64,000 nt of DNA from Cristatella mucedo (lineage: Eukaryota > Bryozoa > Phylactolaemata > Cristatellidae), in the NCBI GenBank assembly GCA_009760855.2, contig WPIO01000177.1:454501-518500 (forward strand), in the 5' to 3' direction. This document shows, piece after piece, positions 1 through 64,000 of the stretch. Under the pieces are notes generated by a model. The model did no database searches. It was not told where the DNA came from and saw nothing but the letters and a program-made list of their open reading frames with translations. The translations under genes and the position numbers were made by a program. How positions within the stretch are numbered: position 1 is the stretch's first letter; every line of letters starts with the position of its first letter.

Positions 1-190
1 TCGCTAAGCTTCGACAGCACCGCGTTCCCGCGGCTTCTTCTCCAGTCTCTACCCTGCTATAGAGTTTGTCGTGTGTGACTTTTCTGACAAGTTTTGGCGG
101 TGAGTGCCCGTCTTTTCTACTTGTTTTCTTTGTTGTCATCTGCGATTGGTACGCTTATATTCTGCTCGCTTTTGAACTCTCCGGTCCACA

Positions 191-370
191 ATGGCGAACA
201 AAAGTCGCAGGTTAAATATGGAAATTAGCGTGTTTCGTGAAAACTCGCGGAAAACTACAACCTTTCTTTGGATGGCGGGCCGAGTGTCTGCCAGCTTAAC
301 TGGTGAGACTTTCTCATTGGCTGGCAAGCCCAGAGTTCTTATTAAATGCAGCAAAACCTCTACACAATGA
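191..370 (+). CDS. Possible small ORF or exon, unknown
   Basis: An open frame of 59 codons starts at an ATG in a good Kozak-like context (CCACAATGG) and ends in TGA. The first residues are MANKSRRLNMEISV and the last are KPRVLIKCSKTSTQ. A GGTGAG donor-like site lies inside the frame near 301, so the real coding part could end there and splice onward. I do not recognise the product. A short frame like this can arise by chance; its position at the window edge next to another donor-like GGTGAG near 100 is the only hint that it belongs to a gene. Confidence 0.2.
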   Translation: MANKSRRLNMEISVFRENSRKTTTFLWMAGRVSASLTGETFSLAGKPRVLIKCSKTSTQ

Positions 371-1039
371 AAATTAAAACCAATTTCAAAATTGTATTTA
401 TTAATTTTCTCAAAAAACGAACGTTAATATACTTTTATCAAATGTATTCGCCTAAGCCGGGTAGTAAATCTGAATTGAATTGCTTGCACAGAACGTACAG
501 ACGTGCGGACCATCTTTAAATTTATAGAAACTATCTAGTAAGCCCCTGCGAAGAATCGCGGGCAGATTGCATTTATGCGTGGCCATAGCTTGCCAAAGCA
601 GTGGAGCAAGGCATGTTTAATTCAACTACGAGAGTTGTAGCTACATAAGCAAATTATTTCCCCCTTTTGACATTTTGCCTAGGCATTCGTCATTGCTGTA
701 CTGTCATAGTATTACTATAAATATCACATAAATTACACATTATAACGTCAGTGACTGGCCTGCCGTGGGCGTACCAACCAACTGACAACCTAACAAATTC
801 TACAGATTTAAGGTGGCTACTACGCGTTGATGTACTGGCTGCAGCAGCTGCTGCTGGTGAAGTCATACTACAACCACGGTACCTAAGGAGATCGTAACGA
901 CTTATTATCTGTATTTTCGCATTACATTACGCTGCCGAAGATGTAAAAATCGATGTGGTGGTGGAATGCAAATGCATGTGCACGATACAGTCGACAAAGA
1001 TTTCCGGTCACTGGCATGGTAGAATTTTACTTTAACTGT
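371..1039. other. No gene seen
   Basis: AT-rich sequence with no long frame, no recognisable exon and no repeat that I could match elsewhere in the window. Confidence 0.5.
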
Positions 1040-1524
1040 TTACTTAGGCCACAGTATAAGCGCATTCATCTTAAATCTGGTGCGTGAACGTGCAAACTGT
1101 CATCTACAATTTTGAATCAAAACCGTAGTTTCGCAAAGCTTTCTGTGGAAATGGCAGCTGTGTCGCAACTCGAAGGTTTTGGGCTGCCATTCGGGTCGGG
1201 CCATTGGAGGCCATTGCATGAGAATGTGCATGCGAAGTCGCATGAAATTTAGTGGGTAAGCTCAGCACACCGTTCTCTATAATTTGGAATCAAAACCGCA
1301 GTTTTGCGAATCATTTTGAGCAAGTGGCAGTTGCATCGCCATTCAAATGTGTAAAAAGGCTGACTGGCCCGGGCCACCAGAACGCACAAGCAAAATTGCA
1401 CGCAATTTGTCGGTTAAACCCGTAGTCCCATTTTGTACAAGTTGGAATCAAAACCGCAGTTTTTTACAGTATATTTAGTCAATCGCAGCTGTATCGCAAG
1501 GAAGCTGTATCGCACTGTATCAAA
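1040..1524. repeat. Degenerate tandem repeat, about three units of 160-175 bp
   Basis: The block GAATCAAAACCGYAGTTT recurs near 1113, 1287 and 1445, each time followed by a GGCAGYTGYRTCGC-like block and preceded by related GCATG/GCACG-rich sequence. Spacing is about 174 and 158 bp. The units are diverged, which suggests an old satellite-like patch. Confidence 0.55.
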
Positions 1525-2836
1525 GTGCATTGCAGGTATTCGTGGAACTAACGGGTTCTTACACCGTTAGTCACGTCATTCTCTGTAAGTCTCGAGCCAG
1601 TCGTCAGCAGCGCCAGCAGCTTCAAAATACCTGTGAAATATGGGGTACCTCAGGGCTTCGTGCTTGGTCCGGTTCTTTTCACGCTTTATACGCACCCTCT
1701 TGCTGATGCGATTGCCAAGCACAATCTAGGCTTTCACTTCTATGCGGATGACACTCAGTTGTACATTTGCTTTGATCCCTCCCAGCCTTCGAGCACCTCA
1801 AATTCTCTCAACTCACTTGGTTCATGTATTGATGACATCCGCACATGGATGGCAGCAAATTTTCTAAAACTAAACGATGATAAACTAACTTACTAGTTAT
1901 GGGCAAACCCAGTGTGATTCACAAATTGGAAAGGCTGACTTTCAAAATTGGCTCTGCCAGCATATCTCCTGCTGAATCAGCTCGAAATCTATGTGTCATA
2001 TTCCAAAGTGACCTCTCGTTACACGACCACATCAGCTCCACAGTCAAATCCACCTATTTTTAGCTTCATAAAATTGCTAAAATTCGGGCTTGTTTAGATA
2101 AGGATACCACGTCCAAGTTGGTCCATGCATTCGTGACATCCCGTCTCGACTTCTGCAACTCACTGCTTACTGGCCTACCGGCATGTGCGATCAGGCGATT
2201 GCTGCTGGTGCAAAACTCCACAGCTAGGCTTGTCTGTCGTTAGCATTGTCGCAGTTACCATGTCACACCACTTCTCGCCGACCTGCACTGGCTACCAGTC
2301 AAGCAACGGATTGACCTCAAGGTTTTGTCGCTCACTTTTAGGTCACTTCATTCTTTGGCTCCAGCCTATCTCTCAGATCTACTCCCCACCAGGCCAAGCA
2401 GCGTACCACCTGCTTTTCGGAATCCAAAAGTCTACAAATACCTTGTATAAACCTCAAATCCTTTGGAGAACATGCATTTAGTTCACATGCGCCCAAAGCC
2501 TGGAACTCACTCCCGACTTGCGTCACAAAATCCCCTGAATTGACCGAATTTATAAAGAACCTAAAAACACACCTATTTAGGACACATTTAGTGGGTCCCT
2601 GTGATTCGTCCTTTATGTGCTTATGCGTGCTGACACTGTGCAGACTGCCACTAACCACATTTGTATGCTGAACCTGTGCACGTCACCCCTAACCATGTTA
2701 TTAACGTTGTTTGTTTATCAAGCATGATATTACTCACCATTCTATTGTATTTCCCTTTGCTGCAAATGTAAAGCGCCTTGAAAGAGATTGAGTTCTCCGA
2801 GGGCGCTTTATCAAGTGCGTTCTTATTATTATTGTC
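1525..2836 (+). mobile_element. LINE family 1, 5'-truncated reverse transcriptase copy
   Basis: The translated sequence shows the VPQGFVLGPVLF block, the catalytic YADDTQLY box (1741-1764), then the downstream [13 protein letters not shown] block. With stops and frameshifts it continues into a C-terminal part containing HWLPVKQRIDLKVLSLTF. The 3' end is the motif TGTAAAGCGCCTTGAAAGAG followed by an ATT-rich microsatellite, with no poly(A) tail. This layout is typical of L2/CR1-type non-LTR retrotransposons. The copy lacks its 5' half and is dead. The same family recurs at least six more times in the window. Confidence 0.85.
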
Positions 2837-3267
2837 AAAGCCATCTCGAAGACTGGAAACATGCTCATCGCCATTATTGATCCTCGCCGGATTCTACTGT
2901 TCTTCTCCAAATCCTCGACTGAAGGTTATGCTTCTACTGTGAATGTCGCTCAGGCACTACGCCAGCAGCAAGCTGAAGTTACGGTATCAGCACAGCAAAG
3001 TGTTGAGCTGCATTCAGCTAAATTGCTTACTTCTGCATTGCCAGGTCGAGGCAGCGCCCCGCTTCTTGCTTCGTTATTTACAGGGGCACTCGACATCGGA
3101 CGAGATACCTGCCATTTTGACGTGCGACCTCAAAATCGGCGATGAGATCCATCGTTCGTGCTAGCTTCAGGGCCAATTCTTTCCACTGATACGTATGTCG
3201 GATTTCGGGCGTATACCCCAACCGGAAATTTGAAAAAGTCACACGTCACCCTCAGCCATCCTGATTT
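2837..3267. other. No confident gene
   Basis: A 94-codon open frame on the plus strand (2861-3145) begins MLIAIIDPRRILLFF, but it has no family motif and no splice support. I see no other feature here. Confidence 0.4.
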
Positions 3268-3480
3268 TAGATGTAGTATTAATTAATTATTCCGGTATTC
3301 CTTCATCCGATAATGTTTACTGCTCACCCTACTTATTTAGATGTAGTATTAATTAATTATTCCGGTATTCCTTTATCCGATAATGTTTACTGCTCACCTT
3401 ACTTACTTAGATGTAGTGTTAATTAATTATTCCGGTATTCCTTCATCCAATAATGTTTACTGCTCACCTTACTTACACCT
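3268..3480. repeat. Three tandem copies of a 70-bp unit
   Basis: The block ATGTAGTRTTAATTAATTAT begins at 3271, 3341 and 3411, exactly 70 bp apart. Each unit continues through TCCGGTATTCC and GTTTACTGCTCACC. Only a few substitutions separate the copies, so the array is recent. The units contain no open frame and no spacer sequence. Confidence 0.9.
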
Positions 3481-4169
3481 TCCTAAGGCAGCTGAGACCC
3501 CCTTAAAAAAGGACGGGTGCGGTAGGAGGAATGCGGTCGGCGGCACATATTGCAAACTTGTAGCGCTTCGGGGCAGACACTAGTCACATCACAATAAGGT
3601 GATGCAAATGCCATTGACCTGATCAACATGAGGCACACATCCATCATTACATGAAAAAACGGAATCTTGATGCAGATGACCAAGATAATCACTGGAAATT
3701 GAACTTGTCTGCAAAGATGACCCGATGCAATACTAACGAACCAGAGCCAGCCATTTCGGTCATGAATCGGTCGATTTGGTATACAGTGGTAAATTCCTAG
3801 AGCTCCTAACGCTCACATTCGCGTCGAGCGTGCCGCCATCTCGCTCGGGAAGGCCCCGAAAAAGACCACGATGACCAGCTCTGATATTAAGCAGGACACT
3901 ATCCTCGCTAGCGGTCGCCTTTTCGTCAGCACTTAGCCGACGAAAAAAGGTAACTGTGTTATTGCAGATAAGATGCGGGCAGATGCGACAAAGAAAAATT
4001 AGCAGCTGGCTCTTGTGAATCATTTCGTTAAGGTCTGCTACCGTGCTGCTGCTACGAGACCGATTTTTTGACCTGAAACGTGTAAAAAAAGAACAGGTCG
4101 GTCCTCTGGCGGCAGCTATATCTGACACTCAGTTGAATCGACCCCATCCGATCGCCAGTTTTCCTGCAC
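3481..4169. other. No confident gene
   Basis: A 122-codon minus-strand frame (3760-4128) begins MSDIAAARGPTCSFF and is serine/arginine-tinged, but I recognise no domain in it. No repeat was matched to the rest of the window. Confidence 0.35.
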
Positions 4170-5036
4170 AGGTTCATGATTGCCAATGAACGGTGAGATT
4201 AGTAGTTTGCAAGCCTTTATCAAGCAAATGAAATTGGCTCTGCCAGCACATCTGTTGAATATATACGAAATATATGTGTCCTTTTCCGAAGTGATCTTTC
4301 ATCAGACGACCACGTCAGCTCCGAAGTTAAATCTGCACTTTCAGCTACAAAACATTGCTAAAATTCGGGCTTGTTTATACAAGAATACCACTACTAAATT
4401 GGTCCATGCATTTGTGACATCCCGCCTTCTGTAACTCACTGTTTATGGTCTATCGGCTTGTGCAATCAGGTACTTACAGCTCATACAAAACTGCAGCTAG
4501 GCGTCTATAGTGAGCGTCGTCAGTTGCCACTTCTCGCCGACTGGCTCCCAGTCAAGCAACGCACCGACTTCAAGGTTTTGTCACTCCCATCTCTCCATTC
4601 TTTGGTTCCAGCCTACCTATCGGATCTCCTCCCTCACCAGACCAAGCATCGTGCAACCTGCTTTTCGGAATCTAATCGTTTACCTAGACCTCCTAATCTT
4701 TTTAGAGACCGTACCTTAAGTAAGTCGGCTCCCACGCCTGGAATTCACTTCCGACTGGCGTCGCAAAAACCTTGGCTTCATAACCTGACATTCAATAAGA
4801 AGCTAAAATCGCACATATTTATAACAACGATTAGTTGGGCCACGTTATTCGTCATTTGTGTGCTTATACGTGCTGCCACTGCATGCTGTCACTAACCATA
4901 TTTACATGCTGACGTACAACCAAGTTATACTTGCTGCCATTAAGCATTCTACCACTAACCATTCGACCGTACTTGTTTTGCAGCACATGTAAAGTGATTT
5001 CGAGTTCGCGGAGGGTCCTATAACAAACATATTATT
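4170..5036 (+). mobile_element. LINE family 1, 3' half
   Basis: The translation is related to the copy at 1525-2836: the segment LLADWLPVKQRTDFKVLSL, then the LPHQTKHRATCF block. The 3' region ends in ACATGTAAAGTGATTTCGAG and a short ATT tract. The frame is broken several times. It represents the C-terminal reverse transcriptase region and 3' UTR. Confidence 0.75.
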
Positions 5037-8000
5037 GCAGATCATTCAGCATTACGGCAGGTATTCTTGGTAAAGGCAGCCATGCATCACACAGTGGGTC
5101 AACGGTGTCCACAATGAGATCAGTTGCATTAGCAAAATTCTAATTTTGCATTATTCATTCCTAAAAGCAGCATTTGAAATGACTGTTCGCTGAAGGGAAA
5201 GAACTACAGAAAGTACATGTAAGGTATTAACATTATTCTTTGCACATTAGATGTAATTGCGTTTTAAAAGATTTTCTCGAGAAATCTACAAGCAGTGGTC
5301 GTTAAAACTCAGAGCGATGCAGAATGTCAATTTCTCAAAAAGTAAGCATCGACCCTTCTGGGTTCTTATGGAGCTACATCGAAATGGAGACAGTAACAAT
5401 CACCAACTGACTTTCGGGCTTTCCGAAAACATCAGTAGCAAGATTCCACAGATTAAGCTTTTGCAGCTGCGATTACTTGACGCATGAGTACTTGCTGACT
5501 TACATGCTTACAATCGCCAAGGTTGACTAGCATACAAAATAGAACGCCAATATCTTCGCATCAGCAGTGGCAAACTTGAGAGCAAATAGAGGCAGATATG
5601 TACAAGCGACTGCAGGCGACGTCAATGCATACCCCAAACACATCAACCGCGAAAGTAGTCACCGACCGTACATTGCAAGAATTCAAAGATCACTGCCACG
5701 TAGATCAACTAATTGCACCTAAATAGCATTGCACAACCGCAACAGTAGGAATGCTACGAAGCACTTCCCTTCACTTAGCGTTTCTGATGCCTAAAAAATG
5801 AAAGTTGCTATTGCCAAATAGGGTATGTACATCGTAAGGCATAAGAGGCTACGGTCTAGCCCAACCTATTTCTGGAAGGGCAATTGACTTGGTAGCAGGT
5901 AATGCTGCTTACACATACCGCTAGACAACAAGTAGCCCAGCTTGGTCCAGCTAAGCTACAGCAACTGTGCAGCTCATGGCACTAGAATTTAGGTAGCTTA
6001 CACAGCTCGTAACATTTGGTTGTCGGTTATTTAACACCAAAAAGTGACTCAACAACCTGCACAAAATGGTTGAGTGATGTCACAACATGCGGATATATAT
6101 TGTCAATTGCACAGACCCAAAACGTTAACTTCGTACTACTTCATCATATACCCGAATACAGAATTGACTTCGATGTGTAGTTTCTGCACACAAGTAGTCG
6201 CCGAGCTTACAAAGCCAGCCATTTCTGGTGCTCCGACTAGCGAAAATAGTGAGTCATTGCAAGGATTATAGTAGCAAGAATACCACCAACAGTCTCAGGC
6301 ATGCATAAAAACTGCCGATTGTAACTTCACGTGTGAAGCACAAGCACAGATAGCCGGGCCCAGTACAGATTGCCCTACGAAGAAAAAATCGGATTGATGA
6401 GTTAAGAGGTCCGCGAACGAACGGCGTTGCAGCATATATAACCAGCACATTCTTGCAGTTAGGCTAATGCAAACACACATTAACAATTCACCGTCTTCAC
6501 CAGCTATTCAAGGCAGTGTGAACGTCTGGCAGAAAGCACATGCCTTCAAGTAGTAAAGAGCATCCATCGCAAGCCCCTCAATGCAATGGGTCGCAACTCA
6601 ACACTCGAGGCCACGCCTCTAGTTCAAGTCGTTATTAACGCTTGGAATGCAACGAGCAGACCCGTCTCATGCTAGTTAACACTGCTAACAAGCTCTAGTA
6701 ACACGGCTCGTGAGGACATCAGGCAAGGGGAACATTAGGAATGTGACAGCAGTGAGCGGTCTGATGCTGATGCCAGCAATGCCCTGGGCTGCTCATTTTA
6801 GCATGCGCAAACGGCAAAGTAAAAAAGAACAAAAAAGAAGATAAAAAACACTTGCTACACGGTTTGACGTCAAGCGTCCAACTCATTGTTTTATATAAAG
6901 AGAACTACAAAGATTGCGACCGACGTTAGAGTCAGCCGCCTCTCCATGAGTAATGGTGTCGTCCTTGTAGCAGCAGTCGACGCTTGGCAGTATTCTTGCT
7001 GGTCTGTAGACTGGACAGGTGCAAGCTAGCCATCCATAAGCTCCCGGCTTCGATTCCCAGAGCGGAGAACAGCGAGCCAAGAGTACAATTTTCGCTTCCT
7101 AAACTTTTCAAATCTACACTGATGGCATAGGAATGACTGCATTATACATGTTGACACCACAGTAGTAACGCATAAGCTTTGGCCTACAAATAGATTGCAG
7201 TCCAGCATGAGCATACACGGTAGGACAATCACAATACCGATCAAAGGTAAACACAGAAAACTGGGCAGCATTAGGCCGCAAACCGACAGGAATACAAAAA
7301 AGTTAGCCGGGACCCTAGCGTACATGACATCGCTCATGAACATGACATAGCTGAAAATAAAAGGGCTCGCTAAGTCTGCCCACAACTCATCCAACGACAG
7401 TCTACTACTGAATTACACTTAGTTTTGTACAAGCAGAGCTGAGACCTGCAAGTAAGCATGTCAAGCATACGATGAATCAAACAAAACTGAGGCTGATCAG
7501 GTCAACATAAAAAGTTCAAATGCGAGTGCAGACATGCCACAATATGCAGGCAAAAGCAACGAGGTTCGTGAGCAATGTTTATTCAAAAAACGTGAGCAGA
7601 CACTTTCCATCGTATAACATTTGACACACACACAGTGCCGTAACGACTAGTTGCATCTGCTGGAGTACATAAAAGAGAATACATTGTACACCCAATCTTT
7701 CAAGCTTTCAAAACGTCTGAAGAAGATTTTACGTATGCGACTATACTAACTTACCTCGAATCTTAGAGCTGTCTGTAAGCAGCTTTGGTTCTTCGGTTTG
7801 AGAGGGATCTCAGTTGCTCCTAGGGTTCACGTCTGCTTATAGGACAGTGCTACATATCACGAGATCTGTTAATGAGGCCTTTTAACGAGGTAACCCAAGC
7901 AAAGATAATCCTGGTATTTTAGCAGACGTGACGAGCTGTGGACTACCTCCATAGCATGATGCGGTAAACAACATCCACCATTCGCCTTGTGGTGCACACA

Positions 8001-8279
8001 CTTATTTTAATGCGACTTGTTACTGCCCCAACCTCTTGTCAGGTAGCGGGCTCATAGCAAACAAGGAAAAGAACATACTAGTGTATGTCATACTAGTGTA
8101 TGTTCTTTTGCTTGCTTACTCAATGCCTGCTTACTCAATGCTTACTTACAAAAGCTGCTCAGCTTTATTCCGGGTTTTTATGTCACGTAACTCAAGAGGT
8201 GAGGAGGAAGACACAGCCTACAAAATTCCTCACATTATTGCTACAGCTGCTCTAGATTTGTTCGGCTAATAAGAGGATC
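5037..8279. other. No gene recognised
   Basis: Several 60-120-codon frames occur on both strands, the longest on the minus strand at 7026-7394 (hydrophobic, no motif). None has homology that I can name or a coherent set of splice sites. A short local duplication (ACTAGTGTATGT twice, GCTTACTCAATGC twice) lies at about 8076-8140. Confidence 0.4.
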
Positions 8280-9250
8280 TCCTTCGATGCCAAGCATACT
8301 TCAGTTATGCACGGCAGATGAACATATTTACGGACAGCCCAAAACAAACGCACATGCTATTGGTAAGTACGTGCTTCATGTGCCACTGTCCCACCACGAT
8401 TATTTATGACCTCCCTTGTCTGGCCAAGCACCAAGGCCAAAAGCTTCTGCGTAGTCTCTTCTGCTATGGCACATTCCAGAGCCTGAGCAGTACTGCAAAA
8501 ATCGGCTACTCGTGAGAGCCGAACACACTACCTCAGCCGCCTGTCGATATTACTCCATACTACTATGGGAGCTCAAAGCAACTGGCGGGCAGGCGGGGGA
8601 AGCGCTACGACAGCACCTAACAAGCATTCATAAAAAGACTTAACTGGTCTGGCAGTGTGCTTAGGGTCGTTATCTTGCTGCCAAATGCAACGACCCCCAA
8701 GCAGAGTACTTGAGCTTTGAAATTTAACTTACTCGACCAACAACAAGTACTTTTTTTTGATGAATGCTTGTTTGGTGCTGATGCAGTAGCCCAGTCAATG
8801 GCCTGATTCGAACCTCTAGTACGAATGTGAAGAGATATCGACAGGCGGCTAAGGCAGGTATTCGGCCCACACCAGTAACTGAGCTGTCCAGTAAATCACA
8901 GGCCGGAATGTGCTTTAGCAGAAGACAAAAGTCGGCCTACATCGGACGTAAGTGACCTTTCAGTAAATCGCAGGTTGGAATGCACTACAGCAGAAGAGAT
9001 TAGAAGCTGGTGGCCATAACATCAGGCCAGACATGGCAGATCATAAAGAATCACAGTGAGACGTAACACCAAACTCTTACATAAAAGCACGAGTGCCTGT
9101 TTTTGGACTGCCAGTAAATATTTCCACATGCTTCGCATAGCTAAAGTATGCCAGGTATAGTTGAAAACCGTCATATTTACCGAACGATCTTACGGCCACA
9201 GCAGCTGATGCTACAATTTTTTTGACGCTGGGTGTAGAAACTATGGTAGG
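8280..9250 (-). mobile_element. Tc1/mariner-like transposon remnant, copy 1
   Basis: The DNA aligns by eye with 28120-28960 over most of its length. Shared blocks include GATATCGACAGGC, CCAAGCAGAGTA and AATCACAGTGAGAC. On the minus strand the part near 8400-8480 reads AEETTQKLLALVLGQTREVI, which fits the C-terminal end of Tc1 transposases (a usual form has a SMP-R-x-x-x-V-I pattern). Stops and frameshifts interrupt the frame, so this is a fossil. The edges are approximate because I could not define terminal inverted repeats. Confidence 0.65.
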
Positions 9251-9940
9251 AGCCAATGGTGTGGACCACGACCATAAAGGCAGGAGACAGGCCAGTAAAT
9301 CATGGAATCGAGGAAAGCCAGCTAGAAATACTGTGGCATAATGAGCCACCGATCGGTGACAGGAGTGGATGAGGCGACTGGGCTGCTCGACTACCGGCTG
9401 GTTCGCATGTACGATTACTTACGGCTAGTCGCTGCAAAAGAACCACTAGTGGTGGCATCGACCACACCGGCAAAAAGTGGCGCATTTGCACAAAGCCAGC
9501 TGGAAGGTGGCCGGCAGGGCAAGTGCCGAGGTTAGCAATCAGCAAGTGGTCTACAGCAAACCCACGGCGAAAGCAACGAACGAACGAACACCGTTTCGCA
9601 CACAGCATATCAGGCGCATACACGCGACTGGCAACAACCACACCCAAGTAAGCTGCCGTAAGCATCGACTGAACACGGTGCCAGCAAGCCACATGTCACA
9701 AAACACTGCATTCAAAGTGGAACCCCGAAACCTACCAGGTGCCGACAAATCTCAGACCATAAAAGGCATTTGCCAGCACGACTACAAAGCAACTTCCGGA
9801 CTTTAGAAGTACAGGTGGCGAAATGTGGTGCTACGTGGGCAAACTCCCCAAGGATACCCTCTGTGCTTGTACACAGCGTCTTCTACCTTCTACAGTGACA
9901 CTAGTTACCTTGGCCGCAGCAGCTCAAACATCAATAAGGC
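9251..9940. other. 3' flank of CPSF6, no separate gene seen
   Basis: This stretch lies immediately downstream of the CPSF6 stop codon and should include its 3' untranslated region on the minus strand. Open frames here overlap each other in opposite directions and carry no recognisable domain. I could not pick a convincing polyadenylation signal close to the stop. Confidence 0.4.
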
Positions 9941-10115
9941 CTAATGCCTGCTGCTGTAGTGATCTCTATGCGAGTAGCGGTCACTAGTGCGCTCTCTGTC
10001 TCTGTCCCGATCTCGGCTTCTTTCTCGGTAGTCTCGCTCGCGGCTCCTCGACCTCTCGCGACGTCTAGTCCTGTCACGTGACCTGGATCTCCTGTCGCGG
10101 CTTCGTTCTCTGTCC
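9941..10115 (-). CDS. CPSF6: CPSF6 exon 13 (RS tail and stop)
   Basis: Arg/Ser/Asp dipeptide-rich tail ([20 protein letters not shown] onward) ending SSRH and TAG. RS-like tails of CPSF6 bind transportin-3 and SR-type partners. The acceptor TTGCTGCAG agrees in phase with exon 12. Confidence 0.93.
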
Positions 10116-13100
10116 CTGCAGCAACATAGAAGCAACCGTCAGGCCTGCGTCTTGCTGCTCTACGACAAGCAGCACAGCCACAAGTCCGACATCTATGGAC
10201 TGCAAGTGACAAATAGAGCTCACCTTGAACCGTACGATTTCTCCTCTATGCCTTTAAGAGTGTCTTGCAGCGAGCTGACAAGGATTTTGCACCTGTCATC
10301 ATTGGCGATCTTCGATTGCTTTATCAACGAGATGGCAGTCACGAGCGTCTCGATGGCACTGGCAAACTCACCTAGGGATAAACACAGGCCGACGAATGCA
10401 TGGCAAATGTGAAAGAAAGCACGACCCGTGGGATGCGTGAAGGTAATAACAAAGCTCGAGGGATGATGCAGTTCCTAAACGGACTAGAGTGGTCGAGTCG
10501 TTCTTACTAATAACACACTTGATAAAACACCCTCAGAGAACTCAATCTCTTTCTAGGCGTTTTACATTTGCTGCAGAGCAAACACGGTCGAACGATTAGT
10601 GGTAGCATGCTCAAGAAACACGAATAATATGGTTAGGAGTGACGTGCACAGGGTCGGCATGCAAGTGTGGTTAGTGGCAACATGCACAGTGTCAGCATGC
10701 ATAAGCACATGAAGGACAAGTAACAGGGACCCACTACATGCTGTAATAAATAGGTGCGTTTATAGTTTCTTTTTAAATGTGGTCAAGTCAGTAGATGCCA
10801 TGACGCAAGTCGGGAGTGAGTTCCAGGCTTTGGGAGCATACGAACTAAATGCACAGGCTCCAAAGGATTTGAGGTTTGTATGAGGTACAGGTAAACAGTT
10901 AATTCCGAAAGCGGGTGGTACGATGCTTAGCCTGGTGGGGCAGTAGATCTGATAGATAGGCTGGAGCCAAAGAATGAAGGGACCTAAAAGTGAGCGACAA
11001 AACCTTGAAGTCAGAGCCAGTGCAGGTCGGCGAGAAGTGGTGTAATGTGGCAACTGTGACGCTCACGACAGACAAGCCTAGCTGTGGAGTTTTGCACCAG
11101 CTGCAAGCGCCTGATTGCACATGCCGGTAGGCCAGCAAGCAATCAGTTGCAGAAGTTGAGACGGGATGTCACAAATGCCTGGACCAACATAAATGCGGTA
11201 TCCCTGTCTAAACAAGCCCGAATTTTAGGAATGTTATGTAGATGAAAACAGGCAGACTTGATTGTGGAGCTGATCTGGTCGTCTAACGAAAGGTCATTTT
11301 GGAACATGACACCTAGATTTCGTGCAGATTCAACAGGAAATATGCTGGCAGAGCCATTTATGCAAGCAAACACATCGCAGATGCAATCAAACACATACCG
11401 GAATCAGCACATAACAGACACATACATTCTCAACTAATTAAAATAAACAGAGCAGCCCGCGAGTAAAGTTCGAGTCATTCAGACCATGAATCTAGTACTA
11501 CCACTGTATGTTATCAACCAATCCGACTTCAAATCGTCAGGCAATCGATATAGCGTATTTGCACGAACCCAACTAAACTTTCGACAACTCTCGGCTAGAG
11601 GGAAGATAGGTACCATTGACAAACCAAGTGTGCTAAGCTTGGAGGGTGGCAGCAGATGCAGCCACAGCCGAACAGTAAGCCCAGGCATGAAAACAGCATG
11701 GCAGACTACACAAACCCAGCGATTTTAATTCCTAGCTGATTAAACAGCCTCTTTTTGTATAGCGACAGAAGAGCCTTTACGGCTATCACCACCGCTTGCA
11801 GTGGCGATATAGAATCGCCCACTGCAGGAATCGAACCCACGACCTCGGGACCGAGGTCGTGAAAGCAACCGCCTTACCTAGTGTGCCAGCGATCACCTTA
11901 TTGGCACCATTTACAGAATTTCTGCCAATGACTATCACAAATGCTTTGAACTCACCGAGATGATGAAAAATGACCGGCAGCCTAGATGGGCTTACTTCTT
12001 TCCCCTGCCTCTCCTTTTAGTAAAATAAATTCGTTCACCCTCCTACTAGCACCTGCGCTGGCCGGACTGAGAATTTTTCGTTAAAAGACACACTAGGTGA
12101 GCCGTGATGGCATACTAGGTAAGGCGGTTGCTTTCACGAGCTCGCTGCCGAGGTCGTGGGTTCGAATCATGCAGTGGGAAATCATTTATTGCTGCTGCAA
12201 GCGGTGGCGATAGCCGTACAGGCTCTCCTGTCGATATACAAAAGAGGCTGTTGAATCAGCTAGTGTTAGGCCACAGCTGCTTCTCCAATGGACCACGGTA
12301 TTTATTAATTTCAATCAAAAAAGGCCAACCGTGCGTCAGTCCGTATGATACCTTTCATGCTGCAGGAGATACATACTATTAGTATTTATTTATTTACATG
12401 TATATATGCCAATTCCAATCCCATTTTGGTTATCGATGCTTATCTAGAACCGATATTTTTCTAAATAGCTCGTGTACACTTAACTGGCTTAGCCAAAATG
12501 TCGATAGCTGACAAGTCTGGTAACCCAATGGCGTACCTACTAGTTAGGGATGCTTGAATCACCTTGATAGCTAAGAAACCCCCAATACACCGGGAAGGAA
12601 GGCTGAGGCCGATAACACAACGATGGCAGGCAAGATGGAAGTGAGAAAAATTAATGCAGCTAAGACGGAAAGCAGGACAGGCATGCAGGTATTGATGGGA
12701 GGCTGAAGAGATAGGAATAAAAACAAGAATGGGGACATTCTGGGAAGGCACGAATAAGTGGAGAAAAGCAAAAAATCGTCATCAGTAGGAATGCAAGATG
12801 CAGCAATGAAACAGAGCTGAAACCAGATTCGTAGCCCATCGAACTGGCCAGGACTGCAAGAACAAAAGACTAGTGATGATTGCTACATGTTAAGTACATA
12901 AGATCCGGTCACTATAGCCTACCTGCACTGGCATCCTGAACAGCTCGAGAGATTGCACTGCTTGAGACTGACTTATTGCGTTGAAAAATCTCATCAAATT
13001 CTTGATCACTCATTACTGGCTGTGATTCAATTCTACAAGACAAGAAATTTTAGTGCAAGTGGGCCGTAAAGGAAACAATGCGAGCAGTTAAAGGATGAAC

Positions 13101-15225
13101 AGAAAAACTAACAAGCAAAATTTACGACTTTCCACACAGGAGCGACCACACTGAGCTAATTAGCCTACTAAATATTTGCATTTAGAAAGCAGGCAGCAGC
13201 ACAGATGTTGTCAACACACCGGGATTCAGTTGTCAATTTTCTGTGATTTAAAGGATGCAAAATACCAGAAGATCGCAAGCTCGCTAACAAACTCGGTAGT
13301 ATATTTCAAGTGCACAACCTGCACACACTCGAAGCTATCGTACATGCATCCAATTGCAGATCGCTATGTGCACATCCTTAGCAATTGATAATGCAGACCT
13401 GCTATATACTGTCATAAATACCTCTATTAGCCCTCTACATAAATAGTGATATTTAATCACGACGAGTTTGTAAACCATTTCAACACGTTTCTGGCACGGG
13501 AGTAGTAATTTTTCTTTACACAAACGTTCAAAAAGCCAGTCATGAGATAGTGCCAAGACACAACGGACATCTGCAACAGCTTCACAATTCTGTTTCACAC
13601 ATACGATGGCATTAGAGGCAGAGTAATCAACACAGCTGATAATTTACAGCAGCAAAAATTATTATTGCGCCGTGGAAAACACCACAGCACTACCAGAATG
13701 ACCATCATTCATGTGGACTACGAGACCAATAAGATTAACTTTCAAGGCACGGCTTGTATGCAAAAAAAGTAATAAATGTCTGCACTTGCTGACCGAAAGC
13801 AAGGAAATCCGACTATCAAACTGTACAAAGAAGGCGGTCTCTCCTCCACAAAGCTCGGATCTATCCTTCAGCTCAGTAATCACTCGCAGAAGAAAAAACG
13901 ACGGAGCAATCGCTAAGGAACTTGGCACAAGCAACAACAGCAAATTAAAAGTGCTCGAGGGGGTATGCCACGAGCGCTCTCGAGCTGAAAGCCAAACAAA
14001 GCAATTTACTCACGACATTCACTTTCCAACACCCATGTTTTTAAGTCAAGTATAGCAAGACTTCTCTGTTTCTTATCTTTTTTTTTTATAAAGCAAGCTC
14101 TAAATATCTTGCTTGGCCCATTAAAAGCATCGAACGTATTGCCGGGGGGGGGGGGGGGGGGGGTAGGGTGGCGCTCCAAACAACCCACTTGCAAATGGAA
14201 AGGGCTTTGGTGGAGCATAGCTGGATATTTAGGCAATCGCTGACTTTATCGCTGACTTTAATTTGACAGAAGCATGCAACGTGCACTCAAGACAGATCTG
14301 ACTTCTTAAAAAGGTTTCAGCACGATCCACCTTTGCCCCCTAAACAAGCCCAGGCAATGCATTTAGCCTCCACGCTGTGGTGCTCGCAGCACTTTGAGGA
14401 CCTGCAGGGAGCTCACCTGTCTGCTGGCGGTCGGTAAGGTTCTTGCACAAACATGGGTGCCGGAGGCCGGTACGGATCGTGATGCATCATCTAATCAAAA
14501 AAGCAGCTTCACTCACTTTACGATTTTCGACCACAGCGCAGCAGCTGCTCGACAGCCGGCACGTGCGCAGCACACTGCACCTGAGCAACGCCGGGCGGAG
14601 GCTGTGCGCCCGGGAAGAACGCCGGATTGACGTGAGGCGCTGGCGGCACGCCGTGAGGTGGTGCCGACATCAAGTGGCCGGGCGGCGGAGGCATGCCAGG
14701 CGGAGGGCCGGGCATGCCGGGCGGAGGGCCCACAGGATAGCCCGGCGTCGGCACTGGCATGTACACTGAAACGATCAAAGACCACGACTCACTCTGCTGC
14801 TCCGCAGCTTCGGTGGCCAGCAACAAGCAGGCAGCCATCCAGGGGTGTGTGGCAGCAACGCAGCTGCCGCACTCACCAGGGGGCCTCTCCCACTCGGGCC
14901 TCGGCGGCATCATGCCTCGCGGCATGCCCTGCGGCAGCATGGGTCCTCTGGGCTGCTGCAAGAGAACCTGCGATATTAGGCATTAGATTGGACGCCGTCG
15001 CCCAGACAGCGGTGCTGCGCAGCGAGCGACAATCCCCGGAAGTACGATGCTCACCATGCCCGGCGGAGGCTGCCTCTGGTGGTGCATGGGCGGACCGAGG
15101 TGGCCCGGCGGACCTGCAGCAGAGGACAGACCGAGCAATCGGTCACAAGCCAAGCCAAGGCGCTCGGCGATGCCATGCGTCCCGTCCGATCAGCAAGTGC
15201 CCACAGATGAGCAGTATTGCACTGT

Positions 15226-15291
<66 letters not shown>

Positions 15292-17832
15292 ATGCGATGC
15301 CAACAAAACTGGGGTGTGAGAGCCACAGCAGAATTCTAAAAAGCGGTGACTACCTTGCTGCCCTGCGATCAGACCTCCGCCACCGCCGGGGCCCATTGGC
15401 CGCTGTCCGCCGCGATGCATGAACCCCCCACTTCGATTGCCCCTGTTCTGTTGCTGCTGCTGCTGAGGCGGAGCCCCGCCTCCGCCGCCACCACCGCCGC
15501 CTCCACCTCCTCTGCCGCCCGAAGACGTCTTTGCTGCAACGAGATGCCAGACTGGAGCCATGTAGCGATCGACCCGGGATGCTCGAAGTGGCACAAGGTC
15601 GACAACGCGACAGCGGCTTACGCGGCTGGGAGGAGCCGTCCTTGCGCGCCTGGGCTTCGAACTGGCTCAGGGCCTGCCTGTTGCAGTGAGTCACCACGAG
15701 CTGCTGGCCGTGCAGTTCTTTTTTCACAAGCTTCTCCAGGAGAGTTCGAGACGATGCATCCGAACCCAGGGTGACCGTGGCAAACCTTCGGCCGAACGAG
15801 AAACAGCAAACAAGATATTTAATGCAGACCCACACCCCAAGAACGCAAAGCGATGAAGTATGGCTCTTGCATCGGCTTGCTCGGATAAGGAGCAGCGCCT
15901 TCCTAATGGGCGGGCGGAGTGCGGATCCATTACGATGCAAGTGCTCACATATGCTCACGAGCACTCAGTCGCACGAGAGAGAATTCGCACGCACGTGCTT
16001 TCGAGCATTGGCACTGGTGGTCAAGCAGAAAGCGTCGAATTCCGAGCACCAATAGCTTACCCTTTGGACTGGCCATTTGTCCTGTTCTCATAGAACTTGA
16101 TGTCGAGCACATCAGTTACACCCAAGCTACTGATGGCATCCGTTAGATCTTGGTCAGTAGTCCACTAGAAACGATATCAAAACAACAGTTCAGGCATTCC
16201 CTGATCAGAGCCAGAGCATGACAGACAATGCAAGATAAATCAGTGAAGTGGCACACCCTACGTACCCACGTGAGGTTTCCAACATATAACGCTATCCGCT
16301 TACCACCCGTTATTGAAGCATGCGTGCCGGCTGTATTCGTTTTGTCGTCTTCAACCTACGAACCGATAGTTCTGGATGTTTAAATGGCAGTATATGCAAG
16401 TAACCTGTATGTAACAGGCAAGGCACTGACTCCACCCCCCCCAAAAAAACTACTTTGTCACTGCAACATCTGCTGCTAGCCAGGCTATTTGCAACAGCAA
16501 ATCATGCAATGCTACATATAGCCATCAGGAAGCAACAGACCCTGGTCAGGAAGCAATGGACCCTGGTTAAAGCACATACCTCATTTGTGTCAGTCTGGCT
16601 GCTGCCAGAGGGTGCCGTAATAACATCGTCGTACAGATCGACACCCGAGCCATTGTTAAACTCTGTTTCCTGCAAGCAGGAAAGCCGAGTCAGTGCAATT
16701 TAAAGACAAGTCAAAAGACCGTTTGCGACTCAATCGCATGCCACAGCATTAGCTGGCTTATTTGCCGCCGATACAACATGCATGCAGCAAGTGTGACTTG
16801 AAATATTGACCCCTCCCCAGAGATACCATACCAAGTGCACGTTTCTTTAAGGCCTCACATTTTCCATACACAAAAAGGCACGAGTTTAGCGGTGCCATTT
16901 TTGTTGCTGTTTGCTTGCTTGCATGCTCACTAAGCGTAGCAATTTACTAACAATACTCACTGCACTTCTTCACACGAGCATTGTTACCTATTCGGTGATA
17001 CTTTCATCAATTTTTACTCTGGGAATACATAGCACAGCGCCGAACTGGTGCAGATACCCGTGCCCTGCTCGAGCTCTCAAGGAGGGGGAGGCTTAAATAA
17101 GCTCATCCCTTGAATTAAAGGCAGCCGAGGCTTAATTTCGACACACACGACTAGTAAGGTGCACCGGCAGGTCTGCAAAACACCGACGACGAACGACAGT
17201 GCGCATATACAGAGAAATTAAAGGTATGCACGTGATTTTATGATAGCTGAAATAAATCGGGACTGCTGAAACTTTGCAGCTTAGCAAATGCTACGTGCCA
17301 GTCAACAACAGCGGGATGTTTGAATTTACCCGCAACAGCAGCACCGGTGCACGTCCGCGCACGGGTTTCCCCAACGGACTAAAGTGGAAAAGAGGCGCAC
17401 AAATTAAGCTGCCCACCGAGCTTCAGCTCTTTATGAACTAACAGCCAAGTGGACTGACAATACAAACAGTGAACCGGCAGGTACGACGACAGTCTTCGGA
17501 TGTAGCAAGTGAAACATAAATATACTTATTAGGCTATGCAAAAATACATGCAAAAAATTAAAACCATAAATACTGCAATGAATACGCAATGATTACCACT
17601 CCGGGTTATATAGACGACGCTGTCGACGACCGAACAAAAAATCACGCGGGGATGCCGCACTCGAGCGGAACAAGGAGGCGGCAGCGTAACGACGAGTTAC
17701 TAGCGAGCGGGCACAATTACGCTGACGATGATCACACAACAGCAAGTTCCGTTGAAGCGCCACTACAAGCACTACCTGATTAAAGTCCTCGTCGATGTTT
17801 TCGGCGTACAGATCTATGTCAACCTCCGCCAT
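9941..17832 (-). CDS. CPSF6: CPSF6, cleavage factor Im large subunit (whole gene, 13 coding exons)
   Basis: The product is the 68-kDa-type subunit of cleavage factor Im. In known members it pairs with NUDT21 (CFIm25) at UGUA sites to guide pre-mRNA cleavage and polyadenylation in the nucleus. Thirteen exons join in frame to about 508 residues (human 551). Domain order is conserved: an acidic N-terminus with two D-L-Y boxes (residues 6-37), one RRM (about 68-140), a Gly-rich then Pro-rich middle (about 170-365), a conserved C-terminal block (about 370-450) and a short RS tail (452-508). The start is set by [19 protein letters not shown], matching the family N-terminus; the frame stays open upstream but without homology. 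The FG-containing proline segment known from vertebrate CPSF6 is not visible. A CPSF7-type paralogue is a less likely reading. Confidence 0.95.
10224..10371 (-). CDS. CPSF6: CPSF6 exon 12
   Basis: [40 protein letters not shown] and EKSYG, the most conserved helical block of the C-terminal region. Acceptor CCCTAG, donor GTGAGC. Confidence 0.95.
10495..11345 (-). mobile_element. LINE family 1, 3' half, in CPSF6 intron 11
   Basis: Minus-strand translation gives [40 protein letters not shown] and later [20 protein letters not shown]. The 3' end lies at low coordinates, with the tail motif AGCGCC-like sequence and AGAGAACTCAATCTC. Frameshifted and dead. It lies in the same orientation as CPSF6. 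Confidence 0.8.
11727..11897 (-). mobile_element. tRNA-derived SINE, family 1
   Basis: On the minus strand a TGGCACACTAGGTAAGG-type A box and a GGGTTCGATTCC B box flank a perfect hairpin (CACGACCTCGG / CCGAGGTCGTG). The body then runs CTGCAAGCGGTGGTGATAGCC to a CAGCTAG tail. Confidence 0.85.
12096..12372 (+). mobile_element. SINE family 1, extended copy
   Basis: The head includes TGGCATACTAGGTAAGGCGG (A box) and GTGGGTTCGAATC (B box). Beyond the usual CAGCTAG end it continues about 110 bp (GGCCACAG, GACCACGGTATTTATT, CCTTTCATG), shared with the copy at 24265-24555. Confidence 0.8.
12923..13032 (-). CDS. CPSF6: CPSF6 exon 11
   Basis: Contains [20 protein letters not shown] and AVQDASAG, a strongly conserved block of the CPSF6/7 C-terminal region. 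Acceptor TCTTGTAG, donor GTAGGC. Confidence 0.93.
14144..14163. repeat. Poly(G) tract, 20 bp
   Basis: Twenty uninterrupted G on the plus strand within CPSF6 intron 10 (poly-C in the transcript). Confidence 0.95.
14417..14490 (-). CDS. CPSF6: CPSF6 exon 10
   Basis: [20 protein letters not shown] and a few more residues, a Pro/Tyr-rich stretch that corresponds to the D-P-Y-G-R-P-P-P part of the human protein. It ends in phase 2 at GTGAGC. Confidence 0.82.
14581..14765 (-). CDS. CPSF6: CPSF6 exon 9 (proline-rich)
   Basis: Proline-rich segment with [14 protein letters not shown] repeats ending in [19 protein letters not shown]. The PHVNPAFFP motif is a diagnostic match to CPSF6. Acceptor GTTTCAG, donor GTGCAG. 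Confidence 0.93.
14877..14967 (-). CDS. CPSF6: CPSF6 exon 8, two in-frame acceptors
   Basis: Encodes a Met/Pro-rich stretch, [16 protein letters not shown] near its end. Two AG acceptors lie 12 bases apart (exon starting at 14967 or at 14955); both keep the frame and differ by four residues, VLLQ. Confidence 0.8.
15055..15113 (-). CDS. CPSF6: CPSF6 exon 7
   Basis: Short Pro/His-rich exon, [20 protein letters not shown], with CTGCAG acceptor and GTGAGC donor. Confidence 0.85.
15228..15289. repeat. (GA)n microsatellite
   Basis: About 31 uninterrupted GA units inside CPSF6 intron 6; in the transcript it is a CU repeat about 115 bases from the exon 7 acceptor. Confidence 0.95.
15354..15533 (-). 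CDS. CPSF6: CPSF6 exon 6 (Gly/Gln-rich)
   Basis: Low-complexity linker with a run of 12 glycines, then [10 protein letters not shown] and [14 protein letters not shown]. The frame is fixed by the phases of the flanking exons. Donor GTAGTC. Confidence 0.88.
15622..15785 (-). CDS. CPSF6: CPSF6 exon 5 (end of RRM)
   Basis: Completes RNP1 (KGFATVTLG) and continues through [19 protein letters not shown] and SQFEAQARK, which match the family closely. It ends in phase 1 at GTAAGC. Confidence 0.93.
16061..16164 (-). CDS. CPSF6: CPSF6 exon 4 (RRM core)
   Basis: Residues 80-113 plus two bases, [16 protein letters not shown] onward to NGQSKG, the start of RNP1. Acceptor TTTCTAG, donor GTAAGC. Confidence 0.93.
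16266..16355 (-). CDS. CPSF6: CPSF6 exon 3 (RNP2 of the RRM)
   Basis: Residues 50-79, ending in [14 protein letters not shown], the RNP2 strand of the RRM. The donor GTACGT was preferred over a GTGGGT four bases upstream because only the former keeps the conserved W-W pair across the junction. Confidence 0.92.
16580..16669 (-). CDS. CPSF6: CPSF6 exon 2
   Basis: Residues 20-49, containing the second acidic box GVDLYDDVI. The acceptor is CTTGCAG, the donor GTATGT, phase 0 at both ends. Confidence 0.92.
17776..17832 (-). CDS. CPSF6: CPSF6 exon 1
   Basis: Encodes residues 1-19, an acidic start with the first D-L-Y box. It ends in phase 0 at a GTAGTG donor. Confidence 0.92.
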
Positions 17833-18547
17833 TTTCGGCCCAGTCGACAAACGGCGGCGGTTACCGGAAGAGGTTCCCACGTGACGGCAGTCCCGGCGAC
17901 GCGCGTGGCTGCGCACATGGCGTTTTAAGGTTAGTAATCTTGTTCGGCTCGCCGAGGCCACGCTTTTTGGAGGCTGCACCGGTGAGTCGAATTGACTTGC
18001 CGGTGCAGCCAGTGCTGGTCAATCGGTGTGTGACCTGGTTTAAGCCACGGTGTAACTTCGGTCCCTCTAGTTCGGTGCCCGTCGTGCTTGCCAGCAGTGT
18101 ACCTGGTTCGCGTCGTGCTTGGCATACTTCAGAGAAACTCATTAGTTCGTGCCGCAATGCTTTCCGGGCTGATCGGTAGCATGCTATTAGTAAGTAGATA
18201 ACGTCTAGTTGCTGCAATCCGTCCATGTAACGGTTCCTGGGCTAAAATTTAGCCGCCTCTTTGCTCCGAGCTGGTGGGGTATCCTTGGTTCTTTAGGGTG
18301 TAGCTGCTGTTTGGGTAGTTATGATTAACGGCGTCAGGGCGGGGGTGGTCAAGTGCTTATGAATGAAGCTTATGAATGAAAAGCGTGAGCGACTACTATT
18401 CTGTGCAGCTTGATGGTACCGTCGTCCAGTTAATATCGACTGCTGAACCGGCCTCTCGACTGAAATTGAGAACCCTGCTGGCTTGTCATTGCCACAACTT
18501 CTGAATATCATACCATTTGTATTTTACTTGAGATGTGATGGAACATA

Positions 18548-18550
18548 TGG

Positions 18551-18580
<30 letters not shown>
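18548..18580. repeat. (AAT)n microsatellite
   Basis: About ten AAT units followed by a GTAAAGTGCCCCAAGAGAAC block, which resembles a LINE 3' tail and probably marks a tiny LINE remnant. Confidence 0.8.
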
Positions 18581-18583
<3 letters not shown>

Positions 18584-18785
18584 TGACAATTGTAAAGTGC
18601 CCCAAGAGAACTAAAAATTCTGCCCTAGCACTTTGCTCGACCCCCATACTTATCTCTAGTTCCGTGCATGGCAGAAAATGGGCAGCGTCTTTCTGTAGCT
18701 GCTTAATGGCCGCAATTAGTTCAATATAGTAATAACAGTACGATCTTCGTATAGCGCCTTGAAAATAGTTGAGTTCCTCAGATAA

Positions 18786-18866
18786 TCAGTGTTTCGCACT
18801 CTGTAGTGTTTATGAGTTCTGTTGCTAATTAGTTGTATCATTGTGGTAGAGGCAGAGTACATAGCG
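18786..18866. repeat. 80-bp direct repeat, first copy
   Basis: Matches 19292-19372: GTAGTGTTTATGA, TTCTGTTGCTAATTA and TTGTGGTAGAGGCAGAGTAC are shared, with a handful of substitutions. Confidence 0.8.
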
Positions 18867-19291
18867 TTTAAAGGATGTGCCATAAATGTTGGCGATTTAG
18901 GAATAGTGTTTTCTCAGCAGTGTCAATCCGTAGGAGCCACTAGCAGCATTCCTCTTATTGACTCCCAGTATGCATTCTAACGGAGCTTGCCTCACGTGCT
19001 GTCCTCCGAAGAAAAGCCAGTCAGCTATTCATCGATTTTCTACTGGTTGTCCACTTCAATCAGTTTGTATTATTCAAGCAAATTCCTCAGATTCTCTTGT
19101 TAAGCAGTAATGCATAATGGCTTGTAGGTCTAGCAAGATACATCTGTTCTTCACGTTGTCTTTATGTCGGTTTATTGACCCGTTGTTCAACTGCATGTCT
19201 GTACTCTGAGGTTCAGGAGTTGCCAGATTGCAGACTTGATCTCCAGCTATAAGTGGTTTCGATTACCCATCATTGCTGTGTCGCTTGCATA

Positions 19292-19372
19292 ATTAGTGTT
19301 TTGCACTCGGTAGTGTTTATGATTTCTGTTGCTAATTAATTGTATCATTGTGGTAGAGGCAGAGTACATAAA
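19292..19372. repeat. 80-bp direct repeat, second copy
   Basis: Partner of 18786-18866, lying about 500 bp downstream in the same orientation. Confidence 0.8.
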
Positions 19373-19549
19373 TAATTGCCACCTTACACTGGTTGAAGTT
19401 TGAGGAGTTCTCATTTGCCATTTATTTGTGACTAGGGGCCTATGTATCTTCAATTTTGCAACATCACGGGAAATCAAGTCTTTCATTTATCAGCATTCAT
19501 TTTCACTTGCTTTCAAGTCGAAATGTACCAGGCATAGAGGCCACAAGCA

Positions 19550-19895
19550 GCTGTGTTATCTCTTCTGATGTAGCATATTCTCACAGAGCCTGAGTTTTCC
19601 TTCACCGTAAGGGTTGGCTGCAGATTCATGCCAAACACATCACTCTGGCTCAGCAGCCTATAAATATCGTCCCATAGACGTTCTATGAGTTGGGATCAGG
19701 CGACTGGGTGTGCCACTGAATCAGCACCACACACAGATTTGTCGAAAAAGTACTTTTTTTTAGCAGTGCCTGGCAGTGTTCACAGGGTCCTTATTTTTCC
19801 ACCACGTATAACGACCCCTCCTCAAGCAGAGTATCTGAGCTTTGTAATTGAACTTGCTTGGCCAATAACGACTTGAGCAAAGTAATTTTTTAATG
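19550..19895 (-). mobile_element. Tc1/mariner-like remnant, copy 3 (C-terminal part)
   Basis: The minus strand reads QWHTQSPDPNS followed, one frame over, by ERLWDDIYRLLSQSDV. This fits the LQWP-SQSPDLNPIE-LW region around the last catalytic acidic residue of Tc1 transposases. DNA blocks CAAGCAGAGTAT and CTTGCTTGGCCAA match the copies near 8700 and 28480. Confidence 0.7.
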
Positions 19896-20114
19896 CAACC
19901 ACAGTGTTAGCTGGCTTTCGATGCATGTACAGTTGCCAAAATTTCACGTGACAAAGTAAAAGTGCATAGTATAGCTAAGCTCTAACTAAGGACAGGTAAG
20001 GAAGTAAGTAGCAGCATAGGGTGGCTGGATGCCAGTCTCCAACCGGTGAGAGAACATTGGCGTGCAAAAGTTAAGAGACCTGCAAGCTAGACGAAGCAAA
20101 AACTAAACACCTGA

Positions 20115-20870
20115 AATTGACGTGTATTTGTATATTTATCTCTGTAAGTTCTCAAAGTCATTAAGACTATGTGGGTAATGTGCATGTTTTGTATAGCCCA
20201 CTCAAAGCTTAAGCGGCTTTCGGTACGCATTCGATAGCCAACATACTTCGTCTCACGAAACAAAAGAGAACGTGAGAAACATAGCAGAGTCAGGAGAGAA
20301 GTTGAGGTAGTGAGTAGCATGGAAGTAGCAGCTCAGGACGACTGGAAATGATGTGTGGTGATAATGAGCAGGAGAGTAGATGTCGTTGCGTAGGAATTGT
20401 GGAAGTGAGTTTCACAGCCTAGGACCTACAGTGCTAAAGCTGCAGTTGTCAACGGTCTTTAGGCGGAGGAATGGAGTAGTTAATTTATTGTCCATACAGG
20501 ACCTGAGGGCACAAGGAGGCTGAAAGTGGTGCTGTAGTTCACCTAGGTATGAAGGAGCCAAGCCGTGGCAGGCCTTGTGGGTTACAGTAAGAACTTTACT
20601 CGGTATTCGTTGATCAACCTGCAGCCATCCAAGCTCTTTTAATAAAGGAGTCACACGGTCAAATCTCACGGATTTTTAAACTAGCCTTTCAAACGTATTC
20701 ATCACCAGCTGCAGTGGCCTAGTGGCTTTGTTTTTCAGTAACTCAGCCAAAATGGAATTACAATAATGTAGCCGAGACATAATCAGGGAGCTACCTAGTT
20801 GTCTGAACAACTGCGGGGCTCGTTCCGAGAAGTTGGTAGCTGTCCAATTAGTACTAGCGATGGGCAAATC
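20115..20870 (-). mobile_element. LINE family 2, 3' half
   Basis: Minus-strand reading shows SSLIMSRLHYCNSILAELL, then FDRVTPLLKELGWLQVDQRI and HKACHGLAPSYLGELQ. These are standard C-terminal reverse-transcriptase blocks of L2/CR1-like elements but differ from family 1. The 3' UTR (GGCTATCGAATGCGTACC and ACCCACATAGTCTTAATGA) matches copies at 25860-27325 and 61085-61365. Confidence 0.8.
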
Positions 20871-21106
20871 GATCCCTTCGGCAAGCAGCATGCTGAAAGT
20901 GTGATCCAGAAAGATTATATTGCAAAGGTTGAAGTGAGGCTGCCGTTGGACACTTGCTCTGTTGCAGCCAAAGTTTAAACGTGGGAGACACGGTTTTCGA
21001 GTGCCCACGGCATGTCTTTTCGTGGTTCTGCATTCTGGCGATGCACGATTGCCACGATGTCTGACTGATTGCTGATTGCTCTGGTTTGCTAGCATAGGCC
21101 TCAAGC
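20871..21106 (+). promoter_or_regulatory. Presumed POLR1A 5' flank
   Basis: The 236 bp between the LINE and the POLR1A ATG must hold the proximal 5' UTR or the end of a 5' intron. I see no defined promoter motif; the call rests only on position. Confidence 0.3.
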
Positions 21107-21266
21107 ATGTTAGATAAAGCTCCCAGACACCGCGTGTCTCGTGTCGACTTCGGTGTGTACACGTCTGATGAGATCGTCAAACTGAGCGTCAAGGAGATCA
21201 CCAATCCGCAAATCTTTGACAGCCTTCAGCATGCCACCGGCGGCGGCCTTTACGACAGGGCACTCG
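21107..21266 (+). CDS. POLR1A: POLR1A exon 1
   Basis: Residues 1-53 plus one base; [18 protein letters not shown] and GGLYDRALG are the family N-terminal signature. The ATG is the first in frame and gives the expected length before the signature. Donor GTAAAA, phase 1. Confidence 0.93.
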
Positions 21267-24200
21267 GTAAAAGCAGAGCATTCATCTGTTGCTGTTGCTT
21301 TCTCTGCTGCTGCTGGTGTGCGCGGAAGCTGCCAATGGCACTGCAGCAGTTGTGTTTTTGGGCCCTTTGGACAAAATAGAGTTTGCATATTTTCAGGGCC
21401 CACCGAGAGGGATGACGTATGCATCACGTGTGGCCTTAGTCTCATGCTATGCCCTGGCCACATGGGTCACATCATGCTTCCACTCACTGTTTACAATCCG
21501 GTGTTCTTCAGACAGCTGTTTACGGTATGGCCTAGTGTGCTTACAATATACAGCCGTGCTGCTTTTACCACTACTCATTGTGCATTGATTGGATTGTGAA
21601 TCCGCAGTGTACGTGCAATGGATCGGTGATGCATGCTCTGCAGATCTTTCATTATCAAGCGGTTTGAAGGTAAGGAATGTGTGTGCCCTAGACTTACCCG
21701 AAAGTGCTGTATCACAGCGGCTGTCTTATGTGCTAAAATGCTGATCAGCATGAAGCCGACGAATTGATCAACTATCAATATTCTGTTAGCAGTTCTTCTC
21801 AATATGTCCTATTTAATTTATTTGTCTTAACCTTAACTTGTCTTGCTTTTTATTTTCTTTTGATCAAATAGTGTTTGTTTGCATATTTGAGTGTCCGAAT
21901 TCTCAGTGTTGGGGCTTTTCACTATGTCTTCCAAAGCTGCCCTAGAGCCCCTCCTCCTGCTTAACCGTGGAGATCTGCACCGTCAAGCAAGTATTGATGG
22001 CTTGCAGGGAGTTTGCCCTACTGAGCATGTTCCGAAATTGAATTTGCGAATTCAGCAGCTCGATATTAAGAAGACCTACTCTGCATCTTTCACTGTCTCA
22101 AGACCGCTGTCTGTCAAACCCTAATGGCCTAGCAGACATGTTGTCTTGAACCAGGGTAGGTGCACTCATATACAAACTATATGGTCATCCGAGAGATGTG
22201 TGCAATGCTTTTTGTTTAGTAATTGAATGTAGCAACAGGAAGCATTGTGGTCCGGTTAGTGCCTTTCTGGTCCGGTTTGTGCCTTTTTAGATGTAAAACG
22301 GTTCTGTGGCTTCTGCTCGAAGATGCAAGAGAGGCTGCCTGGAATGCCTTTGGAATGACGATTCTTGCATACAAGCCAGACTGTCATAGACTGTAAAGAA
22401 TCGATTCTTTTAAAATCTAGTTTTAAATTTAAAAAAAAGGAAAAATATTTTTAAATTGATTGATTTAATTAATTTTTGTTCTTGATTCTTTAATCTTTTC
22501 GACTGTAAAGAATTGATTCTCGACTGTCAATCTACAAAACTGTACAAGACTGTCAGATGAGCTAATCCTTCGCCGTTCCTATTACTGGAAGAGGCTTGGC
22601 TGGCTCCTATCTCTCTGGGAGGGCACCAAAAGGTCAAGAGGGATTAAGGGCACGCAAGAAGAGTAAGGGTACACAAGACAAGTTGCCTCTCTACTCTCAG
22701 CCGATAGAAGTGGCCTTCCATTCGGTCTTGTCTGCGCAAGTGCATTCCTCAGTCGGCGCTTCATTGCGCAATGTAATCACTCCAAGCTCTCAAAGATGCA
22801 TCTGGAAACATGTTAAATGCTCCGCAATGTGGTCCCCTGCAAGAGCATTCCATAGGCATTACATGTAATCGTTGTTGAGCTGTTGACTTCAATTGCTGTG
22901 TAAAAGCCGGCTGTGGTAACTACATTGTTGCTTCATCGTAGCAGCTTGCCGCTGTTTGCCGCCATATTGCCGGTGTCAGCAGGTGCTGGCATTGAATCAG
23001 CAAGACAGCGACCTTGAAACTCGTCTTACGGAGGGATTCTTTTCTGCACAGTCCACCTAGATGCTTCTCTGTAAGATGTATAGCATTATTCCAAGTGCAC
23101 ATATATTTATCTTCTAGCACATGTTTCGGAAACTTCGGAGGTTATCCACGGTGGTAAATGCTGTCCTTAACGTCCATGCAGTTTAAGTCTCCCGAGTAGT
23201 TGGGTGTAAAAAAAAGTTTATTCGCGCACATATTTTCTTTTCTGGGTCTGTTCTGTATTTTAATTCTAGTAAAGATTGTGCTGTCGTGTTTTCTTGTAAC
23301 TACATTGGGGTATAGCTGGCCCAGCAGGACCTCACTCAGTGTAATGGTAGCACTGTGCTACAGGGACTCGTCAATATCCGGGCATCGTGTTATGCCTTAT
23401 GCTGGGGCCAGTGCCTTCAGTACTTATGGTCTCAAAGCCTCTACACTGACAAAGACTCTCAAGCTCTCTGACTGACATGGCAGCATTTCTTGACTTTAAA
23501 ACATAATGATTAGAAGCTAAAAACCTATCTGTTCCTCAGTGTTTGGTCTGTATGCAGTTTTCTTTGAGAACAGCACTAATGGCAATGATAAGACATTTGT
23601 ATAGCTCCCTCGGAGAACTAAATCCCTTTCGATGCACTTTACAGCACCGTGCATGCTGCAAAGGAAGCATGTCCATTGGTTAGTGGTGACATGGAGTGTC
23701 AGCGCTCGCGAATACATACAGGAGAATTCACGCAGATGGAACAACTGCTATGAGGAAGTAGTTGGATTTGAGCTTCCTCAATGAGGAAGAAAGAGGTTGA
23801 ATTTTAGCTTCTTTTATATTTGTCGCCAAGTCAGAGGTTGTCAGGACGTAAGCCGGCAGTGGGAGCATACGAACGGTTTTGACGGTTTTGGCAACGATAT
23901 GTGGCTGTTAATTAGGCAAACGTGACAAAGATTTGTGGCTGTTCATTAGGCAAGCATGAATGTGGAGCTGATATAGTCATCCTGTGGAGGGTCACTGTAG
24001 AACAGGGTACCCGGATCGCTTGCCGATGATGCAATTGTAGATATGCTGGCTGAGACCGGGGTGCCCGCCTTTAACGACCGATATCATGGGCTCGAGCCCT
24101 GTGGCATATGTGAAGTGCCTGGGTAGAGATTCATAGAAGTTCTCTAAGGGGTACTATACAAATGAATTAAGTTGATCTCATCTTGTGCAGACAGGCTGAG

Positions 24201-27200
24201 CACCTGAGACCCTGTGACTACGCAGGGGACCTCGTGGTATGCTCACCAGATGGTTTGCCTCATTAGGAGTGACACACTAGGTAAGTCGGTTGCTTTCACG
24301 ACCTCGGTCCCGAGATCGTGGGTTTGAATTCTGCGGTGGGCGATCCTTTATTGCCGATGCAAGCGGTGGTGGTTGCCGTAAAGGCTCTCCTGTCTATATA
24401 CAAAAGAGGCTGTTGAATCAGCTAGGGTTAGGCCACAGTCGCTTCTCCCGTCGACCACGGTATTTATTTCTTTCAATCAAGAGAAGCCAGCCGTGCTTGC
24501 CGTCAGTCTGCCACAATCTTAGTACCTATGGTTCCTTTCATGTTTCGGGAGAGGGCTTGACGCTGCCGTTATATTGACAATGTGGCATTGGCAGGAATGG
24601 GCAGGCGTGTTTCATTGGGTGCCAATTTGAAATATCAGTAATCTGAGGACATACGCTTCTATTGTCTGAGGTAAGTAGCTAAACTCGCCTGACAGATTCT
24701 ATTCCCACCCTCCCTGTGGCATGTTGGTCCTGGCTGGGGTACCCTAAATAATTGCTGGTGTCAGTTGTATGGTTTTAGCATTTTACCTTTGTTCTAACAT
24801 GATGCTACCTCAATTTCAACTCTCCTAATCGCAGCTGGTTCTTTTTTTGGTAGCTACTGAAGGCTAGCTGCTTCAAGTGCAAGCAACTGCTTGTACACAC
24901 CGTCAAATCTCACTTCTTGCTGAAATCGTTGGAACTGCTGGATTCGGGTCTTGCCTCAGCAATCGATGGTCTAGAGGATGTTTACCATAGTGGACTCGGC
25001 ATTGGACCCTTGGACGTCAAGGAGAGTGGCGAAGAGAGAATAAGTGTCCAGTTTAATAAAGAGCAAGTTATCGAGGAGCTCAATGCCTACGTTGAGCTCG
25101 CAATCACCGGTAAGTCAGATGCAAGGTCCCTTCATTGCGTGATCTCCAGAGAAGCTGTGCTTCGTATGGTTGCTGCTGTGTAAAGATCACCTTGGTTGGC
25201 AGACAATATGAACACTAAGTAGTACGGCAAACCCAATTTTTTTTTATTGGAACCGTGTAGACTGCTGCTTGCCAATGAGCACGGAGGAGAATGCCAAACA
25301 TTGAAGAGACTTCTTCTCAATCACTTCTCTTTCTCTCACGAAGGATTTTACTGCAACATGCTAAAATGAACAAGCACAAGCCTACCCGATGATTTGTATT
25401 GTACGCCCAGGCACAAACCTTGTTTGTGATGAGTAGTAGGCACACAATCACGAACTAGGTTACACTAAATAGGCCTAAGCACAAAGAACGAATGCACCCA
25501 ATTAATAGTGCCTTTCACGATGGGTCTTTCATAAACCAGTGCACGTAACACAAAGTCACAAACCAGTGCACGTAGCATAAAGTATCAAAAGAACCCGACC
25601 TTGATCGTTAAGGTTCATTTAGAAATTCGAGACCAACGATTTTTAGGCACCATGAACATGACTGCATTGTCCGTTTTTGGATGTACTTCGACATGAATGG
25701 TAGAATGAAAACAATGCACCGGTTATGTTCATTTTCTAGCCTTAACGAAATCGCCAATGGGCATGCCTTAAGACCTTGTAGTTGACTGCCTTTACAAAGG
25801 GTCAAATGTGGGCTTTGCACAAAATGGGACTAAACAACCTAGCAACTGCTAAATGAGTGCTTATTGGTGAGACTTCGATGAGGTATAACCTGAAGAAGGT
25901 TACTACGACCTGTCTCGTGGATAAAGTAGAGAGATACCCCGACACAACTTCCTGGCAGCAACGATGACAGGAGTGTCACTGCATTAGTGCTGCTTCATCT
26001 ATCAGCTGCCTTTGACACCATTGATCACGATATCCTACTTGAACGATGGAGAACAACGATCGGTCTGGCCGACGACGAACTGGCATAGTTAAACTCATAC
26101 TTTTCGATCGTGTTCAATCCGTGTCGTGTGGGGGTCAGGTTTCAGCCACCTGACTAGTCACCTGTGGAGTCCCCTAAGGGTTTGTCCTCGGTCCTTTGTG
26201 GTTCTGCATTCATACTCAACCTCTGGGAAACGTGATTCAGGCCCATGGAATAAGACATCACTTATATGCTTACTTATTACTTATTACTCTGCTGTATTTG
26301 TCATTTAAACCGTCGGAATCTGCTGCGGCAACTGCACAACTAAATGCTTGCATTGCCGACATTCGATCCTGAATGTTGGCAAATTTTCTTAAACTAAACG
26401 ATGATAAAACTGAACTCATAGGACACCCTAAGTGTGTGGCTGCACTAGAAGGCATTGGTCTTCTAGTAGGTGATGCTGTTGTGTGACTATGACCATGTGC
26501 TCAGAATTTAGGAGTTGTCTTTTGACAGCTGCCTTCATTTTCAAAGCTTCGTGAAGAAGGCTGCTTCTACAGCTAGCTATCACGTTCGATACCTATCCAA
26601 GATTAGGAGCTGTCTTCCACGGTGGCTTGCAAAATATTTAACTAGCTCCTCAGTTCTGTCTCGGCTAGATTATTGTAATTCTCTTTTGGCTGGGCTAGCA
26701 AAAAAGCCACTAGGCCACTGCAGCTGGCTATAGCTATCGCTGAAGAGCTTGTTGCAAATCCCAGAGGTTTGACCGTGTGTCTGCTTTGCTAAAAGTTAGG
26801 ATGGCTGCCGGTTGATCAACAGATACAGAGCAAAGCTCGTATGCTGACCTAAAAGGCCTGCCACGGCTTGGCTACTTCATACGGCTGTACCTATCCTAAA
26901 CGTCTGTACCAGTTTCAACCTCCTCGTGCCTTCAGGTTATGCATAGGCAACAAACTAGCTGTTCCATTCCTCTGCTTAACGTCCGTTAGTGACAGAAGCT
27001 TTTGCTCTGCAGGCTCTAGACTATGCAACTCACTTCCACAATTCTTACGCAACGATAGCTAATCTCTTGCTGCCGACTATGGCACATACTTTCCAGCCGT
27101 GCTAAGCTGTTACTTCCATAATACTCACTACCTCAACTGCTTTCCAGACTCAGCTTCTGACTTTCTCTTGGTTTCGTGAGATGAAGTGTGTTGGCTACCT

Positions 27201-30200
27201 AATGCATATAAAAAGCTCCTTGGGCTGTGATTGCTATTTACAAAACTCTCCTGTGTAACATCCACGTAGTCTTTGTGGAGCTACAGACGGAGATACATTA
27301 CGTTATATTACCCGGCCGATATGTGACTATACCCACTAGGATGCACTGATAAAGAGTAAATAGGCATCATTTCATTCCTTCGAGGGTTCATTAGCAAAGT
27401 CCTGCTGCTACTGGTAAGATGCGATTAGGGTGAGCCGTGATGGCACACTAGGTAATGCATTTGCTTTGTACGACCTCGGTCCCGAGGTCGTGGGTTCGAA
27501 TCCTGCGGTTGGCGATCCTTTATTGCCGCAGCAAGCTGTGGTGATAGCCATAAAGGCGCTTCTGTCGCTATACAAAAGAGGCTGTTTAATCAGCTAGTAT
27601 TTTTTAGATGTCGAAATAAGCATTTCGTGTTCACTCGGAATTCGCAAAAGAAGCCACTTCTGTCCGTCAATCTTCCAGTAGCTAGTTTGGAGTTGGCTGG
27701 GGCAAGAGCATACTGGACCCACGGAAACTGGAGCAAGATCGAATTTGGCAATGATTGTAGGTTTGCCATGTTTAGTAACTGAAAATGTATGCAGGGAGCG
27801 CATCGTTTCATCAACTAACCTTTAATTATAATTGCCTTTGAAAGACAGTGAAATTTATCTGCTAAGGGATCTTGGCCTGCTTCTATCGAAGATACCACCC
27901 CCAGATCAAGTCACATCAAGACCTGCCTTAATAGTTGATTTGTATAATTTTCCCTACTTCGCATAGGTAATGCGTACAGAGCGAATCCATACTACCAGGA
28001 TTTGCTGTCCGAATGCTTACACCTGTATGTGGACTGATACTGCATACTGCTGTGACCATACATAGTGTGTAAATTGTTCTGGTAATCAGAGGGTTTTCCA
28101 CAATGCCAGGCATATTATAGTTATTCGGAGCATGTGAAAATCTTTGTCGACGGCCCAAAAATAAACAAGTATGCTGTTGCTATATGTGCCTGTGATTGTC
28201 GTCCTACCATAATTCTTTATTACCTCCCTTGTTTGGCTAGGCATAAAGGCCACAGTCTTTTGGATTGTCTCTTCTGCTGGTGTAGGTCAAGAGGTCAAGC
28301 AATCTGCTTCAGCCGCCTGTCCCCATCGCACCAGTCTTTTTATGGGGTTCAAATAGTACGACTGGCTGGGCCACTGCATCTTTACAAAATAAGGATTCGT
28401 TAAAAGGTACTTCACTGACCTAGCAGTATGCATAGGGTGGTTATCTTGCTGCCAAATATAAAGACACCCAAGCAGAGTATTTGAGATTTGAAATCTAACT
28501 TGCTTGACCAAGAATAACTTGAGTAAAGCACTTTTTTGTTGAATCTTGTTAAGGGCTTCTGTTGTGGCTCAACAACTTGCCTTATTTGAACCTCTCAGTA
28601 TGAATATGGAGCGATATCGACAGGCAGCTGGGGCAGGTGTTAGGCCTACATCAGTAGCTGACCTGTTCAGTAAATCTCAGGCTGGAATGTGCCCTATCCA
28701 GCAGAAGGGAAAATCTAGAAGCCGGTGGCCTTTTTGCCAGGCCAGATAAGGCAGATCGTCAAGAATCACAGTGAGACATCACAGTAAACTCATACATACC
28801 AGCACGCGTTATATGTTTTTGGACTGTCAAAAAATATTTCCACGTGCTTAGCATAATTGTAGCATGACCGGTATCATTGAAAACCGCCTGATTCACCGAA
28901 CGAATTTATAGCCATGGCGGCTGTTGCCACGCTGCGAGGATTTTTTGCGACTAGTGTATTAATGCAGGCAGGAATATAGTGCATAGCATATTGGTGAACT
29001 TGCACGTGCATCCACATGCAAACGTAACTGACTGGTGGATGTGTCAGTCACAATGCAGTCGGATCGGGGTGACTGGTCTAAATAGAAAATCTTCACCTTA
29101 AATTCAACGTGTTTACTGTGAGATTCCGGCATTAATAGTGGTTAAAGAAGATATGATTGAGAAAGTGAGTGCTTGCTAACTTGGACACTGGTTTATGGCG
29201 GCAGAGACACAGGTAACTCAGTTGTGGTGAGCCCCTCCACAAGGCAGGACCTTTCTTTGCTCCGTCCTTGATGTATCTCCATTGCAGCTGTTGGCAAGCT
29301 GCGATAGCCCACTAGGTTAGGCGGTTGCTTTTCGGCCTCGGTCCCGAGTTCATGGGCTCGAATCCTTAGGTGGGCGATCCTTTATTGCCACTACAAGTGG
29401 TGGTGATAGCCTTTAAAATCGACTGGTATTTTTTATTGTGACTCGACAGTGTTAGTTGTTTCAAGTAGCTGATAGTGGTTAATTGCAATTGCACTCATCG
29501 CGTTGTTGGTTAATCAAGTGCTTGCTGTCAAAGAGCTTTTTTCCTACGCTCGCTAAAGTCACTTTTTGTCATACTTGTTCATGCCGCATAGGTTTTGAGA
29601 ACATTCGTTGCATTTTAGAGGCCAGAAGAGGAACTGGTGACATCCTAGTATCAGACGACCGTGCTATTAGGCACACCATAAGCACACGACGGAGTCTGAT
29701 CGAGGAAGTGCAGACTTGTCAGTTTAGACGAGAACCTCGCCAGTGTGGCCACTGCTGCTTTCCCGTGCGCAAAATGCGCGCCGAGAATTACTGCAAGATT
29801 TTCTTCGGCGAGGCGGTCTCGCTCAGGCGGCTTCAGAATGCTCAGAGGGGCACCAGGTGAGGCACCCGTCGCGTGCATGCGAGAGAAGTACCTCCGGTTG
29901 GAGGTTATTTCTTTTTTTTTTGGTCCGTTATCGACTGCCGCGATTAGGAGGGCTTGCTCAGCCATTCGATCGTTCTCCATCCTCCAGACGGGAGGAAAAA
30001 AGCACGCTCTCAGTGCTACGAAAGTGCTGCACTTCCAAAGCAAAGTGCTGCACTTCGGTCGGCCCGAGCTACTTGTATTTGTAAATAATAAATAAATCCT
30101 AGCTGATTAAACAGCCCCTTTTTTTGTATAGCGACAGAAGAGCCTTTACGGCTATCGCCACCGCTTGCAGTGGCGAGAAAGGATCGCCCACCACAGAAAT

Positions 30201-33200
30201 CGAACCCACGACCTCGGGACCGAGGTCGTGAAAGCAACCACATTACCTTGTGTGCCGTCACGGCTCACCAAAGTAGTCGAAGCTGGTCCAGGAGCAGCTT
30301 TGCAAATTTGACCCGTGCCTGTGGGCACTTCTTCAAGCGACCCCGAAATTTCTTCTGATACGCGAATTTAATCCTAAGTTGCCCATAGCTGTCACCTGTC
30401 CGTAAAAAGAGTCGCTTGGTTTAGCCGTGTGAACATGCTTTGGACAGTGTTAATTTGCACGGTCGTCTGTAATTAATTGAAAAATAGGCTGCAAATTGGA
30501 TGCAATTCGAGTAGTAGACGAGATTGTTTACATGGAGATCGCCGGCCTGCAAGCACCTTCTCGAATGGAACCGGAAAAGAATTGTTGAGGTTATTTGAGC
30601 CGGAAATGATTTTTAGCGGTTTCTTTGGCATCTCTTTTGCTGCCCTCACTTTGTTGTCATGACGCTGGCAGCAGCTTAGCTTGACGTACCTTCGACGCTG
30701 AGCCGCACTCTCGACCGACTCTCGTTTTGTCTTGTGTTGTTGCTGCCGATCAGTTGTGCGACTGTTGCAGATTGTTGGTGGTATTTGCATTAACATTTTT
30801 TGATCGGTCGCATCACGTGGCTGCTCCTGTAGTGCATTATAGGGCCTGGGCTGCATACATATTCTGAGGCAGCTGTGCAGTCGAAGCAGCCTTGCAGTCT
30901 AGCCATGCTTTTGTCCTGGTCGCCTCACTTTCTCTCTTCGTCGTCCTTCGAGCTGTCATACGAGCTAATGCAATACGGTGCTGCACTGGGTCCTCTTGTC
31001 ATTGATCAGCAATAGTCTATCCCAGATCCCAGTCGTCTCCGTCGGAGCACTGGTATGGGCTTGCTTTTGGTCGGATTGGTGGCATAGGTCTGTGATATTC
31101 CCTTTGCAGCAAATGTAAAGCGCCTAGAAATAGATTAAGTTCTCTGAGGGCGCTTTATGAAGTGCATTATTGTTATTGTTATTATTAAATAGGTCGATGC
31201 TTTGGTCTGGCCTCCATGCTGCCTCCGCTGCGGCCGGTGCACTGGCTGTTACATTTATTTGTGGCGCATATTCTGCTTATTTCCAGAGAAGCCGAGGGTG
31301 AAGAAGCCGAGATTGTTGATGACGAGCTGGCCGACTACGAGGAAAAAGATGCCGAGCCGAGGTGGGTGACACGAGAGCACTGCTCGATGGGGACTTTAAT
31401 AACGTGCCACTTCCACGGGACAAAGTTATCATGTGGGTAACGACCGGCTCAGCGTCCGATAATATGGACTTTAGATAAGAAGGTTAAATAACTTTCTTCC
31501 AAGTCTGCAGACCCCGGTACTTCAAAACCCTTCGGTGTCAGATGGTGTCTTCATGCTAAAAACGTTCCATGATGTATCTGTGAAGGCAGTAGTGCCCTCA
31601 TGGGAGCCTAGTATTCAGTTCCAATCGGATAGCACGTCCTTGACCCATGTCGTTCGTCGAGGGAGGCGGTTGCTGTTTCAGTGCCTGTGCAAGTACCTGT
31701 TTCCGAGTGCTATACTATACTATACACTTTAGTGCAGTACATTTAGCATTTACATTTAGTCATGGTGCCTATATGCAAGCATGCTAGTGTGCATGCGTCT
31801 GCACGTGTTTCGTGTATCAGTGGCGTACTAAATGCAGTGGCATAAAGCCACTTCATAGTTACATTGCTGTCAGCTGTGCTGTACCTCATGCTCTACTTGA
31901 AGTGAGGAAGGAAAGGTTGGTTTTGAGTCAGGGATTCTTAGGCGCCTGGCACCCTGATAGCCCAAGAGGTAAGGTGCTCTTCACGACAAAGGTCGTGGGT
32001 TCGAATCCTGGTGTTGGGCGATCCTTTATTGCCAACTGCAAGCGGTGGCGATAGCCGATACGGCTCTTTTGCCGCTATAGAAATGAGGCTGTTAAATCAG
32101 CTAAGATTTTTAAGGGCCCTGATAGACCAGGAGGCAAGGTGCTCCCTCTTCACGACCCAGGTCATGGATTCGAATCCTGCTGCGGATGATCCTTTATTAG
32201 CAAACTGCAAGCGGTGGTGATAGCCTTCAAGGCTCTTCTGCTGCTATACAACAGATGCTGTTAAATCAGCTAATTTAATTTCTTTATATTATTTTCGATC
32301 GGTACAGATTACTGGAAGTAGGGCTTCCCAAACAATAGTAATATTTATAATAGTAGTTGTAATACAACATTTGTATAGCGCCCTAGAACTAAGCCTCGGT
32401 CTTGTCCATTTCACATATCACATGTTGAAAGGGAAGCCGGTCAAGTGGTCGCTGATAATATGCCCAGTTTCAGCATGCAAAAGCACACGCAAACGGTTTA
32501 TTCCCGGTTGAGCAAATGCTGGGAAGAACATATGGGTTTTAAGCCTCTTTCTAAATGTCAAGTCAGGGGATGTGATGACCTAAGACGGGAGTGAGTTCCC
32601 GGCTTAGGGAGCATACGAACTAAAGGCACGGTCTCCAAAGGATTTGATGTTGGTTCGATGCACTGCAAAACTACTTGAGCCGGAAGAGCAGGTCACATGA
32701 TGAGAAGCCTGATGAGGAAGTATATCCGATGGGTAGGCTGGAGCAGGAGAAGTAAATATCCTACACGTGAGTGAAAGGCCCTTTGGTTGATACTCTGCTG
32801 AGCGGTAGCCAGTGCACATCGATGCTGAATGGTAGCCAGTGCACATCGATGAGAAGTGATGTAGCAGTTTTAACGTTCGTGAGAGAGAAGCCTACCTGCA
32901 GAATTTTGCCCCGACTGAGCGTTATATCGAGTAAGTAGAAGATACTGGGAGCACTGAGTTACATTAATCTAGAGTGATGTCACAGATGCATGAATCAGGT
33001 GGATTGTAATACCCTGAACTAAGCAGTCTAGCATTTTTGCATTGGTTCGTACCTGAAAGTGTGCAGGCTAGTGAAAGGTCACTTTAAAACAGGACAACCA
33101 GATTGCATTCACACTCTACAGGAGATAAATTCTGGTCGAGTCCATTTTGAGGGTTTGGCTTTCCAATTTCTCGTTGACACCGGGTTTCCCCACAACTAGC

Positions 33201-35573
33201 AAGTTTGTTCTAACTTCATTCAGTTTGCAAAACTTTGCTGCCATTAAAGTCCGAATGTCGGCGATACATCCTGTGAGGGAGCTGAGTACTTGATGCTCTG
33301 GAAGGCAGGGAGCTATTAACGCACGGTTGCAGCTACGTGTCGTCTGCATAAGAATCGAAGCCTAGATTGTGCTAGGCGATTACGAGTCAAGAGGGAAAGT
33401 AGACATTGTCAAAGTGGATCAAGCACAGACCCCTGGGGTACCTCATACTTTGAAGACTTCCCGGTTGACCGTGGGGTGTTCACATCTACACTCTGAAATC
33501 TGCTACTGAAGTGGAATGCAAACCATTCTAGTGCAGTGCCTGTGATTCCCGGCAGAGATGCAATGATGATAGGCGATCAAGGGGAATGTCAAGAAAATAT
33601 CTATACAATTTGTCCGAAAATCAAATGTGTGTTTATGGTACCTTTCGAAAGACAAATATGTTAGAACTGAGATCGGAAGTTCCGACGACATCTGCGCGAA
33701 AGAAAAATTGGTTATGCCAACCACGTTTAACCCGGATGTAAACTGGAAGCAACGAATCTACAAATGAAAAATTTACCGATCTCTGCATCGTATGCGACTT
33801 GTATCCCAACTTGTCGAATCTTGCTAGATCGCGATATATGCTTGAAGCTTGTTGAGGTGCATTCTTGTGACTTCTATACAGCTACATTTCCAGGGTTGGG
33901 TGGTGCCTTGTAAATTAAAAAACTCAAGTGATACTTCACGTATCGGAGTAAAATTTGAAATGCGAGTCCAGCTCTACTTGTTTGACCCTAGTCTTTAATA
34001 TTTTTGGATTTCGATCTGATACATATGGTTCTGTATGTCCACGATTACGGAAAATAAAGCTCCAGGACGTTTAATGGCGTATACAGCCAAATTTATCCAA
34101 CCGAAATTAAAAATATTCCAGACTAGGGTAAACAGAAAAAGCAGAGCTGAACTCAAGTTTCATACCGATTCGTGAAGTATTAGCCGAGTTATGGAATTTA
34201 CAAGGCACCAACCAACCCTGGAAATGAAGCTGTATAACAGTCACAAGAATGCACCTTAACAAGCTTAAAGCATCTATAGCGGTCTACCAAGGTTCGATAA
34301 GTTGGGATACAAGTCGCATACGAGATCGCAGAGATCGGTACATTTTGCATGTTGCTTCCGGTTTACATCCAGGTTAGGTATGGTTTGCATAGCGAATTTT
34401 TTCTTTCATGCGGAAGTCAGAACTTCCGATCCCAGTTCGAACATATTTGTCTTTCGAAAGGTACCATAAATACATATTCGATTGTCGGACAAATGGTATA
34501 GGTATTTTCTTGACTTCCCCCTTAAGGAGTCTGTGATCAAGGCATCTTACCCTGCCAAGATTTCCAACAGAGCTTACTTAGAGGCTCCAAGTCAGCGGTC
34601 CTTAATTAAGGTTGGTACACTTGCATCAGTGGCAAAAATGTGCCATGTGAATAAAGTGGTATGTGGAGTTAGTACGAGAGTAGCCTGGTGTGTAAACACG
34701 CAACTGTTTACCCTTCTGCGCCATTGGGGTGGGTGCCGAGAGCTGCTCGATAAGCTGGATAATCGAGTACCACCTGACCGACTGAGGAGGTTGAGCAGGC
34801 ATTATTTGTTGCATGACCCCGAAGAGTGCATGCCGCGGTCTTGAGGAACTGCGTCCACGGCCGAAATTCAGGCTCGACAGCAGGCAAGTCCCCATTCCTG
34901 TGAGATTAGGCGGTAAATGCGTTTTGCAGACCGGCATTTGTGCTCGGTTCAACCGCTCTATGCCAAGCTGAAATTTAGCACCTCTTGTTGCACTAAACTA
35001 ATCTCGCTTTCCTCGGCATTTGCTTCGTTCGGGTGAACTGTCCTCTGTATGCCTACTTATACCGGCACCGAGCGGCTTGCCAATTGATTATCTTCCTTTC
35101 TAGGGTATGCAAAGTGCCTGGAAAGAGATTTAGTTGTCTCCGGGTGCTTTGCCGTAGTTTTACTTTTTCTTAGTTTTGTAGCATTTGTACCCACACCAGG
35201 GCAATGTGAGAGCCAGAAAATGCAACGGTGCTTAAGCTCCCAGAGTCAGAGTTGTCCTAACCGAGAAACGTCCAGTAACCATTGATGTGGTTTGGCTCAC
35301 GCTTTGCTGCTGTCAGTAGCATCTGGTGGCACTGTTCGTTGAGAGATTGTATGTATTAATAATAATACTAGTAGTAGTGATGACGATAATCAAGGATGGT
35401 TGGTGAACCATGATGGCACACTAGGTAAGACGTTGCTTTCACGACCGAGGTACCGAGGTCCAAGGTTCGAATTCTTTGGTGGGTGATCTTTTATCGCTGC
35501 TGCGAGCAGTGGTGATTGCCGTAAAGACTCTTCTGTCGCTATACAAAAGAGGCTGGTAAACTGCTAAATCAGC

Positions 35574-35634
<61 letters not shown>

Positions 35635-36441
35635 TGGAAGGTAATAGGCTTGACTTCGAAGCTTGTGTGGTCATTTATCGAAGGGCCCCTTTTTTGGAAA
35701 AGGACGTGCAAGCAGGAGATGCTAGCTAAGCTTTCTTAGGATGCTATACACACGAATTATATGTTATTTTAAGTGCGAATGTCGGCAATATAAGCTGCAA
35801 GGAAGTTGAGAGAGAATCTAGGGTGCTTGAAGGCATGGGACGGGTCAAAGCAAGAGTATGACCTAGTGTCGTCTGCATTTGCTGACCAATTAAAACGCTT
35901 CCTCATGCCTATGCTAGGTGCATAGAAAGAGATCTAATTCTCTTCAAGCATTTAAAAAAATGTCTTTATTATTATTATTATTATCATTTATGTTGCCCGC
36001 TTGCTTGCTGCTGTTAACCAGTTAAGTTCCATCGTGCGTGCACGTTAGTGCTGGCATGTCTGCGTGCCATTTGCACTTTCTGTCTTCGTAGTGCCGGAAC
36101 CAAAGAGAGGACCAAGCGTGCCACTCATTCTGGCAGTGACGTGCCTATTTCGCTGACAAACCAGGATTATCTGACACCAGCCAGTGCCAAAGAGCACATG
36201 CGCCAGCTCTGGCAAAACGAAAGTTCTACCCTGTCACGTGTGTTTGGAATGCTGGCGCAGTTGGCGCACGATGACACTCAACCGTGTTACCCGACGGACG
36301 TGTTTTTCGTCGATGTCATTCCAGTACCTCCAACGAGATTCAGGCCCGTACGTTTTTTGGGGGCGCTTGAGGGCTTCGTAAAAGGCCTCAAGCGCTGCCT
36401 GATCCTGTTCCTCTTTACTTCGAGCCCACTCCCTGCTGTAT

Positions 36442-36523
<82 letters not shown>

Positions 36524-39500
36524 CTTTTGCTGTCGTTGTTTATAGCTCTTTCCCTCGTGCTCCTTGTCTTTCGCGCTGAACTTGTGCCGTGGCTCCTCTT
36601 TCCCTTTTTTTGTTGTTGCGACTTGAGATGATGCTTGCTCTTCGTAGAAACTGTCTGTGCACTGCCTGTTTTTTCATTTAAGACGATGCACCTAAAGGGC
36701 CAGCAGTATGCAAATCCGCAGACTGCAAGTTTGAACAAGGTGCTGTCCAGCTGTGTGGCCATACGGTCAACTCTGAAGGAGATTAGGGACAAGGAGCAGA
36801 AAGGCGACTCAACCCCTGGCAACAAAGTGGTGAGTGTGTTGCTGTGCGTGGTAGTGTGTCACTGTGAGAGCTTGCTGTTTTGGGATTGATCCGTTCTGCC
36901 ACTGCTCCCGAGCCTGTCTTTCTGGAGAGTATTATTTTGAGGAGAAAGCTGATCTTTGCCAAATCACTTAGATGGATGCCGGCAAGTTTCAGCGAGCCAG
37001 CGACAAAGAGCGGCTGCATGCTGCCTGGATCAGCCTGCAGGTTCAAGTCAACTGCTTGTATGACAGCCAGCTGGATCGTCTTTCCAAAGATCACAGTCCG
37101 GGCGTCAAGCAGGTATTAGCCAGTGCCGATTGTGATGCATTGGTGGCGTCACGTGAATTTCGATGGCCCAAGTTTGCTTATTGCCTATCTTGTTTCGGCA
37201 AGGTCTTTGTTATTGTGGGATGGGGACAGGGTGGGAAGCTGGTTTGGTCTAGCGGTTAAGGTGCTCGCCCCGACCAAGGTCTGACCGAGGTCGTGGGCTC
37301 GAGCCCCGAGGCATATGTGAAGCGCCTGAATAGAGATTAAGTTCTCTTAGGGCGCTATATAAATGAATTATATATTTTTTTTAAGCAAGGCGTCTGAGGA
37401 AATCGCCGTCGACACCTTGGTGTGCAGACCTTAGCCTGATCTCTTTTTATGTGTTTTAAGATTCTAGAAAAAAAGGAAGGGCTCTTCAGAAAGCACATGA
37501 TGGGCAAGCGTGTCGACTACGCTGCGCGGTCGGTCATCTCGCCTGATCCCTACATCGGTGTGGACGAGATAGGTGAGACATTAGAGTGCACAAGTCGTAA
37601 CCGGATTTTTGCTCGACAGTGAGTCGTTGCACATGGCGCTTAGTGTGGATGAACTCTAAAAAGAAATGTGGCTCACTCTATAAAAATAAATTAGCAGTCG
37701 GCTGATCTAACAGCTTCATTTAAATATCAGCAAAAGAGTCTTTGCGGCTGTCGTCCACTTGCAGCAGGCAATGGAGGATTGTCTGCTGCAAGACTCGAAG
37801 TTTCGACATGGGTCGTGAAGCGTGAGCACCTTACTCAGGTTAAGACCCAGGGTAATTTCTGTTGCATTATTTGTTCCTGCATGAAATTAAACGACCATTG
37901 TAGGGCTAGTAATTGTGAACAGTTGCCTATTCCGTCATGAGCTAACAAACCGTGCTAGAATCTGACTTGACCACATTTAAAAGAACTTAGAACACCTATT
38001 TAGGACAGCATTTAGTGGGTCCCTGTGGTTCGTCCTTGATGTGCTTATGTGTGCTGACACTGTGCATGCTGCCACTAACCACACTTGCATGCTGACCCTG
38101 TGCATGTCACCCTAACCATGTTATTCATGTTTATCAAGCATGATACCACTTACCATTCAATCGCGTTTCCCTTTGCAGCAAATGTAAAGCGCCTAGAAAG
38201 AGATTGAGTTCTCTGAGGGCGCTTTATCAAGTGCATTATTATTATTATTGTTATTAGTATGTACATGTGATGTGTACATGAAAAACGGCAGCCTGTGTGC
38301 TTGAACCATACGCTGGATTTGTATAGAGCTGATGAGCACTGATGCATTACTTCGTGGCCAATACTAACTCTATTCTTATGCTTATTATCTATGTTGCTGA
38401 AGTTTGACTACTGGGAAAGACATCGATGCCAAATGCACTCGAACCACTATCAAGCTACTGCTGTGCAAGGCATTGGTTGAGAGAAATTGCTTTGCCCCTC
38501 CCCCCTCTGTCCACTGGTCTGATGCCAGCTTGACCTGGGGTTGCCTTAGAATGTTCGTGGCGACTTCATCTTGAACAAAAGACGTGATATTCTGTTGATA
38601 ATCTTCCCAGTTTATCTCAAAGTGCTAGTATTTGAATCTGACATTTTTTTTTTAGCTATTAACCATTGAACTGCTGCACTCATTGTTAAATTGCCGCCGG
38701 GTCTCTTAGCTAACCGCTCCAGAGTACGTGATGACCTGTGCTTTCTGTTGCAGGCATTCCAATGGTGTTCGCTAAGAAGCTGACTTACCCGGAGCCTGTC
38801 ACCCCATTTAATGTCGAGGAGCTCAGGCAGGCTGTGCTGAACGGCCCAGATGTCCATCCCGGGTTCGTGCCTTTGGCTGTGAAAAATGGCAGCTGCAATA
38901 TATGCCCTGAAAAATTTCAGGTCAGCTAGCCTGTTTTTTCTTCCATTAGGCGCCACCCTTATACTGGTATGTCTGTCCTCGAGCAGGCTTCCTAGCTAGT
39001 CATACATCATCTGTTTAGTGGAAGCGCACTTCCCTCCCGCAATAGCATAACAGCATGGCTAGCTAGCCAATCAGGGTGGGATGCACTAGCTCGAGCTGAC
39101 TGAAAATTGGTTAGCTGTAATTCACAAGACGTTATACGAAGCCACTGTAATTTCATCTGTATTGATAGCCTTCTTAGGGCATGGTAGATAAAAGTATTTG
39201 TACCGCCTTTCTGCAAAGTTTTGACTCTCTGGCCAGGTGTCGATTTGTATGTCGTGTTCAAGTACCATCACCCGACCCCCACAGCATTGTATAGGTGTTG
39301 CAGACTGCCGGTTGTGGTAGATGTCGGTCGACTGGTGTCAAATCTTACTGCAATCCTGATTCGAACTGGGACCCGGAGAGAATCCAGAGAATCTAACCAG
39401 ATGATGTGATATTGGTGTCAGATGTAGCCCAGGTTTCCTTTTAACCGCCTTTTTATTTATTTTGTCTAGGGATTACTTAGAGTACTAGCTTGAAAAGTGC

Positions 39501-42500
39501 TGCCTTTTATGCATTCGCGCTGAATCGCTGTGTCCGAAACTGATGCAGCTGCTTGTTAAAAAGCAGAATCCTCAATCCAGTAATTATGCATTTGTTGCCT
39601 TCTGTGATCCCTCGTATACAATGTCTGAGCATCAAGATCTTTAAAAAAAATTGACATACCTGGTAACACTTGCATTCTTTTTGTAAGGTTTCAAGAAGCA
39701 CGATAACTGTGTTGAGAATTTTTTTTTTAAATGCCTTTCTTAGCAGGCACTGAGTGTTCTTATCTTTTGCTTTTTCTTGCTGCTGGTTTTCTGTCGGTGG
39801 AGTCGCCTCTTTTTGTACAACATACTATGTATTGTGGAGCTGCGTGCATTTGAGATTCCACATTGTTACCTGGTTGGTTGCTCGTGATTGTTGCACTACG
39901 TAGATATTTGGCTCCCCATTGCAGTGCCACGCATGTTGAGATGGATTCTGGGAAGAAAATTCTCCTGAGTGCTGCAGACAAGACGCAGCGAGAGGCTCTT
40001 GCAAAATCGCTGCTGACACAAGCTGCTACTGTTGACCAGCTGCTGATTCAACCTAAAAAAGTATGCCGATCGTACTTCCTTATTTGACTGAGCTGCCGAC
40101 GTTTGACCGGGCCTGTTTGTCTGGTCTTTGGGACTACTTGACGGCTGCCAGTGTACACAATTTCTTACCGCCTGCACTGGCTCCCCATAAAGCAGCATAA
40201 GCATCTTGACTTCAAGGTCTGCCACTCACTTATAAATCTCTTGACTAGCTTCTTCTAGCCTCTTTATCAAAAACTTGTTTCTAATGAGGCATTGCCCCAC
40301 CTCAAATCCCTAGGAGCAAAGCAGGACAAATAGATCCCAAAGATAAACAAATATTTCCTACCACTTAGGTCTGTAGAAGTTAGATCCGGGACAAATGGTC
40401 ATTGGACGTTTAGGTCCCGAACCTGTTACATAAAGACTGCGGTATTTAATTCTTATTGCTATACTTCAAAGAGCTTAAAAAGTAATGGTTCAAAGAGAGT
40501 ATGAACTGTTAGATGCGATGAAAATAGATTGGTATTACAATCCTAATGGTAACATGCACCAGTGATGATAATGATGAAATAGATTAAGGGCTGTTTGATC
40601 TTTAACCAGATAACTCCAGGATCCTCCATAAGTCCTTTTGCCCACTCCTGCACCACCCATATGGTCAACACGGTTTTCCCAGAAAACGAATGTGGCTGGT
40701 CTATTAGCCATACTTTCTAGCCTCATCAGAAATGTGCTAAGGGTATCGAGCAGTGAAAGATCATTTAATGGTGCCAATCAATAATAATAATAATAATAAT
40801 GCACTTGATAACGCGCCCTCAGAGAACCCAATCTCTCTCTAGGCGCTATACATATACTGCAAAGGGAAACGCGACTGATTGGTGAGTAATATCATGCTTG
40901 AGAAACAACATGAATAACATGATTAGGGGTGACATGCACAGGGTCAGCATGCAAATGTGGTTAGTGACAGCATGCACAGTGTCAGCACACATAAGCATAT
41001 CAAGGACGAATCACAGGGACCCACTATATGCTGTCCTAAATAGGTGTTTTTAAGTTCCTTTTAAATGTGGTCAAGTCAGGGGATGTTCTGTCGCAGGTCG
41101 GGAGGGAGTTCCAGGCTTTGGGAGCATACGAGCTAAATGCACGGTCTCCAAAGGATTTGAGGTTTGTACGGGGTATTTGTAGACTGTTGGATTCCGAAAA
41201 GCGGGTGGTACGATGCTTGGCCTGATTAGGATCAAGCCGCGAGGAGAGAGAGAGAGCGCGAGCGAGCGAGAGAGCGAGATGGGGAGAAGGCAGGAGACAG
41301 ACTATGCGCTCCCCACTCCTCATCAGGTGATGACTGCCGGTTTTCACTTGTCAATATGGCCAAGACATAGGCCGCAAGCTGGTGTAATGCCCCAGTGCAA
41401 CACGAGACTGTACACGTGTGCTCATTTATTCGCACAAGCTTGTGAGCACACAGGGCACCTTTGCTATTGATAGTTGTGACCCGGAGTGGGGTTACCTTAA
41501 AGTACACCCAGTCGGGGTACTGCCCGGCCTTGCTAGCCACAATCGAAGGGCCATCCAAGCCACTGCTTCTAGCAGACCATTGGAAAGGGCACCCAATTAA
41601 TTATCCATTAGCCATTGCTGCATGAGTAGGCACACACGATAGACCCTCCCCCCCCCCCCCCCCCCCCGACTATTGAGCTAGTCCCAGTCTCGCCCGGTGC
41701 AGGTCATGTCCTATGGCTTTGATCGCTGTGGAGTGAGCGCTGCTCCGTTGTCTGCTGCATAGCTCGAGGCAGGCAGTTGTGCGCTTTTTTGCCGGTGTTT
41801 GGGGTCTTGTTGGGTGGCTTTGTCGGCTTGTCCGTTTCGTCGTGCACAGGTTTTCGTCCGGGCTACACTATTCAGTTTTCCCTTCCCCTCCTGCTAACTT
41901 GCTTGCATACTGTTGTAATAAGTAATCAACTATTTCAATCAAACAGTGCCTAGAAAGAGATTGGATTCTCTGAAGGTGCTATAATGAATGTATTATTATT
42001 ATTATTACTGTTAAAAAAGCTGGGCTTCCAAAGCCAAGCGATTCTTAATGTATGTGCACCCGTGTCTTTCTCCAAATTCGGCTTGCCTTAACGTACTGGA
42101 TGCTGTGTAGTCGGTATCTCGAGGAATCTATAATATTGAGGTGTATTGGACATCATTAAATATTCATTGTTGCTGCTGACGTATTAGCTGCTAGTGTTCT
42201 AGCTCTGCTTAGAGCCAAGTGTCTTGGTTGAGCAGAGTGTCTTGGTTGAGCCGATCGATGGTTCAGTAGCAGTGGTGCTAAGGAAATATTTTCATAGCAC
42301 CCTAAGAGAATTTAATCTCTCTTTCTTGGCATGTGGCATATGCTGGAAAGTAAGCATGTCGATCGGATAGTTGTAGCACAGACTATTTCAGCATTCATGA
42401 ATGCACAGAGGAACCAGGACAGAGCAAATACTGTGAGGAACAGGTGTTTTTTGTAGCTTCTTTTTAAATGCTGTCAAGTCTTGGATATCTTGGCTCCAGT

Positions 42501-45500
42501 CGACCGTGGATTACGCGGTTTTGCAGGAAATCGTCTCCACCTTTCAAGGCTATTGTTGAGCATGTCTTTTACAATGCCAAAGGATAAACAAAATATGTAT
42601 ACTCGGTTGTTTTTACTCCTAAGCAGCCTCCGATTTTTTTAATCTAGCAACAGAAGGGTCGTTCGTCTAATGGGGATGAGTGGATACGAGCTGCTTGAGA
42701 TTCAACCTGGCCCTGAGAATGCCTAGCTGCTGCCTAGGAACCTTAGACAAGACTCTACGAGGATCTTTGGCTGACGAGATCTGCACTCTCCAACAGGAAG
42801 GCTAGCTTGACACATCCTTCGAGCGTGGGCACTGGAAGCTGCCACCAGGATTCAAGTTAGCCGGCAAGCAGTGAGTCGTCGTCTTGCCGATGCTGACATC
42901 TTTCGGTGAATAGTGAAGAAGGCCCCCCCCCAATCGGCTGAGTAACGGTATAAAGCCAAGAGGCTGAACCGGGCTTAGCACCGCGCCCACTGGACGGTGG
43001 AAGACTGATGCTTGGTCAATTGGACAGATGAGAGCATATTGAAGCTTCTGTATAATAATAATAATAAACGCCACCATCTGCAGAAGTAAAGCTGAGAGCA
43101 GTACTGCAAAACTGCCTACAGCATATTGTTAGGGTGCTCGCCTTTAAGGACCGAGCTCGAGCCCCTTGGCATTCGTGAAGCCCCTGGATAGAGATTAGGT
43201 TTTCTTAGGGTGCTATGCAAACGATAATATTTTTTTTAACCACGCTGGTTGTGGGGTCGGGGGTTGCCAGATAGTTTGTTGCGTGGATTGGCACAGCCAA
43301 TCAGCTCTAAACCCCATTGAGCATCTATAGGACGACTTAGCACCTCGACCGAGAAGCAGTAGAAGTTCACTGGCCTTGGCTGCCCTTTTTCTAAGTGATT
43401 TCAAATGTGAGATTTGATGCCACAGGAGACTGTTCAGAAGTATGTTGTGCCCTGGCCCAGGCGGGTGCAAGTGGTCATTGAGAAGCAAGTTCAGTCAACT
43501 TCTTATTAAGCAAGAAGTTTGATATTGCTTTTTATGATTCTAAGATGTTAATAAACATTGTTACATATCCCGTGCAGCTTGTGTCTCCCACGATTAGTTG
43601 GTTTAGCATAAGACCCGATCGCTGTTTACCTTATTGTAGAGGTGTGTAAGTACTCGTGGAAATAAGTAATACACTTCTAGTCGAGGAAGTGGTGACTATA
43701 TTTCATGATATCAGGAGCAATGGTATGAGCCAGTCACCTGTTCTAACGTACGCAGGGCCCGAGCCGACCAGGGTCGTGAGCAGGCCCCCCCCCCCCGGTT
43801 ATTAAATCTCTAGTAGGATCTTTAGCAAGGCCCAGAGCGAGGCAGACCATCAGTGTTTGGGTAGGGCTGACGGAGACAGACAGAGTAGGTTGTTTGGGCT
43901 CCAGTGCCACTTACCAGAATTTTTAGTACTGCTGACTTTCAGTGACCCAAACCGTTTCACTGGCCTTCCACGTTTCACTTCCATCGGGGTTGCCGCATAA
44001 AGCACCAGTGTTTTACATATTTAGCTTGCATTGGTACCCCCACGTGTCAGCATCATAGTGTATTTGGTAATGTGTGATGATGTTAGTCCAAAGCGGTTGA
44101 CCCTCTGTACAATTAGGACTGATTTACATTGAATGTAATGCCTGTAATCGTCCAGAGCTTGAAAAAGAGTTCTTGCCTCCACAGGTTCACCGGCACTTAA
44201 GATCAGGAGACGTGTTGCTGCTGAATCGGCAACCGACGTTGCACAAGCCCAGCATCCAAGCTCACCGGGTAGGCTTCCGGTGTCAGCTGCTGCTGCTTCC
44301 TTTCGAGGGGCTTGGAAACTCAAACACTGATTGCGCCATCAGTTTTGGTTATGTCCTGCTTTTGTAGTAGAAATTTCAGGAAGTTGTGAAATGTGTACAT
44401 GTAGGCTCGGGTGCTTCCTGGTGAGAAGACCTTGCGCCTTCACTATGCTTGCTGCAAGGCCTACAACGCCGACTTTGATGGTGATGAGATGAACGCTCAT
44501 TTCCCACAGAACGAGTTTGGCCGATCCGAAGCCTATAATATAGGTAAGGTGCAAAACTTTATTGGTGTACGATTTGTATGGGTTTGACTGAAAAGTACTT
44601 GTCGTCCCAGAATCTGTGCTGTAGTAGCTAAATCTGTAGAAAGATAGTTGACCAGATGCACTAGGTTTCTTGCCATGTTACAACGTCTGGTATTAATAGT
44701 TAGTGCAAGCATTCGATTGCCTGGTCATAAACTTTGGCGCTTCTGCACCCCTTGACCTCTAGAATTGGATGTGTACCTTTTTTGTGCTACATTGCTTCCT
44801 GGTGGCCTTCAGCCGCACCCCCATTGAATCTCTTGTCAGCTTTCGGTACGTATATGTCGGTATCGGGGTTTATTGCCCAGCCTTCTCAATTCGGGTCAAA
44901 CAATAAAATTGATGTACCTGTTCAGCACAAGTCAGGTTAAACTTTAAAGTTGCTCGCGTCGACTTTTTTTGCAGTAGCGACTTTTGTTCGTGCATTGCCG
45001 ACGATCTGTCGGAGCTCAACGAGCACGGTTGCTTTATGTTCTGGTTGTTGGATGTACAGTTTGTTAGGTTTCCTCGAGGGCGTGTGAGCCAGGCTGCTGG
45101 CTCCTAGACCGTGCTGCGTGCATGACCATACTCGCCCTAGCTTCAGGCCTGCCAGTGGAGGCAGTATTCAGTGCTCTACGGTCGTGTGTGGTGCCGAAAG
45201 TCAGTTACGTGATGTCAGCATGCGACACATTTGTCTGCGGCTCGTGCTGCTGTCAGCATGGCTGCACTCATTCGACAGCGGCCGCTGGGAGTGGTGGCTC
45301 AAGCCCATGCTTTGCGCCTAGGAACTCTGACAAATAGTGCGCGCGTTGCGCCCTGGCTGAGTTTGCTAGGCACACGAGTGAGCAGCACGGCCACTCAGCC
45401 ACTGCCTGTCTCAGGACATCAGCGCTTGGTGCCAGCCCGTATCGCATCGCAGCGAGATGCACCCATGACATTCGCTTGGTTCCAGTGAGTGTTCGAAATC

Positions 45501-46794
45501 AGTATCTGGTGCCAAAGGACGGCACTCCTCTGGCCGGCCTAATTCAAGATCACATGGTGTCAGGAGCTTGGCTGACCATCCGCGGCCGCTTCTTTTCAAG
45601 GTGAGTTGCAGCGGGGGGGGGGGGGGGGGGGGGAGTGTTCCTCTCGCAGTGCTGCTTTTTTTTAGTCTGCAGCACTCTTCTATGGTTGGCACTGAGCGCT
45701 GCTGGAATTTTCTTTGCGTCTGCTAGTCACAACGACTTATTTCACTTATTTATGGCTTAATGGTACGATGGGCATGCTGTAGTGACTCGCCCACAAGGCC
45801 GGTCGGCCCGACCGAGTAGCTTCGACTAGCTTGTAAGTAGGATGATAGCTATAAGCTCCGTACGTTTTGTCTGTATTTTTGCCCGGTGCATAAGTGAGTG
45901 TTTGATACAAACGCAGCCACTAAGTTTCGGGAAACTGAGGTGGTATATCGTTGCAGCAGCACACTCGGTATTAACCCATCCGGCTTGTGCTTGTGCTTGT
46001 GCTCTATTTTTCAAGGCAGCATTAGAGAGTTGACTCGATGCTTTGTGTGCCCTGCTACAGATTAACGAAGGTTCCTGTGCTCAAAGTTCTGTGCTCTATG
46101 CTAGGCTTATTGTTGGGCAGACTTTCTCCCTCCCTCCCTCCCTCCCTCCTTCTCCCTCCCTCTCCCCTCGAGGTACCAGCAATCCAGAACCGCGAGACCT
46201 GCTATTGGGTGTGCGTCGTTGCAGGTACGACTACCAGCAGCTGGTGTACAGCGCTCTTGCCGACAAGCCCTCGCCAGTGAAGCTGCTGCCTCCATCCATA
46301 ATCAAGCCTCAAGTGCTATGGTCGGGCAAGCAGGTCGGTCCTGGTGGCGCCTGCGTGCGAGGGGGCAGCTTTGCTTCTGCCTCTGCCCTCTGAGGCGATC
46401 CCGCAGTTTCCAGCAATCGATCCGAGCGACCCTGACCTTGCTCTGCTGCCTCCGCCCCTTAGTAGCTTGCCTCCGCCCCTTAGTAGCTTGCCTCCGCACA
46501 TCACAGGTACTCTCGACGGTGCTGCTCAACATTATACCCAAGTCGAAGCCACCGCTTAATCTCCACGGCAAAGCCAAGATCTCGTCCAAGGTAATCGGGC
46601 GGTGAGCCGTGTAGCAGGTGCACGCTTGCACAGTCGGCTCCTCGGCTCAAACTCGAAGCGGCCAACGCCCTCGAGCCGGGCAGCCCGGCTGTGTGGAGGT
46701 CAAGGCCGGCTACCCCCTCCACGGGTCAAACAAGCCTCAACCGTGAGGCGACAAGGGATGGGTAGCCGAGGGGTTGGCACGCCTATACATGCAT

Positions 46795-46851
<57 letters not shown>

Positions 46852-49800
46852 CGCGCAAACAATGTCCACTGATATATGTGCATCCTGGTACAATGGCAGT
46901 TTGATATGCAACTGTTGGGCTAAAGGTTGTCTGAACTATCGGAATACAATAACTTGGTACAATGTTTAATAATATGTATGGAGCTCTTGTAAATGTAGTC
47001 CTAGCCCAAATACGTGATGCTGAGATTGATAACATAGGCAGATCCTGTTCTGGTGAGTTTATAGTGGTCACGAGTTGACTAACCTCAGAAAAATAATCGA
47101 TCACTTCTTAATTCTAATAGGCGTGGATTTTTCTAGCCAGCACCATGTATGATGCTGACGTAAGAACCAGACCCAGCAATAAACATGCTGACCTCTGACC
47201 TCGATGTCCTCGTGTGCAGTCGGCTTGCGTCCGTCCGTATCGCCAGCTTAGGAACTGTTTCGTGCTGCTTCGACCCTGCGGAAATGATGCCCGGTTACAC
47301 TGGCGCCGCACTCTTGACGTTTTTTGCATGCAGACGTGGCAGACCAGTTCCGGCCACGAGCAGGCCGCGCCCGACGATCAGCTGATGTGCGAGAGTGAGG
47401 TGATTATCCGGCAGGGAGAGCTGCTGTGCGGTGTGCTCGACAAGAACCACTACGGCGCGACGCCTTACAGCCTCGTGCACTGCTGCTATGAGCTGTACGG
47501 CGGTGAGACCTCGACCCGCGTGCTCACCTGCTTCGCCAAGCTCTTCACTGCGTTCCTGCAGTACCGCGGCTTCAGCCTGGGCATCGAGGACATCCTCGTC
47601 ACCAAGGAGGTACGGCCGCCCGGTTCGAGCTCGCTTCGCTTGCCGCGTAAGCCCTCTCGCGAGAGCGCTTTTCGCTGCACCCAGCGCGGCCCCTTAGTGC
47701 CACGTGACCATGCCCAGCTTGAGTGCAAAGCAGCTGGCCGACGGCTGTGCGCAGGCGCATCGAGGTTTCGCCGAGGTTTCGGTTTGGGCTGCCATCGTTT
47801 CTTCAGTGAGCTCTGTGGAGCCTTTGCGCCTAGCCCGTGCGTCCGAGGCAAGATGGCAAGCGATCGAGTGCTTTCGCTTTGTGGTGTGTGTCACTCGCTC
47901 GATTCGCTGCGGTCGTCTACAGCCCATCTGGTCACCGTTTTTTGCTATAGGCTTTTGAGCTCGCTGCAGGCTCCGGCAGCGTATTCACTCGATGCCTGAG
48001 ATAAAACTGTGCATGTCGTGCCTGCCGCCGGCATAGAGCTTTGACCTGCCATCTCGATTGCGGGTTGTGCTCGCTTTGAGCCCTACAAAAGGAAACGCAC
48101 GGCCCAGTGGCTGAGTCGTCACACCCGCTTCACTGCAGGCCGACCGGAAAAGACATCACGTGATGAGGCAGGGCCGCAAGGCCGGCTTTGCGGCCCTGGC
48201 CGCTGCTCTCGGCAGAGCGACCAGCAGCGACAGCTCTGCCGGAGCCTCTGCTGAGGACGTGGCGGCTCACTATCGTGCTGCCCAGTTCGCTTCCGATGAT
48301 GCCGAGATGCGCGCGATCGATCGAGCCCTGAAGGGCGCCACGGACGAGATCCAAAATCAGATCACAAAGTATGGTCGATAAGAGACGTTTTGTGCTGGCG
48401 CGTTTTTTTTTGCGCCGCCACACTGTGCCATTGCTGGCAGCTGGTGCCTAATGCTCGGCCTTGCCTCCACTACTAGTCCCTTCCTCTCTGTAGCCTCTAG
48501 CCACCGTCCACTGCACTGCCGTGATCAGTTGTTCCGCTACGTCCTGCTGGCTGACCTAGCCGCACTTGCTTTCATGGCTGCTGTCGGTGGATGCAGGTGA
48601 AGTAGTTTTTGCATTTCCTTTAGAGTCTGTATGCCACTGGGCTTGCTGAAGAAGTTCCCTCATAACAACCTTCAGCTCATGGTCCTCTCGGGTGCCAAAG
48701 GTTCTGCTGTAAGTTTTCTGTGTGTGCAGCTGCATTCGTAGCAGCCTAGCTATTCGCCTGCCGGTTTCTCTTGTGGGCGCATGCGCCGCGCCGCCGCCCG
48801 CGCCCCCCCCGTAGGCTCGTTCGTCATTACCCGCTGGCTTTGGTGAATGACCTTAGGCCACATTCTCCTCTGGGCATTAGTTTTGCTTACAATTACCCGA
48901 TACAGTGATGAGGATACCGATTGGTCTATTTACTCTCTGGTGTATTGTAAAAGCTTTGTATGCCTGCCAATTCTTTGCTCGATGGCTATGACATTGTCAT
49001 TTCGTTCAACGTGCTGCATCTGCTGGCTGCTGTCGGTTGGGGTGAGGGATTATAGGCCTAGTGACCAGGGGTGCGGCATCCTTTGATTTAAGCGTTGGCA
49101 TACACAGTGCAGTTGCAAGTGGTAAGCCTAGCTCGACCAGGTGTTTGTAGCTTGCGTCATCTGGTGGCTAGCCTCCATTCGCAAGAATTACTTTCTGCAC
49201 CAAAAGTCGAGTTAGTTCGAACGTTTGACGAATGCGGCGGCCCAGTTATTATAGTCACTCTCGAATTGCCGCTGACTGTAAAGAGAGTGCCCGCGGTGGA
49301 GCAGGCACCGCAGTTGCTCTTCCGGGCGTCTTGAGAGTCGTTTGTTGCCGTTTGTAGGTCAACTGCATGCAGATCTCTTGCCTGCTCGGTCAGATGGAGC
49401 TCGAGGGTCGCAGGCCGCCTTTGATGCTCAGCGGGCGCACTCTGCCATCGTTCTTGCCCTACGATCCTTCCCCGCGTGCTGGCGGATTTATTGATGCCAG
49501 GTTTCTGACGGGATTAAAGCCCCAGGAGTACTTCTTCCACTGCATGGCTGGAAGGGAGGTGCGTGGAGCCACGGCGCAGCCATGCAGCAGTTTCTCTGGC
49601 ACGGGCAGCGAGCCGGTTTCACGCCTGTGCAGCTTTGCTAGCAGCGTTGCTGCCGTGCTGCTGCTGCTGCCCTAAAGCTGTGCTCTCGCGGTCATAGTTT
49701 CCCTCGCCCGATTTGTTCTGCTAAAGGCACACACTGGCAGCCACAAGTGTTGTCGCACATCACAGTTGGCGATTTGCAACACTTTAGTGCAGTGGTTCTC

Positions 49801-52800
49801 AATCTTCCTAATGCCTCGACCATTTAATATCAGTTCCTCAAGTTGTGGCGACCCCCAACCATAAGATTATTTTCGTAGCTACTCTACTTCATGCCCGTCA
49901 TACGATGCATGTTTTCCAATGGTCTTAGGCGACCTGTGTGAAAGGGTCGTTCGACCCTCAAAGGGGTCTCGACCCACAGGTTGAGAACCGCTGCTTGAGT
50001 ACAAGAATGAAGGTATATGCGCTGTTGCAATTGACAACGTAGGATTACTTTTCAATTTAAAACCAAAACACACAAGCACAATAAGGCCTCCGTCCGAGAG
50101 AAACATGATGAAATTTTGGGTCTTTTGACCTAAAAAATAATTACGTAAAGGCGTGGTACAGTCACAATTAAGGATCGGGCGATGTTCGGGATCGGTGATT
50201 CGAGGTTGATATCTAGTCATCGTTGCTAGCCGGGTTTAGAGACTCATGTCGATCAATGGCAATTACAATCTGTGCTCTTAGTGTCACTTCCGCGGTGCAT
50301 ACTCGAGAACAGGGCCCTGTTTAGGGAGTTTAGCTTTAAACATCACAATATTGACGTCTTTCTTCTATTTCTTTAGTAAACAAACTCAAGAGTTGTTCGT
50401 TATTTGCTATTCCAAGTTCCTATACATCTTCATGATATATTCGAGATTATGCTTTGAGCATAGAAATAAAATCTGCCTGGCCAGTTTTGCCTGTGACAAG
50501 ATGGTTAAACTTGTAGCCATAGTTAAATGCGATGGCTGATCTCTGGAAGCTTTCACAATATGCAATGAGCAATAGCACGGGCTTTTTTTAACGTAAGCCT
50601 TTCTAACCGAGACGCTACATAGACTCACAATGCTGTACCTTTTAAATCTTGTGGTGCATCCTTGGCTGGAGATTTCACAAATTTACTCGGAGAGGGGAGT
50701 ACAAAACAAGAACAGTGATCGACATCTGCCTCTAAACACAGCCAGCTTAGATGACGATACATTTCTTGTTTTCGGCACACTTGTGTGCCTGCATAAGACT
50801 CTCACTGATCCAGAATATCCCCTGCTTGCTCTGCGCTATCGGATTCCCTGGGCCTAACACCGGTGTAGGGCTTAAGGAGCCATAGTTTTCCGGCTTTTCC
50901 TGCATGGAGGACACACACATTGCCTGCTCACTTTGATTTAAAGCTAGAGAAGTACTATTCCAGGCTTCATTTGGGGCTTGTGCCTTTAAATTTTGCAACA
51001 ATCCGTCACTTGGTGCTAATCTGTGGTGTGGCACCACTTACGACCAGACTTGTGTAGTGTTATAAATGCAGCGGCCTCTGCACGAAGTCCTCGGACCACG
51101 TGTGTACACGGCACTGAGTACACGGCGATGATAGCCGTGCTGGTCTCTACCGACATATGACAAATACTGGCAAAGTTAGCCTCTCGAAGTGCGGCTAGCG
51201 ACTGGCATATGCTGCCTTGATACATGAAGGTAAGCCGACTATGATAGAGCACGGCAGCTTTAAAGAGAGGACCTTGATATATAACAAGTCTGTGTCCTTG
51301 GTGAACAACAGCCTGTCACAGTCACAGAGGGTTGCAGCTGTCCAGCACCGGCCTTAGCATGTAACTCACTTGAAAGCCCAAAGAACAGCTGACTGACTAA
51401 TACCCGATTTTAGCTTTTTATGCCGCCTAACTGTAGATTATGGCTTAGCTACTTCCAAATCATTTTAATTTAGGAGCCGCAAATAACATCTAGGTCGTCA
51501 CAATCGGGCCGGGTTCAGGTCATCAGCACTTCACTTGGCTGGAAGCACGCGAGTACTTTTAGCTTCAGCTCTTTTTCAATCAATACCTGAACCGACCTCA
51601 AAACTAAAGCACGATTAAGTGTACACGACACAGGAAGGGGGCCATCATTCATGTACTGTTGCACAATTGATTGCGCCTTATCATCATGTTCATCCCTGGC
51701 ATCGTTTTGCCAATCCAGTCTTGTCTGCCTTATATTCAGTTAGATAGTCTGTGGGCAGGTGTGCTGGACAGCATCCAACAAATCTCTTAGCTGAGCATAC
51801 ACCCACTGGCAGACTGTTGAATGCTGTGAACAATTAATTAAGTCACTGTGAATCAAAGTTCAATCTATTTGCTTTTAAGATAGGTCGATTCAGCCGCCAT
51901 AGCATGGTTGTAACTCCCGCGGCTGGTTGAAATGCAAAGGAATGCTGACCACGGCATTTGCCGATTTGAAATCACAATGTGGCATCGTCATTTGACATAT
52001 AGAATTCTCACCATAGTAGAACAGACACCGTCAACTCTCTTACTGAGTAGTGTAACAGCCTGTCCAACATCAGAGCAACAGTCCGTAACCTCGAAAGTTT
52101 GCACAGTAGCAGTCTTGAAGCAAGTTACAGCAGTCACAGTCACTACAGTGTATTACCAGGCACAGGAAGAACGATCACCCTTTTTTATCGCATCATCAGT
52201 CTGTAGTACCAGAAACCTGCAATTTACAGCAGCAGCCGGTCTCGTGCTTAGCTATAAAATCATAGACTTGGACATCCTAAGCCATAAATAAGATTAACTA
52301 ATTTCAACACGTTGAGCTTCAACCTTGGCCTGTACACGTGATCACCTTTGACATATTCTAGATTAACAGTGGTAAGCCACGCCTGCTGCCGTCATTTGCA
52401 TAATTAAGTTCCAGCTTAGTAGCAGTCTCAGCCTAACTCTCGGCAGACTGGGTGGCCTTGACATTTTAATTTAGATGTCACCAACTTTTGCTTCATGCAG
52501 AAAGTCGTATATACACACTAAGCTGGTGTATAAGCTTATCGGTTTCCCGAGTGCAATTTTTTTTAGATGTGTTTCATCAGAACCTGAGTTCTGTTAATAC
52601 TGTCCTGAGGACTGACCATAGCTAACTTTCATCTTACACGTGCAATCCCCATGTCCGTGATTGTTGAGAGTGAGTGTGTGAATATCTATGCTAATGCTTC
52701 TCGTGCAGTTTTTGCTGTATTAGCCAATTGTGAAGCCCATGGAGGTCTGAGTTGCTCCAATGGTGGTGCCCAGCAAGCTAGTCCTGCGAGCTAGTATTCC

Positions 52801-55800
52801 TGTTGCAGCGCTTGCCTACAGATTCCTTCGGTTGTTTCGTTGCTCCCCTTGCTGCCTTTTGGTTCATAACTTACACGATTGCCGTTTTTTTTAGTGCCAT
52901 GCCCTTGTTTTTGGCCACTCTCCCTCGTTTTGAAATTGCTGAATCCCAGTTTTTTTAAGGGCTTGGTCGACACGGCCGTGAAAACGAGCCGCAGTGGCTA
53001 CCTGCAGCGCTGCATCATCAAGCATCTGGAAGGCGTCATGGTCTCCTACGACTTGACCGTCAGGGACAGTGACTCCAGCATCATTCAGGTTGAGACAAAA
53101 ATCTGCATTCTTGTCGTTGACATGCTGCCGATGTGTGTGCGTGTGTATGTGCATCCGTGTAAACAGTAGTATGCGTACCTTGCTTGCATCATCTGATAGC
53201 TTTAGCCTCGATCGGTATGAATTCCATTCCTGCTAGAGTATCACCGGAGCAACTTCGGGTGGCTGTAAACTCGACGAAGCACTTGCCGCTGGCCTATGTT
53301 CCGGTTGCCTGGTCTTGGCATTTTGTCATCCTCGGGTGTAATCCAGTATGCCCACATAGCCCATAGAACCATTGAATGTGTGTGCGCAGGGGTGTTTGTT
53401 TAGGTACGTGCAGGAGTGCTGGCAATGTGCCTGCATGGACTTATGCCTCTATTTTGTCTCTTAGTTCCAGTACGGTGAAGATGGCTTAGAAATTGGCAAG
53501 ACACAGTTTCTCAAGGAGAAGCAGTTTCCTTTCTTGATCGAGAATCAGACCGTTGTGTTACGTGATGACGAACTAGATCAAGTGAAGAATGCAATGGATC
53601 TGAAGAAAGCAGCAAAGCACATCAAAAAGGTGGGTGTGCATGCCTGCAGTCTCGGCTGGGGCAACGACGGTGTGGTGGTTGGGGTGCCAATGGCCATCTG
53701 CAGCAACAGACGGCAGCCGTGCGAGCTCGCTGCCCAAGCCGCCGGCTTGTTGACGGCTTCCGAGACGATGCCGCGGTGCCTTCATTCTAGGTGAGCCGCT
53801 CGAAAAGGAAGGGGCGACCATGCGGCAGCAGGCAGGCGTTTCCATTTTTAATCTACAACAACAGCGAGTGGCCGCAGACACTGGCAGCAGTGCAGCCTAT
53901 CGCCGACGGCCACCGGGCTGCCGATGCACAGAAGGTTATCTCGGCCTACAGGAGCCTGGGCGATGACGAGATCAGCAGGTGCGCACTCACTCCCAACCCC
54001 CCCCCTTTCTCTGGCCCTTGCTACTCGGCTGCTCCGTCAATTCGGTTCAGCCAAGCGCCTGAGCCAGCATTTGTCCGGCCGCACGATCACGCCGTTTGCC
54101 TTGCTGGAGGGGAAGAAGAGACTGCGCTCTTCGTCACCTTGCAAAAATGAGCGCCGATCGACGCCCGTGTATCTCTATTTGTGCCGCGAGCGAGCTCTTC
54201 CGGCACGTCCGGCGCTTCGTCCGATCGTAGCAGCGCGAGTTGCTCTTTTTTCGCCTAGATTGAGCGAGCTATGCCAGCCGGCGGCGCCAGTCATGGCGGC
54301 GTTGAATCCTCTCCGCTACTTCGGCTCCATACCCGAGAAGCTGTCCGACATAGTTGCGAGCTACACCCAGCGCAATCCGCAGAACGTAAGCGTGTGCGCG
54401 CTCGCAGCACCTCCGGCAAGGGGACGGGTGACCTTGAGCTCGGCTCCTGCTCTCTGTGTGCGTGGTGCTCGTGTGTGCTGCTCGTGTGTGCGTGGCGCTC
54501 GGGCGGGCAGTCGCCAGTCGTCCTGCGCACGAGAGCTCCTTCGTGCCAGCGCTTCACCTTCTCTTGCCGCTCGTCGTAGCTGATTGTCACCGAAGACGGT
54601 GAAGCCGCCGTCAGCCGTATCTCAGCGCAGCGGTTTCGTTCTCTGATGAACCTTCGCTGCCTGCGCTCCCTGGTCGAGCCAGGAGAGGCCGTCGGACTGC
54701 TGGCCGCGCAGGTACAGCAGCTGCAGCAGACGACGCTCGGTCGAGAGAGGGGCCGAGGAACGAGAGCGCACTTGCAGAGTGCCGCGTGAGCGCTGGCTGC
54801 GTTCGAGCCTGCCCGCCCTGTCATCGACGTCGTGCCCCTGCTCTGCGCTCTGCTCTGTGTGAGTGTCTGTGGTTTGAGGACGACACGCCTTTGCCTCGTT
54901 GACAGTCCATCGGTGAGCCGTCAACGCAGATGACGCTCAACACGTTCCACTTTGCCGGTCGAGGCGACATGAACGTGACGCTGGGCATCCCTCGACTGCG
55001 AGAGGTGCTCATGGTGGCCAGCGGTAATATCAGGACGCCGACCATGGAGATTCCACTGCGCAATCCTTCGAGCAAGCGCGCCCGTCGTCGCGCTGAAGCC
55101 CTACAGCGGCGTCTCTGTCGCGTCACCCTCAGAGAGGTGAGGCTGAACCCCCCTCCTCCTCCCCCCCCCCCCCCCCCCCCCCCCCCCCCGCCGATGCATC
55201 TGCTGCTGCAATCGAGGCAGAACCAGTGCTTTCGGGTGGTATGCATGGTTGGGCTATTCTAGCCGGTCTGTCTGTCTGCTGCTGCTCAACCCCGATGACA
55301 CGTTTGCGTAATTGAAGGTCATTGTGTTTTTTGTTTCTCGGTTGCAGCGATACGGCAAGTCCCGCATCATGCTCGTGGGTTACTGGCCGCTAGATGGGCT
55401 TTCCCATTCCACAGCTGACGCTGTGTCCCCAGTGCTACACTTGATCCTTTGATCGACCAGAAGTCATCGAAGCTCATTTAGAAAAGGAGACAGATGGCTG
55501 GGCCTTTGATATTTCAAACTAGCCTTTCAGCCATATGAATCACCAGCTGCATTTACCTAATAGCTTTTTCGGTAGCTCTACCAAAATAGATGAGCATGTT
55601 CTCGTTCAAAACGGCAAGAGCGGTTCCATGCGCCAAGTGACGCCGGCGGAGCGTGCTGAACGCTTGTGCTTTCACTTGTATACCTACTCTGTATATGGCT
55701 TGTCCTGTTCTCGGAGCTGCCCTGATTTAGGTTTCGGTATCCTTGACCCAATTGTACATGGTTGCATCTTTTCTAAGACGTTTGTGGCCGGAGGTATGAA

Positions 55801-58800
55801 CTTCAAACAGACGTGCCCTCAGTCTGCTTCAATCCTGCACGATCCTTTCGCTTCGCTGAGAAACGTCGTTGCAGTAACTTCGTTTCTTTGTTTTTGCAGT
55901 AACAACTGTCGGGCCAGGCGTCGGTATTTGCAGGCTAAGATTATTATAAAAACGGTTGGGTTTTGGTCAATGTTCGCGTCGTTTCGGCAATTGGCCATAG
56001 GCTTGGGTAAAATGTCGTCGGTGCATGCAAATTATAGCAGTCAGCTGCTGAAGTCAGCCACGGTGTTAGTCGTTGACTTCTTGCTGGCAAAACTTAGGCA
56101 GTGAAAGCAGGTTTTTGTCTGATGATCTTTTGGTTGCCCTTTTGGAAGTGATTAGCCTGCAGGCTTCTTTTTTAATGCTGCACTGGCTGTAGACGCGAGC
56201 AGTCTTTGTCACCGGACTCGAGTCACCAAAGTAAAGCTTGGTATCCGTGATTTAGCCGTCACTTGATTTGAAGGCGTCTGCCCGACTGAGTTATTATGCC
56301 TAGCTGCAGTATCCGTGTCATGCCATTATGTGCTACCAACGCATTGAATCTCTTTTTGAAACAGGTAATCGAAAGTGTGCAAATCTGGGAATCACTGGAT
56401 GTCATGGGTCCATCAGAGTGAGTACTTTTTCTCACGGGCTGCTTATTTTTAAGCAGTCTTGTCTGCAATTTCTACGCAGTGGGAGGTTGCTTCATACGCT
56501 TGTACAAAAATCGCTGTGTGTAAGACCAGAAGTCTCTTGTTAGCAGCCAATGCAATGGCCACATCACTGGCCTTCCAATTTGATCATGAGCGTATCATGT
56601 GTATAAACTTCTCATCTGATTTTTAATTTCCTCACTTTCCCTACTTCTAGTGATCCGATCTGAAGTATATTCGCTTGATCCGAATCAAACTGCTTTTGAT
56701 TTTTTGTTTTGATAGAAAGCGCTGTCGGAACTTCAAGATTCGATTCAACTTTCTGCCTCAGTCACAGTATAGTGAGCGCTGTGGGCTGACGTCGCAGAAA
56801 CTGCTGCAGTATTTTGAGTCTACGTTTATTGGCAATCTGAGGGAGGCAATGGACATTGCGATCAGAGTGGCTCAGTCGTCCGGGTAAGGACACTGGCGGC
56901 GCTTTCCTTCGTGCCGATCGGTGATCGTACGTGGCGAAGCGTTCTCCGTTGACTGGCCTGGCCGAAGGAGGCCCGTGGCAGCTGCCATATTTTTCTGCCT
57001 TGGGCAGATGCTCGACCTTATTTAATCAAGGCTGTTTGTTCACAGTCGAGCACACGTTTTTTTCAACAAGCTTTTTCCACTCGTCTGCCCCATTTAGACT
57101 TACTAGCACGGCGAAGGTTGCCAAGCGACAGAAAGCAGCCAAGAAGGACACGGAGCAAGTGGCCGATGCAGCCGAGAATGGCGAAGCAGACGACGATGCG
57201 GACGATCAGCACGACGGCGATGCTACGTCAGCAAAGGCTCACGAGCGGCACGCTGAGGAGCGCGACTATGACGGCGAGGAGGAAGAGATGCAGGAGCTCG
57301 CTGTGAATGACGACGCTGACGACATGGCAGACGACGACGCTGACGACGAGGGAATCGTCAGCGACGAAGACAAAGCAGCCACCGACGACGACGGTAAAGT
57401 CGCGCCAAATCGGCCTCGGTCATCTGTTGCCGCTCTTCTGTCTTGTCAGGCTTTGCAGCGAACCTCATACTTTCTCAAAATAGCACTAGGCGAGTGCAGT
57501 GAGCAGCAGGGTTTAGCTTTCGTCGGGGACTCGGTGCTGTGTTCGCTAAGACTCTGCATTGGTTCGCTAAGACTCTGCATTGGCATTTGGAGATCCGTAG
57601 CTGCGTAGCTCTTTGGATTGCTGTGTGGTGCCGAGCTTTGCTGCTTCCTATTGGGTGCTGGGCATCATGTGACCAATATCCGTTGGCTCACTTATCCGGA
57701 TGCAGGCGACGAGGCCAAGAAGCCTGGAGTTTCAGAGCACGGCAAGCATGCACAAACGCCACCTAAGAAAGTATCGCAAGTGGACGTGAAGAGGGTCAAC
57801 GTAAGTACCGCGCAGTTTGCCTGGCTGCTGTGCCTTCACTCCGACATGCCACTGTGGGCCACAGTGCTCATCCTGTGTGCGCAGACTCCTTGAGACGCGA
57901 GTGCATCTGTGCATGCATGAGCATGCGCGTGCACACATGGCTGGTGCACCGCAACTGCGTCTGTAGGTCAGTCGTTCCGTTTTCAAACGAGGTGGCATTT
58001 GCAGGTCACTGTACGTCATGCCTCCTACACATGAAATTGGTCTATAGCGTGCACAAATCAGTGTGTGCCTGGTTCGAAGCTCAGATCAGCATGCTTCTGT
58101 TGGGGTGAGAAGCGTGCTGATGGGGGGGGGGGCTGCTGCTCAGATGTGTGGCAGATCGGCACAGGAAATAAGGTGACCTTGCAGCTGCTACGCCTCGACG
58201 GTGGGACGAACTCCACGATTGCACATTGTCGCCGACACTGCTGCCGAGCTGATGCTTTCACGTGCCTTTTTTTTGGCGAACGATGATGAGAAAAGGAGGT
58301 TTTTGGCTGCCGTTCAAAATCCCACTGCTTCAGCCTTTGGCACCCATGTATGTTCACCTGCCGTGTTTTAGCTATGGGTTGGAAGGCACATTCTAGAGGG
58401 GTGAACAAATGGCACGGTTAAGTCCAAGCGCCTCGGGTCGATCCTAGTCGGGCTGCAGTGCACGATAGCCGATCCCTGCAAGCCCAAGGGAATTGACCAG
58501 GACCTGTACTGCTGCTGCTACTAGCACTGCCTATAGCTGTACTTATACTGCCGAGTGGCCGTTTTTGTGAGCTTGCCTCGCCCAGCCGATACTTCTGGGC
58601 ATGGCCTGCTCACCCGGATGTGGATCACGTACTGGTCACGTGGACACTTGACAGTCGCGCAACTCTCGCTGCTTTTGATCAACATGCCAATGTTAGACTA
58701 GAAAGCAGGTAAATTTTACAGATGAAAAGATGATCAGGACTCTCCCCGTCGGCCGGCCACAATTGCTGGTTGCCTAAGGGTGCTGGCCTGGGATGGGCGC

Positions 58801-61800
58801 GTGTTAGCTGAGCCGAACGTTTGGCTGTCTCTATATGCTAGCTGTAAGTATCGCTCGCCTGCAAGCAGATCCTTTATGATATGATTTGAATTTGCTGCCT
58901 TTTAGGCTGTCATTACCAAGTTTGGCATCCTGCATTATGCCTATGACGCCGAGCAGGAGGAGTGGGCCGAAGTCACCTTTCAGGTGCGTCAAACGCACGC
59001 TCTTCAATGAGCTTTCGTTTCTCGAGCTTCAAAGACCTACCGCATGTTTTCATGTTGTTTATCAAGCATGATACCACTAACCATCCGATCGCGTTTCCTT
59101 TGCAGCACATGTAAAGCGCCTAGAAACAGATTGAGTTCTCTAAGGGCACTTTATCAAGTGTATTAATTATTATTATTATTATTACGACGTGAAAGCACTT
59201 GCCGAGTAGCAAGTCTGCCTATCGACTTTGTTAGCCACTGTCTGCTCGTTAGATGGCAGAGGTTGCATCTACTGCACGTGCTCGCACATCGCTAGCTGCC
59301 GTTGTGTTAATAGACTTGCTCCGAAACATCGTCGTGTCAGCTCTTTCCAAGATTTCTGGGTAACCAGTTAGCCAGTATGGAACTCGGCTCACAGCTGCCT
59401 CACATATTAGAGACAGACTTATGCTATGTGCTTCCGGTGTGCGTGAATCGAAGTTAGCCAAGCCGTGCCGCAAAAGGTGATTGCTAATGTTCTTTCCATT
59501 GTAGGATGGTTGTGTTGTCGTTGCCCTCGAGATGCTTTTAAAATTAATGTGCTCGGTGATGGTCGGTTGCTACCGTGTGCTTACCGAAAGCCGAATAGGC
59601 TCATGAGTGCGCTTCGGGAAAACCCCTAACATAACACCCGCTTAGTCTTTGTGGTTTCGTCGAGTTGCAGACGAATATTCACTAAATTGCAATTAATACC
59701 GACCGAAACCACTTGCTGGACACCACTGGCAGCTCTCCAGCAAGCTCGTAGTCTAAACTTCGTAAACGACGGAACGCTTTTAAGGGATGGCTTAATTTTT
59801 ACTTGTCCGAACCAGACATTCTCAGTGGGCTGAACATCCGTTCTGGCATTAAAGGGCCTCCAGCCTTTCTAATTTGTACCCTTTGCTCTCTGTACCAGCT
59901 TCACTCCTTCGTCTGTGGGCGTTCGCCGACTAGCTTTATCACCTAGTGGCGTCGGATGTTGCCGGAAGCTGGCCTTTGGGAGTGAGGGCGAGCTGGGAGC
60001 CCGAGCTTTGTGCGAGTGTGCAAGCCAGTGTTTGAGTTCTTTGAGCATACACTGTGTACGCATATACATAAGTTTCTGTCATTTGTATAGCACCCTGAGA
60101 GAGCTTATTCTTTATTCATGAGCTTTATGTAAGCCGAAGGGCTCGAGCCGACCACCTTGGTCGTTAAAGGCCAACGCCTTGCCCCTGGGCCAAATCAGGG
60201 CTCAAAAGATCTCAGACTGGGTTGAGTTCAGCGCCATGTCGTATGTTGTGCTTTCTGTGCTCTTGCAGTTTCCGTTGCTTGGCAGCAAGATCGACGTGGG
60301 CACCACCATCCAGAACGTGTCGCGTGTTGCCATCGTCTGTCACGTGCCCGGCATAAGACGCTCGTTTCTCAGCTCTCCGGCCGGCAGCGACAGCCGAAAC
60401 CAAGGTCACCTGTCTCTGCACACCGACGGCGTCAACATAGCGGTACGGGGGGGGGGGGGGGGCTGGGGCCCGAGTTTCTTGGCGCACGCGTCTTTGCAGC
60501 ATCAGCCGTGGCTGCACCTGATCTGCTTCGAAGTACTCGCTGCTGCTGCGGCTTCTTGCCGCGGCCTCTACTCGCGTCCCTCGTGGTCACTGCCTCGCTC
60601 TTATCTTGGCCGCACGCATGAAGCGCTCTCCTGTTACGAAGTCTCGGCGGCAGGTGCAGTTAATTCCCAAACTCCCTCTTGAACGTCTCGATGCTAGCCG
60701 CTGCCGCCGTTGCTATGCTTTTGGTATCGTTTCTTTTTTTTTGAAGGAGATGCTAAAGTACGACGACGTGCTCGATCTCAACCGCCTGTACACCAATGAC
60801 ATTCAGGCGATGCTGCTTAACTACGGGGTCGAAGCTGCCGCTCGAGCCATCATAAAGGTGAGTCGTCCCAGCCAGGGACGTGGCCAAAGATTTTTTTCTC
60901 TCGAAGGGGTCGAACGTTGACCCGCCGATGGCCGTAGGACATGTCATCGAGGTCGCCTACAGTTGAAGCCCTGCGGCTGCTTGCGCACCCGTCATTGGAC
61001 GTAGTGGCAGGACTCTGTGGTACTTTGCTAGAATGATGCACGGAAATGCAAAGCAATCGTGTTCGATGAGCTTTCTGAAATCTAATGTTTTTAAGCAACA
61101 TCTGCTCTCCTGCTGCCGGCTGTGTCACATGCTCTCCAGCCGTCCCGAGCCTCTACTTACACGCTGCTCGCTACCTCAACTGCCTTCCTGACTCAGCAAG
61201 GCTTGTCACTTTCTCTTTGTTGTGTGAGGTGAAGTCGGATGGCTATCGAATGCTTACCGACAGCCACTTGGGCTTTATTTGCGCCATAGAAAATTCTACA
61301 CCCACATAGTCTTGGTGTCTTTGTGAAGTTACAGACGTAGATACATTACATTATATTATAATAGAGAATATCCTGTGAGAATCCGTTTAGTTTCTTATCG
61401 ATCTTTATGACATTGGTGTATATTGTATAATTAGGTAAATTTGATCAGTTTTTCACAGTTTGTTTATTGTTTCACCAAAAACGTTCTTGTCGGCAATAAT
61501 TTTCCCAAAGCTTGTTAAAAAAGCTTTAGCAGTGGTTACGAATTTCTGAGAATTTGTTGTAAGGATTGTGAAAGTAAGTGTGCTAATGCTGAGACATTGC
61601 CTCTTTGAAGTCTTTTGAGTCTCAGCGTGCATGTGGTAGTCATGTGCACGATGCAGGGGAACTATTTCGTCTCTCACTGGAGGCGCGTCGAAGGCGCTAA
61701 ATAACTTGACCTTGCCCCCTTCCTAGCCTTCTGTTTAATATGCAGCTTGCTGATTTCATTTCTGGCCTCGCTTTTACTGCCGAGGTCATCCTCACGCAGT

Positions 61801-62438
61801 CGAAGCGAGCTCCAAGGTGTCCTCGAAAGTAAAGGGGTGGTCGAAACAGTCAGTTCAGAGACGCTGCAAGGCTGTGGCACGAGACCTGGGAAGTTTGTCA
61901 GAAGCTAATGTGGTGCGCACTCCAAGCACTGCTGAATCAATCACTCCTCTATCAAGCTTTGAATCTACAAACTTCCAGTTAAGGGCTGGTTCCTACTGCT
62001 GGCTGGCACATATGTGGCTGGCCTGCCAGGGCGGCATGGAAGGAAGGGCTGCTGCTGCTCACTCTGTAAATCTGTAAATCGCTCCTTGTAAGTCTTGATG
62101 CCTTACAAGCCTTGCCAGTGCTGCAAAGGAGCCGAGCGTGGCAAATTCGGCACAGTACGATTGTGGGGTGCTCGCTTGCAATGCACGGCGAAGAGAACGA
62201 TGAACTGTGATGCCCTCACATACCACATGTGGTGGTAGTGACGACGGCTGTATTGTACGCAGGCGGCCGAGCTTAGATACTGGTGGTCCAAGCCTTCGCG
62301 TGTGTTGTTGCTCCGGTGCACGTAGTGTGGAGAGACAGAGAGAGAGAGACAGACAGAGACAGAGAGAGACAGAGAGAGACAGAGAGACAGACAGAGAGAG
62401 ACAGAGAGACACAGAGGGATGTGGAGAAAGATAGGGAG

Positions 62439-62536
<98 letters not shown>

Positions 62537-63614
62537 TGAGAGACAGTGAGAGAGCGTACAGCCCGATGCACAAGCAAGAAGTCACAATGCCATGCAAGGA
62601 TACGGTCACGTGCCGGCATGGAGCCCTCCCGTTGGGGGAGGGAACGTCGGCTGGGCAGAAGCACGCGATGACACGCCCACACCATCACAGGAAAGTCTCG
62701 GCCGCAAGCTCATCTGTCAACTCGTTCGGACCCTACTTCGGCCCCCCCCCCCTCCGCCTCAGCAGGTGGCTTCGTGCACATGCCGTGCAGGCGCCGGATT
62801 GGCCAGGCGTCTAGGGGCTCCTGTCTCGCTGAGGCAGGAAATTCCACCGACGGATAGTTGTGCCCCTCGTTCTGACTATCCATCTGGAAGCGCTCGAGGC
62901 AGTGGCGCTCGGGCACGCGCTTTGTTCACACCTGCTCTTCGGACGCTCACGTGCCGCTGACGTTCGTGTTGCCTTAGCAGTCGCCTGTGTTGCCTTGACA
63001 GCGTGAGCGCTCCTCCAAACTCTGCTGCTAATGGGGCGTGGCCGTGGCTGAGCTGATCGGGTGCCGGGGGTGGGGGGGGGGAGCAATGGAGCGCAGAGCG
63101 GACGGTGGGTTTTTATTCCGCCGTGAAGAGCAGAGTCGAAAATGGCTGCATGCTGCTGCTGCTGTTTGTTTTTTAAGGAGTGCCGTGACGTGTTTGCTGC
63201 GTACGGCATTGACGTCGACTATCGTCACCTGTCCCTTATTGCTGACTACATGACGTACGACGGCACGTACAAGCCGTTCAACAGAATTGGTATCGAGGCT
63301 AATCCTTCGCCTCTGCAGAAGATGAGCTTTGAGACGACCATGCACTTCCTGAAAGCTGCCACCATGGAGGGTAAGAGGGCGCCTCGACGGCGGACAGGGC
63401 GCCAAGCTGACGTCACTGCCGACGGGGGAACCTCTGCAACGCGGCTTTTTTAGATGCGGTTTGTGCGAGAGTGAAGTGCCAGTGGTGAACGTATCGTTTA
63501 GCTCGGCAGTTGCTGTGTTGCTGCTGCTATTCCAGCATGGTCACTGCGAGCTTGAGTGCTCGCGGTCGAATGGTCGGCCAACGGCGCAATGGCGCCCCTC
63601 GCGAGCACCTGTAG
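21107..63614 (+). CDS. POLR1A: POLR1A, RNA polymerase I largest subunit (whole gene, 34 resolved exons)
   Basis: Encodes the catalytic largest subunit of RNA polymerase I, which transcribes the large pre-rRNA in the nucleolus. Thirty-four exons (listed individually) join in frame to about 1,740 residues (human 1,720). Visible landmarks in order: clamp zinc site C62-C65-C72-H75; second zinc site C102/C105 with C224/C227; the switch/rudder block [14 protein letters not shown] (exon 9); the active-site motif NADFDGD at about 635-641, whose three Asp hold the catalytic Mg; bridge helix (exon 21); trigger loop across exons 25-26; an acidic jaw insertion (exon 29); and the conserved C-terminal SLIADYM block (exon 34). 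It is Pol I rather than Pol II or III because of the acidic insertion, the N-terminus and the absence of a heptad CTD. The terminal exon is uncertain, and the stated end assumes the tentative stop near 63614. Introns reach 4.7 kb and hold many repeats. Confidence 0.97.
21397..21524 (+). CDS. POLR1A: POLR1A exon 2 (clamp zinc site)
   Basis: Carries [18 protein letters not shown] (C-x2-C-x6-C-x2-H) and [11 protein letters not shown]. Acceptor TTTTCAG, donor GTATGG, ending in phase 0. Confidence 0.95.
23592..24050 (-). mobile_element. LINE family 1, degenerate 3' fragment
   Basis: Minus-oriented copy in POLR1A intron 2 recognised from GTATAGCTCCCTCGGAGAAC, GGTTAGTGGTGACATG and later GGTGTC/ATATGCTGGC blocks in the same order as in the 10495-11345 copy, but heavily decayed. 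Confidence 0.55.
24060..24170 (+). mobile_element. SINE family 2 (tRNA head, LINE-like tail)
   Basis: GTGCCCGCCTTTAACGACC followed by a GGGCTCGAGCCC B-box-like block, then GTGAAGTGCCTGG, AGTTCTCTAAGG and ACTATACAAATGAATT, the same arrangement as at 37233-37382. Confidence 0.7.
24265..24555 (+). mobile_element. SINE family 1, extended copy
   Basis: Head with ACACTAGGTAAGTCGG and GTGGGTTTGAATTC. Its body and ~110-bp 3' extension (GGCCACAGTCGCTTCTCCC, GACCACGGTATTTATT, TTCCTTTCATG) match 12096-12372. Confidence 0.8.
24854..25109 (+). CDS. POLR1A: POLR1A exon 3
   Basis: Opens with [16 protein letters not shown], giving the first C-x2-C half of the second zinc site, then a helical clamp segment ending VELAIT. 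Donor GTAAGT, phase 1. Confidence 0.92.
25860..27325 (+). mobile_element. LINE family 2, longest copy
   Basis: Lies in POLR1A intron 3. Translation shows [17 protein letters not shown] (a core RT block), later MIKLNS-like and [19 protein letters not shown] segments and a 3' UTR ending GTCTTTGTGGAGCTACAGAC. Many stops and frameshifts; it lacks a 5' endonuclease region. Confidence 0.8.
27428..27606 (+). mobile_element. SINE family 1
   Basis: TGGCACACTAGGTAATGC A box, the hairpin ACGACCTCGG / CCGAGGTCGT, GTGGGTTCGAATCC B box, then the usual body and AATCAGCTAG end. Confidence 0.87.
28120..28960 (-). mobile_element. Tc1/mariner-like transposon remnant, copy 2
   Basis: The best preserved copy. 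The minus strand reads [18 protein letters not shown], then [14 protein letters not shown], then [20 protein letters not shown]. These match the Tc1 blocks around the second catalytic Asp (Q-Q-D-N-x-P-x-H), the S-Q-S-P-D-L-N-P-I-E region and the C-terminus. In this copy the last catalytic acidic position reads Lys (N-P-I-K). It sits in POLR1A intron 3, antisense to the gene. Confidence 0.82.
29298..29438 (+). mobile_element. SINE family 1, truncated
   Basis: Decayed head (GATAGCCCACTAGGTTAGG, GGGCTCGAATCC) and a body that stops at GATAGCCTTTAAAAT, without the tail. Confidence 0.75.
29619..29856 (+). CDS. POLR1A: POLR1A exon 4
   Basis: Contains [10 protein letters not shown] and [24 protein letters not shown] is the other half of the zinc site begun in exon 3. 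Acceptor CATTTTAG, donor GTGAGG. The first 25 residues are less conserved. Confidence 0.87.
30094..30270 (-). mobile_element. SINE family 1
   Basis: Complete minus-strand copy in POLR1A intron 4 from CAGCTAGGATTT (tail) back to GGTGAGCCGTGACGGCACAC (head); the hairpin is perfect. Confidence 0.87.
31090..31190 (+). mobile_element. LINE family 1, 3' tail only
   Basis: CAAATGTAAAGCGCCTAGAA, GTTCTCTGAGGGCGCTTTAT and a (TTATTG)n-like end, about 100 bp upstream of the POLR1A exon 5 acceptor. Confidence 0.8.
31287..31361 (+). CDS. POLR1A: POLR1A exon 5
   Basis: Short acidic exon, [20 protein letters not shown] and KDAEPR. Homology is weak here, but the acceptor TTTCCAG, donor GTGGGT and phases fit both neighbours. 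Confidence 0.78.
31946..32112 (+). mobile_element. SINE family 1, first of a tandem pair
   Basis: Variant head (CCCTGATAGCCCAAGAGGTA, GTGGGTTCGAATCC) with a shortened hairpin, then the standard body ending AATCAGCTAAG. Confidence 0.82.
32113..32280 (+). mobile_element. SINE family 1, second of a tandem pair
   Basis: Begins directly after the previous copy with CCCTGATAGACCAGGAGGCA and runs to AATCAGCTAA. Both share the CCCTGATAG head variant, so they form a related subfamily. Confidence 0.82.
32340..33577 (-). mobile_element. LINE family 1 copy
   Basis: Minus-oriented copy in POLR1A intron 5. Near 33420-33570 the translation shows [20 protein letters not shown] and [11 protein letters not shown]; further on are [20 protein letters not shown] and C-terminal blocks, then the 3' tail near 32350. 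Broken by frameshifts; its right edge abuts the palindrome. Confidence 0.78.
33578..34527. repeat. Large imperfect palindrome (fold-back), two ~450-bp arms
   Basis: The left arm (33578 to about 34040) and the right arm (about 34075-34527) are inverted copies. Matching pairs include GTCAAGAAAATATCTATAC with GGTATTTTCTTGAC, GGTACCTTTCGAAAGAC with GTCTTTCGAAAGGTACC, and ACCCTAGTCTTTAATATTTT with AAAATATTCCAGACTAGGGT. The central loop is only about 35 bp. No open frame spans it. It could be a fold-back transposon or a head-to-head inverted duplication. Confidence 0.85.
35100..35170 (+). mobile_element. LINE-type 3' tail fragment
   Basis: GCAAAGTGCCTGGAAAGAG followed by TCTCCGGGTGCTTTG, a decayed version of the LINE/SINE tail. 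Confidence 0.5.
35400..35575 (+). mobile_element. SINE family 1
   Basis: GATGGCACACTAGGTAAG head, CAAGGTTCGAATTC B box, standard body, AAATCAGCTAG end leading straight into a GA microsatellite. Confidence 0.85.
35575..35630. repeat. (AG)n microsatellite at a SINE 3' end
   Basis: About 28 uninterrupted AG units that start in the final TAG of the adjacent SINE. Confidence 0.95.
35910..35985 (+). mobile_element. LINE-type 3' tail fragment
   Basis: GGTGCATAGAAAGAGATC, TTCTCTTCAAGCATTTA and an (ATT)n end, upstream of POLR1A exon 6. Confidence 0.55.
36092..36347 (+). CDS. POLR1A: POLR1A exon 6
   Basis: [20 protein letters not shown] then [17 protein letters not shown], both strong matches to the clamp-core region. 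Donor GTACGT, phase 0. Confidence 0.95.
36444..36520. repeat. (CA)n microsatellite
   Basis: About 38 uninterrupted CA units in the 335-bp POLR1A intron 6. It makes up nearly a quarter of the intron. Confidence 0.95.
36683..36829 (+). CDS. POLR1A: POLR1A exon 7
   Basis: [17 protein letters not shown] and a helical continuation to STPGNKV, aligning with the N-G-Q-T-x-N-L-x-x-V-M region of human POLR1A. Donor GTGAGT, phase 0. Confidence 0.9.
36972..37112 (+). CDS. POLR1A: POLR1A exon 8
   Basis: Ends [19 protein letters not shown], matching the family segment just before the clamp/switch helix. Donor GTATTA, phase 0. Confidence 0.92.
37233..37382 (+). mobile_element. SINE family 2, best copy
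   Basis: Head TGGTCTAGCGGTTAAGGTGC (A box) and GTGGGCTCGAGCCCC (B box). The tail GTGAAGCGCCTGAATAGAG, AAGTTCTCTTAGGGCGC, TATATAAATGAATT ends in a T run. The tail resembles the 3' end of LINE family 1. Lies in POLR1A intron 8. Confidence 0.82.
37461..37572 (+). CDS. POLR1A: POLR1A exon 9 (switch/rudder block)
   Basis: [20 protein letters not shown] and [18 protein letters not shown], among the most conserved blocks of all large polymerase subunits; it contacts template DNA near the active centre. Acceptor GTTTTAAG, donor GTGAGA. Confidence 0.96.
37690..37848 (-). mobile_element. SINE family 1, degenerate
   Basis: Recognised on the minus strand by TAAGGTGCTCACGCTTCACGA, the hairpin remnant, GACGACAGCCGCAAAGACTC and GCTGATTTA-like tail; the B box is damaged. 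Confidence 0.6.
37955..38262 (+). mobile_element. LINE family 1, 3' UTR fragment
   Basis: Starts near the end of the coding region (TTGACCACATTTAAAAG), continues through GGACAGCATTTAGTGGGTCC and ends GCAAATGTAAAGCGCC ... (ATT)n. In POLR1A intron 9. Confidence 0.85.
38754..38862 (+). CDS. POLR1A: POLR1A exon 10
   Basis: [20 protein letters not shown] then [15 protein letters not shown]. The donor is GTTCGT, weaker than most, but it is the only one that joins the G of HPG to exon 11 in frame. Confidence 0.93.
38863..39924. other. POLR1A intron 10, no feature seen
   Basis: No repeat or exon recognised in this intron. Confidence 0.4.
39925..40060 (+). CDS. POLR1A: POLR1A exon 11
   Basis: [20 protein letters not shown] and the segment to IQPKK, aligned with the T-Q-R-E-A-V-A-K block. 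Acceptor TTGCAG, donor GTATGC. Confidence 0.93.
40150..40320 (+). mobile_element. LINE fragment (C-terminal RT)
   Basis: Reads [19 protein letters not shown], a decayed form of the H-W-L-P-V-x-Q-R block. In POLR1A intron 11. Confidence 0.6.
40784..41225 (-). mobile_element. LINE family 1, 3' fragment
   Basis: Minus-oriented; begins with an (AAT)n tract, then AGAGAACCCAATCTCTC and the 3' UTR blocks, and reaches the conserved [13 protein letters not shown] segment before being cut off at a GAGA-rich stretch. Confidence 0.82.
41649..41667. repeat. Poly(C) tract
   Basis: Nineteen C in a row in POLR1A intron 11. Confidence 0.95.
41935..42015 (+). mobile_element. LINE family 1, 3' tail only
   Basis: ACAGTGCCTAGAAAGAG, TTGGATTCTCTGAAGGTGC and (ATT)n. 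Confidence 0.65.
42285..42485 (-). mobile_element. LINE family 1, decayed 3' fragment
   Basis: CATAGCACCCTAAGAGAATT, CAGCATTCATGAATGC and TTTTTAAATGCTGTCAAGTC in the order expected for a minus-strand copy. Confidence 0.6.
42780..43500 (+). mobile_element. Tc1/mariner-like transposase remnant, split by insertions
   Basis: With frameshifts the plus strand reads [11 protein letters not shown], then [17 protein letters not shown], where W-T-D-E-S carries the first catalytic Asp. Past the inserted sequence it resumes as ALNPIEHL near 43310-43325, the third catalytic (Glu) region. The two halves are separated by an (AAT)n patch, unrelated sequence and a family 2 SINE. It differs from the Tc1-like copies near 8300, 19600 and 28100 and probably belongs to another family. 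Confidence 0.7.
43130..43238 (+). mobile_element. SINE family 2, inside a Tc1 remnant
   Basis: GGTGCTCGCCTTTAAGGACC, GAGCTCGAGCCCC, then GTGAAGCCCCTGGATAGAG and TTTTCTTAGGGTGCTATGC with a T run at the end. Confidence 0.75.
44185..44268 (+). CDS. POLR1A: POLR1A exon 12
   Basis: [20 protein letters not shown] and [17 protein letters not shown] is the universal motif upstream of the active-site loop. Donor GTAGGC. Confidence 0.96.
44405..44543 (+). CDS. POLR1A: POLR1A exon 13 (active site)
   Basis: Contains [15 protein letters not shown]; the three Asp of NADFDGD coordinate catalytic Mg ions. All three are intact, so the gene appears functional. Donor GTAAGG, phase 1. Confidence 0.97.
44544..45485. 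other. POLR1A intron 13, no feature seen
   Basis: Open frames on both strands overlap each other and show no motif; no repeat recognised. Confidence 0.4.
45486..45600 (+). CDS. POLR1A: POLR1A exon 14
   Basis: [20 protein letters not shown] then [15 protein letters not shown], the funnel-side block following the active site. Acceptor TTCCAG, donor GTGAGT. Confidence 0.95.
45613..45633. repeat. Poly(G) tract beside a splice donor
   Basis: Twenty-one G starting 12 bases after the first base of POLR1A intron 14. Confidence 0.95.
46124..46168. repeat. (TCCC)n tract
   Basis: Pure pyrimidine repeat in POLR1A intron 14, shortly upstream of the exon 15 acceptor. Confidence 0.9.
46225..46333 (+). 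CDS. POLR1A: POLR1A exon 15
   Basis: [20 protein letters not shown], then [15 protein letters not shown], a conserved pore/funnel segment. A (TCCC)n tract lies 57 bp upstream of the acceptor. Donor GTCGGT. Confidence 0.93.
46448..46497. repeat. 21-bp tandem duplication
   Basis: GCCTCCGCCCCTTAGTAGCTT occurs twice plus a partial third, in the short POLR1A intron 15. Confidence 0.9.
46507..46590 (+). CDS. POLR1A: POLR1A exon 16
   Basis: [19 protein letters not shown] then HGKAKISSK, directly continuing exon 15. Acceptor ATCACAG, donor GTAATC. Confidence 0.93.
46796..46848. repeat. (AC)n microsatellite
   Basis: About 26 AC units in POLR1A intron 16. Confidence 0.95.
47334..47609 (+). CDS. POLR1A: POLR1A exon 17
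   Basis: [40 protein letters not shown] and [15 protein letters not shown], a long conserved funnel block. Donor GTACGG, phase 0. Confidence 0.95.
48139..48368 (+). CDS. POLR1A: POLR1A exon 18
   Basis: Starts [20 protein letters not shown], then an Ala-rich, less conserved helical segment ending DEIQNQITK. Acceptor CTGCAG; donor GTATGG joins exon 19 in phase 2. Confidence 0.9.
48624..48708 (+). CDS. POLR1A: POLR1A exon 19
   Basis: [20 protein letters not shown] then LSGAKGSA, the conserved N-x-L-Q-x-M-V-x-S-G-A-K-G segment near the secondary channel. Donor GTAAGT. Confidence 0.95.
49358..49558 (+). CDS. POLR1A: POLR1A exon 20
   Basis: [39 protein letters not shown] and [11 protein letters not shown], the highly conserved run leading to the bridge helix. 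Donor GTGCGT. Confidence 0.96.
49790..49993 (+). mobile_element. SPIN-like hAT non-autonomous transposon (MITE)
   Basis: A 204-bp element in POLR1A intron 20. The ends are terminal inverted repeats, CAGTGGTTCTCAA on the left and the inverse of CAGCGGTTCTCAA on the right (12 of 13 match). It is flanked by CTTTAGTG and CTTGAGTA, an imperfect 8-bp target duplication as hAT elements make. Internal blocks such as GACCCCCAACCATAA, CAATGGTCTTAGGCGACC and GAAAGGGTCGTTCGACC recall, from memory, the SPIN_NA elements of mouse and other vertebrates. No coding capacity. The family name rests on recall and not on a search. Confidence 0.78.
50002..52959. other. Rest of POLR1A intron 20, no feature seen
   Basis: About 3 kb with only short, unrecognised open frames on both strands. 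Confidence 0.4.
52960..53088 (+). CDS. POLR1A: POLR1A exon 21 (bridge helix)
   Basis: [20 protein letters not shown] then [20 protein letters not shown]. This helix spans the cleft and helps translocate the hybrid. Acceptor TTTTTAAG, donor GTTGAG. Confidence 0.97.
53465..53629 (+). CDS. POLR1A: POLR1A exon 22
   Basis: [20 protein letters not shown] then a less conserved helical segment to AAKHIKK. Acceptor TCTTAG, donor GTGGGT. Confidence 0.93.
53791..53978 (+). CDS. POLR1A: POLR1A exon 23
   Basis: Poorly conserved stretch of about 63 residues ([15 protein letters not shown] ... [14 protein letters not shown]) at the variable jaw-proximal position. It is supported mainly by the acceptor CATTCTAG, donor GTGCGC and matching phase. 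Confidence 0.72.
54259..54385 (+). CDS. POLR1A: POLR1A exon 24
   Basis: [20 protein letters not shown] then [19 protein letters not shown]. The F-x-S-x-x-E-x-x-x-x-x-V pattern aligns with the human segment before the trigger loop. Acceptor CGCCTAG, donor GTAAGC. Confidence 0.87.
54580..54711 (+). CDS. POLR1A: POLR1A exon 25
   Basis: Ends [14 protein letters not shown], the universal entry into the trigger loop. Acceptor CGTCGTAG, donor GTACAG. Confidence 0.95.
54906..55136 (+). CDS. POLR1A: POLR1A exon 26 (trigger loop)
   Basis: [20 protein letters not shown] then [20 protein letters not shown], the mobile element that closes over the incoming NTP, followed by a basic R/K-rich segment. Donor GTGAGG is followed directly by a C-rich run. 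Confidence 0.97.
55148..55189. repeat. C-rich run with C29 beside a splice donor
   Basis: Twenty-nine uninterrupted C preceded by CCCCTCCTCCT, beginning 11 bases into POLR1A intron 26. Confidence 0.95.
55515..55595 (-). mobile_element. LINE family 2 fragment
   Basis: AAACTAGCCTTTCAGCC, ATCACCAGCTGCA and AGCTCTACCAAAATAGA parallel the 20690-20760 part of the LINE family 2 copy. Confidence 0.6.
56365..56417 (+). CDS. POLR1A: POLR1A exon 27 (53-nt microexon)
   Basis: Encodes [18 protein letters not shown] (last codon split). It fills the expected E-V-L-x-x-I-x-V-x-E-S position and joins exon 28 in phase 2. Acceptor GAAACAG, donor GTGAGT. Confidence 0.88.
56716..56883 (+). CDS. POLR1A: POLR1A exon 28
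   Basis: [20 protein letters not shown] then [19 protein letters not shown], aligned with the L-R-F-Q-F-L-P jaw segment. Acceptor TGATAG, donor GTAAGG. Confidence 0.93.
57098..57393 (+). CDS. POLR1A: POLR1A exon 29 (acidic jaw insertion)
   Basis: About 98 residues, nearly half Asp/Glu, e.g. [14 protein letters not shown] and [15 protein letters not shown]. An acidic insertion at this spot is typical of Pol I largest subunits and is thought to act as a DNA-mimicking loop in the cleft. Acceptor CATTTAG, donor GTAAAG. Confidence 0.92.
57541..57583. repeat. 21-bp tandem duplication
   Basis: GTTCGCTAAGACTCTGCATTG occurs twice without a mismatch in POLR1A intron 29. Confidence 0.92.
57706..57800 (+). 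CDS. POLR1A: POLR1A exon 30
   Basis: Basic, weakly conserved segment ([20 protein letters not shown] ... VDVKRVN) closing the acidic insertion. Acceptor GATGCAG, donor GTAAGT, phase 0. Confidence 0.82.
57801..58905. other. POLR1A intron 30, little seen
   Basis: Only an 11-base poly(G) at 58122-58132; no exon or transposon recognised. Confidence 0.4.
58906..58983 (+). CDS. POLR1A: POLR1A exon 31
   Basis: [20 protein letters not shown] then AEVTFQ, aligned with the Y-D-T-E-E-S-L-W-C-Q-V-T segment. Acceptor TTTTAG, donor GTGCGT. Confidence 0.9.
59045..59185 (+). mobile_element. LINE family 1, 3' tail
   Basis: GTTTATCAAGCATGATACC, ACATGTAAAGCGCCTAGAAA and (ATT)n, close to 60 bp after the POLR1A exon 31 donor. 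Confidence 0.82.
60075..60205 (-). mobile_element. SINE family 2, minus strand
   Basis: Read on the minus strand: GGCCCAGGGGCAAGGCG head, GGCTCGAGCCC B-box-like block, then a decayed tail with AAGCTCTCTCAGGGTGC and TATACAAATGACAG, ending just before POLR1A exon 32. Confidence 0.68.
60269..60442 (+). CDS. POLR1A: POLR1A exon 32
   Basis: [20 protein letters not shown] then [12 protein letters not shown], matching the L-N-T-E-G-I-N region. Donor GTACGG with a G16 run overlapping its downstream side. Confidence 0.92.
60447..60462. repeat. Poly(G) tract overlapping a donor's downstream side
   Basis: Sixteen G beginning at the fifth base of POLR1A intron 32. Confidence 0.95.
60747..60857 (+). CDS. 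POLR1A: POLR1A exon 33
   Basis: [20 protein letters not shown] then [13 protein letters not shown], a highly conserved C-terminal block. Acceptor TTGAAG, donor GTGAGT. Confidence 0.96.
61085..61365 (+). mobile_element. LINE family 2, 3' end
   Basis: CTACCTCAACTGCCTTCCTG, GGCTATCGAATGCTTACCG, CACATAGTCTTGGTGTC and a TACATTA repeat end, matching the 3' region of the 25860-27325 copy. Confidence 0.8.
62328..62554. repeat. Compound (GAGACA)n/(GA)n microsatellite
   Basis: About 110 bp of GAGA-CAGA variants followed by about 45 pure GA units (62441-62533) and a short GACAGTGA end. In POLR1A intron 33. Confidence 0.95.
63178..63370 (+). CDS. POLR1A: POLR1A exon 34
   Basis: [39 protein letters not shown] and [16 protein letters not shown], the conserved C-terminal domain contacting small core subunits. 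Acceptor TTTTAAG, donor GTAAGA, phase 1. Confidence 0.96.
63502..63614 (+). CDS. POLR1A: POLR1A tentative terminal exon
   Basis: An acceptor-like CGTTTAG allows a phase-correct exon ending [20 protein letters not shown], one more residue, then TAG. The S-x-S-A and V-G spacing faintly recalls the family end (S-P-S-A ... V-V-G-K). The upstream part is cysteine-rich, translated from a pyrimidine-rich stretch that looks like intron. The better-looking acceptor at 63535 would put the reading out of phase. Confidence 0.35.
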
Positions 63615-64000
63615 CATGGCAGGCCGTCACTTCGCTTTATTTAGCCTTCTGCACAGTGCTTTCCTCCAGACCGATGAGACAAGCGTGAGTAACCATAGCT
63701 TGGGCTCAGCTTCAGCATATTTTGCCTGCCTTCCTTATATCGTACATTTGCTGCTTATCTTATTGCCTGCCTAATCAAGTCTCGTCAGATGCGCACAAAC
63801 ACGCACAGGAGCCCACACTTGAACACAACAGTATTTGGACTGTCCAGATTCGCTCGATTACCATATTTTCCCGAGCGCTGGAGTGGAACTGGGGTGCTGG
63901 TTCACTTTGCTTATTATTGGATGCGCAACTACGAATTGCCATGGTACTCGGGGCAACTTATGGACCATATGCCCAAAACTAGCCAAAAACCCTTTAAACT
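63615..64000. other. No gene seen downstream of tentative POLR1A stop
   Basis: AT-leaning sequence. It contains a possible CCTCCAG acceptor and GTGAGT donor around 63670-63685, but no matching POLR1A sequence. The true last exon could lie here or beyond the window. Confidence 0.35.

Follow-up and report, generated by a model that had tools for sequence, protein, structure and literature searches.

A probable SPIN-type hAT element in a POLR1A intron of Cristatella mucedo and its genomic family

Does a short element lying within the POLR1A gene of Cristatella mucedo belong to SPIN (SPACE INVADERS), and if so, how did it come to reside in this animal? SPIN elements are noted for spreading across wide evolutionary distances between animals, and DNA movement from one animal phylum to another has few clearer examples. 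The locus was analysed within a 64-kb stretch of genomic DNA, hereafter the window, in which an original prediction had placed a SPIN-like, possibly horizontally acquired hAT MITE. Taking the evidence as a whole, the best explanation is that the window element is a SPIN hAT transposon copy that is dead and has undergone internal deletion, a reading in which we have high confidence.

The window element and its place in POLR1A

The near-perfect 13-bp terminal inverted repeats and the imperfect 8-bp flanking duplication originally described at this locus are borne out (table 1). The location in POLR1A also holds and can be refined: the element is intronic, the exons on both sides match human RPA1, and its orientation is that of the gene (sense). 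The wider arms of the element (49789-49805 / 49978-49994) show 88% complementarity across 17 nt, and at the exact element spacing a pairing of 15/17 occurs at a single site in the window, the next best being 13/17. An inverted repeat alone is not proof of an element, because approximately 1.7 such arm pairs are expected by chance (spacings of 50-400 bp, equal base frequencies); the proof is provided by the copies elsewhere in the genome. At the centre of the target duplication the left copy reads TA, the right copy GA.

As anticipated, the 204-bp body shows no sign of a gene. A minus-strand stop-to-stop stretch of 118 codons (49879-50235) overlaps the element and extends beyond it; nothing supports this stretch as a gene. 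The window copy differs from its subfamily consensus at 14/198 positions (7%), plus small insertions. This is consistent with the earlier suggestion that the insertion is not recent.

Table 1. Features of the window element and of the surrounding part of POLR1A.
Feature	Position	Strand	Evidence
POLR1A upstream exon (5' edge approximate), ends ...FFHCMAGRE, then GT donor	49358..49558	+	Pfam RNA_pol_Rpb1_4; human RPA1 E 1.7e-30
POLR1A phase-0 intron GT...AG containing the element	49559..52959	+	sequence, flanking exon matches
Left target-site duplication CTTTAGTG	49782..49789	.	flanking 8-mer
Probable non-autonomous hAT element (MITE) of SPIN type, 204 bp, from subfamily A in the Cristatella mucedo genome	49790..49993	+	sequence, genome copies
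Left terminal inverted repeat CAGTGGTTCTCAA	49790..49802	+	sequence
Right terminal inverted repeat TTGAGAACCGCTG, 12/13 complementary to left	49981..49993	+	sequence
Right target-site duplication CTTGAGTA, 6/8 identical to left	49994..50001	.	flanking 8-mer
POLR1A downstream exon, then GT donor	52960..53088	+	human RPA1 E 4.3e-18; sequence

A large family and its broken autonomous relatives

A search of the rest of the genome, as the original prediction had advised, reveals a large family. In the 572-Mb assembly the core 14-mer GGTCTTAGGCGACC is found at 539 exact places, against 2 for the reversed control, and a first look yielded more than 2,000 candidate copies. From 2,045 such candidates 40 were scored, namely the window copy and 39 others with 75-86% identity. 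The copies have in common a consensus of approximately 187 bp and occur at differing target sites on numerous contigs, the longest reaching 24.8 Mb. They form host-specific subfamilies, whose left ends are preserved over 81 bp in B and over approximately 95 bp in A, and they diverge from the consensus by 5-19% (18 of 20 copies measured, in a sample that leans young). Target-site duplications with at least six of eight identical positions accompany 27/40, 24/30 and 9/20 copies in three samples, several of the last 20 being truncated. Their consensus is CTCTAGAG (n=30 copies), with T at position 4 in 27/30 left and 29/30 right duplications and A at position 5 in 28/30 and 25/30, respectively; the family thus has the TA-centred 8-bp duplication. 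Being short (187-204 bp), non-coding, bounded by terminal inverted repeats and target-site duplications, and present in high copy number, the family of the window element has the properties of MITEs.

Autonomous SPIN elements measure some 2.8-2.9 kb and encode a hAT transposase of the Buster branch. Relatives with such an autonomous structure are rare in the host genome and their frames are broken. One relic, L158 (151-3106), is 2,956 bp long and carries the MITE ends at both its termini, with 72/81 matches (89%) to MITE positions 1-81 and 84/95 matching columns, including 2 gaps, to positions 95-187 (88%). Part of its frame, read with X at the stop, hits PF05699, the dimerisation domain of hAT transposases (E 8.7e-05, 22.7 bits, cut-off 21.4), so that the predicted product of L158 is the decayed C-terminus of a hAT transposase. 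In its length, its MITE-sharing ends and its PF05699 match, this relic has the composition of an autonomous element; its transposase is presumed, from a motif only, to fall in the Buster branch. The flanks of L158 match poorly (TGCTAGAG / CACTGACC), and an internally deleted relic, L161, has a perfect target-site duplication, CACTAAAT. Only the left MITE end is seen in L159, where the examined stretch ends before the expected position of the right end, and L160 has no MITE end in the stretch examined. Five of the 40 matches to the 3' coding part of L158, L158 included, span at least 480 bases. Among six relic protein pieces five gave no Pfam match, and no relative turned up in the PDB, the one match being due to chance (E 0.086).

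A second hAT family, of hAT-Ac type (L097-L126), is present in the same genome. It is abundant, its 30 examined copies are at least 98.5% identical, and open frames of 635-642 aa occur at 16 of the 138 matches listed. This family, found by PF05699, was considered as the driver of the MITE and ruled out, since its right end (GGTACAGCCCTA in 26 of the 29 copies listed) is unlike that of the MITE.

Relationship to SPIN

As provisional reference for all SPIN identities we take a murine SPIN/URR1-type sequence that is not a curated entry. Against this provisional sequence the family consensus is identical at 155/157 terminal positions (79/81 + 76/76), and the window copy at 74/81 and 71/75 positions of its ends and at 169/203 overall. 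The limit of 75% identity to SPIN set by the original prediction is applied here to this provisional sequence only. The ends of the element, CAGTGGTTCTCAA / CAGCGGTTCTCAA, agree with CAGYGGTTCTCAA, which we take to be the terminal inverted repeats of SPIN. The comparison extends to the interior of the relics: 57 bases of the provisional reference lying outside all sharing with the MITE subfamilies match at 80-89% in three relics, with scores of 29-39 against shuffle maxima of 14.5-18 (1,000 shuffles for each relic). The match had been 84-90% before the restriction to reference bases not already visible in MITE copies. Together with the ends, the target-site duplications, the family and the relic, the agreement with the provisional sequence makes the assignment of the window element to SPIN well supported. 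The original claim that this host carries SPIN or a close relative very likely holds, the name SPIN being tied to the provisional reference.

The SPIN_NA / URR1-type elements known from murine rodents and further tetrapods have the same ends as the host family, the GGTCTTAGGCGACC and GGTTGAGAACC blocks, a length of approximately 200 bp and 8-bp TA-centred duplications. In contrast, the host subfamilies differ from them in their internal deletion (left ends of 81 bp in B and approximately 95 bp in A) and have a middle part absent from the provisional reference; moreover, the present host, with its mitochondrial code 5, is not a vertebrate. Invertebrate parallels exist. One study reports about 1,000 copies of a SPIN-like hAT in Biomphalaria glabrata and no intact DNA-transposon transposases detected in that assembly (PMC5440852); by description, copies are many and no intact source is seen, as in the host here. 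Unlike that snail, the present host is probably not a heterobranch, judging from its mitochondrial gene order and 21-kb mitochondrial contig. In Rhodnius prolixus, according to a second study, SPIN_NA_12_RP and SPIN_NA_13_RP are non-autonomous SPIN elements in an invertebrate, as here, and are read as horizontal transfer, with a blood-feeding route; piRNA clusters of that species hold fewer than five SPIN copies, whereas the present family is large genome-wide (PMC11614815). Two further papers name SPIN in their reference lists only (PMC5791352, PMC5331948). The literature matches listed contained nothing on SPIN in limpets, annelids, brachiopods or nemerteans, which does not imply absence from print, and six words of the family consensus were not found in the literature searched.

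Most searches of viral contigs, phages, plasmids and prokaryote genomes gave no SPIN-like sequence. Forty-eight places in viral contigs were rejected as chance matches, since with BLAST the window element aligned to them at an E of 0.005 at best. Two places in prokaryotes were likewise dismissed: they have in common a stretch of what looks like a bacterial ABC-transporter gene (named by eye), with 20 identical bases and no full match.

Origin of the family

The ends and duplications, the number of copies, the autonomous relics, the position in an intron and the decay can all be seen directly, and we put forward the following history. An autonomous SPIN of approximately 2.96 kb would formerly have produced transposase in the host lineage, where short derivatives would have kept no more than about 80-95 bp from the left end and 95-100 bp from the right one. 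We infer that SPIN transposase mobilised these derivatives in trans; by cut-and-paste into TA-centred 8-bp targets they would have grown into a large family. One of them would have inserted in the POLR1A intron, in sense orientation, and later decayed together with its target duplication. From what is known of SPIN, the family likely entered the host lineage by horizontal transfer. A more specific scenario, which we judge nearly evenly balanced but leaning slightly against, is that a lophotrochozoan-like lineage, of a phylum so far missing from the list of SPIN hosts, received SPIN by a horizontal transfer of its own, as a full autonomous element. Within this scenario the arrival would belong to the same wave as reached tetrapods, because the non-coding consensus ends differ from the mammalian ones at approximately 2/157 positions.

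Could the family instead be a different hAT-Buster lineage with SPIN-like ends, vertically inherited and outside the horizontally spread SPIN group? Both hAT ends and 8-bp TA-centred duplications are common to the whole Buster branch, and the SPIN identity was measured against the provisional reference and not a curated one. However, the 155/157 identity of the consensus ends to the provisional murine sequence argues against a separate Buster family, as does the match of its interior to the relics. Vertical inheritance is disfavoured because non-coding ends that are approximately 99% alike would be unexpected between a protostome and a mammal, and the 5-19% divergence of the MITE copies (18/20 measured, leaning young) speaks against great age. 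We thus consider this explanation improbable.

Retention of the window copy for POLR1A function, as an enhancer or splicing element, appears very improbable: an insertion that is intronic, sense-oriented and part of a transcribed gene could be put to use, but its 14/198 substitutions and small insertions fall inside the range of the 18 other copies, and nothing in them suggests constraint. The likelihood that a vertebrate or parasite SPIN copy was joined into the POLR1A locus by contamination or misassembly is practically negligible, given the scatter of the copies over numerous contigs as large as 24.8 Mb, the host-specific subfamilies, the differing target sites and the POLR1A exons flanking the window copy; no support for such an artefact was found. 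A decayed SPIN copy, belonging to a family resident in this genome, remains our preferred reading. It adds a further host to the known SPIN story and not a new kind of element, and the definition of SPIN is unchanged by it. With its large family of copies and several autonomous relics in broken form, this additional invertebrate host offers material to date the arrival of SPIN, and the relics themselves offer material for a cross-phylum comparison of autonomous SPIN.

A side observation concerns the mitochondrial contig of the host (C688, 21,008 bp). Judged from COX1 only, its genetic code is code 5, with AGA/AGG read as Ser, ATA as Met and AAA as Lys, which excludes vertebrates and also flatworms. 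A search for PF14830, the haemocyanin domain of molluscs, gave no match, and its control gave none either. The mitochondrial genes, named by eye, follow the order COX3-ATP6-COX1-ND3 ... ND1-ND6-CYTB-ND4L-ND4-ND5, which looks lophotrochozoan.

The window copy and its family

The original prediction described a SPIN-like hAT MITE with 13-bp terminal inverted repeats and an imperfect target duplication at 49790–49993. These 204 bases start with CAGTGGTTCTCAA and finish with TTGAGAACCGCTG; the inverted repeats are complementary at 12/13 positions (88% over wider 17-nt arms), and the 8-bp flanks, CTTTAGTG versus CTTGAGTA, are identical at 6/8. Since about 1.7 inverted pairs as good are expected by chance in 64 kb (any spacing of 50–400 bp), such a pair is by itself no proof of a transposon. 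That status is established by the copies across the rest of the genome; the original observation holds. The exons flanking the element are neighbours in human RPA1, which places it within the phase-0 intron 49559–52959 of POLR1A, coding strand.

In the host genome (572 Mb, 688 contigs; the window is C85:454501-518500), the window copy as query gave 2,045 first-look candidates, of which 40 were scored, namely the window copy and 39 others at 75–86% identity. Their alignment yielded a 187-bp consensus with strongly conserved ends and a variable middle. This consensus as query gave 2,336 first-look candidates, 40 of them scored, and among the 41 matches listed 40 stand at 94–96%. The genome contains 539 exact instances of the core word GGTCTTAGGCGACC, versus two of the reversed control word. 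Because only about one-fifth of copies would retain this word at ~11% divergence, a fair guess for the genome total is ~2,500 copies.

Of the 539 exact-word matches 100 were listed, and 20 of these were sampled for divergence. With L167 and L168 left out, the 18 copies with more than 100 aligned positions have a median K2P distance to the consensus of 0.113 (range 0.052–0.188), in a sample that leans young because an intact 14-mer was required. Scored against two consensus sequences, 8/40 copies, the window copy included, fit subfamily A (198 bp, retaining TTATTTTCGTTGCTACTTCATGCGTGTCATAC), narrowly so for L070 and L077, and the remaining 32 are nearer subfamily B; in the exact-word sample subfamily A accounts for 1/20. 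The window copy differs from the subfamily A consensus at 14/198 positions, inside the range of the sampled copies.

Target-site duplications agreeing at 6/8 positions or more were found in 27/40 copies picked by likeness to the window copy, in 24/30 picked by likeness to the consensus, and in 9/20 from the exact-word list, several of which are truncated. Among the consensus-like copies, position 4 is T in 27/30 left and 29/30 right duplications and position 5 is A in 28/30 and 25/30, respectively; the consensus target site is CTCTAGAG. Elements of the Buster branch of hAT favour such TA-centred targets. Two members of the 40-copy sample, L053 and L054, lie 54 kb apart on contig C653 and share their flanks, apparently a single insertion that was probably copied by segmental duplication rather than two insertions.

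Features of the window
Feature	Position	Strand	Remarks
POLR1A upstream exon	end 49558	+	then GT; human RPA1 match, E 1.7e-30
POLR1A downstream exon	start 52960	+	preceded by AG; human RPA1 match, E 4.3e-18, and sequence
Further POLR1A exons	around 47.2–48.0, 54.9 and 63.1 kb
Inverted repeat, ~940 bp	33581–34520		78.7% identity to own reverse complement
Dispersed ~160-bp repeat	11726–11888, 12096–12334, 24270–24496, 27429–27606, 30089–30269, 31952–32273, 35400–35555	both	about 77–91% identical
Tandem repeat	3267–3476		70-bp unit, three copies, 95% matches

Probable assignment to SPIN and the decayed long elements

For the SPIN comparison we used an uncurated murine SPIN/URR1-type non-autonomous sequence. 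Against this sequence the family consensus matches at 79/81 positions of the left end and 76/76 of the right; for the window copy the figures are 74/81 and 71/75, respectively. The sequence was set down before the DNA of the relics (decayed longer elements of this type) had been seen, but after the MITE copies and the relic protein frames. Past the subfamily B left end it has a 71-nt interior with 84–90% identity to three relics. Excluding its first bases, which are common to subfamily A and had already been seen, leaves 57 nt; these match the three relics at 47/54, 48/54 and 43/54 positions (80–89%) and score 29–39 versus shuffle maxima of 14.5–18 (1,000 shuffles per relic). Such an uncurated sequence is a lead rather than a reference, but one arrived at by chance would not foretell an interior unseen as DNA. 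We assign the family to SPIN with high confidence, and the original SPIN reading is very likely right.

A hAT C-terminal motif, likewise uncurated, has 77 matches in the genome, and the four best-scoring places (L158–L161) were fetched. The MITE left end is present in L158, L159 and L161 and the right end in L158 and L161, the L159 stretch being too short to reach its position; neither end was found in the fetched stretch of L160. Relic L158:151-3106 (2,956 bp) matches the MITE consensus at 89% over its first 81 bases and 88% over its last 95, and encloses a broken transposase on the opposite strand; its flanks match poorly. L161 is internally deleted (1,123 bp) with a perfect duplication, CACTAAAT. 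Stops interrupt the reading frames of L158, L159 and L160, and the hAT dimerisation domain PF05699 was above cut-off in one of six relic protein pieces scanned, the other five giving no Pfam match. With the 3' coding part of L158 as query there were 40 matches, five of which (L158 itself included) span at least 480 bases. The relics examined included no intact transposase source. They show that the genome once held a full-length element, whose short, internally deleted derivatives multiplied.

Origin of the family

A cut-and-paste hAT transposase from autonomous SPIN copies would have recognised the ends common to the short derivatives and inserted them at TA-centred 8-bp sites. Horizontal transfer, as originally proposed, is the likely origin of the family in this host, which is a new host record for SPIN unless already listed. 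In Biomphalaria glabrata, a SPIN-like hAT is reported at about 1,000 copies, in an assembly where intact transposases were not detected (PMC5440852); Rhodnius prolixus is reported to have obtained SPIN from tetrapods (PMC11614815).

Other repeats and the mitochondrial contig

The host mitochondrial contig reads with code 5 and carries the block ND1-ND6-CYTB-ND4L-ND4-ND5 (genes named by eye), an order that looks lophotrochozoan-like. A search of the host genome for a molluscan haemocyanin domain found none, the positive control being equally silent. This 21-kb contig (C688; L095, L096, L127) has long repeated stretches and a second copy of part of ND3, and COX1 fragments occur on contigs C166, C83, C549 and C299; these represent either duplicated mtDNA or nuclear copies.

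Within the window, the ~940-bp inverted repeat is a possible foldback element, and the dispersed ~160-bp repeat is possibly a SINE, although ARAGORN found no tRNA gene in the window. The genome also holds a second hAT family, Ac-type by eye (L097–L126, e.g., C111:3177004-3177240 and C85:169054-169290), which looks recently active. Identity among its 30 fetched copies is 98.5% or higher, with a median of 99.3% over more than 800 nt; 16/138 among the matches listed have open frames of 635–642 aa, and the right end GGTACAGCCCTA is common to 26/29 printed copies.
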